From: Anaerolineales bacterium
GTDB taxonomy: Bacteria; Chloroflexota; Anaerolineae; Anaerolineales; Villigracilaceae
Assembly (NCBI GenBank): GCA_016934715.1
Contig: JAFGSI010000031.1
Location: 1 to 64,000 of the forward strand
Length of the DNA: 64,000 nucleotides
Direction: 5' to 3'
Under the pieces are notes generated by a model, which searched no databases, had not been told where the DNA came from, and saw only the letters and a list, made by a program, of their open reading frames with translations. The position numbers and the translations under genes are program-made. Shown here piece after piece: positions 1 to 64,000 of this stretch (the first letter of the stretch is position 1; each line of letters opens with the position of its first letter).

Positions 1-123
1 ACGTGCGAAGTGTTCGCTCACGGAAGCGATTATATCCCGGATTCTACGTCGCGCGCTCAGTAAAGGAAAGGCTTACGAAGGGAAAAACCGCCATTTCGAG
101 GCAAAAAGAGGCCGTTTGAGCCA

Positions 124-142
124 ATTTTCGGTCATTTTTCAA
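124..142 (+). repeat. Left inverted repeat of the IS
   Basis: Reads ATTTTCGGTCATTTTTCAA. Its reverse complement matches 1647-1665 with two mismatches. A second short repeat, GGAAAAACCGC, occurs just outside (about 81) and just inside (about 143), which makes the exact end uncertain. Confidence 0.45.
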
Positions 143-244
143 GGAAAAACCGCTGTTTTGTGGCATTTTGTAAGCATATTCAAAGCCTGGATTCAGACCC
201 AATTTTTCACCCAATGGGTGAAAGGCATTTAGCAGAATATCCGC

Positions 245-1558
245 ATGTTAAAATGCGGAATCAGGAAAAATCATGCCCCAAAGGATGTGGATGTGATCAG
301 GAAAATCGAATTCTCAGCCAGGAACCTCACCTCGAATGCCGGTCTGCTTCTCCTGCTCGAACATGTCAGGAGAAATGGGATCTTCGACCTGATCGATCAT
401 GATCTGGTCTTTGATGTGCAAGCAACCAACAGGATCAAGATGAACCACATCAAGACCATGCTCTGTGGCAATTTCGTTGGCATCGACAAACTGGAACGGC
501 TGAAGCTGCTGCAAAGCGATCCCCTGATCAATGAGTTCGACATTGCGATCAGAGAACCGGAAACGGTATCACGGTTCCTGGGGAACTTCAGCTACAAGAC
601 GACCCAGATGCTGAGAGAGATCAATTTCAAGGTCTTCAGAAAGCTCCTGAGGAGAAGCAAGCCCAAAACCATCACCATCGATATGGACAGCAGTGTGGTC
701 AACGTGGAAGGTCACCAGGAGGGAACAGCCAGAGGATACAATCCCAAGAAACCAGGCAACCCCTGCTACAACCTCCAGTTCGCCTTCTGTGATGAACTCA
801 AAGCCTACCTGACGGGTTAGGTAAGAAGTGGGGACACCTATACCGGCAATGGTGCGGCTGGAATGATCCAGGAGATCATGGCCCATCTCGAAGAAGAGGA
901 TCTGGAAGTCACCTTTCGCATGGACAGCGGCTACTTCGACGAAGAACTCCTGAAAACGATCGAATCGCTAGACTGCAGGTATGTGATCAAGGGAAAGGCC
1001 TATCCGACACTTGTGGCGAAGCTCACCGATCCGTCTATCGTCTTTAATACCGGTGAAGAAGGCCAGGAAACCACCGAGCTTGTCACAAGCCTGAACACAT
1101 GGAAGAAGAACAGAAGGTTCGTCGTATCCCGAGTGCTGAAAGATGAGGAGGACCGCGCCCAGTTGTCCTTCCTGGAAGGTGAAGAATACGTTTACTCTTT
1201 CTTCGTCACCAACACGGAACTGTCCCCGGAGGAAGTGGTCGAGTTCTATCAGAAGCGCGGCAACTGTGAGAACTACATCAAGGAAGCCAAGTACGACATG
1301 GCGGTTGGGCGCCTGCTGCTCAATTCATTCTGGTCCAATGAAGCCAGCTTCCAGTTGATGATGCTGGCGTACAACCTGTTCCTGCTGTTCAAGATTGACT
1401 CACTAAGGACTTCGGAATACCGGCAGCAGATCAAGACCTTCCGCTTGAAGTACATCTTCCTGGCGGGGAAGATCGTCAGAACTGCAAGGAGTGTGGTGAA
1501 GAAACTCTCGGAAAGGTATCCCTATCGAGAGATTTATGAGCGTAGTCTCTCTGGATGA
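245..1558 (+). pseudogene. IS1380-family transposase interrupted by an in-frame amber stop
   Basis: DDE transposase for the host IS. The reading frame runs from about 245 to 1558 but is broken by a TAG at 818-820. Upstream and downstream halves are in the same frame and join seamlessly: the first ends ...KAYLTG and the next codons read VRSGDTYTGNG, the typical IS1380 continuation. The catalytic acidic residues appear to be present: IDMDSS in the first half, RMDSGYFDEE after the stop, and the RGNCENYIKE glutamate region near the C terminus. Only the nonsense codon disables it. A downstream restart at 863 would give a 231-residue fragment lacking the first catalytic Asp. Active copies elsewhere in the genome could supply function in trans. 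Confidence 0.8.
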
Positions 1559-1646
1559 AACGTATCTTCAAATGCTCCAGCTTGTTTTAGCATTTAAGTG
1601 GATCGGGAAAAACTGTCTCAAACGACCGAATTGGCGAGATGGATCG

Positions 1647-1665
1647 TTGAAAAATGATCAAAAAT
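1647..1665 (-). repeat. Right inverted repeat of the IS
   Basis: Reads TTGAAAAATGATCAAAAAT on the + strand and pairs with the left repeat at 124-142 in inverted orientation. It lies about 90 bp downstream of the transposase stop. Confidence 0.45.
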
Positions 1666-1726
1666 GATGAAATCGACCTATACTTGAGCAAGTCTTGTCA
1701 CTCAAGTTCACCTGATAGGATGAAAA

Positions 1727-2779
1727 ATGGGAGTAAAATTATCGAAACGTGGAATCCCGGCAAGTTCTTTCTTATGGGAAAGTGAGGCTTACTTCATGAA
1801 CCCCGATGATTTGAAAGACGGCGGACAAAATGTGGCTATTCTGGCAGATCAGGTGCTACTTCATCTCCCGGGACTCACTGCTCAATTCATATCATCGACC
1901 ATAACAATTGGGGACTTATTTGCCTGCGAAGATAAGCTGGTTTATATTCCTCTTTCCTCGACAAGCTATTATGGCAAGCTAGCTGGTATTGGTTTCTTAA
2001 TTGGGGGATTGATTGGCGCAATCGCCACTACCATTTCCGACTCGCAAAATCTGGAATACGCACAAACGATGGCGAAGGTTGCCCGTCAGTCCGAATATGG
2101 CACATCACTGGTGGAGCGGGTCGAAAAGCATAAAGGTGTGATTATAAAAAAGGGTGATATCGACGCCATCGAGATGTTGGACGATTCCCAGGGGATACGG
2201 GTCGTTCACAAGGGAGGCCAGCTTTTACTCGGTGCAGATAAAGCATCAGAATGCTGCCAACAACTGAATGACTGGCTTGCCGGTAAATTGCAAGGGCATG
2301 GGGATGTGCAGGGCACTAACCTGGCCCTGCCAGCAGCCGCCACATTGATCCAATGGTTTGCAAGAAATGAGATAGCCAAGAATCTCTCGGTGCAGGCTCA
2401 CGCAAGCGTCCTTTCGGAGCCAGATTATTTAATTGGATTTTTACATGAGTTTGACCTGAAACAATATTCTGTAAAGGTAGCTGTTATAAATACCGCCCGG
2501 GGTTTTTCGGACAGATGGATGATCATATTCCGCGATCACTTGGAAGAAGTCAGGCCGAAAGCAAAACAGAAAGTCTGGTGGGGAGGCGTGGTTGCTGCCA
2601 CTGGTATCCTGAGCGTTTGTTATTATTTTCTTTCCCCTGTGGCCCATCGTCCATCCGCTAACATGTTGGTATTTGGGTTTCTCCTGGCAGTGTTTTCCAT
2701 CCCTGTGCTACTTATGTTGGTTTCAAATTACCGCAGAATCGGAAAATTGATACAGATGACCAACAAGGCTGATCGATAA
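1727..2779 (+). CDS. Hypothetical membrane protein
   Basis: Family not recognised; 350 residues. One hydrophobic segment lies near residues 83-104 (glycine-rich) and two more near 282-302 and 312-334, with a soluble middle portion of about 170 residues containing a KGDIDAIEML stretch. A membrane-anchored protein with an internal or external soluble domain is likely. Base composition is lower in GC than the core genes and it follows a broken IS, so acquisition by transfer is plausible. The start is uncertain: ATG 1727 has a TAGGAT 5 nt upstream (possible leaderless start), while ATG 1796 (codon 24) has a GTGAGG purine stretch 8 nt upstream. No partner gene is adjacent; the next gene converges from the other strand. 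Confidence 0.6.
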   Translation: MGVKLSKRGIPASSFLWESEAYFMNPDDLKDGGQNVAILADQVLLHLPGLTAQFISSTITIGDLFACEDKLVYIPLSSTSYYGKLAGIGFLIGGLIGAIATTISDSQNLEYAQTMAKVARQSEYGTSLVERVEKHKGVIIKKGDIDAIEMLDDSQGIRVVHKGGQLLLGADKASECCQQLNDWLAGKLQGHGDVQGTNLALPAAATLIQWFARNEIAKNLSVQAHASVLSEPDYLIGFLHEFDLKQYSVKVAVINTARGFSDRWMIIFRDHLEEVRPKAKQKVWWGGVVAATGILSVCYYFLSPVAHRPSANMLVFGFLLAVFSIPVLLMLVSNYRRIGKLIQMTNKADR

Positions 2780-3064
2780 CCATCTACGAGATATTTTGAC
2801 TGTTTTTAACCCAGATTGTGTATCCCAAAGGGCGGTTTTCGTTAAGGGGAAATGGGATTTTGACTCTACTGACGATTACCAGTAAGTTAAAGCCCATATG
2901 CGCTTATGTTAATTATCTTCCTCAGAAGCATGGGTTGGCTCCATAGTAATTGAAATACCCTCGGAGCTTGGCATTCAACTGCTTGAACAACTCTGGCAAC
3001 CGTAAGTGCCGGTTTTCCTTTATATCATTTCTTAACAATCTGAACATCCGAGCGTTGTGCGCGT
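2780..3064. other. Non-coding gap between convergent genes
   Basis: About 285 bp of A+T-richer sequence between the hypothetical membrane gene and the end of yigZ. I see no convincing gene, hairpin terminator or repeat. It marks the compositional boundary between the accessory patch and the GC-rich backbone. Confidence 0.4.
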
Positions 3065-3703
3065 TCAGCCCCCGGTCACGCGCACTAGCATTTCGGCCGT
3101 CTCGATCACCTCGGCCTGCAGGGCGCCAGCCGAGAGTGCGCGCAGGGCGGCCTGGAAGGCCGGCAGCGCCTCGACCGGCAAGCGCAGGGTCATGGTCACA
3201 TCGGCGGCGAAGTCCTGGCTGGCGATCTCACCCTGGTGGGCGGCGACGAGCCTCCGGACCGGCTCGAGCAGCGGGTAGGTGCACACCAGCAGGGCGATGT
3301 GGACCGGGAGGCGGCGGGCCCGCGGCACGTCCCGGACGACCGCCTGGACCGATTGCGTATAGGCGCGCACCAGCCCGCCGGTCCCAAGCCTGGTCCCGCC
3401 GAAGTAGCGGGTCACCACCACCGCCGCGTCCCCCAGCCCGCTGCCGCGCAGCACGGCCAGCGCCGGGCGTCCGGCCGTGCCTGCCGGTTCGCCGTCGTCG
3501 GAGCAGTGCTCGGTGACTGAGCTTCCGCCGCCGATCACGAAGGCCGGGACGTGGTGGCTGGCGTCAGGGAACTCGGTCCGGAGGCGGGATTGGAAGCGGC
3601 GGGCTTCGTCCATCGAGGCGGCCGGGGCCAGGGCGGCGATGAAGCGCGAGTTGGCGAAGGCCAGTTCGCGGCGGATCTCTTCCGCAGGGATCAGGTAGGA
3701 CAT
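3065..3703 (-). CDS. yigZ: YigZ/IMPACT family protein (UPF0029)
   Basis: 212 residues. The N-terminal half carries the family signatures SDDGEPAGTAGRP (around 68-80) and VVVTRYFGGTRLGTGGLVRAY (around 96-116). The C-terminal half matches the small ferredoxin-like DUF1949 domain. Family members are linked to translation or RNA-associated functions (IMPACT in eukaryotes) without a settled bacterial role. Length is normal for the family. The start codon at 3703 is supported by TACAAT exactly 6 nt upstream, preceded at 17 bp by TTGCCC, implying a leaderless transcript. It is the last gene of a minus-strand run, 60 bp from the preceding MFS gene, and seems to have its own promoter. Confidence 0.9.
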   Translation of the reverse strand: MSYLIPAEEIRRELAFANSRFIAALAPAASMDEARRFQSRLRTEFPDASHHVPAFVIGGGSSVTEHCSDDGEPAGTAGRPALAVLRGSGLGDAAVVVTRYFGGTRLGTGGLVRAYTQSVQAVVRDVPRARRLPVHIALLVCTYPLLEPVRRLVAAHQGEIASQDFAADVTMTLRLPVEALPAFQAALRALSAGALQAEVIETAEMLVRVTGG

Positions 3704-3709
3704 GCAGGG

Positions 3710-3738
3710 ATTGTATGCGCCAAGTCCGCAGAGGGCAA
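3710..3738 (-). promoter_or_regulatory. Promoter of yigZ (leaderless type)
   Basis: On the minus strand, TTGCCC (3738-3733), a 17-bp spacer and TACAAT (3715-3710). The hexamer ends 6 nt before the ATG at 3703, so the expected +1 is the start codon itself. No Shine-Dalgarno is present. Confidence 0.6.
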
Positions 3739-3763
3739 GGTCGAACAGGCTCCCCGCTGGAAG

Positions 3764-5059
3764 TCAATCCGCCGGGGAGGCGACCACCTCGTGGCTGAGA
3801 GTCATCAGGGCGGGCTGCAGAACCGCCCAGACTGTCGTCAGCAGGATCAGGCCTCCCGCCAGGGCGAACAGCCCGGTCAGGGTCCAGTTCTTGAGGAGCA
3901 ATCCGGTCAGGATCATCGAAAAGGGCACCAGGCCGTTGCCGGCGAACAGCAGCATGCTCATCATGCGCCCCAGCATCTCCTTGGGCGTGCGCTGCTGGAT
4001 CCAGGTGAAGATTACCAGGCTGATGTAACCATTGCCGGTGCCCAGCAGCAGCAGCAGGGAGAAGTCCACCCAGGTCTGCGTGATCCACCCGAATGCACAG
4101 AGCACAAGGCCGAAAGTGATCAGCAGGCCGATGATGGAAGCGCTCAAGGTGCGACCGTTTGGCCTGGGCAGGGCGCCGGCCAGGGCGTAGCCGAGCAGGT
4201 TGCCGCCTGAGTATGCTGACATGAGGAAGCCAAAGGCCTGGGCCCCCTCGGGCAGGCGCTGGTCGGCCAGCACGGGGATGCCTACCAGCAGCGGCCCGGT
4301 GAACAGGAAGTTGACTACGGTCATCACGATGAACATGAAGCGCAGGCCATCCTGGTTCACCAGATGGCGCAGCCCGATCGAAATGGAGCGCCACAGATCC
4401 TCCTGCCCCGCATCCGTGGTTGCCCCGGCTGGCCGCGGGCGGCGTCCGCCGCGCATGGCCCACAGGGCCAGCGCCGAAACGGCGAAAGTGACCGCGTCGA
4501 TGGCCAGGGCGATGGCGATCCCGCGCGTGGACTGGGCGTAGATCCCGACCACGACCCCGGCCAGCGCCGGCCCGACCAGCCCGACCAGCTGGGAAGAGCC
4601 CATCGAGATCGAATTGCCGGCCTGCAGGTCATGCTCCGGGACGATCAGCGGCACGATGCTGTTGGCCGCCGGGATGACGAAACCGGACAGCAAACCGGTG
4701 AACAGGCCGAACAGGTACAGCATCCAGACCTGGATCATGCCGGTGAAGACCAGCATGGCAGACAGCCCGACCAGGACAAAATTGATCCAGTCGCAGGTCA
4801 GCAGGATGACGCGCGGCGAGAAGCGGTCGCTGATCGCCCCCCCGATCAGCATGAAGGCCACCCGCGGGATGCCTTGCAGGGCCAGGATCGCGCCCAGCGC
4901 AAGTGGGTCGTTGGTAAGCTGCAGCACCAGCCAGGGCATGGCGATCAGCGAGAACTGTGAGCCGAGCATCGAGATGGTGCCACCGGACCACAGCAGGAGG
5001 AAGTCGCGGATGGTGAATACGTGCAACAGGGGATGGGACGGTTTCGAATGGGTGTCCAT
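3764..5059 (-). CDS. MFS transporter, macrolide-efflux/EntS-like
   Basis: 431 residues with about 12 hydrophobic segments, an integral cytoplasmic-membrane transporter of the major facilitator superfamily. The opening, with LLWSGGTISMLGSQFSLIAMPWL at about 18-40 and RVAFMLIGGAISDRFSPR at about 70, is typical of the MFS_3 group that includes macrolide efflux and enterobactin exporters. Substrate cannot be read from sequence. GGAG upstream of the ATG supports the start at 5059; a TATCAT lies about 18 nt upstream and could be its promoter. It follows a second MFS gene with a 171-bp gap that holds no recognisable gene. Confidence 0.85.
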   Translation of the reverse strand: MDTHSKPSHPLLHVFTIRDFLLLWSGGTISMLGSQFSLIAMPWLVLQLTNDPLALGAILALQGIPRVAFMLIGGAISDRFSPRVILLTCDWINFVLVGLSAMLVFTGMIQVWMLYLFGLFTGLLSGFVIPAANSIVPLIVPEHDLQAGNSISMGSSQLVGLVGPALAGVVVGIYAQSTRGIAIALAIDAVTFAVSALALWAMRGGRRPRPAGATTDAGQEDLWRSISIGLRHLVNQDGLRFMFIVMTVVNFLFTGPLLVGIPVLADQRLPEGAQAFGFLMSAYSGGNLLGYALAGALPRPNGRTLSASIIGLLITFGLVLCAFGWITQTWVDFSLLLLLGTGNGYISLVIFTWIQQRTPKEMLGRMMSMLLFAGNGLVPFSMILTGLLLKNWTLTGLFALAGGLILLTTVWAVLQPALMTLSHEVVASPAD

Positions 5060-5230
5060 GGGGTTCGCTCCAGGACCATGATACGGCAGACCATTTGGAG
5101 CGTCCTAACCGGCAGCTAACAGGGCGCCATCAATCCTCTTCCCGGCAGGCAGGGTTTACGGCCCGCGCCGGGGGACGGCGATTGCCCTTCAAGAAGGCGG
5201 GACACGTTCGGCCCGCCTGCAGTTCTGTGG

Positions 5231-6451
5231 TCAATCCTGGGGTCGAAGACGAGGTCCGGCTTCTCCTGCCGCCCCGGGCGGGGGAATGCGCACCTGCAGG
5301 GCGACGAAGAAGTTCACCCCGGCGATCAGGATGCCGAGCAGGAAGACGTACTGGAAGCCGAAAGCGCTCCAGATCAATCCGCCCAGCAGGGCTACGCTGA
5401 TCGAGAAGAAGTGGTCGATGGTTACCCCGGCGGTCAGCGCGGCCTGGACGTCAGCGTCTTGCTTGGCGATCTTCTTGATGTACATCGCCCGGGCCATGCT
5501 GACCGAGAAGAGCATCTGGTCGACCAGGAAGCAGATGTACATGATGATCCGGGCGGTGTCCTCCGGAAAAATGAACTTGGCGAAGCCGTATCCCAGGCAG
5601 ACGAAGACCAGCAGGACCGCTTCAGAGGCCAGGATGGCCCGTTCGCCGAGGCGGTCGATGGCCCGCCCGAGCAGGGGCTGGAACAGGATCCCGATCACCC
5701 CGCCGATGGTCAGCAGGGTGGCGATCACCTGGGTCGGTTGTTCGAGGACCGTCACGATCACCCAGGGGGCGAAGGTGATGAAGATCTGTTTGCGGGAACC
5801 GTAGAGCACGTTCAGCCAGTAAAAGAGCTTGTATTCCTTGTGCAGCGCCAGGAAGGTCTTGGGCCGCCGGATCTCCTGCCGGCGCATGCTGAACATCAGC
5901 CCGGCCGCCAGCACCAGCCCGATGGCGATCAGCACGAAGGTGTGCTGGAAGGTGAACCCCAGGAAGGTGAAGCCCAGGAAGACCAGGAAGCTGCCCAGCA
6001 CGGCGGCCAGGTTGCGGATGGCGTTCAGCTGTCCCAGCCGGCGGCCGGTCTGGCCGTCGCGAGCAAGCTCCATGCCGATCGTCGAGGCCAGCGGCATGAT
6101 CAGGTGCTGCCCCATGCTGTATAGGAAAAGGAAGAGGACCATCACCCCGTAGCTGGAGGAGGCGAATCCGATCAACAGGGTCCCGACGGCGCTCAGCAGC
6201 AGGGAAACCACGCTCAGCCGCCGGCTGCACAGGAACCACAACAGCGCCGAGACGAAGACCACCAGGAAACCAGGCAGTTCGCGCGGAAATTCGAGGAAGG
6301 AGCGCTGGAAGCCGGTCAGTTCGAAGCGGAAATCAAGGAAGTTGTTGAAGGTGGCGTCGTAGATACTGTAGGCCATGCCCATCATCAGCGAAGCCAGGGC
6401 AAACAGTTTCAGCTCCCGCGGGGTGCGGGTCAGGCGGTCGATGAGTTTCAT
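5231..6451 (-). CDS. MFS transporter
   Basis: 406 residues with 11-12 hydrophobic segments. The charged loop after the second segment and the RAIDRLGERAILASEA segment in the second half (cytoplasmic loop between helices 8 and 9) fit the major facilitator superfamily. No substrate-specific motif recognised. It starts 27 bp after the mevalonate kinase stop, so it is probably co-transcribed with ubiA and mvk. Membership in that unit might point to export of an isoprenoid-linked or lipid compound, but that is only context. Confidence 0.85.
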   Translation of the reverse strand: MKLIDRLTRTPRELKLFALASLMMGMAYSIYDATFNNFLDFRFELTGFQRSFLEFPRELPGFLVVFVSALLWFLCSRRLSVVSLLLSAVGTLLIGFASSSYGVMVLFLFLYSMGQHLIMPLASTIGMELARDGQTGRRLGQLNAIRNLAAVLGSFLVFLGFTFLGFTFQHTFVLIAIGLVLAAGLMFSMRRQEIRRPKTFLALHKEYKLFYWLNVLYGSRKQIFITFAPWVIVTVLEQPTQVIATLLTIGGVIGILFQPLLGRAIDRLGERAILASEAVLLVFVCLGYGFAKFIFPEDTARIIMYICFLVDQMLFSVSMARAMYIKKIAKQDADVQAALTAGVTIDHFFSISVALLGGLIWSAFGFQYVFLLGILIAGVNFFVALQVRIPPPGAAGEAGPRLRPQD

Positions 6452-6478
6452 GATGACATCCCGGAGGAACCCTTGCGA

Positions 6479-7405
6479 TCAAGAAATGGTGGTCACGATG
6501 GCCTTCCTGGCGCCGGCGGCCAGCAGGGCTTTACGGATGGCCTCGGCCTGCCCGGCCTCGGTCAGGGCGATCATGTTGCCGCCGCGTCCGCCTCCCGAGA
6601 GCTTGGCTCCCTGTGCCCCGGACCGGCGGGCTGCATCAACCAGCCGGTCCAGTTCCGGATTGGAAACGGTCAGCTCCTGCAGCAGGGCATGGTTGGCGTC
6701 CATCAGGGGGCCGAGGGCGGGCAGGTTGCCGAACTCGATCGCGATCCGGGCCTGGAGGCCGAGCGTCTCGATCCGGTCGAAGACCGCCTCCCAGCGGGCC
6801 TGGTCGGCCTGCCAGAGTTTCCGCACCTCGCCGACGACCTCGCGGGTCGGGGCGGAAATGCCGGTGTCGGCGATGACCAGGGTGAAGGGTTTGCCAACCT
6901 GCAGTCTCTCGATCGGCTGGCCCTTAATGAAGTACACCGGCCGGGCATAGGTGACGACCGTGTTGTCGATCCCCGAGGGTGTGCCGTGGTGGATTTTCTC
7001 GATCTCGAAGGCCAGGGCGTTGATCTGCTCGTCGTCCAGGAGCCGGCCGAGGTGGGCACTGACGGCCCGCAGGATGGCCACCGTGACGGCTGCGCCAGAG
7101 CCGAGCCCTGAGGCGACCGGGATGCTGGAGGTCACCCGCACGGTCACGGCGGGCGGCGCCGGCAGGTCCAGGGCGGCGAAGCCGCTGCGCAGGGCGGCGG
7201 CCAGCGGGTGGTCGGCGGCCAGGGCGGCCAGCGGGGAGCGCAGGGCAATGTCGGGGGCCTCGATCCAGGTCTGGCCGTCTGGCGCGTTCCTGACCTCTGC
7301 CCGGGCCTGGACCTGGGTCACCGGCACGGCCAGGGCCGGGCGTCCGTAGACGACGGCGTGTTCACCGAACAGGATGATCTTACCGGGTGCAGAAGCAGAG
7401 GTCAT
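6479..7405 (-). CDS. mvk: Mevalonate kinase (GHMP kinase)
   Basis: 308 residues. ATP-dependent phosphorylation of mevalonate, the first committed kinase of the mevalonate route to isoprenoids; cytoplasmic. Motif 1 APGKIILFGEHAVVYG (7-21) gives the substrate-side Lys9 and Glu/His. The glycine-rich ATP loop PVASGLGSGAAVT is at 96-108. GTPSGIDNTV (141-150) contains the catalytic Asp147. Motif 3 KLSGGGRGGNM is near the C terminus. Length is typical of the archaeal/bacterial enzyme. It lies 24 bp after ubiA and 27 bp before an MFS gene. Other mevalonate-pathway genes are not in the window. A related GHMP kinase is possible, but the motif set fits mevalonate kinase well. Confidence 0.88.
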   Translation of the reverse strand: MTSASAPGKIILFGEHAVVYGRPALAVPVTQVQARAEVRNAPDGQTWIEAPDIALRSPLAALAADHPLAAALRSGFAALDLPAPPAVTVRVTSSIPVASGLGSGAAVTVAILRAVSAHLGRLLDDEQINALAFEIEKIHHGTPSGIDNTVVTYARPVYFIKGQPIERLQVGKPFTLVIADTGISAPTREVVGEVRKLWQADQARWEAVFDRIETLGLQARIAIEFGNLPALGPLMDANHALLQELTVSNPELDRLVDAARRSGAQGAKLSGGGRGGNMIALTEAGQAEAIRKALLAAGARKAIVTTIS

Positions 7406-7429
7406 GGGGATCGGCCGAGAACCCAGATC

Positions 7430-8296
7430 TTAGAGGTAGAAGATCGCCAGCACTGCCAGCCCCCACAGCAGGATGCCGGCCTGCAGCGGTCGGTCGGAGA
7501 GCAGGATCTCCTCCGGCGCCCCACCGCTGTGCTTGACCTGGATCAGGTACAGGTAGCGGAAGATGGCATACAGCACGAAGGGGATGGTCAGCATCAGCGT
7601 GTGGTCGTCCGGCGCCTCAGGACGGAAGAAGGTGTACAGCGAGTAGGAGACGATCGTCGTCCCGGAGACGATGGTGATGAACTGGTCAAGCAGGGGGATG
7701 GTGTAGCCGTCAAGCACCCGCCGGTGGGAGGTGGACTCCTGGGCCAGCAGGGCCAGCTCAGCCCGCCGCTTGCCGAAGCCCAGGTAGAGGGCCAGCAGGG
7801 TCATCATCACGTACATCCAGGGCGAGAAACGCTCGATGGTGATCAGGGTCGTCCCGGCGTGCACACGCAGGACGAAGCCGGCGGCAATGATCAGCACGTC
7901 GAGGATCGGAACGTGCTTGAGCCACTTCGAGTAGGCCAGCATCAGGACCAGGTAGCCCAGCAGCACTGCCGCAAACGGCCAGGCGAGCAGGAAACCGGCC
8001 CCTGCAGCCAACAAGGTCAGGGCCAGGGCGGCGGCTGCCGCCAGCGGGATGGGCAGTTTTCCGGAGGCGATCGGGCGGTCGCGCTTCTCGGGGTGCCGGC
8101 GGTCGCTCTCCACGTCCACCAGGTCGTTGATGAGGTAGACCGCGCTGGAGATCAGGCAGAACAGTCCGAAGCCGGAGAGCGTGCGCAGGAAGTCGTCCAG
8201 GTGGAAGAGCTTGCCGTCGAAAACCAGGGCGCCGAAGAGGAAGATGTTCTTGGTCCACTGTTTCGGGCGCATTGCTTTCAGGAGGGCTTGCAGCAT
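7430..8296 (-). CDS. UbiA-family decaprenyl-phosphate phosphoribosyltransferase-like protein
   Basis: 288 residues with about 8-9 membrane segments. It carries the prenyl-diphosphate-binding NDxxDxxxD motif as NDLVDVESD (57-65) followed by RHPEKRDRPIASG, and a second acidic/basic cluster LGFGKRRAE around 188. The KQWTKN N terminus and RDRPIASG are characteristic of the subgroup that transfers phosphoribose from PRPP to polyprenyl phosphate (Rv3806c type), the step that makes polyprenyl-linked arabinose or ribose donors for GT-C enzymes. GT-C proteins are abundant at 26606-38403. The start at 8296 is supported by TAAAAT exactly 6 nt upstream. It is first in a unit with mvk and an MFS gene. Confidence 0.8.
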   Translation of the reverse strand: MLQALLKAMRPKQWTKNIFLFGALVFDGKLFHLDDFLRTLSGFGLFCLISSAVYLINDLVDVESDRRHPEKRDRPIASGKLPIPLAAAAALALTLLAAGAGFLLAWPFAAVLLGYLVLMLAYSKWLKHVPILDVLIIAAGFVLRVHAGTTLITIERFSPWMYVMMTLLALYLGFGKRRAELALLAQESTSHRRVLDGYTIPLLDQFITIVSGTTIVSYSLYTFFRPEAPDDHTLMLTIPFVLYAIFRYLYLIQVKHSGGAPEEILLSDRPLQAGILLWGLAVLAIFYL

Positions 8297-8302
8297 GGGT
8301 GT

Positions 8303-8308
8303 ATTTTA
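8303..8308 (-). promoter_or_regulatory. -10 element of ubiA (leaderless type)
   Basis: TAAAAT on the minus strand, ending 6 nt before the ATG at 8296. No Shine-Dalgarno lies between. No good -35 is visible. It is back to back with the promoter of the kinase gene at 8359. Confidence 0.5.
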
Positions 8309-8324
8309 CCCCATCGGGCCCCCT

Positions 8325-8352
8325 TTGTTCTGATTCCCGATCACGGTACAAT
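8325..8352 (+). promoter_or_regulatory. Promoter of the APH-like gene (leaderless type)
   Basis: TTGTTC (8325-8330), a 16-bp spacer and TACAAT (8347-8352), which ends 6 nt before the ATG at 8359. The expected transcript would begin at the start codon. Confidence 0.55.
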
Positions 8353-8358
8353 ACCGGC

Positions 8359-9273
8359 ATGGATAAAAAACTCCAGCACGTCATCGCTCGCATACCGGGC
8401 TGGGCGGACGCCAGCGACCTGCACGTCGAGCGCATCGCCGGGCTGACCAACGCCAACTACTGCGTGACAGTCGGCGGCGAGCGCTTTGTCCTGCGCGTCA
8501 GCGGCGAAAACACCGCCCATCTTGGTATTGACCGCCGGCAGGAGAGGGACGCCCTGCAAACCGCAGCCACGGCTGGCCTCGCCCCGCAACTGGTGGCGTT
8601 CCTGCTACCCGAAGGGCATCTTGTCACCCGCTGGGTTGAAGGGCGTCACTGGGAAACTGCCGAATACCGCACCCCGTACAATGTCCGCCTGCTCACCGCC
8701 ACGGTCAAACGCCTCCATGCCCTCCCGCCGACCGGCGCGGTCTTCTCCCCTTTCCGCCGGGTGGACGCCTACCACGAGACGGCGCGCAGGCATGGGGTTC
8801 CCCTCCCGGACGGTTTCGACCGCTGCCTCGAGACGATGAAAATGGTCGAGGCGGATCAGCAGGCTGACCACTCCGACTGGCGGCGCTTCTGCCACAATGA
8901 CCTGGTGGCGGTCAACTATCTCTACGACGACAGGAACGGGTCGATCATCGTCCTCGACTGGGAATTTTCCGGGCTGGGAGACATTTACTATGACCTGGCA
9001 ACCGTGGTCTACACCCACGACAGCGTAGGTCCCGTCCCGCCCGAACTGGAGCAGGTCATGCTGGATTGCTACTTCGGTGAAGCCTCCGACCACCACCGCC
9101 GGCGCTTGCAGGGGATGAAATATATGCTCATGCTCTTCACCGGCATGTGGGGGCTGGCACAGCACGGCATGCAGCTTGCCGGGCTGATCCCCCCCGTGGA
9201 GGGTTTCGATTACCTCGAATTTGCCCGCTACCTGTTTGCCCACGATATCCAGGAGTTGCGCTCTTCGCTGTAG
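8359..9273 (+). CDS. Aminoglycoside phosphotransferase/choline kinase-like protein
   Basis: 304 residues with the protein-kinase-like APH fold. GLTNANYCVTVGGERFVLRV near residues 24-43 is the nucleotide-loop strand pair. FCHNDLVAVNYL supplies the catalytic HxDxxxxN (H179, D181, N186), and VLDWEFSGLGD is the metal-binding DWE segment near 200. The glycine-rich loop style (LTNxNY) is closer to choline/ethanolamine or thiamine kinases (LicA/YcfN) than to antibiotic phosphotransferases, so a metabolic role is more likely than resistance. The ATG at 8359 was chosen over an upstream in-frame codon at 8272 because it sits just after a promoter and avoids overlap with the divergent ubiA. A strong terminator follows. 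Confidence 0.8.
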   Translation: MDKKLQHVIARIPGWADASDLHVERIAGLTNANYCVTVGGERFVLRVSGENTAHLGIDRRQERDALQTAATAGLAPQLVAFLLPEGHLVTRWVEGRHWETAEYRTPYNVRLLTATVKRLHALPPTGAVFSPFRRVDAYHETARRHGVPLPDGFDRCLETMKMVEADQQADHSDWRRFCHNDLVAVNYLYDDRNGSIIVLDWEFSGLGDIYYDLATVVYTHDSVGPVPPELEQVMLDCYFGEASDHHRRRLQGMKYMLMLFTGMWGLAQHGMQLAGLIPPVEGFDYLEFARYLFAHDIQELRSSL

Positions 9274-9279
9274 AAGAAG

Positions 9280-9313
9280 CCCCCGGTCTCGAAGGAACAG
9301 ACCGGGGGTTTTT
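9280..9313. terminator. Bidirectional Rho-independent terminator
   Basis: Perfect 10-bp stem CCCCCGGTCT/AGACCGGGGG with a 9-nt loop and a T5 tract on the + side. It lies between the convergent ends of the APH-like gene (9273) and the ABC-F gene (9315). A-rich sequence before the stem (GAAGAAG) may serve the other strand. Confidence 0.85.
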
Positions 9314-9314
9314 G

Positions 9315-11303
9315 TTATTCTGCCAGCGCCTCCCATTCGTGCATCAATTCCTCCAGGCGCGCCTGCGCCCGGGCGACCTGCCAGCCGAGTTCCTGCACCC
9401 GTTCGAACTGGCTGCTGCCGGCCTTCTGCAGTTCGGCGGAAAGGCGCTTGAGTGTGGTTTCCTGTTGGCGGACGCGCGCCTCGACCTGGTCGAGGGATTG
9501 TTCCCGGCGGCGGGTCTCCCGGCTGTTGTCGCGGGTCAGCGGTTTCGGGCTGAGCAGCAGCTGCCGATCCCGGGCGCTGGAAGCCTGGCTGGCCTTGCGC
9601 AGGACATACTGGCGGTAGCTCCCGTCGAAGATCTCCAGCCGTTCGGCGCAGATCTCCCAGATGCGGGTCGCCAGCTGGTCGATCAGGAAGCGGTCGTGGG
9701 TGACCATCAGGATGGTGCCGGTGAAGTTCTCCAGCACTTCCTGCAGGGCCTCGCGGGCCGGGATGTCGAGATGGTTGGTTGGCTCGTCGAGCAGGAGCAG
9801 GTTGGCGCCATCCAGGGCCAGGATGGCCAGGGCCAGGCGGGCGCGTTCGCCGCCGCTCAGGGCGCGCACCGGCTTGAAGATGTCATCGCCGGTGAACAGG
9901 TAGGAGGCCAGGTAGTTGCGCGCTTGGGCGGGCTGCATGTCCTTGTGACGCAGCAGTTCGTCGAGCAGGCTGTGCTCGCCGTTCAGGCCGTCGTGTGCCT
10001 GGGCGAAGTAGCCGACTTTCAGGCTGGCACCCATGCGGATCTCGCCCTCGAGCGGGGCCAACTGCTCGAGCAGGACCTTCAGGAAGGTGGTCTTGCCGGA
10101 TCCGTTCGGGCCGACCAGGGCGACCCTCTCGCCGCGCCGCAATTCCACTTTCCGGGCTTTGAAGAGCGGGTTGCCGGGATAGCCGACCGTCAGCGCGTTG
10201 ATGCGCAGGACGAAGGTTCCGCTGGGAGGCGCCGCGGGCAGCCGCGGGCGGATGCGCCGTGGGCGGCCGCTGGGCATGCGGATGGCGTTGACCTTGCGGA
10301 TCGCCTCGATCACGTCGAGCGGGCGCTGGGCTCCCAGGTCCATTTCGGACCAGCTGCGGCCGTCGCGCAGGGCCAGGATGCCGTAGGCGTCGACGATGGC
10401 CAGGTCGCGGGTCAGCAGGCGCAGGCGTCCGAGCGCCCGGGCATGGGTGCTGGCCCGGATCCAGTTGCGTTGAATGAAGTCGGCTTCCTTGAGCAGGCGG
10501 GCTTTCTCTTCTTTGAAGACGCGCTCGTAGTACTCCCAGCGCTCCTGGCGCTGGAGCAGGTAGGCACTGTAGTTGCCGGAATAGACGTCGATGCCGTCGG
10601 GCTTCATCTCCCAGATGGTGTTGACGGTGTTGTCGAGGAAGAAGCGGTCGTGGCTGACGATCAGCACAGCGCCGTCCCAATCGCGCAAGGTCCGCTCGAG
10701 CCATTCCACGGCCTCGATGTCCAGGTGGTTGGTGGGCTCGTCGAGCATCAGCAGGTCGGGTTTTTCGAGCAGCAGGCGGGCCAGCAGGGCGCGCGTCTTC
10801 TGCCCGCCGGAGAGGTGGTTGAGCGGCATGTCCCAGGCCTCACGGCCCAGGCCGAGCCCGGTCAGGGTCTGCTGGATGCGGACCTCGTAGTCGTAACCAC
10901 CGGCCCGGTCGAAGGCTTCCTGCAGGCTGCCGTAGGTTTCGAGCAGTGCGTCGGAGACGTTACCGTTTGCCATTTCGGCCTCCAGCGCGTGCAGGCGGGC
11001 CTGCCGCTCCTGCAGGTCGGCGAAGACGATCAGCATTTCGGCGTAGACGGTATTGCTGCGGTTGGCAAAGGCCTCCACCGCCTCCTGGCGCAGGTAGCCC
11101 AGCCGCCGGCCGCGAGCGAGGTGGACCTCGCCGGTGGTCGGGGCGTGGACGCCGGTCAGCAGCAGCAGGAGCGAGGTCTTGCCGACCCCGTTGGGGCCGA
11201 TCAGCCCGATCTTCCCGTCGGTTGGAACGGTGACGGTTACCCGGCGGAACAGGTCGAGAGCTCCGAAGGATAGACTGAGGTTGGATGCGGTCAGGATGGA
11301 CAT
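9315..11303 (-). CDS. ABC-F family ATPase (translation factor or ribosome-protection type)
   Basis: 662 residues, two ABC ATPase domains and no membrane segments, so a soluble ribosome-associated ABC-F protein rather than a transporter. First domain: Walker A GPNGVGKTS (36-44), signature LSGGQKTR near 163, Walker B LLMLDEPTNHLD near 184. A long basic interdomain linker follows (about 230-345), then a second Walker A GPNGSGKTT and signature LSGGERARLAL. A charged coiled-coil-like tail ends the protein. Paralogs act in translation (EttA, Uup) or protect ribosomes from antibiotics (Vga, Msr, VmlR, OptrA); sequence alone does not decide. The leader contains a small ORF and alternative terminator hairpins, typical of the antibiotic-induced group. 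GGAG 8 nt upstream supports the ATG. Confidence 0.9.
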   Translation of the reverse strand: MSILTASNLSLSFGALDLFRRVTVTVPTDGKIGLIGPNGVGKTSLLLLLTGVHAPTTGEVHLARGRRLGYLRQEAVEAFANRSNTVYAEMLIVFADLQERQARLHALEAEMANGNVSDALLETYGSLQEAFDRAGGYDYEVRIQQTLTGLGLGREAWDMPLNHLSGGQKTRALLARLLLEKPDLLMLDEPTNHLDIEAVEWLERTLRDWDGAVLIVSHDRFFLDNTVNTIWEMKPDGIDVYSGNYSAYLLQRQERWEYYERVFKEEKARLLKEADFIQRNWIRASTHARALGRLRLLTRDLAIVDAYGILALRDGRSWSEMDLGAQRPLDVIEAIRKVNAIRMPSGRPRRIRPRLPAAPPSGTFVLRINALTVGYPGNPLFKARKVELRRGERVALVGPNGSGKTTFLKVLLEQLAPLEGEIRMGASLKVGYFAQAHDGLNGEHSLLDELLRHKDMQPAQARNYLASYLFTGDDIFKPVRALSGGERARLALAILALDGANLLLLDEPTNHLDIPAREALQEVLENFTGTILMVTHDRFLIDQLATRIWEICAERLEIFDGSYRQYVLRKASQASSARDRQLLLSPKPLTRDNSRETRRREQSLDQVEARVRQQETTLKRLSAELQKAGSSQFERVQELGWQVARAQARLEELMHEWEALAE

Positions 11304-11332
11304 GGCAAACTCCGTAAAGAGGGTTCAACACC

Positions 11333-11427
11333 AAAAACAAAAGGCCACGGTGTGCCCGCGGCCGGTGGGGGATTGCCTGTCTGGGTTGCGACAAACGAAA
11401 AGGCCACGGGCGGAGTGCACCGTGGCC
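11333..11427 (-). promoter_or_regulatory. Attenuator-like tandem hairpins in the ABC-F leader
   Basis: Read on the minus strand, four 8-nt arms lie in order: A GGCCACGG (11427-11420), A' CCGTGGCC (11409-11402), B GGCCGCGG (11363-11356), B' CCGTGGCC (11350-11343). A:A' is a perfect stem followed by TTTTCGTTT. B:B' is a stem with one G-U followed by TTTTGTTTTT. Both look like intrinsic terminators. A' can pair with B instead, removing both stems, so the set has the layout of terminator/antiterminator/terminator. The second U-tract ends about 30 nt before the ABC-F start codon. Confidence 0.7.
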
Positions 11428-11452
11428 AGATACTATGCGTATAGCTTAGCGA

Positions 11453-11551
11453 TCAGGGGGCGCGCTCCGAGGAGGGAAGGCTTGCGCCACCCGCCAGGAC
11501 ACTCAGGAGGAAAGACGCCTTATTCATGGGAATCGCCATTCTTTCGTTCAT
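11453..11551 (-). CDS. Putative 32-residue leader peptide of the ABC-F gene
   Basis: A complete small ORF on the minus strand: ATG at 11551-11549, stop TGA at 11455-11453. It begins MNERMAIPMNK and continues with a hydrophobic ASFLLSVLAGG stretch. It lies between a promoter and the tandem hairpins, and its stop is 25 nt before the first arm. There is no Shine-Dalgarno, but the -10 ends 8 nt upstream, so it could be translated from a leaderless mRNA. Position and size match leader peptides that sense ribosome-targeting drugs in front of resistance ABC-F genes. Translation is inferred. Confidence 0.5.
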   Translation of the reverse strand: MNERMAIPMNKASFLLSVLAGGASLPSSERAP

Positions 11552-11559
11552 CGGGGACG

Positions 11560-11589
11560 AGTTTATCATGGGTTTCGAGGATGCGTCAA
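11560..11589 (-). promoter_or_regulatory. Promoter of the ABC-F leader transcript
   Basis: Minus-strand TTGACG (11589-11584), an 18-bp spacer and TAAACT (11565-11560). The predicted start of transcription falls at or next to the leader-peptide ATG (11551), leaving about 250 nt of leader before the ABC-F start codon. Confidence 0.5.
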
Positions 11590-11658
11590 CCCTACTGGAG
11601 AGGTGTTCGGCTGCCCGTCATCTGATTTCACTGCGCAGCTCGTTGCGCCGATGTGACG

Positions 11659-11664
11659 TATAAT
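11659..11664 (+). promoter_or_regulatory. -10 element upstream of the serine hydrolase
   Basis: TATAAT, 29 nt before the ATG at 11694. Unlike the leaderless group, this gene has a Shine-Dalgarno (CAGGAG) 8 nt from the ATG. No clear -35. Confidence 0.4.
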
Positions 11665-11693
11665 CAAACCATCTCATCCACAGGAGCGCAGAC

Positions 11694-13298
11694 ATGCCGC
11701 CGATCAAGGATTTTGCCAGCAAGCTGGATGAAATGCTCGCCAGTCTGTATCCCGCCGACAAGCCCGGGGCGGCGGTGATCGTCGCCTGGGGAGGCAAGGT
11801 TCTCTTCCGCAAGGGGTACGGGATGGCGAACCTGGAACTGGGCGTCAGCATCGAACCCGAGATGGTCTTCCGCCTCGGCTCGATCACCAAGCAGTTCACC
11901 GCGGTCAGCATCCTGATGCTCCAGCAGCAGGGCAAGCTGGATCTCCAGGATGACCTGACCCGCTTCCTGCCGGACTACCCGACCGGCGGGCGGCGCATCT
12001 CCGTGGAGCACCTGTTGACCCACACTTCCGGCATCAAGAGTTACACCGACATGGCCGAGTGGCTGCCGCTGTGGCGCAAGGACATGTCCCTCGACGAGTT
12101 GATCGCCCTGTTCAAGGACCAGCCCTTCGACTTCGAGCCGGGCGAGCAGTTCTGCTACAGCAATTCCGGCTACATCCTGCTGGGGGCGATCATCGAAAAG
12201 GTCTCCGGCATGTCCTATGCCGACTTTGTCCAGAAGCACATCTTCGACGCGCTGGGCATGGCCCATTCCTCCTACGATCAGACCGAGCGCATCCTGCCCG
12301 GCCGGGTTGCGGGGTATACCAGGGGGGTGGATGGCTACCTCAACGCCCCCTACTTGAGCATGTCCCAGCCCTACGCGGCCGGGGCGCTGGTATCCAACGT
12401 GGACGACATGGCCAGGTGGGACGCGGCGCTCTACACGGAGGAACTCCTGCAAACGGACCTCCTGGCAAAGGCCTGGATCCCGTTCCAACTCCACAATGGC
12501 GATCCGACCGGCTACGGGTATGGCTGGGCGACGGGGGAATACGAAGGCCTGACCTTCATCGAGCACGGCGGCGGGATCAACGGATTCGCCACCGGCGGCG
12601 TGCGCGTCCCGGCCGAGAAGGTCTACGTGGCTGTCCTGGCCAACCTGGACGTCTCCGACCCTTCGCCGGATATGCTGGCCTTCAAGATCGCCGCCATGGC
12701 GGTCGGTCACCCGGTCAGGGAGCCGGTCGCCATCCAGGTGCCGGCCGAGGTCCTGGCGGGCTACGCCGGCGTCTACCGGATCAACGCCGGCGAGGACCGC
12801 TCCGTGACCTTTCAGGACGGCAGGCTGTTCTCCCAGCGGACGGGCGGGAGGAAGATCGAGTTCATCCCGGTCGGCCCGGACGAGTTCATGGTCAAGGACC
12901 TGCTCGACCGTTTCCTGTTCGTGCGTGATCCACAGGGCAAGGTCACAGGGATGACGGTTCTGCGCCGGATGGGCCTCCCGGAGCGTGCGACCCTGACCGA
13001 CAAGCCGTTGCCCGCCCAGCGCCAGGCCATCGCCCTCGAGCCGGCGTTGCTGGAACGTTTCCCCGGTTCGTATGAACTGGCTCCCGGTTTCGCTCTGGCG
13101 ATCACCCTGGAGGATGGCCAGTTGTACGCCCAGGCCCCCGGTCAGGAAAAACTGAAGCTGTTCCCCGAGACCCCCGGGCGGCTGTTCGCCAACGAAGCGG
13201 ACCTGCATTTCGACTTCCAGTTCGATCCGCAGGGGAAGGTGGCCGAATCGATCCTGACCCAGGGTCCGAGGGTCATGCCGCTGAAGAAGGTCGGCTAG
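11694..13298 (+). CDS. Serine hydrolase, class C beta-lactamase/PBP fold
   Basis: 534 residues. The N-terminal domain carries the three active-site motifs of the beta-lactamase-related serine hydrolases: SITK (63-66), YSN (155-157) and HGG (291-293, in place of KTG). About 190 C-terminal residues form a beta-rich extension with two repeat-like parts, beginning near 350 and 440. No signal peptide is seen, so a cytoplasmic esterase or D-amino-acid peptidase is more likely than a wall-acting beta-lactamase; substrate unknown. The stop is directly followed by the tlyA ATG. A second, differently organised family member lies at 62469. Confidence 0.88.
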   Translation: MPPIKDFASKLDEMLASLYPADKPGAAVIVAWGGKVLFRKGYGMANLELGVSIEPEMVFRLGSITKQFTAVSILMLQQQGKLDLQDDLTRFLPDYPTGGRRISVEHLLTHTSGIKSYTDMAEWLPLWRKDMSLDELIALFKDQPFDFEPGEQFCYSNSGYILLGAIIEKVSGMSYADFVQKHIFDALGMAHSSYDQTERILPGRVAGYTRGVDGYLNAPYLSMSQPYAAGALVSNVDDMARWDAALYTEELLQTDLLAKAWIPFQLHNGDPTGYGYGWATGEYEGLTFIEHGGGINGFATGGVRVPAEKVYVAVLANLDVSDPSPDMLAFKIAAMAVGHPVREPVAIQVPAEVLAGYAGVYRINAGEDRSVTFQDGRLFSQRTGGRKIEFIPVGPDEFMVKDLLDRFLFVRDPQGKVTGMTVLRRMGLPERATLTDKPLPAQRQAIALEPALLERFPGSYELAPGFALAITLEDGQLYAQAPGQEKLKLFPETPGRLFANEADLHFDFQFDPQGKVAESILTQGPRVMPLKKVG

Positions 13299-14132
13299 AT
13301 GCCCAAGATCCGCCTGGACCTGCTGCTCGTCGAACGCGGGCTGGCCGAAAGCCGCGCCAGGGCCCAGGCCTTGATCATGGCCGGGCAGGTTCGAATCGAT
13401 GGCCAGGTGGCTGAGAAGGCTGCCTCGAATGTCTCGAATGAGGCGAAGATCACTGTGGATCAAGGCCCGCGCTTCGTCTCGCGCGGCGGGGACAAGTTGG
13501 AGTCCGCGCTGGCGACCTTCCCGGTGCTGGTCGAGGGGCGCGTCTGCGTTGACGTCGGATCTTCGACGGGTGGATTTACCGACTGCCTGCTCCAGCACGG
13601 GGCGGCAAAGGTCTATGCCATCGACGTGGGCAAGGGCATCCTGCACTGGAAGCTGCGCTCCGACCCGCGCGTGATCGTCATGGAAGAGACGAATGCCCGG
13701 CACGTGGAGTCCCTGCCCGAGCCGGTGGGGCTGGCGGTGGTCGACGCCTCGTTCATTTCGTTGAAGATTTTGCTCCCTGCGATCAAGGGTTGGTTCGACT
13801 TCTCCCTTCTCCCTTCTCACGCAGATCAGAAGGAAGAGCGAGAAGGTAAAAGGGATGTGATCGCTTTGATCAAGCCCCAGTTCGAGGCCGGGCGCAGGGA
13901 GTCGGCCAGGCATAAGGGCGTGATCCGCGACCCGGCGGTCCACCGCGCCGTGCTGCTCGACGTGCTGGCCTTCGCGCAAGAGTCCGGCTTCGGCGTGCGG
14001 GGGTTGGTACGCAGCCCGGTGCTGGGACCGAAGGGGAACGTCGAATTCCTGGCCTGGCTGGAAATGGGGTTCAACGCCGAGGTGGATGTCCAGGTTTTGG
14101 TGGATCGGGAAGCGGGGAAGCCCGATTCGTAG
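13299..14132 (+). CDS. tlyA: TlyA-type rRNA 2'-O-methyltransferase (S4 plus FtsJ domains)
   Basis: 277 residues. An S4 RNA-binding domain (about 1-60, opening RLDLLLVERGLAESR) is joined to an FtsJ/RrmJ methyltransferase domain. SAM loop DVGSSTGGFTD is at 85-95; the K-D-K-E-type residues appear as K66 (GGDKLESA), D149 (VVDASF), K192 and E196 (IKPQFE). Known family members methylate 16S/23S rRNA cytidines, affecting capreomycin sensitivity. Unusually, residues about 167-185 are a charged insertion encoded by a palindromic repeat; in ordinary TlyA the chain runs nearly directly from LPAI to DVIALIKPQ. The frame is intact, so the protein may still function. It follows the hydrolase gene without a gap. 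Confidence 0.87.
   Translation: MPKIRLDLLLVERGLAESRARAQALIMAGQVRIDGQVAEKAASNVSNEAKITVDQGPRFVSRGGDKLESALATFPVLVEGRVCVDVGSSTGGFTDCLLQHGAAKVYAIDVGKGILHWKLRSDPRVIVMEETNARHVESLPEPVGLAVVDASFISLKILLPAIKGWFDFSLLPSHADQKEEREGKRDVIALIKPQFEAGRRESARHKGVIRDPAVHRAVLLDVLAFAQESGFGVRGLVRSPVLGPKGNVEFLAWLEMGFNAEVDVQVLVDREAGKPDS
13797..13853 (+). repeat. Palindromic repeat inserted in frame within tlyA
   Basis: A CTTCTCC-rich arm (about 13800-13822) faces a complementary GAGCGAGAAGG arm (about 13835-13846), with a short spacer rich in GAAGG. CCTTCTCACGC pairs with GCGAGAAGG apart from one extra base. It adds about 19 codons without shifting the frame. This looks like a small mobile palindrome, though only one copy is seen in the window. 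Confidence 0.5.
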
Positions 14133-14150
14133 TGGTCAATCGAGGTGCTC

Positions 14151-16103
14151 ATGTTCCATGGTCGCGGCTGGTCTTCATACATTCGTTCGGGAGATGAAAA
14201 GCATCCCCGGGTGACCCGCGCGCTGCTCCTGCGCGTTCTGTCCTACGCCCGTCCTTATTGGGGGCATATCGGCGGGATGCTGACGATGATCCTGCTTGGC
14301 ACGGGGCTCTCGCTGGTCTCGCCGCTTATCTTCCGCAGCCTGATCGACCAGGTCCTGCCCTCCCGTGATCTCAACCGGCTGGTGCTGTTTGCCGTCGCCC
14401 TGTTGTGTGTGCCGATCCTGAACGGCGGGATCCGCGTCGTCCAGCGGCGGCTCAACGCGGCTGTCGGTGAGGGGGTGATCTATGATCTGCGCGCGGCCCT
14501 CTTCGGCCGTCTCCAGCGCATGTCCCTGCGCTTCTTTACGAATACCAGGGTCGGCGAGTTGATGAGCCGCCTCAACAATGATGTGGTCGGCGCCCAGAAT
14601 GCCATCAGCAATACCATCGTGAATATCATTACCAACCTGATCGAGACGGTCGCCCTGCTGCTGGTCATGGGAACCCTCGAGTGGCGGCTGACGATCATCA
14701 GCGTGTTGATCATGCCGCTGTTCATCCTGGCTGCCCGGCGGCTGGGCACGACCCTGCGCGACATTGCCCGCAGGGGCATGGACCTGAATGCCCAGATGAA
14801 CGCCCATATGAACGAAACCCTCAATATCGGCGGCGCACTGCTCGTCAAACTCTTCGGCCGCGTCCGCGAGGAAGAGGCCCGCTTCCGCACTCGCGCCGCC
14901 GGCGTGCGTGATAATGGCGTGCGCCGTGCCCTGATCGGCTCGACCTTCTTCATGATCCTCGGTCTGGTCAGCGCGGTCGGGACGGCACTTGTCTATGGCC
15001 TGGGCGGCTGGTATGTCATCCAGGGGACCTTCACGGTCGGCACCATCGTTGCCTTTGGGGCCTACCTGGGCCAGTTGTACTCCGCCCTCCAGGGCCTGGC
15101 CACGGCGCCGGTCGATTTCAGCACTTCCATGGTCAGTTTTGAGCGCGTCTTCGAGGTGCTTGACCTGCCATACGATATCCTCGAAAAGAAGGAGGCCCTT
15201 TCCTTGCAGGATATCCACGGCGGGCTTGCGTTCGAAAATGTGACCTTCCATTACAGCGTGGACGAATCCATGCTGCTCAAGGGTGTCAGGCGCTACGGGA
15301 AGATGGAAGACGTGGGGGCGGTCTTCTCGCTGGCCGGGCAAGAAAACGGGATGAAAAGTGTGGAAGGACCGCCCCCGGACTCCGCCGTGAGCGAAGCGGC
15401 CTCCCAGGCGCGGGAAGTCGCCCTGGAGGGGATCTCGTTCGAGGCCCCGGCCGGGAGCCTGGTCGCGCTGGTCGGCCCCTCGGGGGCTGGCAAGACCACC
15501 CTGACCTATCTCATTCCACGTCTCTACGACCCGACGAGCGGCGTCATCCGCCTGGATGGGCACAACCTGCGCGACCTGACGCTCGATTCGCTCTCTTCCG
15601 CCGTCGGCATGGTGACCCAGGAGGCTTACCTGTTCCACGACAGCATCCGCACCAACCTGCTGTATGCCCACCCGGACGCCTCGCAGGCCGAGCTCGAGTC
15701 AGCAGCCCGGACCGCCAACATCCACGCCTTCATCACGGAACTGCCGGATGGCTATGATACGATTGTTGGCGAGCGTGGTTACCGTTTGAGCGGCGGCGAA
15801 AAACAGCGGATCGCCCTGGCGCGCGTGATCCTGAAAGACCCGAAGATCCTGGTCCTCGACGAGGCCACCAGCCATCTTGACAGCGAATCAGAGGCGCTCA
15901 TCCAGGAGGCCCTCAAGCGCGTCATGGCCGGCCGGACGAGCATTGTGATCGCTCATCGATTGAGCACGATCCTGGCGGCAGATCTGATCCTGGTATTGGA
16001 CCGTGGCCGGATTGTCGAGCGCGGCACCCACGGGGAACTACTTGCTCATCATGGGCTGTATGCACAATTGTATGATACGCAGTTCAAGAGGGAGAAAGCG
16101 TGA
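14151..16103 (+). CDS. ABC exporter, fused membrane and ATPase domains
   Basis: About 650 residues. Six membrane segments (about 25-310) are followed by a nucleotide-binding domain with Walker A GPSGAGKTT near 442, signature LSGGEKQR near 546, Walker B ILVLDEATSHLD and the switch His IAHRLST. This is the MsbA/multidrug half-transporter layout; it probably acts as a homodimer. An unusual stretch of about 55 residues (near 369-425) separates the A-loop strand (FENVTFHY) from the rest of the domain, where these are normally about 20 residues apart. ATG 14151 with GAGG 5 nt upstream is preferred over the in-frame GTG at 14145. It begins 18 bp after tlyA. Confidence 0.88.
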   Translation: MFHGRGWSSYIRSGDEKHPRVTRALLLRVLSYARPYWGHIGGMLTMILLGTGLSLVSPLIFRSLIDQVLPSRDLNRLVLFAVALLCVPILNGGIRVVQRRLNAAVGEGVIYDLRAALFGRLQRMSLRFFTNTRVGELMSRLNNDVVGAQNAISNTIVNIITNLIETVALLLVMGTLEWRLTIISVLIMPLFILAARRLGTTLRDIARRGMDLNAQMNAHMNETLNIGGALLVKLFGRVREEEARFRTRAAGVRDNGVRRALIGSTFFMILGLVSAVGTALVYGLGGWYVIQGTFTVGTIVAFGAYLGQLYSALQGLATAPVDFSTSMVSFERVFEVLDLPYDILEKKEALSLQDIHGGLAFENVTFHYSVDESMLLKGVRRYGKMEDVGAVFSLAGQENGMKSVEGPPPDSAVSEAASQAREVALEGISFEAPAGSLVALVGPSGAGKTTLTYLIPRLYDPTSGVIRLDGHNLRDLTLDSLSSAVGMVTQEAYLFHDSIRTNLLYAHPDASQAELESAARTANIHAFITELPDGYDTIVGERGYRLSGGEKQRIALARVILKDPKILVLDEATSHLDSESEALIQEALKRVMAGRTSIVIAHRLSTILAADLILVLDRGRIVERGTHGELLAHHGLYAQLYDTQFKREKA

Positions 16104-16221
16104 TGTTCAGGATCCTGCCAGGGAGTGACCCGGCGATCGCCCCATCCCACTTTCGGGCAGGATTCTATCCGGAGGGTGTTGGTTCAGCACCCGAGCATTC
16201 CTTGTTCAGAAGGAGGACGCG

Positions 16222-17127
16222 ATGCGGAAGCCCCGCAACGGCATCTCCAAATTTTTCGTGGCCGCGCTGATCCTGAGCGTGGCCGCCTGCGGTCGGGTGG
16301 CTCCGTCGCCTGCGGCGACCCTCCAGGCCGGAACTGAGGAGCGGACCTTGACCATCGACGGGCTGGAGCGGACCTATCTCCTGCATGTCCCGGCCGGGCT
16401 GGACGCCAGCCAGCCCCTGGCGTTGGTCCTGTTATTTCACGGTTTTCAGGAGAGCGGGAATTCGGTTCGCCTGCTGTCGGGCATGGACCGGACGGCAGAC
16501 TCAAACGGATTCCTGGTGGCCTATCCGGATGGGACTGGTTTCACCAGCCACACGCTCTCCTGGAACGCTGACGGCTGCTGCGGCTACGCCCTCGAGAATG
16601 CTATCGATGATCAGGCCTTCATCCGCAGAATCATCGCCGACATCGGCACAGTGGCCAGCGTCGATCCCAGGCGGATCTACGCGGCCGGGTTTTCGAACGG
16701 GGCGCTGCTCACCTTCCAGCTGGCCTGCAGGATGTCGGATATCTTCGCCGCGGTTGCCCCGGTGGGGGGTGTCCTGATGACCGATCCCTGCCAACCCCAG
16801 GAGCCTGTTTCCCTTCTTCAGGTGCACGGGATGAACGATCCTGTAGTGCCGTACGAAGGCGGGCAGAATCCTCAAGTTGCTGCCGGATTCCCCCCGGTCG
16901 AGGAGAGCTTGGCCAGCTGGGCTGAGTCGGATGGTTGCAGCGGCCCGCTGCAGGTGGAACAGGAGGGGATCATCACCCACACCACCTATGGCAATTGCCC
17001 GGCGGGCATCGCGGTCGAACTGTATGCCCTGGAGGGGCTCGGGCACAGCTGGCCGTCGATGTACATCACGGATCCGTCGATGAACGAGGTCCTCTGGGCT
17101 TTCTTCGCCGCTCACCCCAAGCCATGA
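16222..17127 (+). CDS. Secreted polyhydroxybutyrate depolymerase/feruloyl esterase-like lipoprotein (LpqC type)
   Basis: 301 residues. A lipoprotein signal ends at VAAC with the lipidated Cys at 23, so it is exported and membrane-anchored. The alpha/beta hydrolase core has LLFHGFQESG (oxyanion region), the Cys pair motif SWNADGCCG, nucleophile elbow GFSNG (Ser158), an acid in VHGMNDPVVPY and the catalytic His in GLGHSWP. This arrangement fits the LpqC/PHB depolymerase group acting on polyesters, feruloyl esters or short-chain esters; the natural substrate is undetermined. AGGAGG just upstream fixes the start. A perfect terminator follows the stop. Confidence 0.87.
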   Translation: MRKPRNGISKFFVAALILSVAACGRVAPSPAATLQAGTEERTLTIDGLERTYLLHVPAGLDASQPLALVLLFHGFQESGNSVRLLSGMDRTADSNGFLVAYPDGTGFTSHTLSWNADGCCGYALENAIDDQAFIRRIIADIGTVASVDPRRIYAAGFSNGALLTFQLACRMSDIFAAVAPVGGVLMTDPCQPQEPVSLLQVHGMNDPVVPYEGGQNPQVAAGFPPVEESLASWAESDGCSGPLQVEQEGIITHTTYGNCPAGIAVELYALEGLGHSWPSMYITDPSMNEVLWAFFAAHPKP

Positions 17128-17136
17128 GACGTAGCG

Positions 17137-17161
17137 GCCCCCGGAGATCTCCGGGGGCTTT
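17137..17161 (+). terminator. Rho-independent terminator
   Basis: Perfect 22-nt palindrome GCCCCCGGAGA/TCTCCGGGGGC followed by TTT, 9 bp after the esterase stop. A tetraloop-sized centre must open to form the hairpin. Confidence 0.75.
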
Positions 17162-17274
17162 GGCTCAGCTCTTCACAGCGAACGTGCCATTCGTTTTGAG
17201 AATCAGCGGCCAGGAGGATCTCCCAGGCCCATCCTATTCCAGGCAGACCAGCGCCGAATTCTTTTCCAGCCAAC

Positions 17275-18852
17275 CTACGGCAATTCGCCGAAGATGGATT
17301 CAAAAGGGACTTCAAAGCTGGATGTATGCCTGTCTCCAGTGCTATGCCCGTCCCACAAAAAGGATGCCACCAGCACCCACTCTTCGCTTGATAACCGGTA
17401 CAGTTCCACCCAGGTGGCCCCCAGACCACCGCGCGCGATCTCAAAGACGACCGGGTTCCCCCCTTGCCCCTCCCGAAATTGGATCTCAAAGGTCACTGCC
17501 ACCTGATTCCCCGATTCTGCCTGGTGGAGTGGTTGGTTCAGGCTTAAATGACCATCGTCCATACCCGCGTGGGTTATTTCCCCGGTGGTTGAGACCAGAT
17601 CGGGATTTTGCCAGAGGGCGCCAGAGATTAAATCCAGTTCTGTCCAATCCGAGGTGGTTGCCATCCGCAGGCGAAGCACTGTGGTCTCCGGCCATGCATA
17701 GGCCAGGAAGGCCTCCGACCATTCACGCGTCATCGCCAGGTAGCCATCCGGAGCTAAAGTCTCATAGTCCAGATAGGCGTACCCGTCCGGCGTGGTCATC
17801 CCAGATGCCGCCGGCTCAATTTGGGTGCCCTCGTGCCATTCGTTGAAAGTCGTGATCGCCACCAGCGCCGGTTCAACGCCGACCGCAAACATACGCTCCC
17901 AACGGTCGTTATACGTGTCGCCATCCCGGCGGGGGGTATCCACCCAGTCTTCATAGCCAATTCTCCTGGCAGAAAATCCCGGGTTGATCCCGGGCACATA
18001 CCAGGCACCTGTGGGCAGGCCGAGCGCCCATGTATACCCGACCTGATCCTGTTCCAGCACACCATAGTTATAGGAGCCATCAAAATGGCCGCCCATCACC
18101 CAGTGGGGGTCATTTTGATCGGTCAGCACGATCGCACCCGGATTTTCAGCATGCAGGCGATCCATTGCTTCCTGCCAGTATTCCGGGGCAACGACCGCCG
18201 AGTTGCCATCCGGGACCGCAGACGCCCAGATGAAGAAGACGCCTTTGGGGCGATCATCGCTGCTGTAGCGGCTGGTTTCGTTGGTCCAGAAAAATGCGGG
18301 GTGATCACCGTATTGGTCATAGAGATAGTGAATATCCTCTACCAGGCGTTCTGCCGATCTCCCGTCATACGGTTCGATATGAAAGGCGATCTTTAAGCCG
18401 TAGTGGTCAGCAATCGCAAACATCAACGGCAATGCTTGATCGGTAGGATTGCCCCGTCCCCACCATGAGGAGATGATCACGCCCACCCCGGCCTCCCGCA
18501 GCCAGGCGAAATGCTGGGCCAGCACCTCCGGATCCGACGCGCTGTATGCGCCTAATACTGGATAATAGTCGCTCGCAATGTCCAGCGGCGGATCAAATGG
18601 TCCTTCATCCCAGTGGTCCCACCCACCGTCAAATTCCGGGGTGAAATACCAGGGATAGTAGAATGCCGCCATCCGGATAGAGGGTTCCGGTCCAGTCACA
18701 GGCGGCCAGGACGATTCAACCTCCAAAGGGCCCGTTTCGATCACATCTGGAAGAGCTGTCGCTGTATTCCCGGAGGCCTCTCCAGCCGCGGGTGTTGAAC
18801 ACGCCGCGCTGAAGAGCAGAATGAAGAACACGCCCAATGCAGCCTTTCGCAT
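17275..18852 (-). CDS. GH99-like glycosidase domain lipoprotein
   Basis: 525 residues. A lipoprotein signal ([18 protein letters not shown], Cys18) places it on the outer face of the membrane. The catalytic-type domain starts near residue 58 with AAFYYPWY and continues with [29 protein letters not shown] and [11 protein letters not shown]. These are hallmarks of GH99/GH71-like proteins, whose known members cleave alpha-mannans, although many GH99-like proteins are uncharacterised. A C-terminal beta-sandwich of about 150 residues may bind carbohydrate. The start at 18852 has a GAGGAAG ribosome site; an in-frame extension to 18960 would destroy the signal peptide. Composition is somewhat less GC-rich than neighbours. 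Confidence 0.8.
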
Positions 18853-19105
18853 TTCTTCCTCTTCTTTCTTGATCTGCAGAGATCCTGATCCCATTCCATT
18901 ATATGCCAGATGCCGGCTCAAAAATGGTTGGATCCTTCTTGTCCCCGGCTTGCGTACCAAGAAACAAGGGTCGAAAATCCTGCTTTTACGGCGGTGGTGG
19001 CCGGCCGCCCCGCCTCAGGCTCGAAACCAACCCGCTCCGTATTTCGCGGGGTCTTCGTGTTCCTCTGTGGACAAAATTCGATTATACTTCCCCACGCTGA
19101 ATCCT

Positions 19106-20905
<1,800 letters not shown>

Positions 20906-20932
20906 GGGCGGACAGGACAGGTCCGCCCTTTT
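20906..20932 (+). terminator. Rho-independent terminator after lepA
   Basis: GGGCGGAC/GTCCGCCC stem with a 7-nt loop and T4 tract, starting immediately after the lepA stop codon. Confidence 0.85.
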
Positions 20933-20942
20933 GTGGGAACTC

Positions 20943-21947
20943 ATGAAGAGGTTCTGGCGTTCCGCCCGCCGCTGGCTGCCGGGAGTGATCATCAGCCTGG
21001 CTGCGGTCTCGGCGATCCTTTATTGGGTCGACCTGGAAGAGTTTGGCCAGGCAGTCCGTGCGGCAGAATGGCGCTTCCTGCTGGCTGGCGTGCTGGTCTC
21101 TATCGCCTGGGTCTTCGTGCGTGGGGCGGTCTGGCGGGCCCTGCTGCAGAACAAGGCTTCGTACAAACACGCCTTCCTGACCGTCTGTGAAGGCTACCTG
21201 CTCAACAACTTCTTCCCTTTCCGGCTGGGGGAGGTCGGGCGGGCGTTCCTGCTCAGCCGCAAAACGGGCCTGGGGTTTATGGAGGTCCTCTCAACGATCG
21301 TCATCGAGCGCCTGCTCGACCTGGCCTTCTCGGCGGCCGTCCTGCTGGTCGGCGTGTCGGTGGTCGTCCAGGCGGCCGGGGCGGAGAAGGTTGGTTTCCT
21401 GATCGGCGGGTTGATGGTCCTGGGACTGGCCATCCTGTACCTGCTGGCCCGCAACCGCGCCTGGGCCATGGGCCAGTTCGAACGGCTCAGCACCCGTTGG
21501 CCGGTCCTGCAGCGCCTGGACGGCTTCCTCGACTCGCTGTTCGCCGGGCTGGGGGCCCTGACGGACGGCTGGCTGTTCCTGCGGGTCCTGGCGTTGATGG
21601 CCGTCAACTGGAGCATGGCGGTGCTGCAGTTCTATTTCTTCGTGCGGGCCTTCTTTCCACCTGCGCAGTGGACCTGGGCCGTCTTCGGGCTGGGTGCGAC
21701 CGCCTTTGGCAATGCGATCCCGTCCCTTCCGGGGGCCGTCGGGACCTACGAGGGCGCCTTCGCCGGGGCCCTGACCCTGCTTTCCGGCGACGAGGCCACC
21801 GCCCTGGCCGTGGCCCTGACCGCCCACCTGATCGCTTACCTGGTCAACGGGATCCTGGGGGTGTATGCCTTTTCGACCGAGGGCGAGACGCTGATGGGGG
21901 TCTACCGACAGCTGCGCAGGCGCCAGGAAGAAAAAGAGCAAGCCTAG
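20943..21947 (+). CDS. Flippase-like membrane protein (UPF0104/lysylphosphatidylglycerol synthase TM family)
   Basis: 334 residues with about 8 hydrophobic segments. The motif [20 protein letters not shown] (near 83-102) and the [19 protein letters not shown] segment (near 254-272) are characteristic of the family that includes the membrane part of MprF and glycolipid flippase-like proteins such as AglD. It may translocate lipids or lipid-linked sugars; the exact role is unknown. ATG 20943 is chosen over a TTG at 20931 that falls in the terminator tail. Ends with a terminator. Confidence 0.85.
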
Positions 21948-21956
21948 CGATCCCTG

Positions 21957-21985
21957 GGGCCCGGTTCAATCGAACGGGCCTTTTT
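21957..21985 (+). terminator. Rho-independent terminator
   Basis: GGCCCG (21958-21963) pairs with CGGGCC (21975-21980), extended by GTT/AAC, then T5. It separates the flippase-like gene from the metal-regulator promoter 12 bp downstream. Confidence 0.8.
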
Positions 21986-21996
21986 GGTTGGATCGC

Positions 21997-22024
21997 TTGA
22001 CAGGGGAGCATCCTTGATTATAAT
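21997..22024 (+). promoter_or_regulatory. Promoter of the ArsR-type regulator
   Basis: Consensus-quality TTGACA (21997-22002), a 16-bp spacer and TATAAT (22019-22024). The operator palindrome begins one base after the -10. Confidence 0.8.
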
Positions 22025-22025
22025 A

Positions 22026-22047
22026 TGAATGCTTGCTCAAGTATTCA
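22026..22047. promoter_or_regulatory. Operator of the ArsR/CzrA-type repressor
   Basis: Imperfect 10-2-10 inverted repeat TGAATGCTTG-CT-CAAGTATTCA with one mismatch, covering the expected transcription start. TGAA-like half-sites are typical of SmtB/CzrA operators. The repressor bound here would block its own promoter; zinc would release it. Confidence 0.75.
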
Positions 22048-22359
22048 ATGAATTGTGAACCGACCATGAAGATCCATGAACACACTGCCGCTCATCTCGC
22101 CGACCTGTTCCGCACGTTGAGCGATCCGACCCGGGTGCGTTTGATCGCAGCCCTGCTGGATTGCGAACTGCACGTTGGCGCCCTGGCGGATCAACTGGGG
22201 ATGACAGAATCGGCAATCTCGCACCAGTTGCGCGATCTGCGGCTTCAGCGGGTGGTCCGGGCGCGCAAGGAGGGGCGCCAGGTATTCTATTCTCTTGATG
22301 ACGAACACATCGCCGACCTGTTCCGCAAGGGGCTCGAACACATGCAGCATTCTGGCTGA
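22048..22359 (+). CDS. ArsR-family zinc-sensing repressor (CzrA/SmtB-like)
   Basis: 103 residues from ATG 22048 (97 from ATG 22066). Winged-helix core TLSDPTRVRLIAALL...ESAISHQLRDLRLQRVVRARKEGRQVFYSL. The alpha-5 sensing site D-x-H-x10-H-x2-H is complete in DEHIADLFRKGLEHMQH, the Zn/Co ligand set of CzrA and SmtB, so this is a zinc-type sensor rather than arsenic. DCELHV in alpha-3 may offer further ligands. It is preceded by its own operator and followed by a CDF efflux gene, its likely target. The start is uncertain; neither ATG has a strong ribosome site, and the first lies right at the operator edge. Confidence 0.85.
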   Translation: MNCEPTMKIHEHTAAHLADLFRTLSDPTRVRLIAALLDCELHVGALADQLGMTESAISHQLRDLRLQRVVRARKEGRQVFYSLDDEHIADLFRKGLEHMQHSG

Positions 22360-22453
22360 GCATCCGAAAGCCAGATGGATTTGCGCGCATGGAAAGACGC
22401 GGCAGGGCCGTTCGCCGACCCTGACAGGACCCACTCCCGAACGACGTCTGCGT

Positions 22454-22459
22454 TATAAT
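22454..22459 (+). promoter_or_regulatory. -10 element of the CDF transporter gene
   Basis: TATAAT ending 11 nt before ATG 22471, giving a predicted leader of only a few nucleotides and no Shine-Dalgarno. CTGACA lies at 22421 but is too far away to be a normal -35. Confidence 0.45.
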
Positions 22460-22470
22460 CAGCCCGTTCT

Positions 22471-23406
22471 ATGACCCAGGTTCACTCCCACCCCCACCTG
22501 CCCGACCTGACCCGGGCGGCCATCCGGCGCATGGCGCTCTCGCTGGGCATCACCCTGGCGTTCGTCTTCGTTGAGATCGCTGCCGGGGTGGCGGCCAATT
22601 CACTGGCCCTGCTGACCGACGCGGCCCACAACTTCACCGACGTGCTGGCCCTGGGGCTTTCCTGGTGGGCCCTGCGCATCACCACTCGCCCGGCCCATTC
22701 CGGCAAGACCTATGGCTATCACCGGGCCGGGATCCTGGCGGCGCTGGCCAATTCGACCACCCTGGCGGTCATCGCCCTGGGCATCTTCTACGAGGCCTAC
22801 CGGCGTTTCGCCGCCCCGCCCGAGGTCCAGGCCGACCTGATGATCATCGTCGCCGCGGTGGCGGTGGTCGTCAACGTGGTTACCGCCCTGCTCATCCGGC
22901 GCGGCAGCGAACACGATCTGAACCTGCGCAGCGCCTTCCTGCACCTGATGGGCGATGTGCTCTCCACGGCCGGGGCGGTCGTGGCAGGGATCGCCATCCG
23001 CTTCACGGGCTGGGATTGGCTCGACCCGCTGGTCAGCGTCTTGATCGGCTTCCTGATCCTGTGGAACGCCTGGGGCATCGTGCGCGAGTCGATCGAGATC
23101 CTGATGGAGGCTACCCCCGCCGATATCGACATCCAGGCGCTGGTCGACAGCATCCAGGCTGTGGAGGGGGTGCGCGGCGTCCACGACCTGCACGTCTGGT
23201 CGATCAACCAGTCGCTGCGCACGCTCTCGGCCCATATCGTCACCGAGGATGTGACCGTCAGCCAGGGAGCGGCGATCCAGGCTGCGGTCAGTGGCATGCT
23301 GGCCGGCAGGTACGGGGTCCAGCATGCCACCCTGCAGTTGGAGTGCGTCGACTGCATCCCGGCCGAGTTGTTCTGTGACATCACCGCGGAGAGCCATCCG
23401 CATTGA
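22471..23406 (+). CDS. Cation diffusion facilitator, zinc efflux (CzcD/ZitB-like)
   Basis: 311 residues. Six membrane helices; TM2 has TDAAHNFTD with the metal ligands H53 and D57, and TM5 has the second HxxxD as HLMGD. A cytoplasmic C-terminal domain with HDLHVWSI and ending in a Cys/His-rich stretch follows. The N terminus is His-rich (MTQVHSHPHL). It exports Zn (and possibly Cd or Co) by proton antiport. It lies 111 bp after the zinc-type repressor; no copy of the repressor operator is evident at its own promoter, so co-transcription with the regulator may also matter. Confidence 0.92.
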   Translation: MTQVHSHPHLPDLTRAAIRRMALSLGITLAFVFVEIAAGVAANSLALLTDAAHNFTDVLALGLSWWALRITTRPAHSGKTYGYHRAGILAALANSTTLAVIALGIFYEAYRRFAAPPEVQADLMIIVAAVAVVVNVVTALLIRRGSEHDLNLRSAFLHLMGDVLSTAGAVVAGIAIRFTGWDWLDPLVSVLIGFLILWNAWGIVRESIEILMEATPADIDIQALVDSIQAVEGVRGVHDLHVWSINQSLRTLSAHIVTEDVTVSQGAAIQAAVSGMLAGRYGVQHATLQLECVDCIPAELFCDITAESHPH

Positions 23407-23409
23407 CCG

Positions 23410-24573
23410 ATGAAGATCTTACTGACCCTCACCTATTACCGTCCGCATTATTCCGGGTTGACGATCTACGCCGAACGGCTGGCCATGGCCCTGGCCCGCC
23501 GCGGTCACACGGTCACCGTCCTGACCTCGCAGTTCAGGCCTGACCTGCCGCGCCTGGAGCGCCTGGACGGGGTGATTGTGGTGCGCGTCCCGCCGCTGGT
23601 GCGGGTCAGCAAGGGGCTGCTCATGCCGGGCATGCCTTTCCTGGCCTGGAAGCTCGCCCGCCGGGCCGACGTGGTCAACCTGCACATGCCCCAACTGGAT
23701 GCCGCCTACATCACCTGGATCGCCAGGCTGCTGCACAAGCCGGTCGTGCTGACCTATCAGTGTGACCTGCGTCTGCCGCGTGGCCTGATCCATGCCATTG
23801 CCAACCAGGTCTCGCACGTGGCCAACCACGTCGCTGCCCTGGGCAGCGATGCGATTGCCAGCATCACCCAGGATTACGCCGACCATTCCCCCTACCTGAT
23901 GCGCTACATCGATCGCGTGCGGGTGATCAATGCCCCGGTCGAACTGGCTCAGGCGGGGGCGGCAGAGGTGCGGGCCTTCCGTGAGAAATACGGTCTCCAA
24001 CCCGGCCAGCGGGTGATCGGTATGGCCGCCCGCCTGGCGACCGAGAAGGGTGTCGAGGTCCTGGTCCAGGCGCTGCCCGAGGTGTTGAAGCACTTCCCCA
24101 CTGCCCGGGTCCTGTTCGTCGGCCCGTACCAGAACGTGGTCGGCGAGGAGAAGTACGCCGAGCGGATCCTGCCGCTGATCCACGGGCTGGAGGAGCACTG
24201 GACTTTTTTGGGCATCATCCCGGATGTGGAAATGACCGCCTTCTTCAAGACCTGCGAGGTGCTGGCCTTCCCCAGCCTGAACAGCACCGAGGGCTACGGC
24301 CTGTCTCAGGTTGAGGCGATGACCTGCGGAACCCCGGTCGTTTCATCGGACCTGCCGGGCGTGCGCGTCCCGGTGGGCGAGACCGGCATGGGCCAGGTCG
24401 TCCCGCTGGGAGACCCGGCCGCGCTGGCCAGGGCGATCGTCGCCATCCTGTCCGCGCCGGAGCGTTTCCGCGGTGACCCGGACGAGGTTCGACGCCGGAC
24501 TTCGCCCGACGTGATGGCGGCTGCCTACGAGAGCCTGTTTGCAGAGTTGGCGGAGAAGAAATCGAAGCGCTAG
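23410..24573 (+). CDS. GT4-family glycosyltransferase
   Basis: 387 residues of GT-B fold. N-terminal YYRPHYSGLTIYAERLA and the C-terminal donor domain with MAARLATEKGVEVLVQAL and PSLNSTEGYGLSQVEAMTCGTPV (retaining EX7E motif) define a GT4 member. It transfers a nucleotide sugar to a lipid or glycan acceptor at the inner membrane face; sugar unknown. It begins 3 bp after the CDF stop, so may be co-transcribed despite unrelated function. Its end overlaps the end of the convergent gene by 4 bp. Confidence 0.88.
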   Translation: MKILLTLTYYRPHYSGLTIYAERLAMALARRGHTVTVLTSQFRPDLPRLERLDGVIVVRVPPLVRVSKGLLMPGMPFLAWKLARRADVVNLHMPQLDAAYITWIARLLHKPVVLTYQCDLRLPRGLIHAIANQVSHVANHVAALGSDAIASITQDYADHSPYLMRYIDRVRVINAPVELAQAGAAEVRAFREKYGLQPGQRVIGMAARLATEKGVEVLVQALPEVLKHFPTARVLFVGPYQNVVGEEKYAERILPLIHGLEEHWTFLGIIPDVEMTAFFKTCEVLAFPSLNSTEGYGLSQVEAMTCGTPVVSSDLPGVRVPVGETGMGQVVPLGDPAALARAIVAILSAPERFRGDPDEVRRRTSPDVMAAAYESLFAELAEKKSKR

Positions 24574-25064
24574 GGCCTCTGGCGCTCGATGCGCACGTAC
24601 AGGACCCCCTGGTTGTCGTCGATGACGTTATCGTTGATGCGCAGTTCCAGGAAACCGGAAACGGGGGCAGCCGTGGAATAATGAGTGCCGATGCAGAAGG
24701 CGGAATTTTGTGATATTCTGCCTATCAAGGCGGCATGGTGACAGCCGCCCAGGACGTTGTTGCTTTGGTCGCGATCGGATTCGGGATTGCCGTTCCCATC
24801 CCGGAAAGGGCAGCCGTAGTTCGGACACTCGGACCATTCCCCGCCGGTCTGGGTGATGGTCAGCCGGTCACCTACCTCGACCAGGATGTGGGTCGCCTGC
24901 CAACCCTGGTCGGCTACCACTGCGATCGAAAAAAGCCGCTCCGCTGACCGGAGGTCGTCAGCCAGGCAGCCCAGCGCAAATCCGAGCGCCCCGACGGTGC
25001 AGAGAAAAAGGGTGAAACCGATTCCCAGGAGAAAGAACGTTATTTTAAGCCGGTCCGTTTTCAC
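24570..25064 (-). CDS. Exported PA-IL (LecA)-like carbohydrate-binding protein
   Basis: 164 residues from GTG 25064. One N-terminal hydrophobic segment (about 8-30) acts as signal or anchor. The rest resembles the galactose-binding lectin PA-IL: AVVADQGWQATHILVEVGDRLTI followed by a GGEWSECPNYGCPF loop and an ELRINDN strand near the end. It could bind surface or environmental glycans. A longer open frame reaches 25637, but it is antisense to the methyltransferase and has no promoter. The GTG lies 6 nt after a perfect TATAAT, matching the leaderless pattern seen elsewhere. Cys pairs in the mature part may form disulfides outside the cell. Confidence 0.65.
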   Translation of the reverse strand: MKTDRLKITFFLLGIGFTLFLCTVGALGFALGCLADDLRSAERLFSIAVVADQGWQATHILVEVGDRLTITQTGGEWSECPNYGCPFRDGNGNPESDRDQSNNVLGGCHHAALIGRISQNSAFCIGTHYSTAAPVSGFLELRINDNVIDDNQGVLYVRIERQRP

Positions 25065-25070
25065 AACCGG

Positions 25071-25076
25071 ATTATA
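25071..25076 (-). promoter_or_regulatory. -10 element of the PA-IL-like gene (leaderless type)
   Basis: Minus-strand TATAAT, exactly 6 nt before the GTG at 25064. The same A/T block reads TATAAC on the + strand, close to the divergent methyltransferase start. Confidence 0.55.
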
Positions 25077-25082
25077 ACCGTG

Positions 25083-25844
25083 ATGCCCGAAAAAGATTTT
25101 CTCTTCCTGCACCTGCGTGACCTGCCCTATTTCCGGGCCCTGCTGCGGTCCGTGGAGGCGGCCTTCTACCAGACCCTCGATCTGCCCGCCCCGACCCTTG
25201 ACCTGGGCTGCGGCGATGGCCACTTCGCCTCCCTGACCTTCGACCGGCGCCTCGACGTGGGCCTCGACCCGTCGCCGGCCTCCCTGGGCGAGGCGCGCGC
25301 GCGCGCGGCCTACCGGCTGCTGGTCCAGGCCGATGGGGCCGGGATGCCCTTCCCCGACGGCACCTTTGCCAGCGCCGTCAGCAACTCGGTCCTCGAGCAC
25401 ATCCCTCACCTGGACCTGGTCCTGGCCGAAACGGCCCGGGTCCTGCGCCCGGGGGCGTTGCTGGCCTTCTGCGTGCCCAACCCGCGCTATTTCAGCGAAC
25501 TGTCGCTGCCGCGTTGGCTGGGAGCGCGTTATACCGAATGGTTCCGGCGCATCTCGCGCGTCCACCACGCTGACGGTCCCGAGGCCTGGCAGGAACGCCT
25601 CGAGCAGGCCGGGCTGCGGTTGGAAAAATACTGGCATTATTTTTCCCCGGCAGCCCTGCGCGTGTTAGAATGGGGGCATTACCTGGGCACGCCGGCCCTG
25701 CTGGTCCGCAAGGTTACCGGCCGCTGGCTGCTGGCCCCGTCGCGCTGGAACCTGTGGCCGGTCGAGCGCCTGCTGCGCCGCTACGCCCAGGCCCGGCCGG
25801 ACCGGGATGGGACCTTCACGTTCTACCTGGCGCGTAAAACCTGA
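25083..25844 (+). CDS. SAM-dependent methyltransferase
   Basis: 253 residues (GTG 25080 is an alternative start). Class I Rossmann methyltransferase: motif I LDLGCGDGHF near 39-48, the DGAGMPFPDGTF acidic loop, and SNSVLEHIPHLD, the Methyltransf_11 pattern. It opens a locus of glycosyltransferase genes, so it may modify sugars or polyprenyl-linked glycans; target unknown. The stop codon overlaps the next gene's ATG by one base (TGATG), suggesting translational coupling with a second methyltransferase. Confidence 0.85.
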   Translation: MPEKDFLFLHLRDLPYFRALLRSVEAAFYQTLDLPAPTLDLGCGDGHFASLTFDRRLDVGLDPSPASLGEARARAAYRLLVQADGAGMPFPDGTFASAVSNSVLEHIPHLDLVLAETARVLRPGALLAFCVPNPRYFSELSLPRWLGARYTEWFRRISRVHHADGPEAWQERLEQAGLRLEKYWHYFSPAALRVLEWGHYLGTPALLVRKVTGRWLLAPSRWNLWPVERLLRRYAQARPDRDGTFTFYLARKT

Positions 25845-26575
25845 TGTCCTTCGACGAAACATATTTCTCGTCGCACGCCTACCAGCACGTCTCGTTTGCG
25901 CGCTTCAGCCAGTACTGGTGGGCCAACCGTTTCTACGCCATCCTGGCCCGCCGCTACGGACGGCGCGGCCGCCTGCTGGAGATCGGTTCCGGCCTGGGAC
26001 ACCTGGTCGGGCTGCTGGAAGGCACATTCCAGACCTTTGCGGCCGACATCAATCCCTGGGCGCTGGTGCGCTCGAAGGACGCTGCTGCCGGCACCTCGCA
26101 TGCCCTGGCTTCGGCCGAGGAACTCCCCTATCGGGATGGCATCTTTGAGGTCGTCATCATCAAGCACGTCGTCGAGCATCTGGCGCATCCCGAGCGGGCG
26201 ATCGCCGAACTGGGGCGCCTGCTGGTTCCCGGAGGCACGCTGATCCTCTCGGCTCCCAACCTGGCCTCGGTCGCCCGCCCGTGGAAAAAGGAGAAATGGA
26301 TCGGCTACCAGGATCCGACCCACATTGCCCTCAAGGAGCCGGACGAGTGGCTCGAACTGCTGCGGGGGGGCGGGTTCTGCCCGCGGCGGATCTTCTCCGA
26401 CGGCCTGTGGGATGCCCCCTACCTTCCGGTCGTGCCGAAGGTGATCCAGAAACTGGCCTTCGGGCTGCCGGGTGGAATGCAGGCCGTCACCGGGATCGTC
26501 TTCGTGCCCTTGCGTTGGGGTGAGACGATGGTCGTCATCGCCCAGAAAGAATCCACGAAGAAGAGCACGGAGTAG
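25844..26575 (+). CDS. SAM-dependent methyltransferase
   Basis: 243 residues. Motif I LLEIGSGLGHLVG near 45-57; IIKHVVEHLAHPE corresponds to the motif after strand 4; RLLVPGGTLILSAPN follows. Of the Methyltransf_11/23 type, paralogous in layout to the gene it overlaps but not close in sequence. Probably acts in the same glycan or lipid pathway. Confidence 0.85.
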   Translation: MSFDETYFSSHAYQHVSFARFSQYWWANRFYAILARRYGRRGRLLEIGSGLGHLVGLLEGTFQTFAADINPWALVRSKDAAAGTSHALASAEELPYRDGIFEVVIIKHVVEHLAHPERAIAELGRLLVPGGTLILSAPNLASVARPWKKEKWIGYQDPTHIALKEPDEWLELLRGGGFCPRRIFSDGLWDAPYLPVVPKVIQKLAFGLPGGMQAVTGIVFVPLRWGETMVVIAQKESTKKSTE

Positions 26576-26605
26576 AACAGAGCAACCACAGAGGTCTTAC
26601 GTAGG

Positions 26606-28834
26606 ATGCAGGAACCGAGCGTTCTGGATTACGTGAAATCCATTTTCAAGGACTGGAAGTCGTTCTTCCGCTTTCTGCGGGCGGTGTTCAACACCGCCCG
26701 GTTACAGGACTTCAGCCGGACGGTGGCCGAGGCCTATCAGGCGCCTCCGCCACCGGAACCGGGGCCGGTCCTGGCACCCGAGCGCGGGATCGTTCCCTGG
26801 CGAACGCTGTTGGCGCTCTTCCTGGCCCTGGCCGGGCAGTATTTCCTCGAGCCGGCCATCCGCCAGGTGCCGTTCAGCGTGGTCCTGTACCTGGCCGCTG
26901 TCGGCCTGGCGGTGTGGGCCTTCCTGCGCGAAGAGTGGCTGCTGCCCGCGCCCCTGGCCCCCGACCTGCCGCCCGAAGTGCCTGCGTATGCCGAAGGGCA
27001 GAACCCTGTCCTGGCGACAGCGCTGCCCGATCCAGCCGGGGAGGCACGGCCGGCCTTTTCCCCCGAGCCGCTGACCGTGCGCCTGATCCCCCTGGGCCTG
27101 GGGCTGGGATTCGCGGTGTGGTCCTTCCTGTCCTTTGGCAACAACCTGTTCACGATCGGCAACCTGCTCCTTCTCTTCTTCGCGGTGTTCTTCTTCGCCG
27201 GGGCCTTCTGGCTGCGCCGCCCGCGCCGCCGGCCCCTGCCTTGGCCGCGCGGCCGCAAGGAATGGACCCGGGTCCTGCTCTCGGCCGGACTGGTCGGGCT
27301 GGTCGTGGCGATCATCGCCTTCTTTCGCCTCTACCAGCTGAACGGGGTCCCGGCTGAACCGTTCAGCGATCACGCCGAGAAGATCCTTGATGTCTACGAG
27401 GTGACTCTCGGCCAGACCCACATTTTCTTTTTGCGCAACACCGGGCGCGAGGCCCTGCAGATGTATCTGACCGCTGCCGTGGCGCGGATCTTCAAGACGG
27501 GTCTGTCGTTCCTGAGCCTGAAGATCGGCACGGTGATCTGCGGCCTGCTGACCCTGCCCTACATCTACTTGCTCGGCAAGGAACTGGGCGGCAAACGGGT
27601 GGCCATGCTGGCCCTCTTTCTGGCCGGGGTGGCCTACTGGCCGAATGTCATCAGCCGGGCTGGACTGCGCTTCCCGCTCTACCCGCTCTTCGTCGCTCCG
27701 GTCCTGTTCCACATCATGCGGGGCCTGCGCAACCAGAATCGCAATGACTTCATCTGGGTCGGGATCTTCCTCGGTCTGGGGCTGCACGGCTACAGCCCGT
27801 TCCGCATCGTCCCGCTGGTGGTCGCGGCGGGATTGGCTGTCTACCTGCTCCACCTGCGCACGAAACAGGCCGCCACCCGCAGCGCGGTCTGGCTGTCGGT
27901 GGTCACGATCCTCACGCTGGTCATCTTCCTGCCGCTGCTGCGGTATGCGGTCGACAACCCGGAATTCTTCTCCTACCGGGCCCTGTCGCGCCTGGGGTCG
28001 TTCGAGCAGCCCCTGCCCGGGCCGGCACTGGAGGTCTTCGCCTCCAACGTCTGGAAGGGCCTGCTGATGTTCAACTGGGACGATGGCGAGATCTGGGCCC
28101 ATTCGGTGACTCACCGTCCGGCGCTGGATATCATCGGTGGGGCGCTGTTCCTGCTGGGAGTCGTCCTGCTGCTGGCCCGCTACGTCCGGCGGCGGGATTG
28201 GCGCGACCTGTTCCTGCTGCTTTCGATCCCGCTGCTGCAACTGCCTTCGACCCTCTCGCTGGCCTTCCCGGCCGAGAACCCGGCCCTCAACCGGGCCGGA
28301 GGTGCCTATGTCCCGGCCTTTGTCATCGCCGCCCTGGCGCTGGAGGGCCTGGCGGCAGCCCTGCGGTCCAGGATGAGCCGGCGGATCGCCTCCCTGGCGG
28401 CGGAGGGGCTGGTGGTCCTGCTGCTGCTCTGGTCGTCGTTCCAGAACTTTGACCTGGTCTTCAATCAATATGAACGCGCCTTCCGCTCGGGGGCCTGGAA
28501 CTCATCCGAGATGGGCCAGGTGATCCTCGATTTCGAAGAACGCTACGGGACCGCTGAGACGGTCTGGATCGCGGCCTACCCGCACTGGGTCGACACGCGC
28601 CTGCCGGCTGTCTGGGCGGGCATCCCCAACCGTGACATGGGCATCTGGCCTGAGCAGATGCAGGTCACCCTGGCCATCCCGGGCCCGAAGCTGTTCCTGC
28701 TGCGCCCCGATGATAGCGCTGCCCTGGACAGGCTGCAGCAGCTCTACCCCCAGGGCGAACTGAGACGCTACACTTCGCCTGTGGAAGGGCACGATTTCCT
28801 GATCTACCTCGTGCCCGAGTCTCTCCAGCCATGA
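26606..28834 (+). CDS. GT-C glycosyltransferase, GT39/PMT-like membrane protein
   Basis: 742 residues. A cytoplasmic N terminus of about 65 residues is followed by roughly 13 hydrophobic segments and a C-terminal extracytoplasmic domain of about 120 residues. VPAEPFSDHAEKILDVYEV (near 247-265) is in the place of the acidic catalytic loop of PMT-type enzymes, and SRAGLRFPLYPLF is typical of the same group. Such enzymes use polyprenyl-phosphate sugars outside the membrane. The acceptor is not predictable. It is followed 7 bp later by the giant GT39-YYY fusion. Confidence 0.78.
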   Translation: MQEPSVLDYVKSIFKDWKSFFRFLRAVFNTARLQDFSRTVAEAYQAPPPPEPGPVLAPERGIVPWRTLLALFLALAGQYFLEPAIRQVPFSVVLYLAAVGLAVWAFLREEWLLPAPLAPDLPPEVPAYAEGQNPVLATALPDPAGEARPAFSPEPLTVRLIPLGLGLGFAVWSFLSFGNNLFTIGNLLLLFFAVFFFAGAFWLRRPRRRPLPWPRGRKEWTRVLLSAGLVGLVVAIIAFFRLYQLNGVPAEPFSDHAEKILDVYEVTLGQTHIFFLRNTGREALQMYLTAAVARIFKTGLSFLSLKIGTVICGLLTLPYIYLLGKELGGKRVAMLALFLAGVAYWPNVISRAGLRFPLYPLFVAPVLFHIMRGLRNQNRNDFIWVGIFLGLGLHGYSPFRIVPLVVAAGLAVYLLHLRTKQAATRSAVWLSVVTILTLVIFLPLLRYAVDNPEFFSYRALSRLGSFEQPLPGPALEVFASNVWKGLLMFNWDDGEIWAHSVTHRPALDIIGGALFLLGVVLLLARYVRRRDWRDLFLLLSIPLLQLPSTLSLAFPAENPALNRAGGAYVPAFVIAALALEGLAAALRSRMSRRIASLAAEGLVVLLLLWSSFQNFDLVFNQYERAFRSGAWNSSEMGQVILDFEERYGTAETVWIAAYPHWVDTRLPAVWAGIPNRDMGIWPEQMQVTLAIPGPKLFLLRPDDSAALDRLQQLYPQGELRRYTSPVEGHDFLIYLVPESLQP

Positions 28835-28841
28835 ACGAGGA

Positions 28842-31800
28842 ATGAGGATGGATCACGTCAAAGCACACGATCGCAAATGGGGCTGGGCCTACGATTTGCT
28901 GTTCCTGCTGGTGCTGCTGGCCGGGACGGCTCTGCGGTTCACCGGCCTGGACTGGGGCAACCTGATGCACCAGCACCCGGACGAGTTGTTCCTGTCCTCG
29001 GTGACGATCGACGTCCAGCCGGTCGATAACCTGGGGGACTACTTCGATACGGCCAACTCGACGCTCAACCCGCAGAATCGCGGTCACGGTTTCTTCACTT
29101 ACGGCACCCTGCCGGTCTTCATGGTCCGCTATGCCGCCGGCTGGTTCGGGCAGATCGACATCAAGTACTTCGGGCGCCAGGTGTCGGCGGTGATGGACCT
29201 GGGAACGATCGCACTGCTGTATTTCATCGTCGCCCGGGTCTACGGGCGGCGGGTCGCCCTGCTGGGGGCGGCCTTTTCGGCCCTGGCGGTGATGCAGATC
29301 CAGCAGTCGCACTTCTACACCTCTGACAATTTCGTCAATTTCTTCATGTACCTGACCCTGCTCTTCGCGGTCCTGATCGCCACCCATCCGTGGCGGCGGG
29401 AGACGGCGGAAACCGGATCCCGGGAGGAGAGACCTGCCGGGCAGGGCCGCCGGCTGGCCCGCTGGCTGCGCGATCCCCTGGCCTGGTACAGCCTGGGCTT
29501 CGGCCTGGCCTTCGGGATGGCGATGGCCTCCAAGGTCAATGCCCTGCCACTGGCCGCCCTGCTTCCGGCGGCCCTGGCGGTGGCCTATTTCAGGGAGGCT
29601 GGAGCGCGACCTGACCTGGAGCGGCCGCGCTTCGAGGCCTTCATCGTTGCCGCCTGGGCCTACGCCCTGATCGGTGGGCTGGCCTCGCTGCTGGCCTTTC
29701 GTGTCTTCCAGCCGTATGCCTTCAACGGGCTGATCCTCAACCCGGCCTGGTTTGCCAGCCTCAGCGAGCAACGTGCCCAGGTCGGGGCCGACCTGCCCTG
29801 GAACCTGCAGTGGGTCCGGCGTTCGCCCCTGTACTCGTTCGAGAACCTGACCGTCTGGGGGCTGGGCCTGCCGTTGGGGATCCTGGCCTGGGCCGGCTTC
29901 GTGTGGATGGGCTGGCGCATGCTCCGCCAGCGCGAATGGAACCAGCACATCCTGCTGTGGGGCTGGACGGCGTTCTACTTCACCTGGCAGTCGCTGCAGT
30001 TCAACCCGACCATGCGTTACCAGCTGCCGGTCTACCCCTTGCTGGCGATGATGGCCGCCTGGGCCGTCTTCCAGCTGTGGGTGGGCGGCAGGCGCAGTCT
30101 CTCCCCTGAAAAACGCGCCCGGCAGTCTGGCACACGGACGAGCTTTCCCGGATTCTGGTCGTTCCTTTCCGTTTTCGTCGGGGGGGCGGTCCTGGTCGCG
30201 ACTGCCATCTGGGCAGCTGCTTTTACCGGCATCTACACCCGCACCGAACCGCGCGTGGCGGCCTCGGAATGGATCTACGCCAATGCCCCCGGGCCGATCA
30301 ATCTGCAGATTGAGTCGATCGACGGGACAACCTACCAGCAGCCGCTGCCGCTGTTCGCCGGGACCCTGTTGCAGCAGGGCCAGCCTTACCCGGTCCACTT
30401 TGTCGCCCAGCGGGATGGCCTGCTGACCGGGGCGACCTTCCCGCACCTTGCTGACAGCAGCGGGTCGCGCCTTTCGACCCTCAGCCTGTCGCTGGTCTCA
30501 AGCGCCGCCCCCGACCGGCTGTTGACCTGGGGTTCCCTGAGCGGCGATTTCACCCCCGGGGCGGACGCGCGCGGCGGGCCGCAGGCCATCGTTTTCCCGG
30601 ATCCCGTCCCGCTGGATGCCGGCCAGCTGTACATGCTCAACCTGGAGGCCTTCGACGGCATCCTGACCCTCTCCGGCTCTGCGCTGGTCAACGAGACCGA
30701 CTATGACTTCGGCCTGCCCTTCCGGGTCAGCGGTTACGATGGCTTTGGCGGCATCTACCGCGGCGATCTGAATCTGCAGGTCTACTGGCCCGACAATAGC
30801 GAAAAGCTGGCCCACCTGGTCACGACCCTCGAAGAGGGCGATTACATCATCATCCCCACCAACCACCAGTACGGCCAGATCACCCGCATCCCTGAGCGCT
30901 ACCCTCTGACCACTTACTACTACCGCGAATTGATCGGCTGCCCGCCCGAGGCGGACATCCTCTGGTGCTACCAGGTTGCCGAACCGGGCACCTTCCAGGG
31001 TCGCCTGGGCTATGAACTGGTGGCGGTCTTCAATTCCTACCCGACCTTCGGCTCCCTGGTGCTCAACGATCAGGCAGCCGAGGAGGCTTTCACTTTCTAT
31101 GATCATCCCAAGGTGATGGTCTTCCAGCGCAGCCCCGGCTTCGACTCCCGGCAGGTGGCAGCCAGCCTGGGAACGGTCGATCTCAGCCGGGCGGTCCATC
31201 TGACGCCGCTCCAGGCCGACGACTATCGCGACATGCTCCTGCCCGCCGACCGCCTGGCGGACCAGCAGGCCGGCGGGACCTGGTCCGATCTGTTCGACCG
31301 CGCCGGGCTGCTGAACCGTTACCCGGCCCTCGGCCTGGTGGTCTGGTACCTGGTCATCTTTGGCATCGGCCTGCTGGCTTACCCGATCGTCCGAGCGGCT
31401 CTGCCGGGTTTGCCCGATCGCGGTTATCCGCTGGCCCGCTTTGCCGGGCTGCTGCTGTGGGCCTGGTTCGCCTGGATGGCCGGTTCGGCCGGCATCCCCT
31501 ACAGCCGCATGACCATCCTCCTGGCCCTGCTGGGTTTGGCCGTCCTCGGCGGCGGACTGGCCTACCGCCAGCGCGACGAGCTGCGCCAGGAGTGGCGGAC
31601 CCGCCGCAGGTACTTCCTCATGGTCGAGGCGCTCTTCCTGCTGCTCTTCCTGGTCGACCTGGGTATCCGCCTGGGCAACCCCGACCTGTGGCACCCGGCG
31701 AAGGGCGGCGAACGCCCGATGAACTTCTCGTACTTCAACGCCATCCTGAAGAGCACCAGCTTCCCGCCCTACGACCCGTGGTTCGCCGGCGGCTACATCA

Positions 31801-33791
31801 ACTACTATTACTACGGCTACGTGATCGCGGCCACGCCGGTCAAACTGCTCGGCATCGTCCCATCCGTGGCCTGGAATCTGCTGCTCCCGACCCTCTACGC
31901 CATCCTGGGTCTGGGGGCTTTCTCGGTGGGCTGGAACATCACCTATCGCCAGGACGCCCCTGACAGCGGCCGGTGGTGGTCCCAACTGGCCACGCCGCAC
32001 TTCCTGGCCGGGTTCGGGGCCCTGGCGGCGATGGTCCTCCTGGGCAATCTGGGGATCGTGCAGTTGTTCTTCCAGGGCTTTGCCCGCCTGGGCGCCCCGG
32101 GCGGGATCATCACCGACGGGGACATCTTTCAGCGCTGCTTCTGGGCCTTGAAGGGCTTCTTCCAGACCCTGCGGGGCGTGCCCCTGCCCTTCGGCCGCGG
32201 CGACTGGTACTGGTTCCCCAGCCGGGTCATCCCGGCGGGCGCCGGCAACGAGATCACCGAGTTCCCGGTCTTTACCTTCCTGTATTCTGACATGCATGCC
32301 CACAACTGGGCCATGCCGGTCCAGGTACTGGCCATCTCCTGGGCGTTCTCGGTGCTCAAGAGCCGGGCCCGCTGGGGGTCGGTCTTTAACCTGGTGGTCT
32401 GCTTCCTGTTTGGCGGGCTGACCATCGGGGCGCTTTACCCGATCAACCTGTCGGACATGTACACCTATCTCCCGCTGGCTTACGTCGCCCTGGCCTACAC
32501 CCTCTGGCGCCACGCCGACGTGGACGCCCTTCCCTGGCCGGGGAAGCTGTCCCCGGCAACCCGGCGCGTCGTCCTGATCGTGGCGAGCATCGTCACCCTG
32601 ACCGGCCTGGCCTTCCTGTTCTACCAGCCCTACCGCCACTGGTATGTCCAGCCGTACGGGGATGTCGCCATCTGGAAGGGGCCGCGCACCCCGCTGTCAT
32701 CCTACCTGGTCCACTGGGGCCTGTACCTGTTCGTCCTGGTCTCGTGGATGGCCTGGGAGACGCGCCAGTGGATGGCCGCCACGCCGCTCTCGGCCTTACG
32801 CAAGTTGAAGCCCTACACGACCCTGATCCTGGGCAGCCTGGCGCTGCTGGTGGGGAGCATGCTTGTCCAGCAGATCTCGGTGATGCTGAAATCGAATTAT
32901 GTCCCGTGGATGGGTGTCAGTGTGATCTGGCTGATCCTGCCGCTGGCGGCCTGGGCCGGGGTGCTGCTCCTGCGCCCTGGGCTTTCCGACCCCAAACGGG
33001 CGGTCCTGTTCCTGTTCGGGACGGCCCTGATGCTGACCCTGATGGTCGAGATCGTCGCCGTGGTCGGTGACATCGGCCGCATGAACACGATCTTCAAGTT
33101 CTACCTGCAGGCCTGGATCCTGCTCGGGGTTTGCGCCGCGGCGGCCTTCACCTGGCTGATGCCCGAGATCGCCAGCTGGCGCTTCCGCGCCCGGGCGGCC
33201 TGGCAGGGGACTGCCACGGTGCTGATCACCTGTGCGGCACTCTTCCTGTTGCTCGGCGGGATGGACAAGATCCGGGACCGCATGGCCCCCGAGGCCCCCC
33301 ACAGTCTCGACAGCATGGCTTTCATGGAATCTGCCCAGTTCGCCGACTTCGGCGTGGTGATGAACCTGGACGAGGATTATCGCGCCATCCTGTGGATGCA
33401 GGCGCATATCTCCGGCTCGCCGGTCATCGTCGAGGCGAACATCCCGGAATACCGCTGGGGCACGCGCTACACGATCTACACCGGTTTGCCGGGCGTGGTC
33501 GGCTGGAACTGGCACCAGCGCCAGCAGCGCGGCGTGACCGAGGCCTGGGTCTGGAACCGGGTCACTGAGATCGAACGCTTCTACCGGACCACCGATGCCA
33601 CGGTTGCGCGTGACTTCCTGCGCAGGTACAATGTGGGTTACATCGTCGTCGGACAGCTGGAGCGGGCGGTCTACGTCGAAGGCTACGGCCTGGACAAGTT
33701 CGAGTGGTTCGAAGGCCGCCTGTGGCGGGAGGTCTACCGCGACGGCCAGACGGTGATCTATGAGGTTCTCCCGGAGGTTTTGAATCCATGA
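28842..33791 (+). CDS. Giant fusion: GT39-like glycosyltransferase plus Chlor_Arch_YYY (DUF2298) domain
   Basis: 1649 residues with more than 20 membrane segments. The N-terminal part (about 1-470) is a GT-C enzyme with the acidic first-loop motif HPDE (45-48) and HFYTSDNFVNFF (near 157-168), as in PMT/ArnT enzymes. A soluble beta-rich domain spans about 470-800. The C-terminal part (about 822-1649) is a DUF2298/YYY domain: INYYYYGYV near 985, FTFLYSDMHAHNWAMP near 1144, NTIFKFYLQAW near 1415 and a closing soluble domain with IVVGQLERAVY. YYY proteins are presumed to be polyprenyl-phosphate-dependent glycosyltransferases. The fusion puts two transferase-like modules in one chain. Confidence 0.85.
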   Translation: MRMDHVKAHDRKWGWAYDLLFLLVLLAGTALRFTGLDWGNLMHQHPDELFLSSVTIDVQPVDNLGDYFDTANSTLNPQNRGHGFFTYGTLPVFMVRYAAGWFGQIDIKYFGRQVSAVMDLGTIALLYFIVARVYGRRVALLGAAFSALAVMQIQQSHFYTSDNFVNFFMYLTLLFAVLIATHPWRRETAETGSREERPAGQGRRLARWLRDPLAWYSLGFGLAFGMAMASKVNALPLAALLPAALAVAYFREAGARPDLERPRFEAFIVAAWAYALIGGLASLLAFRVFQPYAFNGLILNPAWFASLSEQRAQVGADLPWNLQWVRRSPLYSFENLTVWGLGLPLGILAWAGFVWMGWRMLRQREWNQHILLWGWTAFYFTWQSLQFNPTMRYQLPVYPLLAMMAAWAVFQLWVGGRRSLSPEKRARQSGTRTSFPGFWSFLSVFVGGAVLVATAIWAAAFTGIYTRTEPRVAASEWIYANAPGPINLQIESIDGTTYQQPLPLFAGTLLQQGQPYPVHFVAQRDGLLTGATFPHLADSSGSRLSTLSLSLVSSAAPDRLLTWGSLSGDFTPGADARGGPQAIVFPDPVPLDAGQLYMLNLEAFDGILTLSGSALVNETDYDFGLPFRVSGYDGFGGIYRGDLNLQVYWPDNSEKLAHLVTTLEEGDYIIIPTNHQYGQITRIPERYPLTTYYYRELIGCPPEADILWCYQVAEPGTFQGRLGYELVAVFNSYPTFGSLVLNDQAAEEAFTFYDHPKVMVFQRSPGFDSRQVAASLGTVDLSRAVHLTPLQADDYRDMLLPADRLADQQAGGTWSDLFDRAGLLNRYPALGLVVWYLVIFGIGLLAYPIVRAALPGLPDRGYPLARFAGLLLWAWFAWMAGSAGIPYSRMTILLALLGLAVLGGGLAYRQRDELRQEWRTRRRYFLMVEALFLLLFLVDLGIRLGNPDLWHPAKGGERPMNFSYFNAILKSTSFPPYDPWFAGGYINYYYYGYVIAATPVKLLGIVPSVAWNLLLPTLYAILGLGAFSVGWNITYRQDAPDSGRWWSQLATPHFLAGFGALAAMVLLGNLGIVQLFFQGFARLGAPGGIITDGDIFQRCFWALKGFFQTLRGVPLPFGRGDWYWFPSRVIPAGAGNEITEFPVFTFLYSDMHAHNWAMPVQVLAISWAFSVLKSRARWGSVFNLVVCFLFGGLTIGALYPINLSDMYTYLPLAYVALAYTLWRHADVDALPWPGKLSPATRRVVLIVASIVTLTGLAFLFYQPYRHWYVQPYGDVAIWKGPRTPLSSYLVHWGLYLFVLVSWMAWETRQWMAATPLSALRKLKPYTTLILGSLALLVGSMLVQQISVMLKSNYVPWMGVSVIWLILPLAAWAGVLLLRPGLSDPKRAVLFLFGTALMLTLMVEIVAVVGDIGRMNTIFKFYLQAWILLGVCAAAAFTWLMPEIASWRFRARAAWQGTATVLITCAALFLLLGGMDKIRDRMAPEAPHSLDSMAFMESAQFADFGVVMNLDEDYRAILWMQAHISGSPVIVEANIPEYRWGTRYTIYTGLPGVVGWNWHQRQQRGVTEAWVWNRVTEIERFYRTTDATVARDFLRRYNVGYIVVGQLERAVYVEGYGLDKFEWFEGRLWREVYRDGQTVIYEVLPEVLNP

Positions 33792-34165
33792 GGGAACCCA
33801 TCCTGCACATTACTTCCTGGGCCGGGTGGGCTGCGGCTCGCTCCGAGGGGGAGTACCGGGCCGATTCGCTGGCTGACGAGGGCTTCATCCACTGTTCGAC
33901 CAGGGCCCAGGTGATACGCGTAGCCAATCTTTGGTATCCGGGACAGGCCGAACTGGTGTTGCTGGTGATCGAACCGGACCGGCTGACCGCTGAACTGAAG
34001 TGGGAGCCGCCTGTCCATCCGCCCGCTGGGGATGAAGTCCCGCCCCTGGACGAACGCTTCCCGCACCTCTACGGCCCCCTCAACCTGGACGCCGTGGTCG
34101 CCGTGCTTGCTTTCGAGCCCGGCCGCGACGGCCGTTTCTCTCTTCCAGCTTCTCTGGTGGGCTGA
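33788..34165 (+). CDS. DUF952 family protein
   Basis: 125 residues. Recognised by ILHITSWAGWAAA at the start, DEGFIHCST near 38-46 and FPHLYGPLNLDAVVAV near the end. DUF952 proteins are small cytosolic proteins with an ADP-ribosyltransferase-like (RNA 2'-phosphotransferase-related) fold proposed, but no established function. Its ATG overlaps the stop of the giant fusion (ATGA), and the next YYY gene begins 5 bp after its end, so it is embedded in the glycosyltransferase operon and translated with it. Confidence 0.85.
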   Translation: MREPILHITSWAGWAAARSEGEYRADSLADEGFIHCSTRAQVIRVANLWYPGQAELVLLVIEPDRLTAELKWEPPVHPPAGDEVPPLDERFPHLYGPLNLDAVVAVLAFEPGRDGRFSLPASLVG

Positions 34166-34170
34166 ATTCT

Positions 34171-36642
34171 ATGCTGGCTGCCCTCTCCTGGTACCTGCTC
34201 GTCTCGCTGCTTGGCCTGCTGACCTTCCCGCTGGCCTACCGCCTGTTCCCGGGCCTTGCCGACCGTGGCTACAGTCTGGCACGGACCGTCGGGCTGCTGG
34301 TCTGGGGTTATGTTTTCTGGGTGATGGTTTCGCTTGGCCTGGCTGCCAACACGATCGGCGGCCTGTTGCTGGCCCTGGCGATCCTGACAGGGATCAGTAC
34401 CTGGGCGGTCCTGGATTCACGGGAGGGCGGGATGGGGGGCCTGTTCGACTGGCTGAAGTCCAATCTGCGGATGGTGCTCACCACGGAAATGCTTTTCCTG
34501 GTCGCCTTTGCCCTGATGGCCGTCGTGCGGGCGGCCAACCCCGAGACGGTCGGGACCGAGAAGCCGATGGAACTGGCCTTCATCAATGGCATCCTGCGCT
34601 CGCCGACCTTCCCGCCGCGCGATCCCTGGCTCTCGGGGTATGCCATCTCGTACTACTATTTTGGCTACGTGATCACGGCCATGCTGGCCCGCTTGACGGG
34701 AGTGCTGGGCAGCGTGGCCTTCAACCTGATGCTGGCCCTGGTCTTTGCCCTGGGCGCCATCGGGGCCTACGGCATTCTGTACACCTTGCTGGCGCTTTGG
34801 GACCGTCGTCACCCGTCGATCGAAGATCGCAAACCTTCGCTCGGTTTTCCGCTCTTCGCGCCGCTGTTCCTGTTGATCGTCAGCAACCTGGAAGGCTTCC
34901 TCGAACTTCTTCACCGGCGCGGGCTGTTCTGGTCGTTCAGCGGCGATGGCTCGGCCAATTCGGCCTTCTGGACCTGGTTGGAAATGAAGGAACTGAGCAT
35001 GCCCCCCAACCAATTTCCGGGCTGGGTGCCGGAACGCTACATGTGGTGGTGGCGGGCTTCGCGCGTCGTCCAGGATTTCGACCTGGCCGGCAACTGGACC
35101 GAGGTCATCGACGAGTTCCCCTTCTTCTCCTTCCTGCTCGGCGACCTCCACCCGCACGTACTGGCGATCCCCTTTGGGCTGCTGGTCGTCGCCCTGGCGC
35201 TGAACCTTTTTCTCGGCGGCCTGCGCGGCGAAACCAACCTGTTCAACCTGCGCCTGCCCATCAGCCGCAGCGGCTTCGTCTTCACCGCTGTGCTGGTCGG
35301 CGGAATGGCGTTCATGAATACCTGGGACATGCTCTTCGTCCTGGCCCTGGTCGGCGGCGGCTACCTGCTCGGGCGGGTGCGCCGGTGCGGCTGGTCCTGG
35401 CTGCGGCTGGAGGAGGTGCTGGCCTTCGGCATCCCGATGGGCGTCCTGGCCGTGCTGCTCTACCTGCCCTACTTCGCCGCTTTCTCGTCGCAGGCAGGCG
35501 GGATCCTGCCCAACCTGGTCAACGTCACCCGCGGCGCCCACCTGTGGGTCATGTTCGGGTCGCTGCTGCTGCCGGTCTTCGCCTACCTGCTTTACCTGCG
35601 GAGGCGGGAGAAGCACACCCCGGCCTGGGGTCTCGGCTTCGGGATCGCCGCCGGGGTCGTCGTCCTGTTGTGGAGCCTTTCCTGGCTGCTGGGCCTGGTG
35701 GCCCAAATGGCCCGGCCGGACCTGGCCGTCTTTTTCCTCGACCTGCAGGACGCGGTGGACATCGGGACCCTCTTCTGCATGGCACTGAAGGATCGCTTGT
35801 ACGACTTTGGGGGCTGGATGACCCTGCTGGTGCTGCTGGCGACCACGCTGGCCTTCCTGGCCGGTTTTGCCCGCCGGCAGGACCAGGGTCTGGATGGCGA
35901 TCGGCCGGCGGCCTCCAGCGCCCACGGCTTTGTCCTGTTCCTGGTCCTGCTGGCCGGCCTGCTCGTCCTGGCGCCGGAATACATCTACCTGCGCGACCAG
36001 TTCGGGACGCGCATGAACACGATCTTCAAGTTCTACTACCAGGCCTGGATGTTGTGGAGCCTGGCCGCGGCCTTCGGGGCGGCGGTCATGCTGCAGAACC
36101 TGCGCCCGGTCTGGGACTGGCTCTACCGGGTCGGGCTGATCCTGGTCCTGGCCATGGGGCTGACCTACCCCGTCCTGAGCCTGCTGACCAAGACCAACAA
36201 CTTCGCGCCCTATCTCGGCTGGAGCCTCGACGGGGCAGCCCACCTCGACTACGAGAATCCAGCCGACGCCGATGCCATCCGCTGGTTCGCCACCGTCCCC
36301 GACGGGATCGTCGCCGAGGCCGCCTCCCCGGGCGGGAGCTACACCTACTACGGGCGCATCGCCACCTATACCGGCCTGCCGAACGTCCTCGGCTGGCCCG
36401 GGCATGAAGGCCAGTGGCGCGGTGGCTATGAACCCCAGGGCAACCGCCTGGATGACCTGCGCCGCCTGTACACCACCAATTCCTGGGAGGAAGCCCGGGC
36501 CATCCTTCAGCAGCACGATATCCGTTATGTGGTCGTCGGCCCGCTCGAGCGCAGCACCTACCGGGTCGACGAGACCAAGTTCCAGCGTTTCCTGGTCCTG
36601 GTCTTCCAAAACAGCGACGTGCGAATTTATGCCGTACCCTGA
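34171..36642 (+). CDS. Chlor_Arch_YYY (DUF2298) membrane protein
   Basis: 823 residues with about 15 hydrophobic segments. The family signature ISYYYFGYV lies near residue 159, FFSFLLGDLHPHVLAIP near 318, NTIFKFYYQAWMLW near 616, and a soluble C-terminal part ends with VVVGPLERSTYR. It aligns along its length with the C-terminal half of the preceding fusion, suggesting duplication followed by fusion of one copy. Likely a GT-C type membrane glycosyltransferase; substrates unknown. Confidence 0.85.
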   Translation: MLAALSWYLLVSLLGLLTFPLAYRLFPGLADRGYSLARTVGLLVWGYVFWVMVSLGLAANTIGGLLLALAILTGISTWAVLDSREGGMGGLFDWLKSNLRMVLTTEMLFLVAFALMAVVRAANPETVGTEKPMELAFINGILRSPTFPPRDPWLSGYAISYYYFGYVITAMLARLTGVLGSVAFNLMLALVFALGAIGAYGILYTLLALWDRRHPSIEDRKPSLGFPLFAPLFLLIVSNLEGFLELLHRRGLFWSFSGDGSANSAFWTWLEMKELSMPPNQFPGWVPERYMWWWRASRVVQDFDLAGNWTEVIDEFPFFSFLLGDLHPHVLAIPFGLLVVALALNLFLGGLRGETNLFNLRLPISRSGFVFTAVLVGGMAFMNTWDMLFVLALVGGGYLLGRVRRCGWSWLRLEEVLAFGIPMGVLAVLLYLPYFAAFSSQAGGILPNLVNVTRGAHLWVMFGSLLLPVFAYLLYLRRREKHTPAWGLGFGIAAGVVVLLWSLSWLLGLVAQMARPDLAVFFLDLQDAVDIGTLFCMALKDRLYDFGGWMTLLVLLATTLAFLAGFARRQDQGLDGDRPAASSAHGFVLFLVLLAGLLVLAPEYIYLRDQFGTRMNTIFKFYYQAWMLWSLAAAFGAAVMLQNLRPVWDWLYRVGLILVLAMGLTYPVLSLLTKTNNFAPYLGWSLDGAAHLDYENPADADAIRWFATVPDGIVAEAASPGGSYTYYGRIATYTGLPNVLGWPGHEGQWRGGYEPQGNRLDDLRRLYTTNSWEEARAILQQHDIRYVVVGPLERSTYRVDETKFQRFLVLVFQNSDVRIYAVP

Positions 36643-36652
36643 AATGTCACAG

Positions 36653-36658
36653 TACAAT
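36653..36658 (+). promoter_or_regulatory. -10 element before the third GT-C-like gene
   Basis: TACAAT, 8 nt before ATG 36667 and 10 nt after the previous stop. No ribosome site is present, so an internal leaderless promoter is plausible. Confidence 0.4.
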
Positions 36659-36666
36659 TGACCATC

Positions 36667-38403
36667 ATGTCCTCTTCCCGTACCCTGACCCTCGAACATG
36701 GCCTCTACGCCCTGGTGCTCACCGCCGCGGCGGGGATGCGTTTCCTGCACCTGGGCGCCCTGCCGCTCTCCGACTTCGAAGCCCAGGGAGCCCTGCAGGC
36801 CCTGCGAAGCGTTGCCGGGGAGCATCCGCTGATCGGCGCCAACGCTCTCTACATCCACCTGACAGCGGTGCTCTTCTACTTTTTCGAAGCCTCCAATTTC
36901 CTGGCCCGCTTCTGGCCGGCCCTGGCCGGGGCCAGTTTGGTGCTGGTCCCCTATGCCCTGCGCGGGCGGCTGGGACGCCTGCCGGCGTTGGTGCTGGCAG
37001 TTGGCCTGGCTGTCGACCCGGGCTTGGCCGCCCTGTCGCGCCTGGCGAACGGGCCGATCCTGGCCGTGGCTGCCATCCTGTGGGCTGCGGTCGCCTGGCA
37101 GCAGAAGCGAGACGCCCTGGTGGGGGTCTGCGCCGGGTTGGCCCTGCTCAGCGGACCCGCGGCCTGGCTTGGCCTGGTCGGCCTGCTGCTGGCCTGGGGC
37201 CTGTCGCAGGCCTTTGCGCTCCGGCCCCGCCCGGGCGAGGAAAAGGGCGAATCGCCCGCAGACGGGGAGCAGGCCCGGCGTTCGGCCGGCCCCGATTGGG
37301 CCGCCCTGCGCCCGGCCCTGATCTGGGGCGGCGGGACCGTCCTGCTGGCCGGCACGCTTCTTTCCCTGTCTCCGGGTGGCCTGGCGGCACCCTTCACCGC
37401 GCTGGCCGAGTATGTGCAGGGCTGGTGGACCTTATCGGATGTCTCGCTCCGGCAGGTCCTGATCGCCCTGCCGGCCTACGCCCCGCTGGCGCTGGTCTTC
37501 GGGCTGGTGGCGGTGGTGCGCGGCATTGTCGGGCGTGAGGAACTGTCGCGGCTGCTCGGCCTGTGGGTCCTGACGGCTTTCCTGCTGGCGCTGGTCTACC
37601 CGGCCCATCAGGTGGCCGACCTGGCCTGGATGCTCATCCCGCTGTGGACCCTGGCGGCGCTCGAATTCGGCCGCCATTTCGACTTCGCCGGGCGCAACCG
37701 TTGGGAACTGGCCGGGGCGATCACCCTGGTCCTGGCCTTGCTGACCTCGATCTGGTTCTTCGCCCTCAACCTGGTCGGCCTGGATCTGGCGCTCGAGTTC
37801 GGCCGGGTGCGCCTGCTGATCCTGGTCGGCCTGCTGCTCCTGCTGGCGGTGGCGCTGCTGCTGGTGGCCTACGGCTGGTCCACCGACATGGCGCGCCTGG
37901 GGGCGGTCTGGGGTGGGGGGGCGATGCTTTTCTTCCTGACGATCGCCGCCCTGACTGGCGCCACGGGGGTGCGCCAGCCGCTGACCGTCGAGATGTGGTC
38001 GCCGGGGCCGCGCACGGCCCAGGCCGATTTGCTGCTCGAGACGGTCGAGCAGGTCTCGACCTGGAATACCAGCTACCCCAATCGCCTGCCGCTGGCCATC
38101 GTCGGAGTCGATTCGCCGGCCCTGCGCTGGCTGCTGCGCGGCCGGAGCGTGGAGGAGCTCACTGCCCTGCCGATCGACCGGACCCCGGCCATGCTGGTCA
38201 CCCCCGTCACCCAGCTCGACCTGGTGGCCGCCTACCGCGGCCAGGACTTCGTCTGGGTCGAGTCTCCGGATTGGGACCGGGCCAGCTCGAATGCCTGGCT
38301 GCGCTGGTACCTGGTTCGCCAGATGCCGGTCACCCCCCAGGACGTCATCCTGTGGGTGCGCAGCGACCTGCTGGTCGACGGACAGGACCTTACCACTCCG
38401 TGA
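36667..38403 (+). CDS. GT-C-like polytopic membrane protein
   Basis: 578 residues with about 13 hydrophobic segments. The first loop has LPLSDFEAQGALQALR, in the place where PMT-like enzymes carry acidic catalytic residues, followed by LTAVLFYFFEASNFLARFWPALAGA. This layout matches Chloroflexi GT-C relatives found beside YYY proteins. C-terminal about 110 residues are soluble. ATG 36667 is preferred to an in-frame TTG at 36658. Function as a sugar transferase is inferred from topology and neighbours. Confidence 0.7.
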   Translation: MSSSRTLTLEHGLYALVLTAAAGMRFLHLGALPLSDFEAQGALQALRSVAGEHPLIGANALYIHLTAVLFYFFEASNFLARFWPALAGASLVLVPYALRGRLGRLPALVLAVGLAVDPGLAALSRLANGPILAVAAILWAAVAWQQKRDALVGVCAGLALLSGPAAWLGLVGLLLAWGLSQAFALRPRPGEEKGESPADGEQARRSAGPDWAALRPALIWGGGTVLLAGTLLSLSPGGLAAPFTALAEYVQGWWTLSDVSLRQVLIALPAYAPLALVFGLVAVVRGIVGREELSRLLGLWVLTAFLLALVYPAHQVADLAWMLIPLWTLAALEFGRHFDFAGRNRWELAGAITLVLALLTSIWFFALNLVGLDLALEFGRVRLLILVGLLLLLAVALLLVAYGWSTDMARLGAVWGGGAMLFFLTIAALTGATGVRQPLTVEMWSPGPRTAQADLLLETVEQVSTWNTSYPNRLPLAIVGVDSPALRWLLRGRSVEELTALPIDRTPAMLVTPVTQLDLVAAYRGQDFVWVESPDWDRASSNAWLRWYLVRQMPVTPQDVILWVRSDLLVDGQDLTTP

Positions 38404-38481
38404 GCGCAGGATGCCTGAGACCACCAAAGTTGTTGGCGATCTTCGCCATTCGCGTTTCGAAACCAACCCTCTGGATGCCTA

Positions 38482-39156
38482 ATGACCAAACCACAGATCA
38501 TCGCCATTGACGGCCCGGCCGCTTCCGGAAAATCGACTCTTGGCAAGCGCCTGGCCGATGCCCTGGGTTACTTATTCTTCGACACCGGTGTGATGTACCG
38601 CGCCGTGACCTGGGCTGCCCTGAAGCACGGCGTGGAGATCGCCGATGAAGCCGGCGTCACCGCCCTGGCCGAGCAGGCCCAGATCGACATCCGCCCGCCA
38701 TCCAGGGACGACGGCCGGGCCTGCGATGTGCTGCTGGATGGGGTGGACATCACCTGGGAGACTCGCCGCCCCGAGGTGGACGGCAATGTTTCCCCGGTCT
38801 CGGCCTACCCGGGCGTGCGCCAGGCCCTGACGCTCCAGCAGCGCCGCATCGGGCAGCGCGGCCGGGTGGTCATGGTCGGGCGCGATATCGGGACCGTGGT
38901 CCTGCCGGAGGCCGACTTGAAGATCTATCTCGACGCCTCGGCCGAGGAGCGCGCCCGCCGCCGCTATCAGGAGATCGTGGACCGCGGCGGCCAGGCTGAC
39001 TACGAGCAGATCCTGGCCGGTGTACGCGGTCGCGACAAGATCGACTCGGGCCGGGCAGTGGCTCCCCTGCGCCCGGCCGAGGACGCCCTGATCCTGGACT
39101 CGGACAGGTTGAATGCCGATGAGGTCTTCGCCCGGGTGGAGGCATTATGGCAGTGA
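38482..39156 (+). CDS. cmk: Cytidylate kinase
   Basis: 224 residues. P-loop GPAASGKSTLGKRLA (10-24), DTGVMYRAVTWAAL (CMP-binding), VGRDIGTVVLPEADLKIYLDAS and the RxxxR lid RARRRYQE. Phosphorylates CMP/dCMP with ATP for nucleotide and CTP (phospholipid) supply. The ATG overlaps the stop of a possible 23-codon ORF (38411-38482). It overlaps the next plsC by 10 bp; cmk next to plsC also occurs in other bacterial groups and suggests coupling to phospholipid synthesis. Confidence 0.94.
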   Translation: MTKPQIIAIDGPAASGKSTLGKRLADALGYLFFDTGVMYRAVTWAALKHGVEIADEAGVTALAEQAQIDIRPPSRDDGRACDVLLDGVDITWETRRPEVDGNVSPVSAYPGVRQALTLQQRRIGQRGRVVMVGRDIGTVVLPEADLKIYLDASAEERARRRYQEIVDRGGQADYEQILAGVRGRDKIDSGRAVAPLRPAEDALILDSDRLNADEVFARVEALWQ

Positions 39157-39842
39157 AAGTGCGCTATCGCGTGGCCTGGTGGCGGCGCGGGCTGACCCGG
39201 CCGCTGCTGCGCGGGGCGCTGCGCCTGCTGTTCCGCCTGCTGGCCCGGATCGAGATCACCGGCAAGGAGAACATCCCCGCCCGGCCGTACATCGTGGCCA
39301 TCAACCATGTCTCGATTTTCGACCCGCCATTCATCGGTGTCTTCTGGCCGGTCCAGATGGAAGCGATGGGGGCGGTCGACATCTGGTCCAAGCCGGGCCA
39401 GAACGTCCTGGCCATCCTGTGGGGCGGCATCCAGGTCCACCGCGGTGAGGTCGACCGGGCCCTGTTCGACAAGGTCTTCGGGGCCCTGGAGGCCGGACAC
39501 CCGCTGTTGATCGCCCCCGAAGGAGGGCGCTCGCACACCCCCGGGATGCGGGCGGCCAAGCCCGGGATCGCTTTCCTGGTGGCCGAGGCCGGGGTCCCGG
39601 TGGTACCGGTCGGGATCGTCGGTACGACCGACGACTTCTGGTCGCGGGCGATCCGCGGCCGGCGCCCGAAATTGGAGATGCACATCGGAGAACCGATCCA
39701 CCTGCCGTCGGTGGCTGACCAGGGACCGGCCCGCCGCGCGGCGCGCCAGCGCAACGCTGACCTGGTGATGGAACGGATCGCGGCCCTGCTGCCGGAGGAG
39801 TACCGGGGTGTCTACGCCGCCCGCGCCCAAGCCGGTCAGTAA
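39147..39842 (+). CDS. 1-acyl-glycerol-3-phosphate acyltransferase-like protein (PlsC family), copy 1
   Basis: 231 residues. HX4D motif NHVSIFD (H54, D59), the acceptor-binding EGGRS near 131 and VPVVPVGIVGTTD near 149. Transfers an acyl chain to lysophosphatidic acid or a related glycerolipid at the membrane. Overlaps cmk by 10 bp and the next copy by 35 bp. First of three consecutive family members. Confidence 0.87.
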   Translation: MAVKVRYRVAWWRRGLTRPLLRGALRLLFRLLARIEITGKENIPARPYIVAINHVSIFDPPFIGVFWPVQMEAMGAVDIWSKPGQNVLAILWGGIQVHRGEVDRALFDKVFGALEAGHPLLIAPEGGRSHTPGMRAAKPGIAFLVAEAGVPVVPVGIVGTTDDFWSRAIRGRRPKLEMHIGEPIHLPSVADQGPARRAARQRNADLVMERIAALLPEEYRGVYAARAQAGQ

Positions 39843-40536
39843 GGTCTGGCGTCCGGAGCTGACCCGCCTGCCCGAGCTGACCCTCGGCCGGCGCCTGTTG
39901 CGCGGCCTGCTGCGCCTCCTTTGCCGCCTGACGATCCTGGTCTGCACGCGCCCGACCGTGCGCGGCCTGGAGCACTACCCCCGCCGCGGGCCTGCGCTGG
40001 TGGTCATCAATCACCTGGGAGACCCCGATGCGGTCCTGGTTGTGGCCAGCCTGCCAAAGACTCCTGACGGAATTGCCAAGATCGAGCTGCGCTCCATCCC
40101 CGTACTGGGAGTGGTGATGCAGGCCTTTGGCGTCATCTGGGTCCACCGCGGCCAGGCCGACCGGCGGGCGCTGGTCGAAGCGCTGAGGGGCCTGCGCCAG
40201 GGGCGCCAGGTGCTGATCGCTCCTGAGGGCCGCGAGTCGCTGACCGGAGCGTTGGAGCAGGGCACCGAGGGGGCGGCTTACCTGGCGATCAAAACCGGGG
40301 TCCCGGTGGTGCCGGTGGCCCTGACCGGGACCGAAACCGGGCTGGTCTATGCCAGCCTGCGAAAGTGGCGCCGCCGGCCGGTCACGCTGACGGTCGGGGA
40401 ACCGTTCACCCTGCCACCATCCAGGGACCGCCAGGCGGTCGAGGCCGGGACGCGCCGGATCATGGAAACCCTGGCCCGGCTGCTGCCCCCCGCCTACCGC
40501 GGAGTCTACAGTGACAGGGAGGTTGACGATGCCTGA
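39808..40536 (+). CDS. PlsC-family acyltransferase, copy 2
   Basis: 242 residues from GTG 39808, which is strongly supported by GGAGGAG 8 nt upstream inside the preceding gene. HX4D motif is NHLGDPD (H69, D74), where the usual small residues are replaced by GDP. EGRES follows near 140. N-terminal region of about 50 residues is longer than in copy 1. Overlaps copy 1 by 35 bp and copy 3 by 8 bp, so all three are translationally linked. Confidence 0.85.
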   Translation: MSTPPAPKPVSKVWRPELTRLPELTLGRRLLRGLLRLLCRLTILVCTRPTVRGLEHYPRRGPALVVINHLGDPDAVLVVASLPKTPDGIAKIELRSIPVLGVVMQAFGVIWVHRGQADRRALVEALRGLRQGRQVLIAPEGRESLTGALEQGTEGAAYLAIKTGVPVVPVALTGTETGLVYASLRKWRRRPVTLTVGEPFTLPPSRDRQAVEAGTRRIMETLARLLPPAYRGVYSDREVDDA

Positions 40537-41239
40537 ATCATCCGGATACGAGCATGGCCGCTACGAAGGCGTCCGCCGCAACCTGCGTTTCTGGATCCGG
40601 GTCGTGGCCGGGATGACGGTCAAGATCGACAGCTTTGAGGGGGCCGAGAACATCCCGGCCGAGGGTCCACTGCTGCTGTACAGCAATCACATCTCCTTGA
40701 TCGACCCCGTGATGATCATCCATGCTGTGCAGCGCAACATCGTCCCGCTGGCCAAGATCGAGACCTACGCTTATCCGGTCATCGGCATGTTCCCGCGCCT
40801 TTGGCACGTCATCCCGGTCCAGCGCGGCGAGGTCGATCGCCGGGCCCTGCAGGGCTGCCTGGACGTCCTGCGGGCCGGGGAGATCGTCTGGGTGGCGCCC
40901 GAGGGGACCCGCCGCCCGGCCCTGCTGGAGGCCAAGGACGGCATGGCTTACCTGGCGGCCAAGACAGGTGTCCCGTTGATGCCGATCGCCGTGGATGGGA
41001 CAATCGGTTTCCCGGTGCTGCCGTTCAGCCGGCGGCGCATCCAGGGCCCGGGAGTTACACTCAAGTTCGGGCGCAGGTTCCGCTTCAAGCCGTTGGAAAA
41101 CCCGCGCGACCGGGCGAGCTTGCACAAGATGACCTTGGAAGCCATGTACATTCTGAGCGCCATCCTGCCGCCCGAACGGCGCGGCAACTTCGCCGATCTC
41201 TCCCGGGGGACCGTGGAGACGATCGAGTGGCTGGACTGA
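40529..41239 (+). CDS. PlsC-family acyltransferase, copy 3
   Basis: 236 residues from ATG 40529, with GGGAGG 6 nt upstream; an in-frame GTG at 40511 is less well placed. HX4D motif NHISLID (H54, D59), and EGTRR near 130. More similar to copy 1 in motif layout. Last gene of the cmk-plsC unit; a 160-bp gap without recognised features other than a promoter follows. Confidence 0.87.
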   Translation: MPESSGYEHGRYEGVRRNLRFWIRVVAGMTVKIDSFEGAENIPAEGPLLLYSNHISLIDPVMIIHAVQRNIVPLAKIETYAYPVIGMFPRLWHVIPVQRGEVDRRALQGCLDVLRAGEIVWVAPEGTRRPALLEAKDGMAYLAAKTGVPLMPIAVDGTIGFPVLPFSRRRIQGPGVTLKFGRRFRFKPLENPRDRASLHKMTLEAMYILSAILPPERRGNFADLSRGTVETIEWLD

Positions 41240-41364
41240 CCGGCCTCTGCATGGGCTCGTTTTCGCCTCCTTGCCACGCGGAACTGCGATGAGGTCCATG
41301 CCCGATCGGGGGCGCTGCTTTCACCCTGCCCATCTTCGAAATTCGGGGCACGTGCAAAAGGCAG

Positions 41365-41370
41365 TATAAT
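41365..41370 (+). promoter_or_regulatory. -10 element of the large histidine kinase gene
   Basis: TATAAT 29 nt before ATG 41400, with a poor -35 (TTCGGG, 17-bp spacing). A short GGGG-TTGAT-CCCC hairpin lies between the element and the start codon. Confidence 0.4.
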
Positions 41371-41399
41371 GTTTCATTGGGGTTGATCCCCGGTCCACC

Positions 41400-44300
41400 A
41401 TGACACCCTTGCTGACCCTCCTAACCGAGACTGCCTATATCGTCCCGCTGACCAACCTGTTTGGCTGGCTGGGTTGGTTTGTGCTGGTCGGCCTGATCCT
41501 CTGGGGGACGGCCCGCTGGTGGGGGTACCGGGCCCGGGATCCAGATCGCTTGTGGTTGCTGGTCATCTTTGTCGTTCTTATCCCGCTGACCGGTCTCTTC
41601 CTGGGTGTGCGCCTGCCCTCCGGGGCGGCCCTGCCGCAGCCCGATATCCCCGAAGCGCCCCATAACCCGGCGATGATCGTTCTGTCGGCCCTGCCGTGGA
41701 TGTTGACGGGGGGCTTCCTCGGCCCATTGTGGGGAATGCTGGTCGGCCTGCTGGTCGGCCTGACCCGCAGCGTATGGGACACCCACAACATGTTCACCAT
41801 CCTGCAGCCGGCGGTGCTCGGCCTGCTGTTCGGCGTGGCCGTCCGCCAGCGCTTCCGGACCCTGCTCTACCAGGCCCTGCGCCAGCCGCTGCTGGTGGCT
41901 TGCGCATTGATCCCTGTCTACTCCCTGACCTTCATCGCCGGCGCGTTCTTCTCGGTGAACAGCACCCTGGCTGCCCGGCTGGACTATGCCTTTACCAACG
42001 TCGGCCCGGCCACCCTGGCCGGCGGCGGGGAACTGCTGATTGCCGGTTTCTTCGCCCAGTTCGTGGCGATGGCTTTCGGGCGGGATTGGGGACAGAGCGA
42101 GCCGGTCCAGCCCTCGCCGGGGGAGCGCAGCCTGGAGTCGCGCTTCCTGTTCGGCGGTGGGGCCTTCATCCTCCTGCTTCTGATCTCCCTGTTGATCGGC
42201 GACTGGATCGTCGCTGGCAATGCTGCCCAGCGGATGCTGCGCGAGCGGCTGTCCTCCACGGCCAGTTCGGCCGCCGAGAGTGTGCCCTTCTTCCTCGAGA
42301 CGGGGCAGAACCTGGCGGTCCAGCTGGCGGGCGACCCGCGCCTGCTGGATGGATCGGGCGAGGCCCTCAGCCTCGTCCTGGGTGAGCAGATCCGCACCGT
42401 GCCCTACTTCGACCAGCTGTTCGTCCTCGATCCCGACGGCGGTGTGGTCGCCTCCTACCCGGCCGCCGATGCCCAGACCTTCGTCCTGGAGACCGACGAG
42501 TTCGTCGGCATCACGCTGGCCTTTCAGGGTGTTGCGGTCCAGATCTACGCCATCCCGCCGGCTGCGGGGGGGCGCGCGGCCCGGGTCTCCTTCCTGACGG
42601 CCATCAACGATCAGGATGGCCAGATCCAGAGGGTCCTGATCGGGCGCACCTCCCTGGATACCAACCTGCTCACCCAGCCGCTGTTGAACAGCCTGCGCGG
42701 GATGAGCAGCCTGGACGGCGAGGGCATCCTGCTTGACGAGCAGGGACTGGTGCTGTTCCACCCCAGCCCGACCCTGTTGATGGAGCCTTTCTGGGGGGAG
42801 CGCGGCACCCAAACCAGCTTCTACGCCATCCCCGCCCCGGGGGGAACACGCGACCTGGTGTATTACCAGCCGGTCCCTGGACGGGCCTGGGCGGTGGTGC
42901 TGATCGTCCCGGCCGAGCAGGCCCAGCAACTCTCGCTGGCGATCGCCGCGCCGCTCTCGGCGATGATCCTGATCCTGGCCCTGGTCTCGCTGATCTCCTT
43001 CCGCCTCAGCCTGCGGGTGGTGACCACCTCCCTGCGCAACCTGGCTGCCGAGGCGGCGCGCATCTCGCAGGGTCGGCTTGACCATCCGCTGCAGATGGAC
43101 GGGGTCGATGAGGTCGGCCAACTGCGCCGGGCCTTCGAGCAGATGCGCGTCAGCCTGCATGCCCGCCTCGAGGAGTTGAACCAGCTCCTGCTGGTCAGCC
43201 AGGGGGTGGCCTCCAGCCTGCAGATGGAGGATGCCGTTCAGCCGGTGCTGAAGGCGGTCCTGGCGACCGGGGCCAGCGCGGTGCGGGTGGTTCTGCTGCC
43301 CAGCCTGTTCCAGTCACAGGACGAGGCTCCCTTGCGCTTCGCCCTCGGTCCTGCCAAAGACACCTATGCCCTGCTCGACGACCCGATCCTGGCCCTGGCC
43401 CAGAAACAGGGCCGCCTGGTGGTCAACAACGCCACCCGGATGCGCGGCCTGGCCCTCCCGCCCGGGCAGTCCTTGCCGGCGGCGCTGGTGGCCGTCTCGC
43501 TCTACCACGAGAATCACTATTACGGGGCCCTGTGGGCTGCTTACGACCAGACGCGCCAGTTTTCGGAAGAGGATGTGCGCTTCCTGACCACCCTGGCCGG
43601 GCAGGCCGCTGTGGCCGCCTCGAACGCCCTCCTGTTCCGCACGGCCGAGGTCGGGCGCCAGCGCCTGGCGGCGATCCTGGCCTCCACTCCCGATCCGGTC
43701 CTGGTCACAGACCAGGAAAACCGCCTGCTGCTGGCCAACCCGGCTGCCAAGCAGGCCCTGGGTGCCACGCTGGGCGCCCCTGAGGGCCAGCCGACCGAGC
43801 GGGTCATCAGCCAGCAGGAACTGCGCGACCTGCTCAAGACCCTCGAAGACACCAAGCAGTCGGCCGAACTGGTTCTTCCGGATGGCAAGGTCTACTTTGC
43901 CACCGCCTCGTCGGTGATCGCCGACGGGCGCCCGGTCGGCCGGGTGTGCGTGATGCGTGACGTGACCCACTTCAAGGAGCTGGACGCCCTCAAGACCGAG
44001 TTCGTCTCGACCGTCAGCCATGACCTGCGTTCACCGCTGACCCTGATGCGCGGCTACGCCACCATGCTGGAGATGGTCGGCGAACTCAATGAACAGCAAC
44101 GCTCGTATACCAGCAAGATCATCACCGGCGTGGAGAGCATGGCCCGGATCGTCAACAACCTGCTCGACCTGGGGCGGATCGAGGCCGGCGTTGGGCTGCA
44201 ACTGGCCCAGATGGCCGTGATGGATGTGGTTGAGCATGTCACCAGCATCCTGCAGATGCAGGCCGACCAGAAGCAGATCCACCTGGGCGTGGAAATCGAT

Positions 44301-44711
44301 CGCAACCTGCCGCAGTCCATCGAGGCCGACCGGGCGCTGCTCCAGCAGGCCGTCTACAACCTGGTCGAGAACGCCATCAAGTACACCCCTGGCGGCGGGC
44401 GGGTGTCGCTCCGTGTGAAGGCCCACCCCGACGGGGTCCTGTTTGAAGTCCAGGACAATGGGGCTGGCATCCCGGCGGGCGACCAGCCGCGCCTGTTCGA
44501 GAAGTTCTTCCGCGGCAGCAACCGCCAGGCCCGCGAGCAGCGCGGCAGCGGGCTGGGGCTGGCGATCGTCCGCTCGATCGCCGAACGGCATGGTGGGCGG
44601 ATCGGCATGGAGAGCCAGTTGGGCACGGGCAGCACCTTCTCGATGCTCATCCCTTATCAACAGGAGCCCGGGCAGAAGCAGGAGCATACCAGGCGGACCC
44701 AGCCAGATTAA
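41400..44711 (+). CDS. Multidomain membrane histidine kinase (HAMP-GAF-PAS-HisKA-HATPase)
   Basis: 1103 residues. Several N-terminal hydrophobic segments (about 15-235) resemble a multi-TM sensor or substrate-capture module, then a further segment near 255, an extracytoplasmic Cache-like domain (about 285-500) and a last segment near 520. HAMP is at about 540-590, GAF at about 600-755, PAS at about 757-860. HisKA has the phosphoacceptor in TVSHDLRSP (about H874), followed by HATPase with NLVENAIKYTP, DNGAGIPAG and GSGLGLAIVRSI. No adjacent response regulator; the nearest is at 54770. It sits between the lipid genes and rpmH, where dnaA is found in many bacteria. Confidence 0.9.
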   Translation: MTPLLTLLTETAYIVPLTNLFGWLGWFVLVGLILWGTARWWGYRARDPDRLWLLVIFVVLIPLTGLFLGVRLPSGAALPQPDIPEAPHNPAMIVLSALPWMLTGGFLGPLWGMLVGLLVGLTRSVWDTHNMFTILQPAVLGLLFGVAVRQRFRTLLYQALRQPLLVACALIPVYSLTFIAGAFFSVNSTLAARLDYAFTNVGPATLAGGGELLIAGFFAQFVAMAFGRDWGQSEPVQPSPGERSLESRFLFGGGAFILLLLISLLIGDWIVAGNAAQRMLRERLSSTASSAAESVPFFLETGQNLAVQLAGDPRLLDGSGEALSLVLGEQIRTVPYFDQLFVLDPDGGVVASYPAADAQTFVLETDEFVGITLAFQGVAVQIYAIPPAAGGRAARVSFLTAINDQDGQIQRVLIGRTSLDTNLLTQPLLNSLRGMSSLDGEGILLDEQGLVLFHPSPTLLMEPFWGERGTQTSFYAIPAPGGTRDLVYYQPVPGRAWAVVLIVPAEQAQQLSLAIAAPLSAMILILALVSLISFRLSLRVVTTSLRNLAAEAARISQGRLDHPLQMDGVDEVGQLRRAFEQMRVSLHARLEELNQLLLVSQGVASSLQMEDAVQPVLKAVLATGASAVRVVLLPSLFQSQDEAPLRFALGPAKDTYALLDDPILALAQKQGRLVVNNATRMRGLALPPGQSLPAALVAVSLYHENHYYGALWAAYDQTRQFSEEDVRFLTTLAGQAAVAASNALLFRTAEVGRQRLAAILASTPDPVLVTDQENRLLLANPAAKQALGATLGAPEGQPTERVISQQELRDLLKTLEDTKQSAELVLPDGKVYFATASSVIADGRPVGRVCVMRDVTHFKELDALKTEFVSTVSHDLRSPLTLMRGYATMLEMVGELNEQQRSYTSKIITGVESMARIVNNLLDLGRIEAGVGLQLAQMAVMDVVEHVTSILQMQADQKQIHLGVEIDRNLPQSIEADRALLQQAVYNLVENAIKYTPGGGRVSLRVKAHPDGVLFEVQDNGAGIPAGDQPRLFEKFFRGSNRQAREQRGSGLGLAIVRSIAERHGGRIGMESQLGTGSTFSMLIPYQQEPGQKQEHTRRTQPD

Positions 44712-44727
44712 TTCCCCCGAATCAGGT

Positions 44728-44757
44728 TTGACGCTTTGCATGCCTTTACGGTATAAT
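44728..44757 (+). promoter_or_regulatory. Promoter of the rpmH operon
   Basis: TTGACG (44728-44733), 18-bp spacer, TATAAT (44752-44757). The leader to rpmH is about 80 nt and carries no obvious regulatory structure. Confidence 0.75.
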
Positions 44758-44843
44758 AGCGTGCCAGTCTCAAGAACCGGCCAACCGACCCCGGCGGGCT
44801 GCCTGCCGTTTGGTGTTGAAATTTTTGATTATTGAGGAAGTAG

Positions 44844-45017
44844 ATGGCGACAAAACGTACTTATCAACCTAAGATCCGCCGGCGTGTGCGCGTGCATGGT
44901 TTTCGTTCCCGCATGAAGAGTGCTGATGGACGGGCTGTGCTCAAGCGCCGACGCCTGCGCGGCCGCTACCGTCTGACCGTTCGCAGCAACCAGCACGTCA
45001 AGCGAGTGCGCTGGTAG
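44844..45017 (+). CDS. rpmH: Ribosomal protein bL34
   Basis: 57 residues, very basic. Begins [14 protein letters not shown] and contains [20 protein letters not shown], the bL34 signature (H-G-F-x-x-R-M). GAGG before the ATG supports the start. The C terminus is some 10 residues longer than the common 44-47, ending with a second basic stretch. First gene of the rnpA-yidD-yidC-jag run, a conserved origin-proximal arrangement. Confidence 0.96.
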
Positions 45018-45095
45018 GAGAACGGCCCGCGGTTTCAGGTCTACTGCCGCGGCCGTTTGCCAGGGAAGTTCGGTCCAGGAAAAATTGAGGCCCAG

Positions 45096-45446
45096 GTGAA
45101 GTGTCGCTTTCGCCTGACCCGATCGAATGATCTCAAGCGGGTGCGACATGCAGGCAAGTCATACACTCACCCGCTTGTTGTGTTGTATGCCCTGGCGGTC
45201 GAGCACGATCGGACCCGCATCGGGGTGACGGCCGGCAGGGGGGTCGGGAATGCCGTCCAGCGCAACCGGGCCAAACGTCTGCTGCGAGCCGCAATGCGGG
45301 ACCTCTTGACAGAGGTCAGCCCCGGCTTTGATCTGATGTTGATCGCCCGTTCCCCGCTCCTGGGGGCTGAATTCCTCCAGGTCCGGCAAGCGCTGGCAGC
45401 ACTCCTGAAACGGGCCGGGCTGATCCCCGTACATCAGAATGGCTGA
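45096..45446 (+). CDS. rnpA: Ribonuclease P protein component
   Basis: 116 residues from GTG 45096 (GAGG 5 nt upstream). [20 protein letters not shown]-terminal region and the RNR box [18 protein letters not shown] (RNA-binding) identify it. Assists the catalytic RNA in tRNA 5' maturation. An in-frame TTG at 45057 would add 13 unsupported residues. Overlaps yidD by 8 bp. Confidence 0.94.
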
Positions 45447-45732
45447 GAACATCTACCTGCCGCAAGACTATCCGGATGAGCCGCGCCTGCGGGACCTGGC
45501 ACGCGGGCCGCTGTTCTGGCCGCGCTGGGTCCTGCTGGCGCTCATTCGCCTGTATCAGATGACGATCGCGCGCACCCTGCCAGCCGATACCTGCCGCTTC
45601 TACCCTTCCTGCTCGCACTACGGCTACCAGGCGATCTACAAGCACGGAGCCCTCAAGGGTCTGGCTCTGGCGACCTGGCGGGTGCTGCGCTGTAATCCGT
45701 TCAATCCCGGGGGTTTCGACCCCGTTCCATAG
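45439..45732 (+). CDS. yidD: Membrane protein insertion efficiency factor YidD
   Basis: 97 residues. Family core [32 protein letters not shown] and [15 protein letters not shown]. An amphipathic N-terminal helix binds the membrane. Assists YidC-dependent insertion. Overlaps rnpA, as in many genomes; slightly longer N terminus than the E. coli protein. Confidence 0.95.
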
Positions 45733-45749
45733 GAGAACAAACGAACTCC

Positions 45750-46817
45750 ATGAAGACCAAATTGTCCCTCATCGTGCTTGCCCTGGCGAGCCTGGCCCTG
45801 CTGGTCAGCGGATGCGCCCAGGGTCTGATGCCCTCCTCCTGGCCGGGTGTGACCGCTGATGCAGAACGGGCTTACGTGGCTGCGGGCCCATTCGTCTATG
45901 CCGTCAACCTCAATACCGGGGCCGAGGTCTGGCATTTTCCCGAGAAAGCCTCGACCGCCAATCCCTTCAACGCTGCCCCGGTCCTGACCGTTGATGGCCA
46001 GTTGATCGTCGCTGGGTTCAACAAGGTCCTGTCGAGCCTTGATCCGGCCGACGGCAGCCTGAACTGGGAGTTCGAGGGCGCCCACGACCGCTACTACGGC
46101 AGCGTGCTGGCCACCGAGTCGATGATCTACGCGCCCAATGCCGACTACAACCTGTATGCCCTGACCCTGGATGGAGACCTGGTCTGGCAGTTTGCTGCCG
46201 AACAGGCCATCTGGGCAGCGCCGGTCAGCGACGGTGAGCGGGTCTACTTCGGAGCCCTCGACCGCAGGGTCTACGCCCTGGATGCCCAGACCGGCGCCCT
46301 GGTCTGGGAGCAGACCCTCAACAGTGCCATCCTGGCTTCGCTGGCTTTTGGCCCGGAAGGGACCCTGTTCGTCAGCACCCTCAACGGTTCGGTGTTCGCG
46401 CTGGACAGCCGCAGCGGCAGGACCATCTGGGCCCAGCCCTTCGATGCCGAGAACCAGATATGGGCCGCGCCGGTGATGTTCCATGACAACCTGTACATCG
46501 TCGATATGGCCGGCTTGATCTACACCCTGGACCCTGCCCGCGGTGAGGAGAGCCTGCCGCGCCTGGATGCTGACAGCGCCATTGTGAGCGCCCCGCTGAT
46601 CGCCAACGAAGTGCTGGTCTTCGGTACCGAAGAGGGGACGATGTTCATCATCGACCAGGCGCACAACCCCCAGACCGTCCGGTTGAGCGGCCAGCTCTAC
46701 GGTGCTCCGGCAGTTTCCGGCGATTTGATCCTTTTTGCCCCACTCGAGACGGATGACCTGCTGCTCGCCGTGACCCTCGAGGGCATCCAGCGCTGGGGCT
46801 TTTCGCCGGAAGATTAA
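45750..46817 (+). CDS. PQQ-like beta-propeller lipoprotein (BamB-like)
   Basis: 355 residues. Lipoprotein signal ending LVSGC (Cys22). The mature part has repeated propeller blades with the A-x-D-x-x-T-G-x-x-x-W motif: VYAVNLNTGAEVWHF, LSSLDPADGSLNWEF, VYALDAQTGALVWEQ, VFALDSRSGRTIWAQ. It is exported and anchored outside the cell. Placed between yidD and yidC with short gaps (17 and 12 bp), where such a gene is not usual. A role in membrane-protein biogenesis, like BamB in proteobacteria, is tempting but unproven. Confidence 0.82.
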   Translation: MKTKLSLIVLALASLALLVSGCAQGLMPSSWPGVTADAERAYVAAGPFVYAVNLNTGAEVWHFPEKASTANPFNAAPVLTVDGQLIVAGFNKVLSSLDPADGSLNWEFEGAHDRYYGSVLATESMIYAPNADYNLYALTLDGDLVWQFAAEQAIWAAPVSDGERVYFGALDRRVYALDAQTGALVWEQTLNSAILASLAFGPEGTLFVSTLNGSVFALDSRSGRTIWAQPFDAENQIWAAPVMFHDNLYIVDMAGLIYTLDPARGEESLPRLDADSAIVSAPLIANEVLVFGTEEGTMFIIDQAHNPQTVRLSGQLYGAPAVSGDLILFAPLETDDLLLAVTLEGIQRWGFSPED

Positions 46818-46829
46818 GGGAGTCTGAAC

Positions 46830-47606
46830 ATGTGGGAAGCAATTGTAAATTTCTTTACCAACACCCTGATCATCATCTACCAGTACACGGGTCAGAATTT
46901 TGGCGTGGCGATCGTCCTGTTCACGATCCTGATCCGCCTGCTGACCCATCCTTTGATGGCCCGTCAGATCAAGTCGACCCAGAAGATGCAGGAACTGCAG
47001 CAGTCCAAGGAGTGGGGCGACATCCAGAAGAAATACAAGGACAACCGCGAGCAACTGGCCCAGGAGCAAATGAAGCTGTATCAAAAGGAAGGCGTCAGCC
47101 CCTTTGGCTCCTGCCTGCCGACCTTCGTCCAGTTGCCGATCATGTTCGCCCTCTACCAGAGTGTCATGCGGGCCCTGGCCTCCTCCCCGATGCAGCTGCT
47201 CATCCTGACCCGGGCCGTGTGGACCAACGGCGAGATGTCCAACCTGATCCCTTTGAACAGCCAGTTCCTGTGGATGAATCTCGGCCAGCCCGAGCGGATC
47301 TACATCGCGGGCCTGGGAATCCCGCTGCTGGCGCTCATCGTGGCGGTCACGACCTTCATCCAGACCAAGGTCACCATGCCGCCGCCTAACCCGACGAATC
47401 CCCCTGACCAGGCGGCGGCGATGAACTCGTCGATGACAATGATGATGCCGCTGATGATGGGCTACTTTGCCCTGACCTTTGCCTCCGGCCTGGCAGTCTA
47501 TATCATCGTTGGCAACCTGCTCAGCCTGGTGCAGTATGCCCTGCTGGGCCGGGTCTACTGGAGCAACCTGCTTCCCAAATCAAAGCGCCAGGAGAAATCC
47601 AAATGA
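46830..47606 (+). CDS. yidC: Membrane protein insertase YidC/Oxa1
   Basis: 258 residues, without the large periplasmic domain of Gram-negative YidC. Hydrophobic segments and the hallmarks NFGVAIVLFTILIRLLTHPLMARQ (with the groove Arg), FGSCLPTFVQLPIMFALYQ and the late GYFALTFASGLAVYIIVGNLLSLVQ. Inserts membrane proteins with or without SecYEG. The stop overlaps jag by 4 bp. Confidence 0.95.
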   Translation: MWEAIVNFFTNTLIIIYQYTGQNFGVAIVLFTILIRLLTHPLMARQIKSTQKMQELQQSKEWGDIQKKYKDNREQLAQEQMKLYQKEGVSPFGSCLPTFVQLPIMFALYQSVMRALASSPMQLLILTRAVWTNGEMSNLIPLNSQFLWMNLGQPERIYIAGLGIPLLALIVAVTTFIQTKVTMPPPNPTNPPDQAAAMNSSMTMMMPLMMGYFALTFASGLAVYIIVGNLLSLVQYALLGRVYWSNLLPKSKRQEKSK

Positions 47607-48346
47607 ACGAGCGCCCGACTCTTGAGATCATTGCCCCCACGGTGGACGAGGCGGTTGCCCAGGGTCTGGCTGAACTGGGCCTGCCGCGCGAGGCCGTGGA
47701 TGTGGAAGTGCTGGATTCAGGCAGCAAGGGCCTTTTCGGACTGGGTGGACGCCAGGTGCGCATCCGGCTTACTCTGACCGGCGGCGACGAACCGGCCAGG
47801 CCCGCAGCCGGTCCGGCGGATCCCAGCCCGACCCCTGCTGCGGCAGCGCCGGTCGAGGCGGCCTCCCCGCCGCAGGACGAAGACGAGATCCTCCGCCTCG
47901 CCCGGGAGACCGTGTCAGGCTTGCTGGAGATCATGAAGATCAAGGCCCGCATCGAGGCCTCCTATGGCGAGGAGGACGAGGAAGGAAACCGGGCTATCAC
48001 AGTTGACATTCATGGCAACGACTTGGGGATCCTGATCGGCCGGCGGGCCGAGATCCTGAATTCCCTGCAGTACCTGGTCAACCTGATCGTAAGCAAGCAG
48101 GTCGAACACTGGGTGCAGATCGTCGTTGACGTGGAGGGCTACCGGGCCCGCCGCATCCGCCAGCTGCGCCAGATTGCCCGCCGCATGGCCGATCAGGCCA
48201 TGCGCACCGGGCGGCGCCAGGTGCTCGAACCGATGGCCGCCAACGAACGCCGCATCATTCATCTGGAACTGCGCGACCATCCCCAGGTCCTGACCCAGAG
48301 CATTGGCGACGAGCCGGCCCGTAAGGTGACCATCGTCCCCAAATGA
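47603..48346 (+). CDS. jag: Jag/KhpB RNA-binding protein
   Basis: 247 residues: Jag_N domain (about 1-55, VLDSGSKGLFGLGGRQVRI), Ala/Pro-rich linker (about 56-95), KH domain with GNDLGILIGRRAEILNSLQYLVN, and R3H domain with ANERRIIHLELRDHP. Binds RNA and acts in cell elongation or division control with YidC in other bacteria. Overlaps yidC and is followed by a terminator. Confidence 0.93.
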   Translation: MNERPTLEIIAPTVDEAVAQGLAELGLPREAVDVEVLDSGSKGLFGLGGRQVRIRLTLTGGDEPARPAAGPADPSPTPAAAAPVEAASPPQDEDEILRLARETVSGLLEIMKIKARIEASYGEEDEEGNRAITVDIHGNDLGILIGRRAEILNSLQYLVNLIVSKQVEHWVQIVVDVEGYRARRIRQLRQIARRMADQAMRTGRRQVLEPMAANERRIIHLELRDHPQVLTQSIGDEPARKVTIVPK

Positions 48347-48372
48347 GATCCTTTTCTTGATCGGGTTTTCAT

Positions 48373-48405
48373 CCCGCGCGCGTCCCTGACGTTGCGCGGG
48401 TTTTT
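48373..48405 (+). terminator. Rho-independent terminator of the rpmH-jag operon
   Basis: CCCGCGC (48373-48379) pairs with GCGCGGG (48394-48400), followed by T5. It lies directly upstream of the pfkB-type promoter. Confidence 0.8.
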
Positions 48406-48416
48406 ATCCCCTCAGG

Positions 48417-48422
48417 TATAAT
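48417..48422 (+). promoter_or_regulatory. -10 element of the PfkB-type kinase gene (leaderless type)
   Basis: TATAAT ending exactly 6 nt before ATG 48429, no Shine-Dalgarno. TTGCGC at 48392 (19-bp spacing) overlaps the terminator arm and may be the -35. Confidence 0.55.
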
Positions 48423-48428
48423 ATCCCT

Positions 48429-49277
48429 ATGCCCGACCTGGTGCCGCTCGAACCGGTGGATTATCTCGTCATCGGCCACCTTGCCCGAGACCTGACCCCG
48501 GAGGGGTCGCGCTTGGGCGGGACGGCGGCCTATTCCGCCCTGACGGCCCGGGCCCTCGGACTGCGGGTCGGTGTGGTTACCGCCTGGGGCGGAGAACTGC
48601 CCCTCAAAATGCTGGACGGGATCCGGATCCAGGCCGTGGCGGCCGGGCAGAGCACCACCTTTGAGAATCTGGCGACGGTTGATGGCCGCCGGCAGTATGT
48701 CCATCATGTCGCGCCCGACATCCTGCCCGGACACATTCCACCTGCCTGGCAGCGGGCGGCGATCATCCATGTTGGACCGATCGCCGGAGAGGCGCGCGGG
48801 ATGATCGATGCTGATCTGGCCCCCTCGATCCTCGGCCTGACGCCCCAGGGCTGGCTGCGGACCTGGAATGACGACCACCTGGTCCATCCCTGTGATTGGC
48901 CGGCGGCCGGCCAGGTGCTTGCCCGGGTAGGGGCAGCGGTGATCAGCCTGGAAGACGTTGCCGCTGACGAAGACCGCATCGAGGCCATGTCCCTGGCAGC
49001 CCGCATCCTGGCCGTGACCGAGGGTCCGGCCGGGGCACGCCTGTACTGGAACGGAGACCTGCGCCGTTTCCGCGCCCCGCAGATGGACGAGCTGGATGCC
49101 ACCGGCGCAGGCGACATCTTTGCAGCGGCTTTCTTCATTCGCCTGCATGCGACCCGCGACCCCTGGGAGGCAGCCCGCTTTGCCACCCGGCTGGCGGCTT
49201 TTTCGGTGACCCGTCCCGGGTTGCAGGGCATCCCGTCGCAGGCCGAGATCAAAACTTGCCTCGTGGAGGTTTTTTAG
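48429..49277 (+). CDS. PfkB/ribokinase-family carbohydrate kinase
   Basis: 282 residues. The N-terminal glycine motif LGGTAAYSALTARALG (near 30-45) and the C-terminal anion-hole/catalytic motif DATGAGDIFAAAFF (near 223-236, with catalytic Asp in GAGD) identify the family. ATP-dependent sugar or nucleoside kinase; specificity not deducible. Its stop TAG overlaps the GTG start of parA (TAGTG), so the two are translationally coupled. Confidence 0.85.
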   Translation: MPDLVPLEPVDYLVIGHLARDLTPEGSRLGGTAAYSALTARALGLRVGVVTAWGGELPLKMLDGIRIQAVAAGQSTTFENLATVDGRRQYVHHVAPDILPGHIPPAWQRAAIIHVGPIAGEARGMIDADLAPSILGLTPQGWLRTWNDDHLVHPCDWPAAGQVLARVGAAVISLEDVAADEDRIEAMSLAARILAVTEGPAGARLYWNGDLRRFRAPQMDELDATGAGDIFAAAFFIRLHATRDPWEAARFATRLAAFSVTRPGLQGIPSQAEIKTCLVEVF

Positions 49278-50068
49278 TGGGACGCGTGTATACCCTCGTC
49301 AACCAGAAGGGCGGGGTGGGCAAGACCACCACTGCCATCAACCTGGGCGCTTACCTGGCCCATTACGGCCAGCGCGTCCTGATCGTGGATATCGACCCGC
49401 AGGCCAATGCCACCTCCTGCCTGGGGATCGACAAGCATTCGATTCGCAGCAGCACCTATGAATGCCTGATGGACAATGCCCCGGCGGCGGCGAGCGTCCT
49501 GTACAATGCCCGGCTGAAGCTGGCCCTGCTGCCGTCCTCCCCGGCCCTGGCCGGTGCGGAGGTCGAACTGGTCGAGGCCGAGGGCCGTGAGACCCGTTTG
49601 CGTAACGCCCTGACCTCTCTGCTCACACGCTATGACTATCTCTTGATCGACTGTCCACCCTCGCTGGGCTTGCTGACCATCAACGGCCTGATGGCGGCCC
49701 AGGACGGGGTCATCATCCCGGTCCAGTGCGAGTACCTGGCCCTGGAAGGGTTGGGCGAACTGACCCGCACCATCCAGCGGGTGCGCACCTCCCTGTTCAT
49801 GGGGCTGAAGGTGCGCGGCGTGGTCATGACGATGTTCGACGTCCGTACCCATCTTTCGACTGATGTGGTCAACGAGGTACGCAAGTTTTTCGGCGGGCAG
49901 GTCTTCCAGGCGGTGGTGCCGCGCAGCATCCGCCTGGCCGAAGCACCCTCGTATGGCCTGCCGATCTCGGCCTACGCCCCCAGTTCCAATGCCGCCATGG
50001 CTTACGAGGCCCTGGCACGCGAGGTCCTGACCGGTGACGGCGTGGCAGTCCCGATTGTGGAGGAGTAA
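49277..50068 (+). CDS. parA: Chromosome-partitioning ATPase ParA (Soj)
   Basis: 263 residues from GTG 49277, which overlaps the previous stop and has GGAGG 7 nt upstream. Deviant Walker A KGGVGKTTT (11-19) with the signature Lys11, DIDPQANAT (Walker A'), and DYLLIDCPPSLGLLT (Walker B). Lacks an N-terminal HTH, as in chromosomal Soj. Acts with ParB in origin segregation. Followed 3 bp later by parB. Confidence 0.94.
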   Translation: MGRVYTLVNQKGGVGKTTTAINLGAYLAHYGQRVLIVDIDPQANATSCLGIDKHSIRSSTYECLMDNAPAAASVLYNARLKLALLPSSPALAGAEVELVEAEGRETRLRNALTSLLTRYDYLLIDCPPSLGLLTINGLMAAQDGVIIPVQCEYLALEGLGELTRTIQRVRTSLFMGLKVRGVVMTMFDVRTHLSTDVVNEVRKFFGGQVFQAVVPRSIRLAEAPSYGLPISAYAPSSNAAMAYEALAREVLTGDGVAVPIVEE

Positions 50069-50071
50069 CCC

Positions 50072-50929
50072 ATGGCACAGAAAACAGGCCTCGGACGCGG
50101 TTTGGATGCCCTGATCCCCGGCGGGGAGAGACCCTCTGCGGCAGAAGGCGGCCCGATGATGGTCGCGGTGGACATGCTCTCGCCCAACCCTCGCCAGCCG
50201 CGCAGTAATTTCGCCTCGGCTGAGCTGGAGGACCTGACCGCCTCGATCCGTGAGCACGGCGTGCTCCAGCCTCTGATCGTCACCCCGGGCGATGCCGATG
50301 GTCATTACGTGCTGATCGCCGGGGAACGCCGCCTGCAGGCTGCCCGCCTGGCCGGCTTGAGTGGTGTGCCGGTTATCATCCGGCAGGCGACCGACCAGCA
50401 GCGTCTTGAACTGGCGATCATCGAGAACGTCCAGCGCGCCGACCTGAGCCCGCTGGAGGAGGCCGAGGCCTACCGCCAGCTGGCTGATGATTTTGGCATG
50501 TCCCACGAGGAGATCGCCGCCCAGGTGGGCCGCAGCCGGGTGGCGGTGACCAACATCCTGCGCCTGCTCAAGCTCCCCGATTCGGTCAAGAACGCTCTGA
50601 TCGAAGATCGGATCAGCGAAGGCCATGCCCGCTCCCTGCTGGCCCTGCCGACCTCCGACGCCCAGACAGCCGCCCTGCGCACGGTCCTGGCCCAGGAGCT
50701 CAATGTCCGCCAGACCGAGGAGCTGGTGCGCAGACTTTCCGGCGAGAAGCCGCCGGCCAGATCCAGGCCGGCGCCGCCGCCTGAAGTCTCCGAACTGGAG
50801 GAGCGCCTGCGCACCAGCCTGGGGACCAGGGTCAACCTGCGCTCGGGGCGCAACGGTGGGACGGTGACCATTCACTATTACTCAAATGAGGAACTGGACG
50901 TGCTGCTGGCCCGTTTGCTGGATGATTAG
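50072..50929 (+). CDS. parB: Chromosome-partitioning protein ParB (Spo0J)
   Basis: 285 residues. N-terminal GLGRGLDALIP, CTPase/ParB box IAGERRLQAARLAG (near 89-102), ENVQRADLSPLEEAEAY, HTH MSHEEIAAQVGRSRVAVTNILRLLKLP and a C-terminal dimerisation segment. Binds parS and loads as a CTP-dependent clamp. No consensus parS is seen in this window. Confidence 0.94.
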   Translation: MAQKTGLGRGLDALIPGGERPSAAEGGPMMVAVDMLSPNPRQPRSNFASAELEDLTASIREHGVLQPLIVTPGDADGHYVLIAGERRLQAARLAGLSGVPVIIRQATDQQRLELAIIENVQRADLSPLEEAEAYRQLADDFGMSHEEIAAQVGRSRVAVTNILRLLKLPDSVKNALIEDRISEGHARSLLALPTSDAQTAALRTVLAQELNVRQTEELVRRLSGEKPPARSRPAPPPEVSELEERLRTSLGTRVNLRSGRNGGTVTIHYYSNEELDVLLARLLDD

Positions 50930-50965
50930 CGGAGCAGATATACCCGTAAGGCATTGCAGGTACGG

Positions 50966-52539
50966 ATGAGATTCCTCCATAATGCCCGCATCTACACAAT
51001 GGACGAAGACCGGCCAACTGCCACGGCGTTGGCCCTGGACGGCCAGAGAATCCTTGCCATCGGCGGCGAGGACCTGCTGGCCGATTTCGATCCGGCCGGG
51101 CGGGAGGACATGCAGGGGCAGGTCATCCTGCCCGGCCTGGTCGATGCCCATCTCCATCTGCTCCAATTTGCTGAAAGCCTGCAGCGGGTCGATTGTGAGA
51201 CAGAGTCGAAGGACGAATGCCTGCGCCGCGTGGCAGCCCGGGTGCAGGAGTCCGGACCCGGGACCTGGGTCTGCGGCCACGGCTGGAACCAGAACAACTG
51301 GGGCGGCGAATGGCCGACTGCGGCTGAACTGGACGCCATCGCCCCGCGGACACCGGTCTACCTGACGGCCAAGTCGCTGCATGCCGCCTGGGTCAACAGC
51401 CCGGCCCTGCAGCAGGCGGGTATCACCGCTTCGACCCCCGATCCGGACAACGGTCAGATCCTGCGCGACCAGGGCGGCCAGCCGAACGGCATCCTGCTCG
51501 AAGATGCCTATTTCCTGGTCCGGGACAACATCCCACAGTTGACGGTCGAGGAGGCTGCCCGTTGCCTGGACACAGCGCAGCGCCAGTTATGGCAGCTGGG
51601 GCTGACCGGGGTTCATGATTTCGACGGCTCGCTCTGTTTCCAGGGCCTGCAGCGCCTGAGGACGGACGGCGGCTTGAAACTGCGGGTGGTCAAGAACCTC
51701 CCGCTGGACCGGCTGGCTGAGGCCGTTGCCCTGGGGCTGGGAAGCGGTTTTGGTGATGATCGCCTGCGGATTGGATCGGTCAAGCTGTTTGCCGATGGGG
51801 CCCTCGGCCCGCGCACTGCGGCGGTACTTGAGCCCTATGTTGACGAACCCGGGAATCGTGGTATGCTGAACCTGGATGGCAGCCAGGTCGGCGCCTATGG
51901 CCGCCAGGCGGCCCTGAGCGGCCTGAGCCTGGCGGTGCATGCCATCGGCGACCTGGCCGTGCGCGAGGTCCTGGAGGGCTTCGCCCAACTGCGTGCATTC
52001 GAGATCCAGAACGGCCTGCCAGCCTTGCGCCACCGCATCGAGCATGTCCAGCTCATCCATCCGGAGGATGTCGGGCGGCTGGCGGACCTGGGGCTGATCG
52101 CCTCGATGCAGCCGGTCCATGCCCCGTCAGACATGCCCATGGCCGACCGGTTGTGGGGCGCGCGGGCGGCTTTTGCCTATGCCTGGCAGGCGCAACGGCA
52201 GCACGGCGCCCGGCTGGCCTTTGGCTCGGATGCCCCGGTCGAGTCGCCCAACCCTTTCTGGGGATTGCATGCCGCCGTCACCCGCTGCCGGCGTGATGGA
52301 AGCCCCGGGGAGCAGGGCTGGTACCCGGAGCAGCGTCTTGACCTGCTGACCGCCCTGCAGGGCTTCACCACCGGCCCGGCCTACGCAGCCGGCACGGAGG
52401 GTCGCCTGGGGCGCCTGGCACCCGGATGCCTGGCAGATTTGATCGTCCTGGCGGTCGATCCCTTTGCGTGCGATCCGGCCGACCTGCATAGGGTCCGGCC
52501 GGCGGCCACCATGATCGGTGGCGAATGGGTCTGGCAATC

Positions 52540-52543
<4 letters not shown>
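50966..52543 (+). CDS. Metal-dependent amidohydrolase (YtcJ-like)
   Basis: 525 residues. Metal-binding HxH in LPGLVDAHLHL (H62, H64), further His in HAIGDLAVREVL and RHRIEHVQLIHPEDV, and SDAPVESPNPF near 425, the Amidohydro_3/YtcJ pattern. Hydrolyses an amide or related bond; substrate unknown. ATG 50966 is preferred to an in-frame TTG at 50954. It follows parB by 36 bp and overlaps the first histidine kinase by 4 bp, so may be expressed with the sensory genes. Confidence 0.87.
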
Positions 52544-53576
<1,033 letters not shown>

Positions 53577-53580
<4 letters not shown>

Positions 53581-54773
53581 TCGCCATGAGTCGTGCGTCA
53601 CTGGCGTATTACACCAATCTCATCAAGACCGTCTCCCGGGAGGATTGGAAAGCTGCCCTGACGGCGTTATTCGTGACCCTGCGCGAGACATTCGTCTTCG
53701 ATAACCTGGCGATCTATGTGTGTGATCACGCGGGCGGTCTACCGGAGGTGATCTTTGCCCGGGCTGTCGGTCGCGGCAAGAGCCGGGAGGCGGACGCCTC
53801 CTGGGGCGAGGAGATCGCCACCCAGGTGCTCGCCGTCGAGGGGATCGTGATGGCCGCCCCGACCGAGGATTCGGATGATCGGATCGCCATGGCCCATCGG
53901 CTGGGGCTGCCCCTGCCCCTCGTCGACGGGTGTGGCGTGCTGGTCTTCGTCCGCTTTGGCGGCCCGACCTTTCTGGTCGAGGAGACCTCTCTGGCGGTCC
54001 TGGCGGCAGCCCAGACGGCGCGCATCCTTGAGCGCCGCTCCCTGCGCGAGCACATGACCCAGCTTGAACTTGCCCGCCACCGGGCCCAGTTGCAGGATGA
54101 TTTCATCGCCACTGTCTCGCACGATCTGCACACGCCCCTGGGCTTCATTAAGGGGTACGCCACTTCGCTGCTGCGCCCCGACACCACCTGGGATATCGAA
54201 ACCCAACGCGAATTCCTGACCATCATCGACGAGGAGTCGGATCATCTGATCGACTTGATCGACCGCCTGCTCGATTCGGCCCGTCTGCAAAGCGGCATGC
54301 TGGACATGGACTTCCAGCCTGTCCGGTTGGACACGCTCCTGCGGGACGTCGTTCTGCGCAGCAGGGGTCGCACCCCGTCTCTGGAGGTCAACCTGGATCT
54401 GCAGCCGATTGAGCCCATCCAGGCCGACAACGTGCGTCTGGGACAGGTCTTCGAAAACCTGCTCGACAATGCTGCCAAATATGCGCCTGACACTCCGGTG
54501 ACCATCCGGCTCGAAAGCCTGGACGGGAAGGCAGTCATCAGCGTTTCCGACCGCGGTCCCGGGATTTCAGCGGAGCACATGCCGTTTATCTTCGAGCGCT
54601 TCTATCGTGTTCCGGAACAATCCAGCAAGCGGGGTACCGGTCTCGGTCTGTTCATCTGCAAGCAAATCGTCCAGGCCCATCGCGGCCGGATCACGGTCCA
54701 TACCGCCCCCGGAAAGGGGACCTCATTCCGCATCGAACTGCCTGTCAAACAGGAGAAAGGCAAAAAAGCATGA
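53577..54773 (+). CDS. Soluble histidine kinase with GAF-like sensor
   Basis: 398 residues. A GAF-like domain (about 15-160) precedes a coiled coil and HisKA with TVSHDLHTPLGFIKGY (H182), then HATPase with NLLDNAAKYAP, DRGPGISAEH and GTGLGLFICKQI. No membrane segment, so a cytoplasmic signal is sensed. Start and stop both overlap neighbours by ATGA, giving a kinase-kinase-regulator series that implies tight co-expression. Confidence 0.9.
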
Positions 54774-55462
54774 GCACCCGAATCTTGGTGGTTGATGATG
54801 AACCTCGCTACCTGCGTCTGCTCGAAGCCAACCTGAACACGGAAGGCTACGAGGTGACGGCCGTCAAGGATGGTAGCGAGGCGATCGAGACATTCTCGGC
54901 CCATCCCACTGACCTGATCCTGCTCGACATCATGCTGCCCGGTATGGACGGCTTTGCGGTTTGCCAGCGCATCCGCCAGTTCTCGAACGTGCCGATCATC
55001 ATGCTGACCGCCAAGGGTGAGGAGCAGGACCGGGTGCGAGGCCTGGATGTCGGGGCGGACGATTACCTGGTCAAGCCCTTCTCGGTGACCGAATTGCTGG
55101 CCCGGGTGCGGGCGGTCCTGCGCCGGGCCCAGGTGGCCGAGGTCGGGCAGGACCGTTTCTTCAGCCATGGCGAATTGCGGATCGACTTCGCCCGGGCCGA
55201 GGTCTGGCTGGGCGAACAGCCGGTCTACCTTTCCGCCACCGAATATCGCCTGCTGCTGCAGTTCTCCCATAACATCGGAAAGATCCTGACGGCTGAAGAA
55301 TTGCTCACCAGCGTCTGGGGCGCCGAGTACCGGGACGACAAGGAGATCCTGTGGGTGACCATCGCCCGCCTGCGCCAGAAGGTGGAGAAGGACCCGCACG
55401 TGCCCGAACATATCGTTACCCGCTCCGGCCTGGGATACCTGATGCCCCCGCAGGAAGAGTGA
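54770..55462 (+). CDS. OmpR-family response regulator
   Basis: 230 residues. Receiver domain with the acidic pair D9/D10, phosphoacceptor D53 (LLDIMLPGMDG) and K102 (VKPF). Winged-helix DNA-binding domain follows (about 130-228, VYLSATEYRLLLQFSHN...VWGAEYRDDKEILWVTIARLRQKVE). Likely partner of one or both upstream kinases. Its targets are unknown; the six-gene unit from 56692 is a candidate. Confidence 0.93.
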   Translation: MSTRILVVDDEPRYLRLLEANLNTEGYEVTAVKDGSEAIETFSAHPTDLILLDIMLPGMDGFAVCQRIRQFSNVPIIMLTAKGEEQDRVRGLDVGADDYLVKPFSVTELLARVRAVLRRAQVAEVGQDRFFSHGELRIDFARAEVWLGEQPVYLSATEYRLLLQFSHNIGKILTAEELLTSVWGAEYRDDKEILWVTIARLRQKVEKDPHVPEHIVTRSGLGYLMPPQEE

Positions 55463-55485
55463 TCTGAGTTCTGGAAAGGTCTGCC

Positions 55486-56649
55486 GTGGAAGAGGTCAGT
55501 TCGAGAGTTCTGGTGATCGATCCGGATGCTGCCAGCCGCAACTACCTGGCGGTCATGCTGCGCAAGGCCGGATATACGGTCTTCTTGGCCGGGTCAGGTC
55601 GCGAAGGCCTGATCTCTGCCTGGCGGGATTCGCCGTCGGCGATCGTCTTCGAACCAGCCCTGCCCGATATCCCGTGCGTCGAACTGGCGAAACGCCTGCG
55701 CCAGGATCGCCGCACGGCCAATACACCCTGCCTCGTGCTCAGCAGCCAGGACAACCCCCAGGAGATGAACCTCCTGCTCTCGGCGGGCTGCAATGAATAC
55801 CTGGTCAAATCCCATCAGGCATTGCAGCGGCTGGAAGAACTGCTGGGGCGGCTGATACGCGGCGAACGGGTGATTCGCACGACCCGCAAGGGCGGCGTCC
55901 TGGTTGTTTTCCTGAGCGCCAAGGGCGGGACAGGCACCTCCTCGCTGTGTGCCAACATTGCCATGTGCCTGGGCAAGAATCAGCCGGAGGTGCACGTGGT
56001 TGTGATGGATATGGTCCTGCCGATCGGCTCGATCGCCAACATCGTCGGTTACGGCGATCGCATCAATCTTATCACCGTGGCGATGCAAAACCCGGGCCAG
56101 ACGACATCCCTGTTCTTCAAGGAGAACCTGCCCAAGATCAATGAATGGTATTTCAAGCTCCTGGCCGGTTCTCCAGACCCCGAATCCGGCAACCAGCTGG
56201 CCGCCGACCGGATTACGGACATCGTGGCGGCCTTGCAGGAGGCCTACGATTACGTCTTCATCGACCTGGGGCGAGCACTCTCACGCCTCAGCCTGCCGAT
56301 CATCCAGGCGGCCGACGTGGTCGCCCTGATTCTGAGCACCGATACTTCTGCGGTCACGCTGACCCAGACGGTCTGGGATTACCTGCGTTCCCAGGGTGTG
56401 GACGAGCAACACGTCTACGCGATCCTGAATCGGGCTGTAGGGCTCGAAGGTCTGACCAAGGCCGAGGCCGAGCAGCTGCTTGGCCTACGGATCCGCCATG
56501 CGATGCCCTACATGGGCGGCAATTTCGCCCTGGCCAATAATCGTCACGAGCCGGTGGCTTTCAAGTTCCCGCTCGATGCCGCCACCCTGACCCTCAATGA
56601 TATCGCCAACGAGATCGCCGGACTGGCTCAACAACTGCGCCAGGGCTAG
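55486..56649 (+). CDS. TadZ/CpaE-like protein: pseudo-receiver plus degenerate ParA/MinD ATPase
   Basis: 387 residues from GTG 55486. An N-terminal receiver-like domain (about 6-122) keeps the acidic start (IDPD) and K108 but has Glu56 (FEPALP) in place of the phosphoacceptor Asp. The second domain is MinD/ParA-like: SAKGGTGTSS (144-153) keeps the signature Lys146 but has Thr151 where the P-loop Lys should be; VVMDMVLP and YVFIDLGRALS follow. TadZ/CpaE proteins, which polarise pilus machinery, show the same receiver-ATPase order and atypical motifs. No tad/cpa pilus genes are in the window. It starts 23 bp after the response regulator. Confidence 0.82.
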   Translation: MEEVSSRVLVIDPDAASRNYLAVMLRKAGYTVFLAGSGREGLISAWRDSPSAIVFEPALPDIPCVELAKRLRQDRRTANTPCLVLSSQDNPQEMNLLLSAGCNEYLVKSHQALQRLEELLGRLIRGERVIRTTRKGGVLVVFLSAKGGTGTSSLCANIAMCLGKNQPEVHVVVMDMVLPIGSIANIVGYGDRINLITVAMQNPGQTTSLFFKENLPKINEWYFKLLAGSPDPESGNQLAADRITDIVAALQEAYDYVFIDLGRALSRLSLPIIQAADVVALILSTDTSAVTLTQTVWDYLRSQGVDEQHVYAILNRAVGLEGLTKAEAEQLLGLRIRHAMPYMGGNFALANNRHEPVAFKFPLDAATLTLNDIANEIAGLAQQLRQG

Positions 56650-56691
56650 CCGGCTGTCGGGCTGCAAAAGCCAGGAGTGCGACATCTCTGC

Positions 56692-56697
56692 TATAAT
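56692..56697 (+). promoter_or_regulatory. -10 element of the XRE-to-lipase operon
   Basis: TATAAT, 32 nt before ATG 56730. That ATG also has a GTGAGG ribosome site. No clear -35, which may indicate activator dependence. Confidence 0.45.
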
Positions 56698-56729
56698 GAT
56701 TCTGACCATTTGCGAGAACCAGTGAGGCA

Positions 56730-57410
56730 ATGATGAGTATTCAGGCACAGATCACCCTGCGGACACGCAAACTGGGCGTGTTGATTCGGGATGCGCGCGC
56801 GGCCGCCAGGATGACCATCAAGGAGTGCGCCACCGCCATCGGCATCACTCCGGGTATCCTGCGGGCCTGGGAGGAAGGACGCCGGGCGCCCTCGCTGCCC
56901 GAGCTGGAAGTGCTGTCCTACTATCTGGACCTGCCCATTCTGCATTTCTGGCGGAAGGATGCCGTGTCGGATGATCCGACTCCCACCGAGATGCTCAACC
57001 TGCCCGCCCTGGCGGACGTTCGTCAGCGGATGATCGGTGTGCTGCTGCGCCAGGAGCGTGAAAAGGCCAGCCTGTCCCTGCGGGCTCTGGCCGAACAGAG
57101 CCGGATCTCGGTTTCCCGGCTGCGGGCTTTTGAGCTTGGTGATCGACCCGTGCCGGTCCCGGAACTGGAGGTCCTGGTGGACCTCCTGGGCGGCCAGGTG
57201 GAGACCTTCTTCGACACTACCGGCCCGATCGGCCAGTGGATGCTGCGTCAGAATGCGGTCCAGGATTTTCTGCAGCTTCCGCCGGAATATCAGGATTTCG
57301 TCTGCAAGCCGGTCAATTTGCCCTACCTCGAACTGGCGCTCAAGTTGAGCAGCATGTCGGTCGACAAACTGCGTTCAGTTGCCGAGGGCCTGCTTGATAT
57401 TACCCTTTGA
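56730..57410 (+). CDS. Transcriptional regulator with two XRE/Cro-type HTH domains
   Basis: 226 residues. First HTH about 14-68 (LGVLIRDARAAARMTIKECATAIGITPGILRAWEEGRRAPSL, shown here as a family-type helix pair); second about 100-155 (LLRQEREKASLSLRALAEQSRISVSRLRAFELGDRPVPV region). A C-terminal helical part of about 65 residues may dimerise or bind ligand. Two tandem XRE domains in one chain resemble RodZ-like or clock-type regulators but there is no membrane segment. First gene of a unit with short gaps or overlaps to 60886; it may autoregulate the unit. Confidence 0.8.
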   Translation: MMSIQAQITLRTRKLGVLIRDARAAARMTIKECATAIGITPGILRAWEEGRRAPSLPELEVLSYYLDLPILHFWRKDAVSDDPTPTEMLNLPALADVRQRMIGVLLRQEREKASLSLRALAEQSRISVSRLRAFELGDRPVPVPELEVLVDLLGGQVETFFDTTGPIGQWMLRQNAVQDFLQLPPEYQDFVCKPVNLPYLELALKLSSMSVDKLRSVAEGLLDITL

Positions 57411-57416
57411 CCCACC

Positions 57417-57953
57417 ATGACAGAACCTACCCCAACCCCTCAACAGATCGCTGATGAAGCCAGACGCCTCTACACAGCGGGTGATTTTAACGCTGCCGCC
57501 GGGGCGTTCCAGCGTGCCGCCGAGGCCTTCGCGGATGCCCGGGACCCGCTCGAGGCGGCCGAGATGAAGAACAACCAGTGCGTGGCCCTGTTGCGGGTCC
57601 CGCTCCCGGAGGCCGCACTGGCCGTCGTTCAGGGCACCGAAAAGGTCTTTGGCGAAGCTGGCGACCAGCGCCGTGCCGGTATGGCGCTGGCCAACCAGGC
57701 TTCCGCCCTGGAGGCTCTCAAGCGTAAAGACGAAGCCATCCAGTGCTACCGCCTCGCCGCCGCGGCCCTCGAACAGGCGAACGAGGGGGATCTGCGTGCC
57801 GAGGTCATGCAGTTGCTGTCAGTCCATTACCTGCGTCGCGGCAAGTTCTATGACGCCATCCTGGCCTTGCAGTCTGGGTTGGCCGGGGCCAAGAATCCCA
57901 CTCCCCGGCAGAAATTGTTCAAAAAGATCCTGTTCATGCGCCTATGGCGGTAG
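57417..57953 (+). CDS. TPR-repeat protein
   Basis: 178 residues of helical repeats, about four TPR-like units: ARRLYTAGDFNAAAGAFQRAAEAF, AEMKNNQCVALLRV, ALANQASALEALKRKDEAIQCYRLAA and LSVHYLRRGKFYDAILALQSGL. No enzymatic motif. Probably a protein-protein adaptor for its operon partners. It starts 6 bp after the XRE gene and overlaps the GNAT gene by 10 bp. Confidence 0.8.
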   Translation: MTEPTPTPQQIADEARRLYTAGDFNAAAGAFQRAAEAFADARDPLEAAEMKNNQCVALLRVPLPEAALAVVQGTEKVFGEAGDQRRAGMALANQASALEALKRKDEAIQCYRLAAAALEQANEGDLRAEVMQLLSVHYLRRGKFYDAILALQSGLAGAKNPTPRQKLFKKILFMRLWR

Positions 57954-58801
57954 GAATCGCTCTTCAGGTTCGACCAGCAGTCCTCACCGATCAATCACCC
58001 CTGGCTCGCCTGCTGCACCTCGGTCCGCAGGTCCACCGCCACCTTGATTGGCGGACTCCCCTGGATTGGATCGGAACACCGCCTTTTCTGCTGGCCGAAC
58101 AGAACCAGCGGATCGTTGCGGCCCTGGCCTGCCCCCCCGATCCCGGGCGGATCGCCTGGATCCGCCTGTTCGTGAATTCCGGGGTCCTGCCGCTCGACGA
58201 GACCTGGGCTGTCCTCTGGCAGGCCGCCCGCCAGGAACTGGACCGCAAAGGTGGTGGTTTCCTGGTGGCGGCGATCGCCCTGCAGGCCTGGCTGCGGGAT
58301 CTGCTGCAGGAAGCCCACTTCGACCACCGCCAGGACATCGTCATGCTCGAGCGCTCGGGCCGTCCGCTGGACGAGGTTCCCCTCCCGGAAGGCATCTCGG
58401 TCCGGTTGATGATGACCTACGACCTGCCTGTCGTGGCGGAAGTCGATGCCCTGGCCTTTGAGCCGCTCTGGCAGAATTCGCTCTCGGCCCTCAACCGGGC
58501 CTACCCGCAGGCAGTCGTGGCCACGCTGGCCGAGAAGGAGGGCCGGGTGCTGGCCTACCAGATCAGCACGCCCAATCCGCTCGGGGCGCACCTCGCCCGG
58601 TTGGCAGTCCGGCCGGAGGCGCAAGGCCTGGGCCTTGGCTACACCCTGGTGGCAGACCTTCTCCAGCGCCTGGCACAGCGCAACATCCAGCACCTGACGG
58701 TCAACACCCAGAGCGACAACGTCACCTCGCTGAACCTGTATCGCAAGATCGGCTTTCGGGTCACGGACGAGCACTATCCGGTCTACGTGTTCGAAGGATA
58801 A
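57944..58801 (+). CDS. GNAT-family acetyltransferase, double-domain
   Basis: 285 residues. The C-terminal half is a clear GNAT domain: LARLAVRPEAQGLGLGYTLV (acetyl-CoA pyrophosphate loop Q/GxGLG) and NTQSDNVTSLNLYRKIGF. The N-terminal half is of the right size for a second, degenerate GNAT domain. Substrate unknown; could be a small molecule or a protein. Overlap with the TPR gene suggests a complex or balanced expression. Confidence 0.83.
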   Translation: MAVGIALQVRPAVLTDQSPLARLLHLGPQVHRHLDWRTPLDWIGTPPFLLAEQNQRIVAALACPPDPGRIAWIRLFVNSGVLPLDETWAVLWQAARQELDRKGGGFLVAAIALQAWLRDLLQEAHFDHRQDIVMLERSGRPLDEVPLPEGISVRLMMTYDLPVVAEVDALAFEPLWQNSLSALNRAYPQAVVATLAEKEGRVLAYQISTPNPLGAHLARLAVRPEAQGLGLGYTLVADLLQRLAQRNIQHLTVNTQSDNVTSLNLYRKIGFRVTDEHYPVYVFEG

Positions 58802-58810
58802 GGAGTTGCC

Positions 58811-59431
58811 ATGGTTACTGCAGATGAGGCTGTCATCGTTAACGCCCTGGTTCGGCAGGCACTGGTCGCGACCCAGGAGGTGATGGGGGAGAACGGCCTG
58901 CACGCTGTATTGCGCAGCTGCGGGCTGGAGCGTTTCATCGGCAACCCGCCTCCCGACGACCTCACCCCTGGCATCAAGGCGGTCGAATACGCCCGCTTCA
59001 ACGCGGCCATCGAGTCCTTTTACGGGCGCGGGGGGCGCGGCATGCTGCGCCGGATCGGCAAGGCCTCCTTCCAGTACGGCGTGCGAGAGCAGGGCGCCCT
59101 GCTTGGCCTGGCCGGCGTGGCCCTGAAACTGATGCCCCAGAGGGGGCGCATCAAGTTCATCCTGAACGCCCTGGTCAACGCGCTCAAGAAGAGCAACGCC
59201 CAGGTCGAGGCCTGGGTGGATGAGGAGGGCGGCAGTCTGGCCTACATCGAGTCAACCTGCGCGATCTGCAAGGGCCGCCAGAGCCAGGAGCCGATCTGCC
59301 ACCTGTACATCGGCTCAATCGGCGAGGCGGTGCGCTGGGCCACCGACCAGGACTACGAGATCACCGAGACCCATTGCATTGCCAAAGGTGATCCTTACTG
59401 CCGCTTCGAGGTGGGAGAGGTACGCGTGTGA
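58811..59431 (+). CDS. V4R-domain protein, copy 1 (complete Cys set)
   Basis: 206 residues. The C-terminal V4R (4-vinyl-reductase) domain ends with CAICKGRQSQEPIC, HLYIGSIGEAVRWAT, ETHCIAKGDPYCRFEV. Four or five Cys of the family's probable metal site are present. V4R domains are predicted to bind hydrophobic small molecules and occur in BchJ and in sensory proteins such as XylR/DmpR-type regulators. The N-terminal 120 residues are helical. AAGGAG supports the ATG. It overlaps copy 2 by 4 bp. Confidence 0.83.
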   Translation: MVTADEAVIVNALVRQALVATQEVMGENGLHAVLRSCGLERFIGNPPPDDLTPGIKAVEYARFNAAIESFYGRGGRGMLRRIGKASFQYGVREQGALLGLAGVALKLMPQRGRIKFILNALVNALKKSNAQVEAWVDEEGGSLAYIESTCAICKGRQSQEPICHLYIGSIGEAVRWATDQDYEITETHCIAKGDPYCRFEVGEVRV

Positions 59432-60066
59432 GCAACGCGGGGGTCCGGCGGGTTTTTTCGAAAGACCTGCTCGATAGTTTCGTCGAAGTGCTGATCCGCG
59501 AGGTCGGTGTCGAGAAACTCCCGATGGTTCTGGCACGCTGCGACCTTTCCCCCGGAATGATCGCCAGGGGCAGCATGGAGGCCCTGGACGGGGCCGGCGC
59601 GGCAGACCTGTACGCCCGCCTGCAGCAGGCCCTGCGCCTTTTCTATGGACGTGGGGCGCGCGGAATCCTGATGCGCATCGGCTACGGGATGTGGGAGGGG
59701 GTCACTGCCCGGACCTCGCTCCTGACGCGCGCCGAACTGCGGGTGATCCGCAGTCTCCCGTTCCCGGCCCGGCCGCGCCGGGCCCTGGAAGCGGTCGTCG
59801 GGCGCCTGCGAGAGGGCGGCGGGTTGGCCTCTGTCCGCAGGATCGACCTCGACCTGTTGCTGGTCGACCATTCCAGTGCCGCGACTTTGGGCCAGGTGGG
59901 CGATGAGCCGATCTGCCTTGTCACCCTGGGGATGATCCAGGGCGCCCTGGTCTGGGCCACCGGCCAGGAGGCTGACGTGGAGGAGATCAGCTGCCGGGCG
60001 ATGGGCGCCTCGGCCTGTGAATTCAAAATCAAATCAGGAGGACCTTCAATCTATGAAAACCATTGA
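59428..60066 (+). CDS. V4R-domain protein, copy 2 (Cys cluster partly lost)
   Basis: 212 residues from GTG 59428, overlapping the previous stop. Paralogous along its length to copy 1, sharing FYGRGARGILMRIGYGMWEGV and a C-terminal DEPICLVTLGMIQGALVWATGQ...ISCRAMGASACEFKI. The first CxxC pair of copy 1 is replaced (LLVDHSSAATLGQV), so the metal site is incomplete or altered. The copies may form a heterodimer with different ligand properties. Confidence 0.8.
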   Translation: MSNAGVRRVFSKDLLDSFVEVLIREVGVEKLPMVLARCDLSPGMIARGSMEALDGAGAADLYARLQQALRLFYGRGARGILMRIGYGMWEGVTARTSLLTRAELRVIRSLPFPARPRRALEAVVGRLREGGGLASVRRIDLDLLLVDHSSAATLGQVGDEPICLVTLGMIQGALVWATGQEADVEEISCRAMGASACEFKIKSGGPSIYENH

Positions 60067-60886
60067 TTGGCGCTGGACATCAGCGGATGGCTTGGAAATG
60101 GTTTCGCACGGATGGGTGCCAGAAGGCAAGATCCGGGCTGTCATTATCCTGGTTCATGGGCTGGGTGAGCACGTGAATCGATATGCCCATGTCGCGGCGG
60201 CCGTGGGCAGGCAGGGATACGCGCTGGTCGGATTTGATCTGCGCGGGCATGGTCAATCGGGCGGCCAGCGCGGCCACATTCCCGCGTTCGAATCCTTCTT
60301 CAACGACCTGGATGCCTTTTTCCCCCAGGTCGATGAGCGCTTCCCGGGCATTCCGAAATTCCTGTTTGGACACAGTCTGGGCGGCCTGATCGTATTGACC
60401 TATGCACCCACGCGCCATCCGAACGTATTGGGGGTGGTGGCTACAGGCCCCAGTCTGCGCACTGCCATCGAACGTCAGAAGGTGAAAGTGATCCTGGCAA
60501 AACTGCTGGGCTCCCTCTGGCCGACCTTCGCGCTTGCCTCCGGGCTCGATCCAAAGTCTCTCAGCCGTGATCCGCAGGTCGTGCAGGCTTATCTTGACGA
60601 TCCTCTGGTTCATGATCGCTTATCGGCCGCCTTTGGGAAATCCGCCTTGAACACCCAGGCTCTGGTGTACAGACTGGCGCCATCTTTTCCAGTGCCGGTA
60701 TTGGTCATGCATGGCAGCGACGATCAATTGGGTTTTGCCAGTGGAAGCGAGGAATGGGCTGCATTGGTCCCCAAGGAAAAGATCACCTTGAAGCTGTGGC
60801 ATGGTCTGTATCACGAGCTCCATAACGAGCCAGAAAGGGAGCAGGTCTTCGAATACCTGCTCGCCTGGCTCGACCGGCATGGCTAA
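60053..60886 (+). CDS. Monoacylglycerol-lipase-like alpha/beta hydrolase
   Basis: 277 residues from ATG 60053, which has AGGAGG 10 nt upstream inside the V4R gene. Motifs: ILVHGLGEH (oxyanion region), FDLRGHGQSGGQRGH, nucleophile elbow GHSLGG (Ser108), acid in MHGSDDQL and His in GLYHELHNEPE. This is the serine aminopeptidase S33/monoglyceride lipase group, acting on monoacylglycerols or other lipophilic esters; no signal peptide, so cytoplasmic. Last gene of the operon, followed by a perfect terminator. Overlap with a V4R protein, a predicted hydrophobic-ligand binder, is suggestive. Confidence 0.88.
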   Translation: MKTIDWRWTSADGLEMVSHGWVPEGKIRAVIILVHGLGEHVNRYAHVAAAVGRQGYALVGFDLRGHGQSGGQRGHIPAFESFFNDLDAFFPQVDERFPGIPKFLFGHSLGGLIVLTYAPTRHPNVLGVVATGPSLRTAIERQKVKVILAKLLGSLWPTFALASGLDPKSLSRDPQVVQAYLDDPLVHDRLSAAFGKSALNTQALVYRLAPSFPVPVLVMHGSDDQLGFASGSEEWAALVPKEKITLKLWHGLYHELHNEPEREQVFEYLLAWLDRHG

Positions 60887-60929
60887 AGTCTGGAGCACTC
60901 CCCAAAGGATTAATCCAGGATGAGAAGGA

Positions 60930-60957
60930 CCCGTTTTCAGGCCTGAAAACGGGTTTC
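60930..60957 (+). terminator. Rho-independent terminator of the six-gene operon
   Basis: Perfect 24-nt palindrome CCCGTTTTCAGG/CCTGAAAACGGG followed by TTTCT. Confidence 0.8.
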
Positions 60958-61022
60958 TGGCTGGACAAATGGCCATGCTTATGGGAAAATCTCCCCCAAT
61001 ATTGGTCGAATAAGGAGACAGC

Positions 61023-61811
61023 ATGAGCAAACGACAGGAGATCATCGCCCGCCGCCGCCGGAGGGCAATCCAGTCCCGCCTGTTCACGGTCGGATTGGTG
61101 GTGGTGGGTGCTTTGCTGGTGGCATTTGCCTTCATCGCCAGTGCCAACAACCAGGCTGGTGCTCAGAACGAGGAGGTGACCGTCGGTCCGATCATGACGG
61201 CTGCCCCGCGCACCTTCTCGGTCCCGGAAGATGGGCCGTCGGTCGGGAATCCCGATGCCCCTGTGCGGGTCGACGTGTGGGAGGATTTCCAGTGCCCGGC
61301 CTGTGCCAGCTACTCCCAGTCGATCGAAGTCCAGATCATTACCAATTACGTCGAGGCCGGCCTGGTCTTGTACACCTTCCATTTTTACCCCATGATCGAC
61401 GGGGCGAATAACGACCATTACATATCCAGCCAGTACGGCGTCGGCGAATCTGACCAGGCGGCCAATGCCGCCATGTGCGCCTCCGAACAGGGCCGGTTCT
61501 GGGACTACCATGATACGCTCTACCTTAACTGGGATGGTGAGAACCAGGGCGGCTTTGCTGACCCGCGCCTGCTGGCTTTCGCGGAGGGCCTCGGCCTGGA
61601 CATGCAGGCCTTCAACACCTGCTTCGAGGCCAACCTCTACCAGGCCGAGATCAACGCCGATTTTCTGGCCGGGATGGCCCTGCAGATCAGCGGTACCCCG
61701 AGTATCTTCGTCAACTACCAGCGCGTTGACAACCCGGCCGGGCTGAACTATATTCCCACCTATGAGAATATTGCCGATGCGATCGAGGCTGCCCTGGCCG
61801 TAACCCCATAA
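61023..61811 (+). CDS. DsbA-family thiol oxidoreductase, membrane-anchored
   Basis: 262 residues. A basic N terminus (RRRRR), one membrane anchor (about 20-42) and an exported thioredoxin-fold domain with the redox centre CPAC (C91-C94) in WEDFQCPACASYSQ, and the cis-Pro region ISGTPSIFVN. Similar to BdbD/DsbA-like proteins with the DSBA/Thioredoxin_4 domain; introduces or rearranges disulfides in exported proteins. AAGGAG fixes the ATG. It stands alone between a terminator and a recombinase remnant. Confidence 0.9.
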   Translation: MSKRQEIIARRRRRAIQSRLFTVGLVVVGALLVAFAFIASANNQAGAQNEEVTVGPIMTAAPRTFSVPEDGPSVGNPDAPVRVDVWEDFQCPACASYSQSIEVQIITNYVEAGLVLYTFHFYPMIDGANNDHYISSQYGVGESDQAANAAMCASEQGRFWDYHDTLYLNWDGENQGGFADPRLLAFAEGLGLDMQAFNTCFEANLYQAEINADFLAGMALQISGTPSIFVNYQRVDNPAGLNYIPTYENIADAIEAALAVTP

Positions 61812-61833
61812 CCCGATTGGGGAAGCATGTTCT

Positions 61834-62445
61834 TCAAACACTTAATGGACCTGGATTTTGCCAATATTTCTCACAAAGCAGGCTATTCATCTGACGCACC
61901 TGATCATCCGGGTCTTGAGCGACCTGGTTGTTCGGCAAATGCACCAGGCCCGTGGGCGGCCCCTGGCGCAACTCTCCACGTTCGATCTGCCGCATGCGGC
62001 CCTCTTCCATGCGCATTTTTAACAAGTGCAATTCCGCCTCACGCATCGTGCCTTTCAAACCCAGCAACAAACGATCAGGATAGAGACGTGGATCATATAC
62101 GCCATCATGATCAGCGATCAGCGTATTGAAGACTGCCGCCAGATCAAGCAGATGATCCCCGTCGCTGTTCTTGTGGGCAAGACGTGAGGCTTCGGTTCCA
62201 AAGCCGGGCCCCCCATGTCCCAGGGAAACTTCTGCTCCCAGTTCCTTGGATCTATTTCGAGAAGCGCTTTCTTTGCCGGATAGCCCAAGATCTGTGTCAA
62301 TCACCTGGATCCTCTCCGCTTTCCAACCCAATTGTTCAGCACGCTCTACCAGTTAATATTGGTTGACCTGGCTTTCCTTGTTGTCGACCGGCTGCGGGTT
62401 CTTGACCTTTTGGCTCCTGAAGGGCAGGTTCGCCTGTTCTAGCCT
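61834..62445 (-). pseudogene. Remnant of a serine recombinase/resolvase
   Basis: The minus strand reads LVERAEQLGWKAERIQVIDTDLGLSGKE, SRLAHKNSDGDHLLDLAAVFNTLI, DHDGVYDPRLYPDRLLLGLKGTM and EAELHLLKMRMEEGRMRQIERGEL, the catalytic and helix-E parts of a large serine recombinase. A TAA (about 62354) interrupts QY*LVERAEQLGW, the catalytic N-terminal strand with the nucleophile Ser is not recognisable, and homology ends near 61890 well before the usual DNA-binding and zinc-ribbon regions. It is a decayed fragment of a once mobile element. Confidence 0.8.
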
Positions 62446-62468
62446 AGAGAAAGTGTGGGTGCATTGCC

Positions 62469-63890
62469 ATGCGATACAAAAAAGAACTCGATTCTGTGCT
62501 CGCCAAGATCGTTGCCCTCTGGGGCATCCCCGGGCTGTCCGTCGGCATGGTCGCCGGGGGTGAGATCATGCATGCCTGCAACATCGGGGTGCAAAGCCTG
62601 GAAACCGGGACGCCGGTCGCTTCGAGTTCGATCTTCTGCCTGGCATCCATCTCGAAATGTTTCGTGGCCAGCGCGGTGATGCAACTGGTCGAACGCGGCT
62701 GGGTCGACCTGGACGCGCCGCTTGTCCGGTTTTTGCCCTACTTCAAGCTGGACGATGAACGCTACCCGCAGATCACCATCCGGCAGGTCCTCAGCCACAC
62801 CTCCGGCCTGCCGGACATCGACGAGTTCGAATACCGCGACCTGCTCTCCCGGCCGGATGACGACGACGGCGCGGCGGAACGCTTCGCGCGCAGCCTGTCC
62901 GGCCGGCGGCTGGTCCACGCGCCAGGGGAGAAGTTCCTCTACAGTAACCTCGGCTACGACGTCCTGGGCGACCTGATCGCCAAGGTCTCCGGGGGAACCT
63001 TCGAAGCGTACCTTCGGCAGAACATCCTTCTGCCGGCCGGAATGGCCGACAGCAGCTACCTCCCGGCGGACCTGGCCCCGGGACGGCAGGCCGTACCCCA
63101 CCTGCGCATGCCCGGGATGGCCGTCAACCGGGCCCCGGCCTACGCCCGCGCCGACGGCCCGGCCAGTTTCCTGTACTCGACCGCCGACGACATGTGCCGT
63201 TGGGCGATCACCTGCCTGGACAGGGGTCGCCGCCCGGTAGGGCGCATCCTCACGCCAGCCAGCTATGCGCGGATGTGGTCCCCGGCCGCCAGGCGCGATT
63301 CCCCTCCCCTGCGGGAGGAAATGGGGCTGGGCTGGAACCTGGGACATTTCGAGGGCCAGCGGACAATCAGCCACGGCGGCGCAGGCCTGGGCTGGTCATC
63401 CCTGCTGGTCCTCCTGCCGGACCTGGACCGGGGCGCGGTCATCCTCTTCAACGCGGAAGATGCCGCCATCCATCTCATCAGCCGGGCCGTGCTCCGGGCG
63501 CTGCTCGACCTGGAACCGCAGGCCGGGTCCGTCTCGTTCATGGTACCGCTCAGCCAGGCCATGCAACAAGGCGGCATCGGGGCGGCACGGGCACGTTACG
63601 CCGAGTTGAAGGAGAGCGGCGGGAATGAATTCTTCTTTAACGAGTACCAGTTGATCGACCTCGGCCTGAACATGCTGAATGCCGGGAAGGTTGGCGAAAG
63701 CATCGCGACCCTGGAACTGAACATCGACCTGTTCCCGCAGAGCCTGGATTCTTACATCTTCCTTGCCAAACTCCACCTCCGTAAAGGGGAATGCTCGCTG
63801 GCCACAAAAATCCTCCGCAGGGCGCTGGAGAGAGAGCCGGGGAACCCCGAGGCGACCGACCTGCTTGCTCAGGTCGAAGGATGCCCATAG
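62469..63890 (+). CDS. Serine hydrolase, beta-lactamase fold, with TPR-like tail
   Basis: 473 residues. Active-site motifs SISK (60-63), YSN (158-160) and HGG (302-304) of class C-type serine hydrolases. No signal peptide. The last about 90 residues (LGLNMLNAGKVGESIATLELNIDLFPQS...LRKGECSLATKILRRALEREPGNPEA region) form two TPR-like units, a different extension from the hydrolase at 11694. Probably an intracellular esterase or peptidase; substrate unknown. No clear ribosome site before the ATG. Confidence 0.86.
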   Translation: MRYKKELDSVLAKIVALWGIPGLSVGMVAGGEIMHACNIGVQSLETGTPVASSSIFCLASISKCFVASAVMQLVERGWVDLDAPLVRFLPYFKLDDERYPQITIRQVLSHTSGLPDIDEFEYRDLLSRPDDDDGAAERFARSLSGRRLVHAPGEKFLYSNLGYDVLGDLIAKVSGGTFEAYLRQNILLPAGMADSSYLPADLAPGRQAVPHLRMPGMAVNRAPAYARADGPASFLYSTADDMCRWAITCLDRGRRPVGRILTPASYARMWSPAARRDSPPLREEMGLGWNLGHFEGQRTISHGGAGLGWSSLLVLLPDLDRGAVILFNAEDAAIHLISRAVLRALLDLEPQAGSVSFMVPLSQAMQQGGIGAARARYAELKESGGNEFFFNEYQLIDLGLNMLNAGKVGESIATLELNIDLFPQSLDSYIFLAKLHLRKGECSLATKILRRALEREPGNPEATDLLAQVEGCP

Positions 63891-63927
63891 AGTTCCCGTC
63901 ACAGTTCTTCGATCCTTGAAGTCCGTT

Positions 63928-64000
63928 ATGGAAACCAACAACGAAAAATCCGAACGCCCCACCGGCATGCTCGCCTTCACCATCGTCTGGGCCGGGCAGC
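63928..64000 (+). CDS. MFS transporter, N-terminal fragment at window edge
   Basis: Only the first 24 codons lie in the window. METNNEKSERPTG is followed by MLAFTIVWAGQ, a typical first helix opening of macrolide-efflux-like MFS transporters (compare the gene at 3764-5059). Identification rests on this short stretch. Confidence 0.5.
   Translation, partial: METNNEKSERPTGMLAFTIVWAGQ

Follow-up and report, generated by a model that had tools for sequence, protein, structure and literature searches.

The window analysed here, a stretch of 64,000 nucleotides from an Anaerolineales bacterium (Chloroflexota; contig JAFGSI010000031.1), carries on its minus strand a gene for an ABC-F ATPase of 662 aa (9315..11303), assigned with NCBIfam (NF000355) and Pfam models. 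The protein scores 439 bits against NF000355, a ribosomal-protection-like model with a cut-off of 380 bits, and matches Pfam ABC_tran twice and ABC_tran_Xtn, with its C-terminal domain slightly under the cut-off. The sequence criteria for an ARE ABC-F are tandem ABC domains and a match to a curated ribosomal-protection-like model; the protein has both, and the score against NF000355 bears out the suggestion of a first-pass annotation of this DNA that the gene encodes a putative ABC-F of the ribosome-protection type. The closest solved chains by sequence are EttA, YbiT and YheS, followed by a lincosamide-streptogramin A resistance protein, Lmo0919 and PoxtA. A leader sits between the ABC-F gene and a divergent gene of the beta-lactamase family (plus strand, 11694-13298). 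The plus-strand genes at 11694-16103 encode, in order, this beta-lactamase-family protein with DUF3471, an FtsJ/S4 protein and, at 14145-16103, an ABC exporter; there is no match to the leader model described below ahead of them.

The leader begins with a sigma-70-type promoter, TTGACG-18-TAAACT (11560..11589, minus strand, as are all leader features), in which the -35 element TTGACG (11589-11584) and the -10 element TAAACT (11565-11560) are separated by a spacer of 18 nt. The assignment is based on the sequence and on conservation of the promoter throughout the leader family, and a search for sigma-70-like sites between 9000 and 13000 gave this one alone, against 0.4 expected. An ORF of 32 codons, MNERMAIPMNKASFLLSVLAGGASLPSSERAP*, follows (11453..11551; ATG at 11551, TGA at 11453), and is supported by its sequence, by family-wide openness and by a glycine motif, here AGG in the peptide context ...LAGGASLPS. 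A Shine-Dalgarno sequence (SD) is absent upstream of the ORF, and the ORF is probably leaderless because its ATG lies just 8 nt past the -10 element. The end of the ORF contains arm 2, GGAGCGCGCC (11459..11468), which partners arm 3 in the proposed antiterminator. Terminator 1 (T1) is formed by arm A, GGCCACGG (11420..11427), as its 5' strand, recognized by sequence, fold and stem covariation, and by arm A', CCGTGGCC (11402..11409), as its 3' strand, recognized by sequence and fold; its U-tract has the tail TTTTCGTTTGT (11401-11391). Arm 3, GGTGCACTCC (11412..11421), comprises the top of the T1 5' strand and the loop, and is complementary to arm 2 at nine of ten positions, the exception being one C x A. 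Terminator 2 (T2) consists of arm B, GGCCGCGG (11356..11363), which is also complementary to A', arm B', CCGTGGCC (11343..11350; sequence and fold), and a U-tract with the tail TTTTGTTTTT (11342-11333). The promoter, the 32-codon ORF and the four arms A, A', B and B' had been noted in the first-pass annotation, and a check of the sequence found each of them in place; the location of arm 2 inside the ORF and the short distance from the -10 element to the ATG had not been noted.

The predicted fold of the whole leader is more stable than that of shuffled sequences (z -2.2; 4 of 200 shuffles equally good), with z -3.5 for T1 alone and -1.9 for T2 alone. Both U-tract hairpins, A:A' and B:B', are terminator-like, as had been proposed, and both are present in the fold predicted for the full leader (11551-11304). 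In that fold arm 2 is held by the Gly-codon region of the ORF (11492-11474), not by arm 3. The fold predicted for free RNA from 11472 to 11385 is the helix of arm 2 with arm 3 (2:3), and the computed energies are -55.7 for 2:3 vs -53.4 for T1 with T2. When arm 2 is masked, A':B together with A:B' and T1 together with T2 are equal (-53.5 and -53.4). The closest relative of the ABC-F is 82% identical and belongs to locus L001. Compared with the leader of L001, the ORF in the window has a one-base difference just before arm 2 (11481-11471, minus strand) that shifts the reading frame of arm 2, so that the ORF ends in ...SERAP* in the window and in ...RSAPVCR* in L001. This difference could reflect true variation or a fault in the assembly.

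When such leaders are set side by side, they share a conserved stretch, TCGGAGTGCGCCTGYTGA, where the ORF ends; it is complementary to the loop of T1 and to the upper part of the T1 5' strand. A pattern search of 396 genomes of the class located stretches of this type ahead of other genes, one of them in the genome of the window. The raw 18-base pattern was too loose, matching 213 of the 396 genomes, and a covariance model (R1) was used instead. R1 contains the T1 stem only and was built from 34 sequences of hand-picked members; its E-values are rough. The window copy, one of the 34 training sequences, is matched as a whole element at 11394..11477 (minus strand) with 66.8 bits. Matches at E <= 0.01 occur in 218 of 301 genomes sampled from the order, with up to six per genome; when genomes of good quality are considered, the count is 142 of 175. 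A sample of 400 genomes from the whole phylum gave matches at E <= 1e-4 in 36, all inside the class and 32 inside the order. Rfam has no family at the element when the window is searched at the gathering threshold, and a search of 10 loci with Rfam 15 at E <= 1 gave no match there either. The pattern had no exact match in viral contigs, and the one element searched against plasmids had none. One pattern match that is not the element (L139) was dropped, as were 15 of 150 model matches that are identical in sequence to another, and the weakest matches, L179 and L180, were left out of the pairing, promoter and ORF tests. Promoters are a general feature of the family: 125 of 133 elements score at least 9/12, vs 22 of 133 shuffled upstream regions, and most have TTGACA or TTGACG with TAAACT.

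The genome of the window has seven R1 candidates. Besides the element ahead of the ABC-F in the window (C51), these include two ahead of ABC exporters (C73 and C87) and one (C1; L176 1695-3087, plus strand) ahead of three successive GNAT-type genes, the third cut by the end of the locus. Two weak candidates (C61 and C35; 34 and 22 bits) precede ABC-F-like genes; the truncated proteins have NF000355 as their best match, with scores under the cut-off of that model. The last (C85; L179 1726-2730, plus strand), with a weak and doubtful 24.7 bits, precedes a gene for an RsgA-like ribosome-assembly GTPase. Relatives of the ABC-F were collected from 63 loci, of which 61 were scanned; the leader lies immediately ahead of the ABC-F gene in 14 (L001, L002, L003, L006-L011, L013, L014, L031, L053 and L056), all of which had been used in training the model. 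Among the remaining loci, L035 has a leader ahead of a gene other than the ABC-F, and the scan found no leader at others, among them L004, L005 and L012, whose proteins are 63-67% identical to that of the window. The leader is also found ahead of ABC-F genes in Anaerolinea thermolimosa IMO-1 and Longilinea arvoryzae KOME-1.

The 135 distinct elements precede 65 ABC exporters, 24 ABC-F genes (a share inflated by the 14 elements that came from the ABC-F search), 27 GNAT acetyltransferases in two groups (GNAT and GNAT2), nine ABC ATPases, three MFS transporters, three members of a family with no Pfam match and one RsgA-like gene; one case (L212) is unclear, and two have too little sequence. These groups are sequence clusters, of which representatives alone were run against Pfam and NCBIfam. 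By automatic call, the 95 elements that came from the model scan only lie ahead of 47 exporters, 23 GNAT, nine ABC ATPase, six ABC-F, three MFS and two unknown-family genes, with five other or unread. The gene was chosen automatically as the longest ORF starting within 900 nt, with correction by hand for L172, L176 and L242, and it begins at most 300 nt away in 117 of 132 elements. At L212, the gene 284 nt downstream presumably resembles a type I restriction methylase. For the ABC ATPase group, the best NCBIfam match of L144 is drrA, below the cut-off. Most of the genes that follow the leader are thus of a resistance type, and they belong to non-homologous groups. At L133, L204 and L260 the leader is followed by a protein family of about 190-225 aa; the L204 protein has no Pfam match at E <= 1e-5 and no NCBIfam match at E <= 1e-20, and the family is a candidate for a new resistance factor.

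A further 40 elements, mostly weaker matches, were obtained after the rules had been fixed, and serve below as a held-out set; some of them closely resemble one another or come from genomes used before. All but two of these (38 of 40) match a known gene group within 1.5 kb, a few weakly (<120 bits), and the other two have less than 300 nt of sequence left after the element. Three of the held-out loci match the L133/L204/L260 family best, two of them weakly.

The pairings proposed for the leader were examined across the family. In 98 distinct elements, 99.2% of the cells of the T1 stem are paired, vs 23-57% in slid controls, and all eight pairs of the stem show two-sided change, in 112 cells; these figures come from an alignment that had been fitted to the stem. 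Covariation of this kind had been put forward by the first-pass annotation as a check on its arms, of which T1 contains A and A'. The T1 hairpin with a T-rich tail is present in 135 of 135 elements and in 40 of 40 held-out ones, partly by construction, as the model contains T1. For 2:3, 89.3% of cells are paired, vs 87.4% after shuffling (none of 500 shuffles as high) and 17-52% in slid controls. Two-sided cells number 17, vs 5.5 in shuffled alignments; the control slid by +1 has 16, though it is paired in just 24.9% of cells. In a swap test, in which each arm is paired with its own partner or with those of other elements, own 2:3 pairs have -17.5 vs -16.2 kcal/mol for swapped ones (n = 133; z -8.3; 0/5000), with z of -4.6 in ABC-F members, -3.6 in exporters, -2.4 in GNAT, -2.3 in GNAT2 and -1.7 in ABC ATPases. 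The held-out set gives the same result (n = 40; z -7.2; 0/5000). Swap tests of this kind ignore relatedness. Among 56 variant arm 2s, pairing is -16.6 with their own arm 3 and -14.1 with other arm 3s; the consensus arm 2 gives -16.8 with those same arm 3s. Uncompensated arm 2 variants are found in L162, L173, L231 and L245. Compensation in 2:3 is thus real in these comparisons and imperfect, since the consensus arm 2 pairs equally well with the arm 3s of the variants.

Arm 2 has a second potential partner in arm 1, the ribosome-binding site of the ORF, to which it is complementary in most members other than ABC-F. Own 1:2 pairs again exceed swapped ones (n = 113; z -8.7; 0/5000), with z of -7.4 in exporters, -3.5 in GNAT, -1.9 in GNAT2 and -1.0 in ABC ATPases. 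By the same test the six SD-bearing ABC-F members have no arm 1 (own -7.3); an upstream match to arm 1 is present in one ABC-F leader, that of L010. T2 occurs in 11 of 22 ABC-F (its absence in the other 11 being by the criteria of this analysis), 14 of 17 GNAT, 8 of 9 GNAT2, 8 of 9 ABC ATPase and 3 of 3 MFS members, and in 1 of 64 exporters. In 53 elements that have T2, A' pairs better with its own B than with swapped ones (z -4.4; 0/5000). The first-pass annotation had put forward A':B as a helix mutually exclusive with both hairpins; the overall test favours it, whereas z within classes is just -1.1 to -1.8, and A':B may be regarded as family-wide and more weakly supported than 2:3. Pairing of arm 2 with the Gly region of the ORF was also considered as a general anti-antiterminator and rejected: it reaches -19.4 kcal/mol in the window, but own pairs are no better than swapped ones across the family (z +2.4). 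In ten elements that were folded, T1 (with T2 where present) is more stable than 2:3 by 0.1-7.3 kcal/mol in nine, and the window alone favours 2:3. Enforcing 2:3 yields A':B in L001, L010 and L204 of these ten.

Several observations suggest that the leader ORF is translated. When ORFs were chosen by SD and ATG without regard to frame, the frame of the ATG runs through arm 2 without a stop codon in 109 of 109 elements, vs 35 and 45 of 109 for the other two frames, and in 35 of 35 held-out elements, vs 6 and 10; conservation of the ORF among relatives, another expectation of the first-pass annotation, is thereby borne out. For this test 24 of 133 elements without such an SD and ATG were excluded, and lack of a good SD likewise reduced the sets from 133 to 113 (1:2 and ribosome geometry), from 133 to 120 (Gly) and from 40 to 35 (held-out). 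The window is absent from these SD-filtered sets (109, 113, 120 and 35). Of 22 ABC-F members, seven (one of them the window) start the open frame with an ATG that is 6-10 nt past the -10 element, a distance that is at least 26 nt in the other classes, and the leader ORF of these seven is probably leaderless. All three frames are used for the sequence of arm 2: most members have ...PSRSAPVDR*, many ABC-F members have ...SFSECAC* and a few have ...LLGVRL*. It is thus the RNA more than the end of the peptide that is conserved, and a conserved arrest peptide (RSAPVDR* or SECAC*) was rejected as the common principle, the same RNA being read in three frames. The string 'RSAP' does not occur in the available text of a paper on RAPP-type arrest motifs (PMC12992588).

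What most of the ORFs have in common is glycine in the stretch from codon -9 to codon -5 ahead of arm 2, where it occupies 163 of 600 positions in frame, vs 18 and 33 of the 600 when the frame is shifted. The set of 120 includes seven ABC-F members that have no SD and were added back; for one of these, L227, the start used is a putative one assigned automatically. The motif is present in each frame class (37/100, 121/480 and 5/20), and at least one Gly is found in 102 of the 120 elements. Held-out elements agree: Gly accounts for 36 of 175 codons in frame, vs 4 and 6 in the other two frames, and for none of 371 codons in the rest of the ORF, and 25 of 35 elements have the motif. Elsewhere in the ORFs of the main set Gly is rare (22/1346); this reflects base composition, since the shifted frames are equally poor (7 and 28). 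For the upstream codons of the ORF, pN/pS is 0.86, compared with 0.96 and 0.66 when the frame is shifted, which gives no clear sign of purifying selection. Leaders of the HIRP-subtype exporters (e.g., L131, L184, L230 and L247) have the Gly motif in one of 13 cases and are rich in Arg and Lys (0.155 per residue); they may respond to a different inducer. A macrolide '+x+' motif was considered for these exporters and rejected (2/13 vs 11/107, p 0.63).

The position that a ribosome can take on the leader limits how the switch may operate. The leading edge of a ribosome lies about 15 nt from its P site. For a ribosome that has the stop codon in its A site, the distance from the P site to the first base of T1 is 21-41 nt (median 29) over 113 elements and 31 nt in the window; because T1 starts at least 21 nt past the P site, it remains outside a ribosome on the ORF, and the gap is wider for a ribosome that stalls before the stop. 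Arm 2 is within reach, at or partly beneath the upstream half of the ribosome. Its coverage is often incomplete, a point against the switch proposed below: in frame-1 members the first nucleotide of arm 2 precedes the P site of the terminating ribosome by 18-21 nt, so that arm 2 would be covered only in part, and it lies wholly within -15 to +15 of the P site in 22 of the 113. A ribosome on the ORF can thus cover or expose arm 2, not T1. These distances bear directly on the trigger proposed in the first-pass annotation, in which a drug-stalled ribosome would sit on and mask arm A and leave A':B as the sole antiterminator. A' and B do show real complementarity, better than swapped, and obstruction of a terminator by the ribosome is reported for msrD in the available part of PMC10314930. 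Arm A is, however, out of reach even at the stop codon in all 113 elements measured, and A':B is no general switch, as 63 of 64 exporter members lack T2, yet keep 2:3 and 1:2. We consider masking of arm A very improbable; the class of mechanism, ribosome-mediated attenuation ahead of an ABC-F, was probably assigned correctly, and the trigger was not, because the ribosome misses arm A.

The cue that delays the ribosome could also be of another kind, as the in-frame Gly codons are placed like the control codons of trp-type attenuators, and all four Gly codons are used. The same attenuator might then sense slow translation or the supply of glycyl-tRNA. Such sensing seems unlikely given that the regulated genes that were checked encode exporters, ABC-F, GNAT and MFS proteins and none of glycine metabolism, and that 54 of the 120 elements have a single Gly and another 18 lack it, including 12 of 13 exporters of one subtype. 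Conservation of the arm 2 sequence across three reading frames would suit a 2:3 helix that is a pseudoknot bound by a protein or a drug, with an ORF that just keeps the RNA single-stranded; the openness of the ORF and its in-frame Gly motif point instead to a role for translation, and we give this arrangement only a slight chance. The terminator-like sequence and fold of T1 and T2 would equally befit a gene for a small peptide or sRNA that has tandem terminators and is no switch, merely located ahead of resistance genes. It is hard to reconcile with the matched 2:3 and 1:2 alternatives, or with the presence in most members of non-homologous downstream genes of one functional kind, and it hardly seems credible.

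Taken together, the leader probably belongs to a family of transcription attenuators that sense the ribosome and that are found across the order. This reading is tempered by the predicted fold of the full leader in the window, in which arm 2 is not paired with arm 3, and by the imperfect compensation in 2:3. The sharing of one switch by unrelated genes of resistance type points to an antibiotic that targets the ribosome as the likely signal. In the attenuator that we propose, arm 1 would pair with arm 2 (where arm 1 is present), A with A' and B with B' in the OFF state, which would prevail when the ORF is untranslated or when the ribosome reaches the stop codon and occupies arm 2. In the ON state, a ribosome delayed around the Gly motif, which lies 5-9 codons ahead of arm 2, would not cover arm 2, and arm 2 could capture arm 3 and disrupt T1. 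The released A' could then capture B, which would remove T2 and allow RNA polymerase to enter the gene; the tandem terminators would in this way be disarmed as a chain, by 2:3 and then by A':B. The helix 2:3 overlaps T1 in its top two pairs alone; the two should exclude each other on geometric grounds, given the short linker between arm 3 and A'. Timing and the position of the ribosome must decide the outcome, because T1 (with T2) is the more stable in the nine elements other than the window that were folded. The steps from stalling to read-through are modelled on vmlR (PMC9226507) and bmrBCD (PMC4191407), as far as the available parts of these papers describe them.

We also lean, with less assurance, toward a broader reading of the family. 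Within a single order of Chloroflexota, one switch lies ahead of at least five non-homologous families of resistance type (ABC exporters, ABC-F, GNAT, MFS and the family with no Pfam match, with ABC ATPases as a sixth group), and it may constitute a coordinated translation-sensing regulon that operates without a transcription factor. Its RNA core would be readable in any frame, the Gly motif would set the stall site, and the terminators would be disarmed serially. One conserved RNA would thus predict ribosome-stress-responsive genes in a poorly cultured order, and R1 provides a search model for new resistance genes, the L133/L204/L260 family being an example. The family also allows a test of how a leader peptide and an RNA core divide the work.

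In the trp and his attenuators, 1:2, 2:3 and 3:4 are alternative helices, and control codons precede arm 2. The present leaders resemble them in the logic of alternative helices and in the Gly codons ahead of arm 2. The trp and his systems, which are described in PMC4191407 and PMC9413887 as far as their text was available, differ in that they control amino-acid biosynthesis genes and in that the control codons are those of the product; here Gly codons are conserved, and the regulated genes that were checked are of transport and resistance type. Among the matches listed in the open-license PMC literature, judged by titles and the beginnings of abstracts, there is no report of the leader family, and PMC4833913 and PMC9413887 mention Chloroflexi once each in their available text, which treats other matters. 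The mechanism class is known, and the leader family itself is apparently undescribed.

The same attenuation logic is reported from experiments for vmlR and bmrBCD, in the parts of PMC9226507 and PMC4191407 that were available. With these systems the present leaders share, at the level of sequence, an open short ORF, an intrinsic terminator before the gene and an antiterminator strand inside the ORF. As described in the accessible part of PMC9226507, the vmlR leader of Bacillus subtilis combines a leader ORF, an anti-antiterminator that overlaps the ORF, an antiterminator and an intrinsic terminator ahead of an ABC-F gene, and a ribosome stalled by an antibiotic permits the antiterminator to form. 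Unlike vmlR in that description, the present switch is common to non-homologous families, often has two terminators and occurs in Chloroflexota. The bmrB leader of bmrCD in B. subtilis has a translated ORF, a terminator, an antiterminator and an anti-antiterminator ahead of a multidrug ABC exporter; it differs in that its terminator is inside bmrB and that the text available describes a single locus (PMC4191407). The msrDL leader of msrD is similar in having a leader ORF and a Rho-independent terminator before an ABC-F gene, and differs in that the ribosome stalls on MYLIFM at the stop codon and itself obstructs the terminator, with no 2:3 arm noted in the portion available (PMC10314930). The toiL uORF of E. 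coli, a single uORF that answers several drug classes, is also comparable, and differs in acting through translation and Rho-dependent termination on a toxin-antitoxin target, according to the available text (PMC12121999). The nearest parallel to a shared resistance regulon, WhiB7/WblC, acts through a transcription factor, as outlined in the part of PMC7157823 available, unlike the present RNA switch. Attenuators of resistance genes are described locus by locus in the portions of the literature consulted; here, one conserved RNA is common to many genes.
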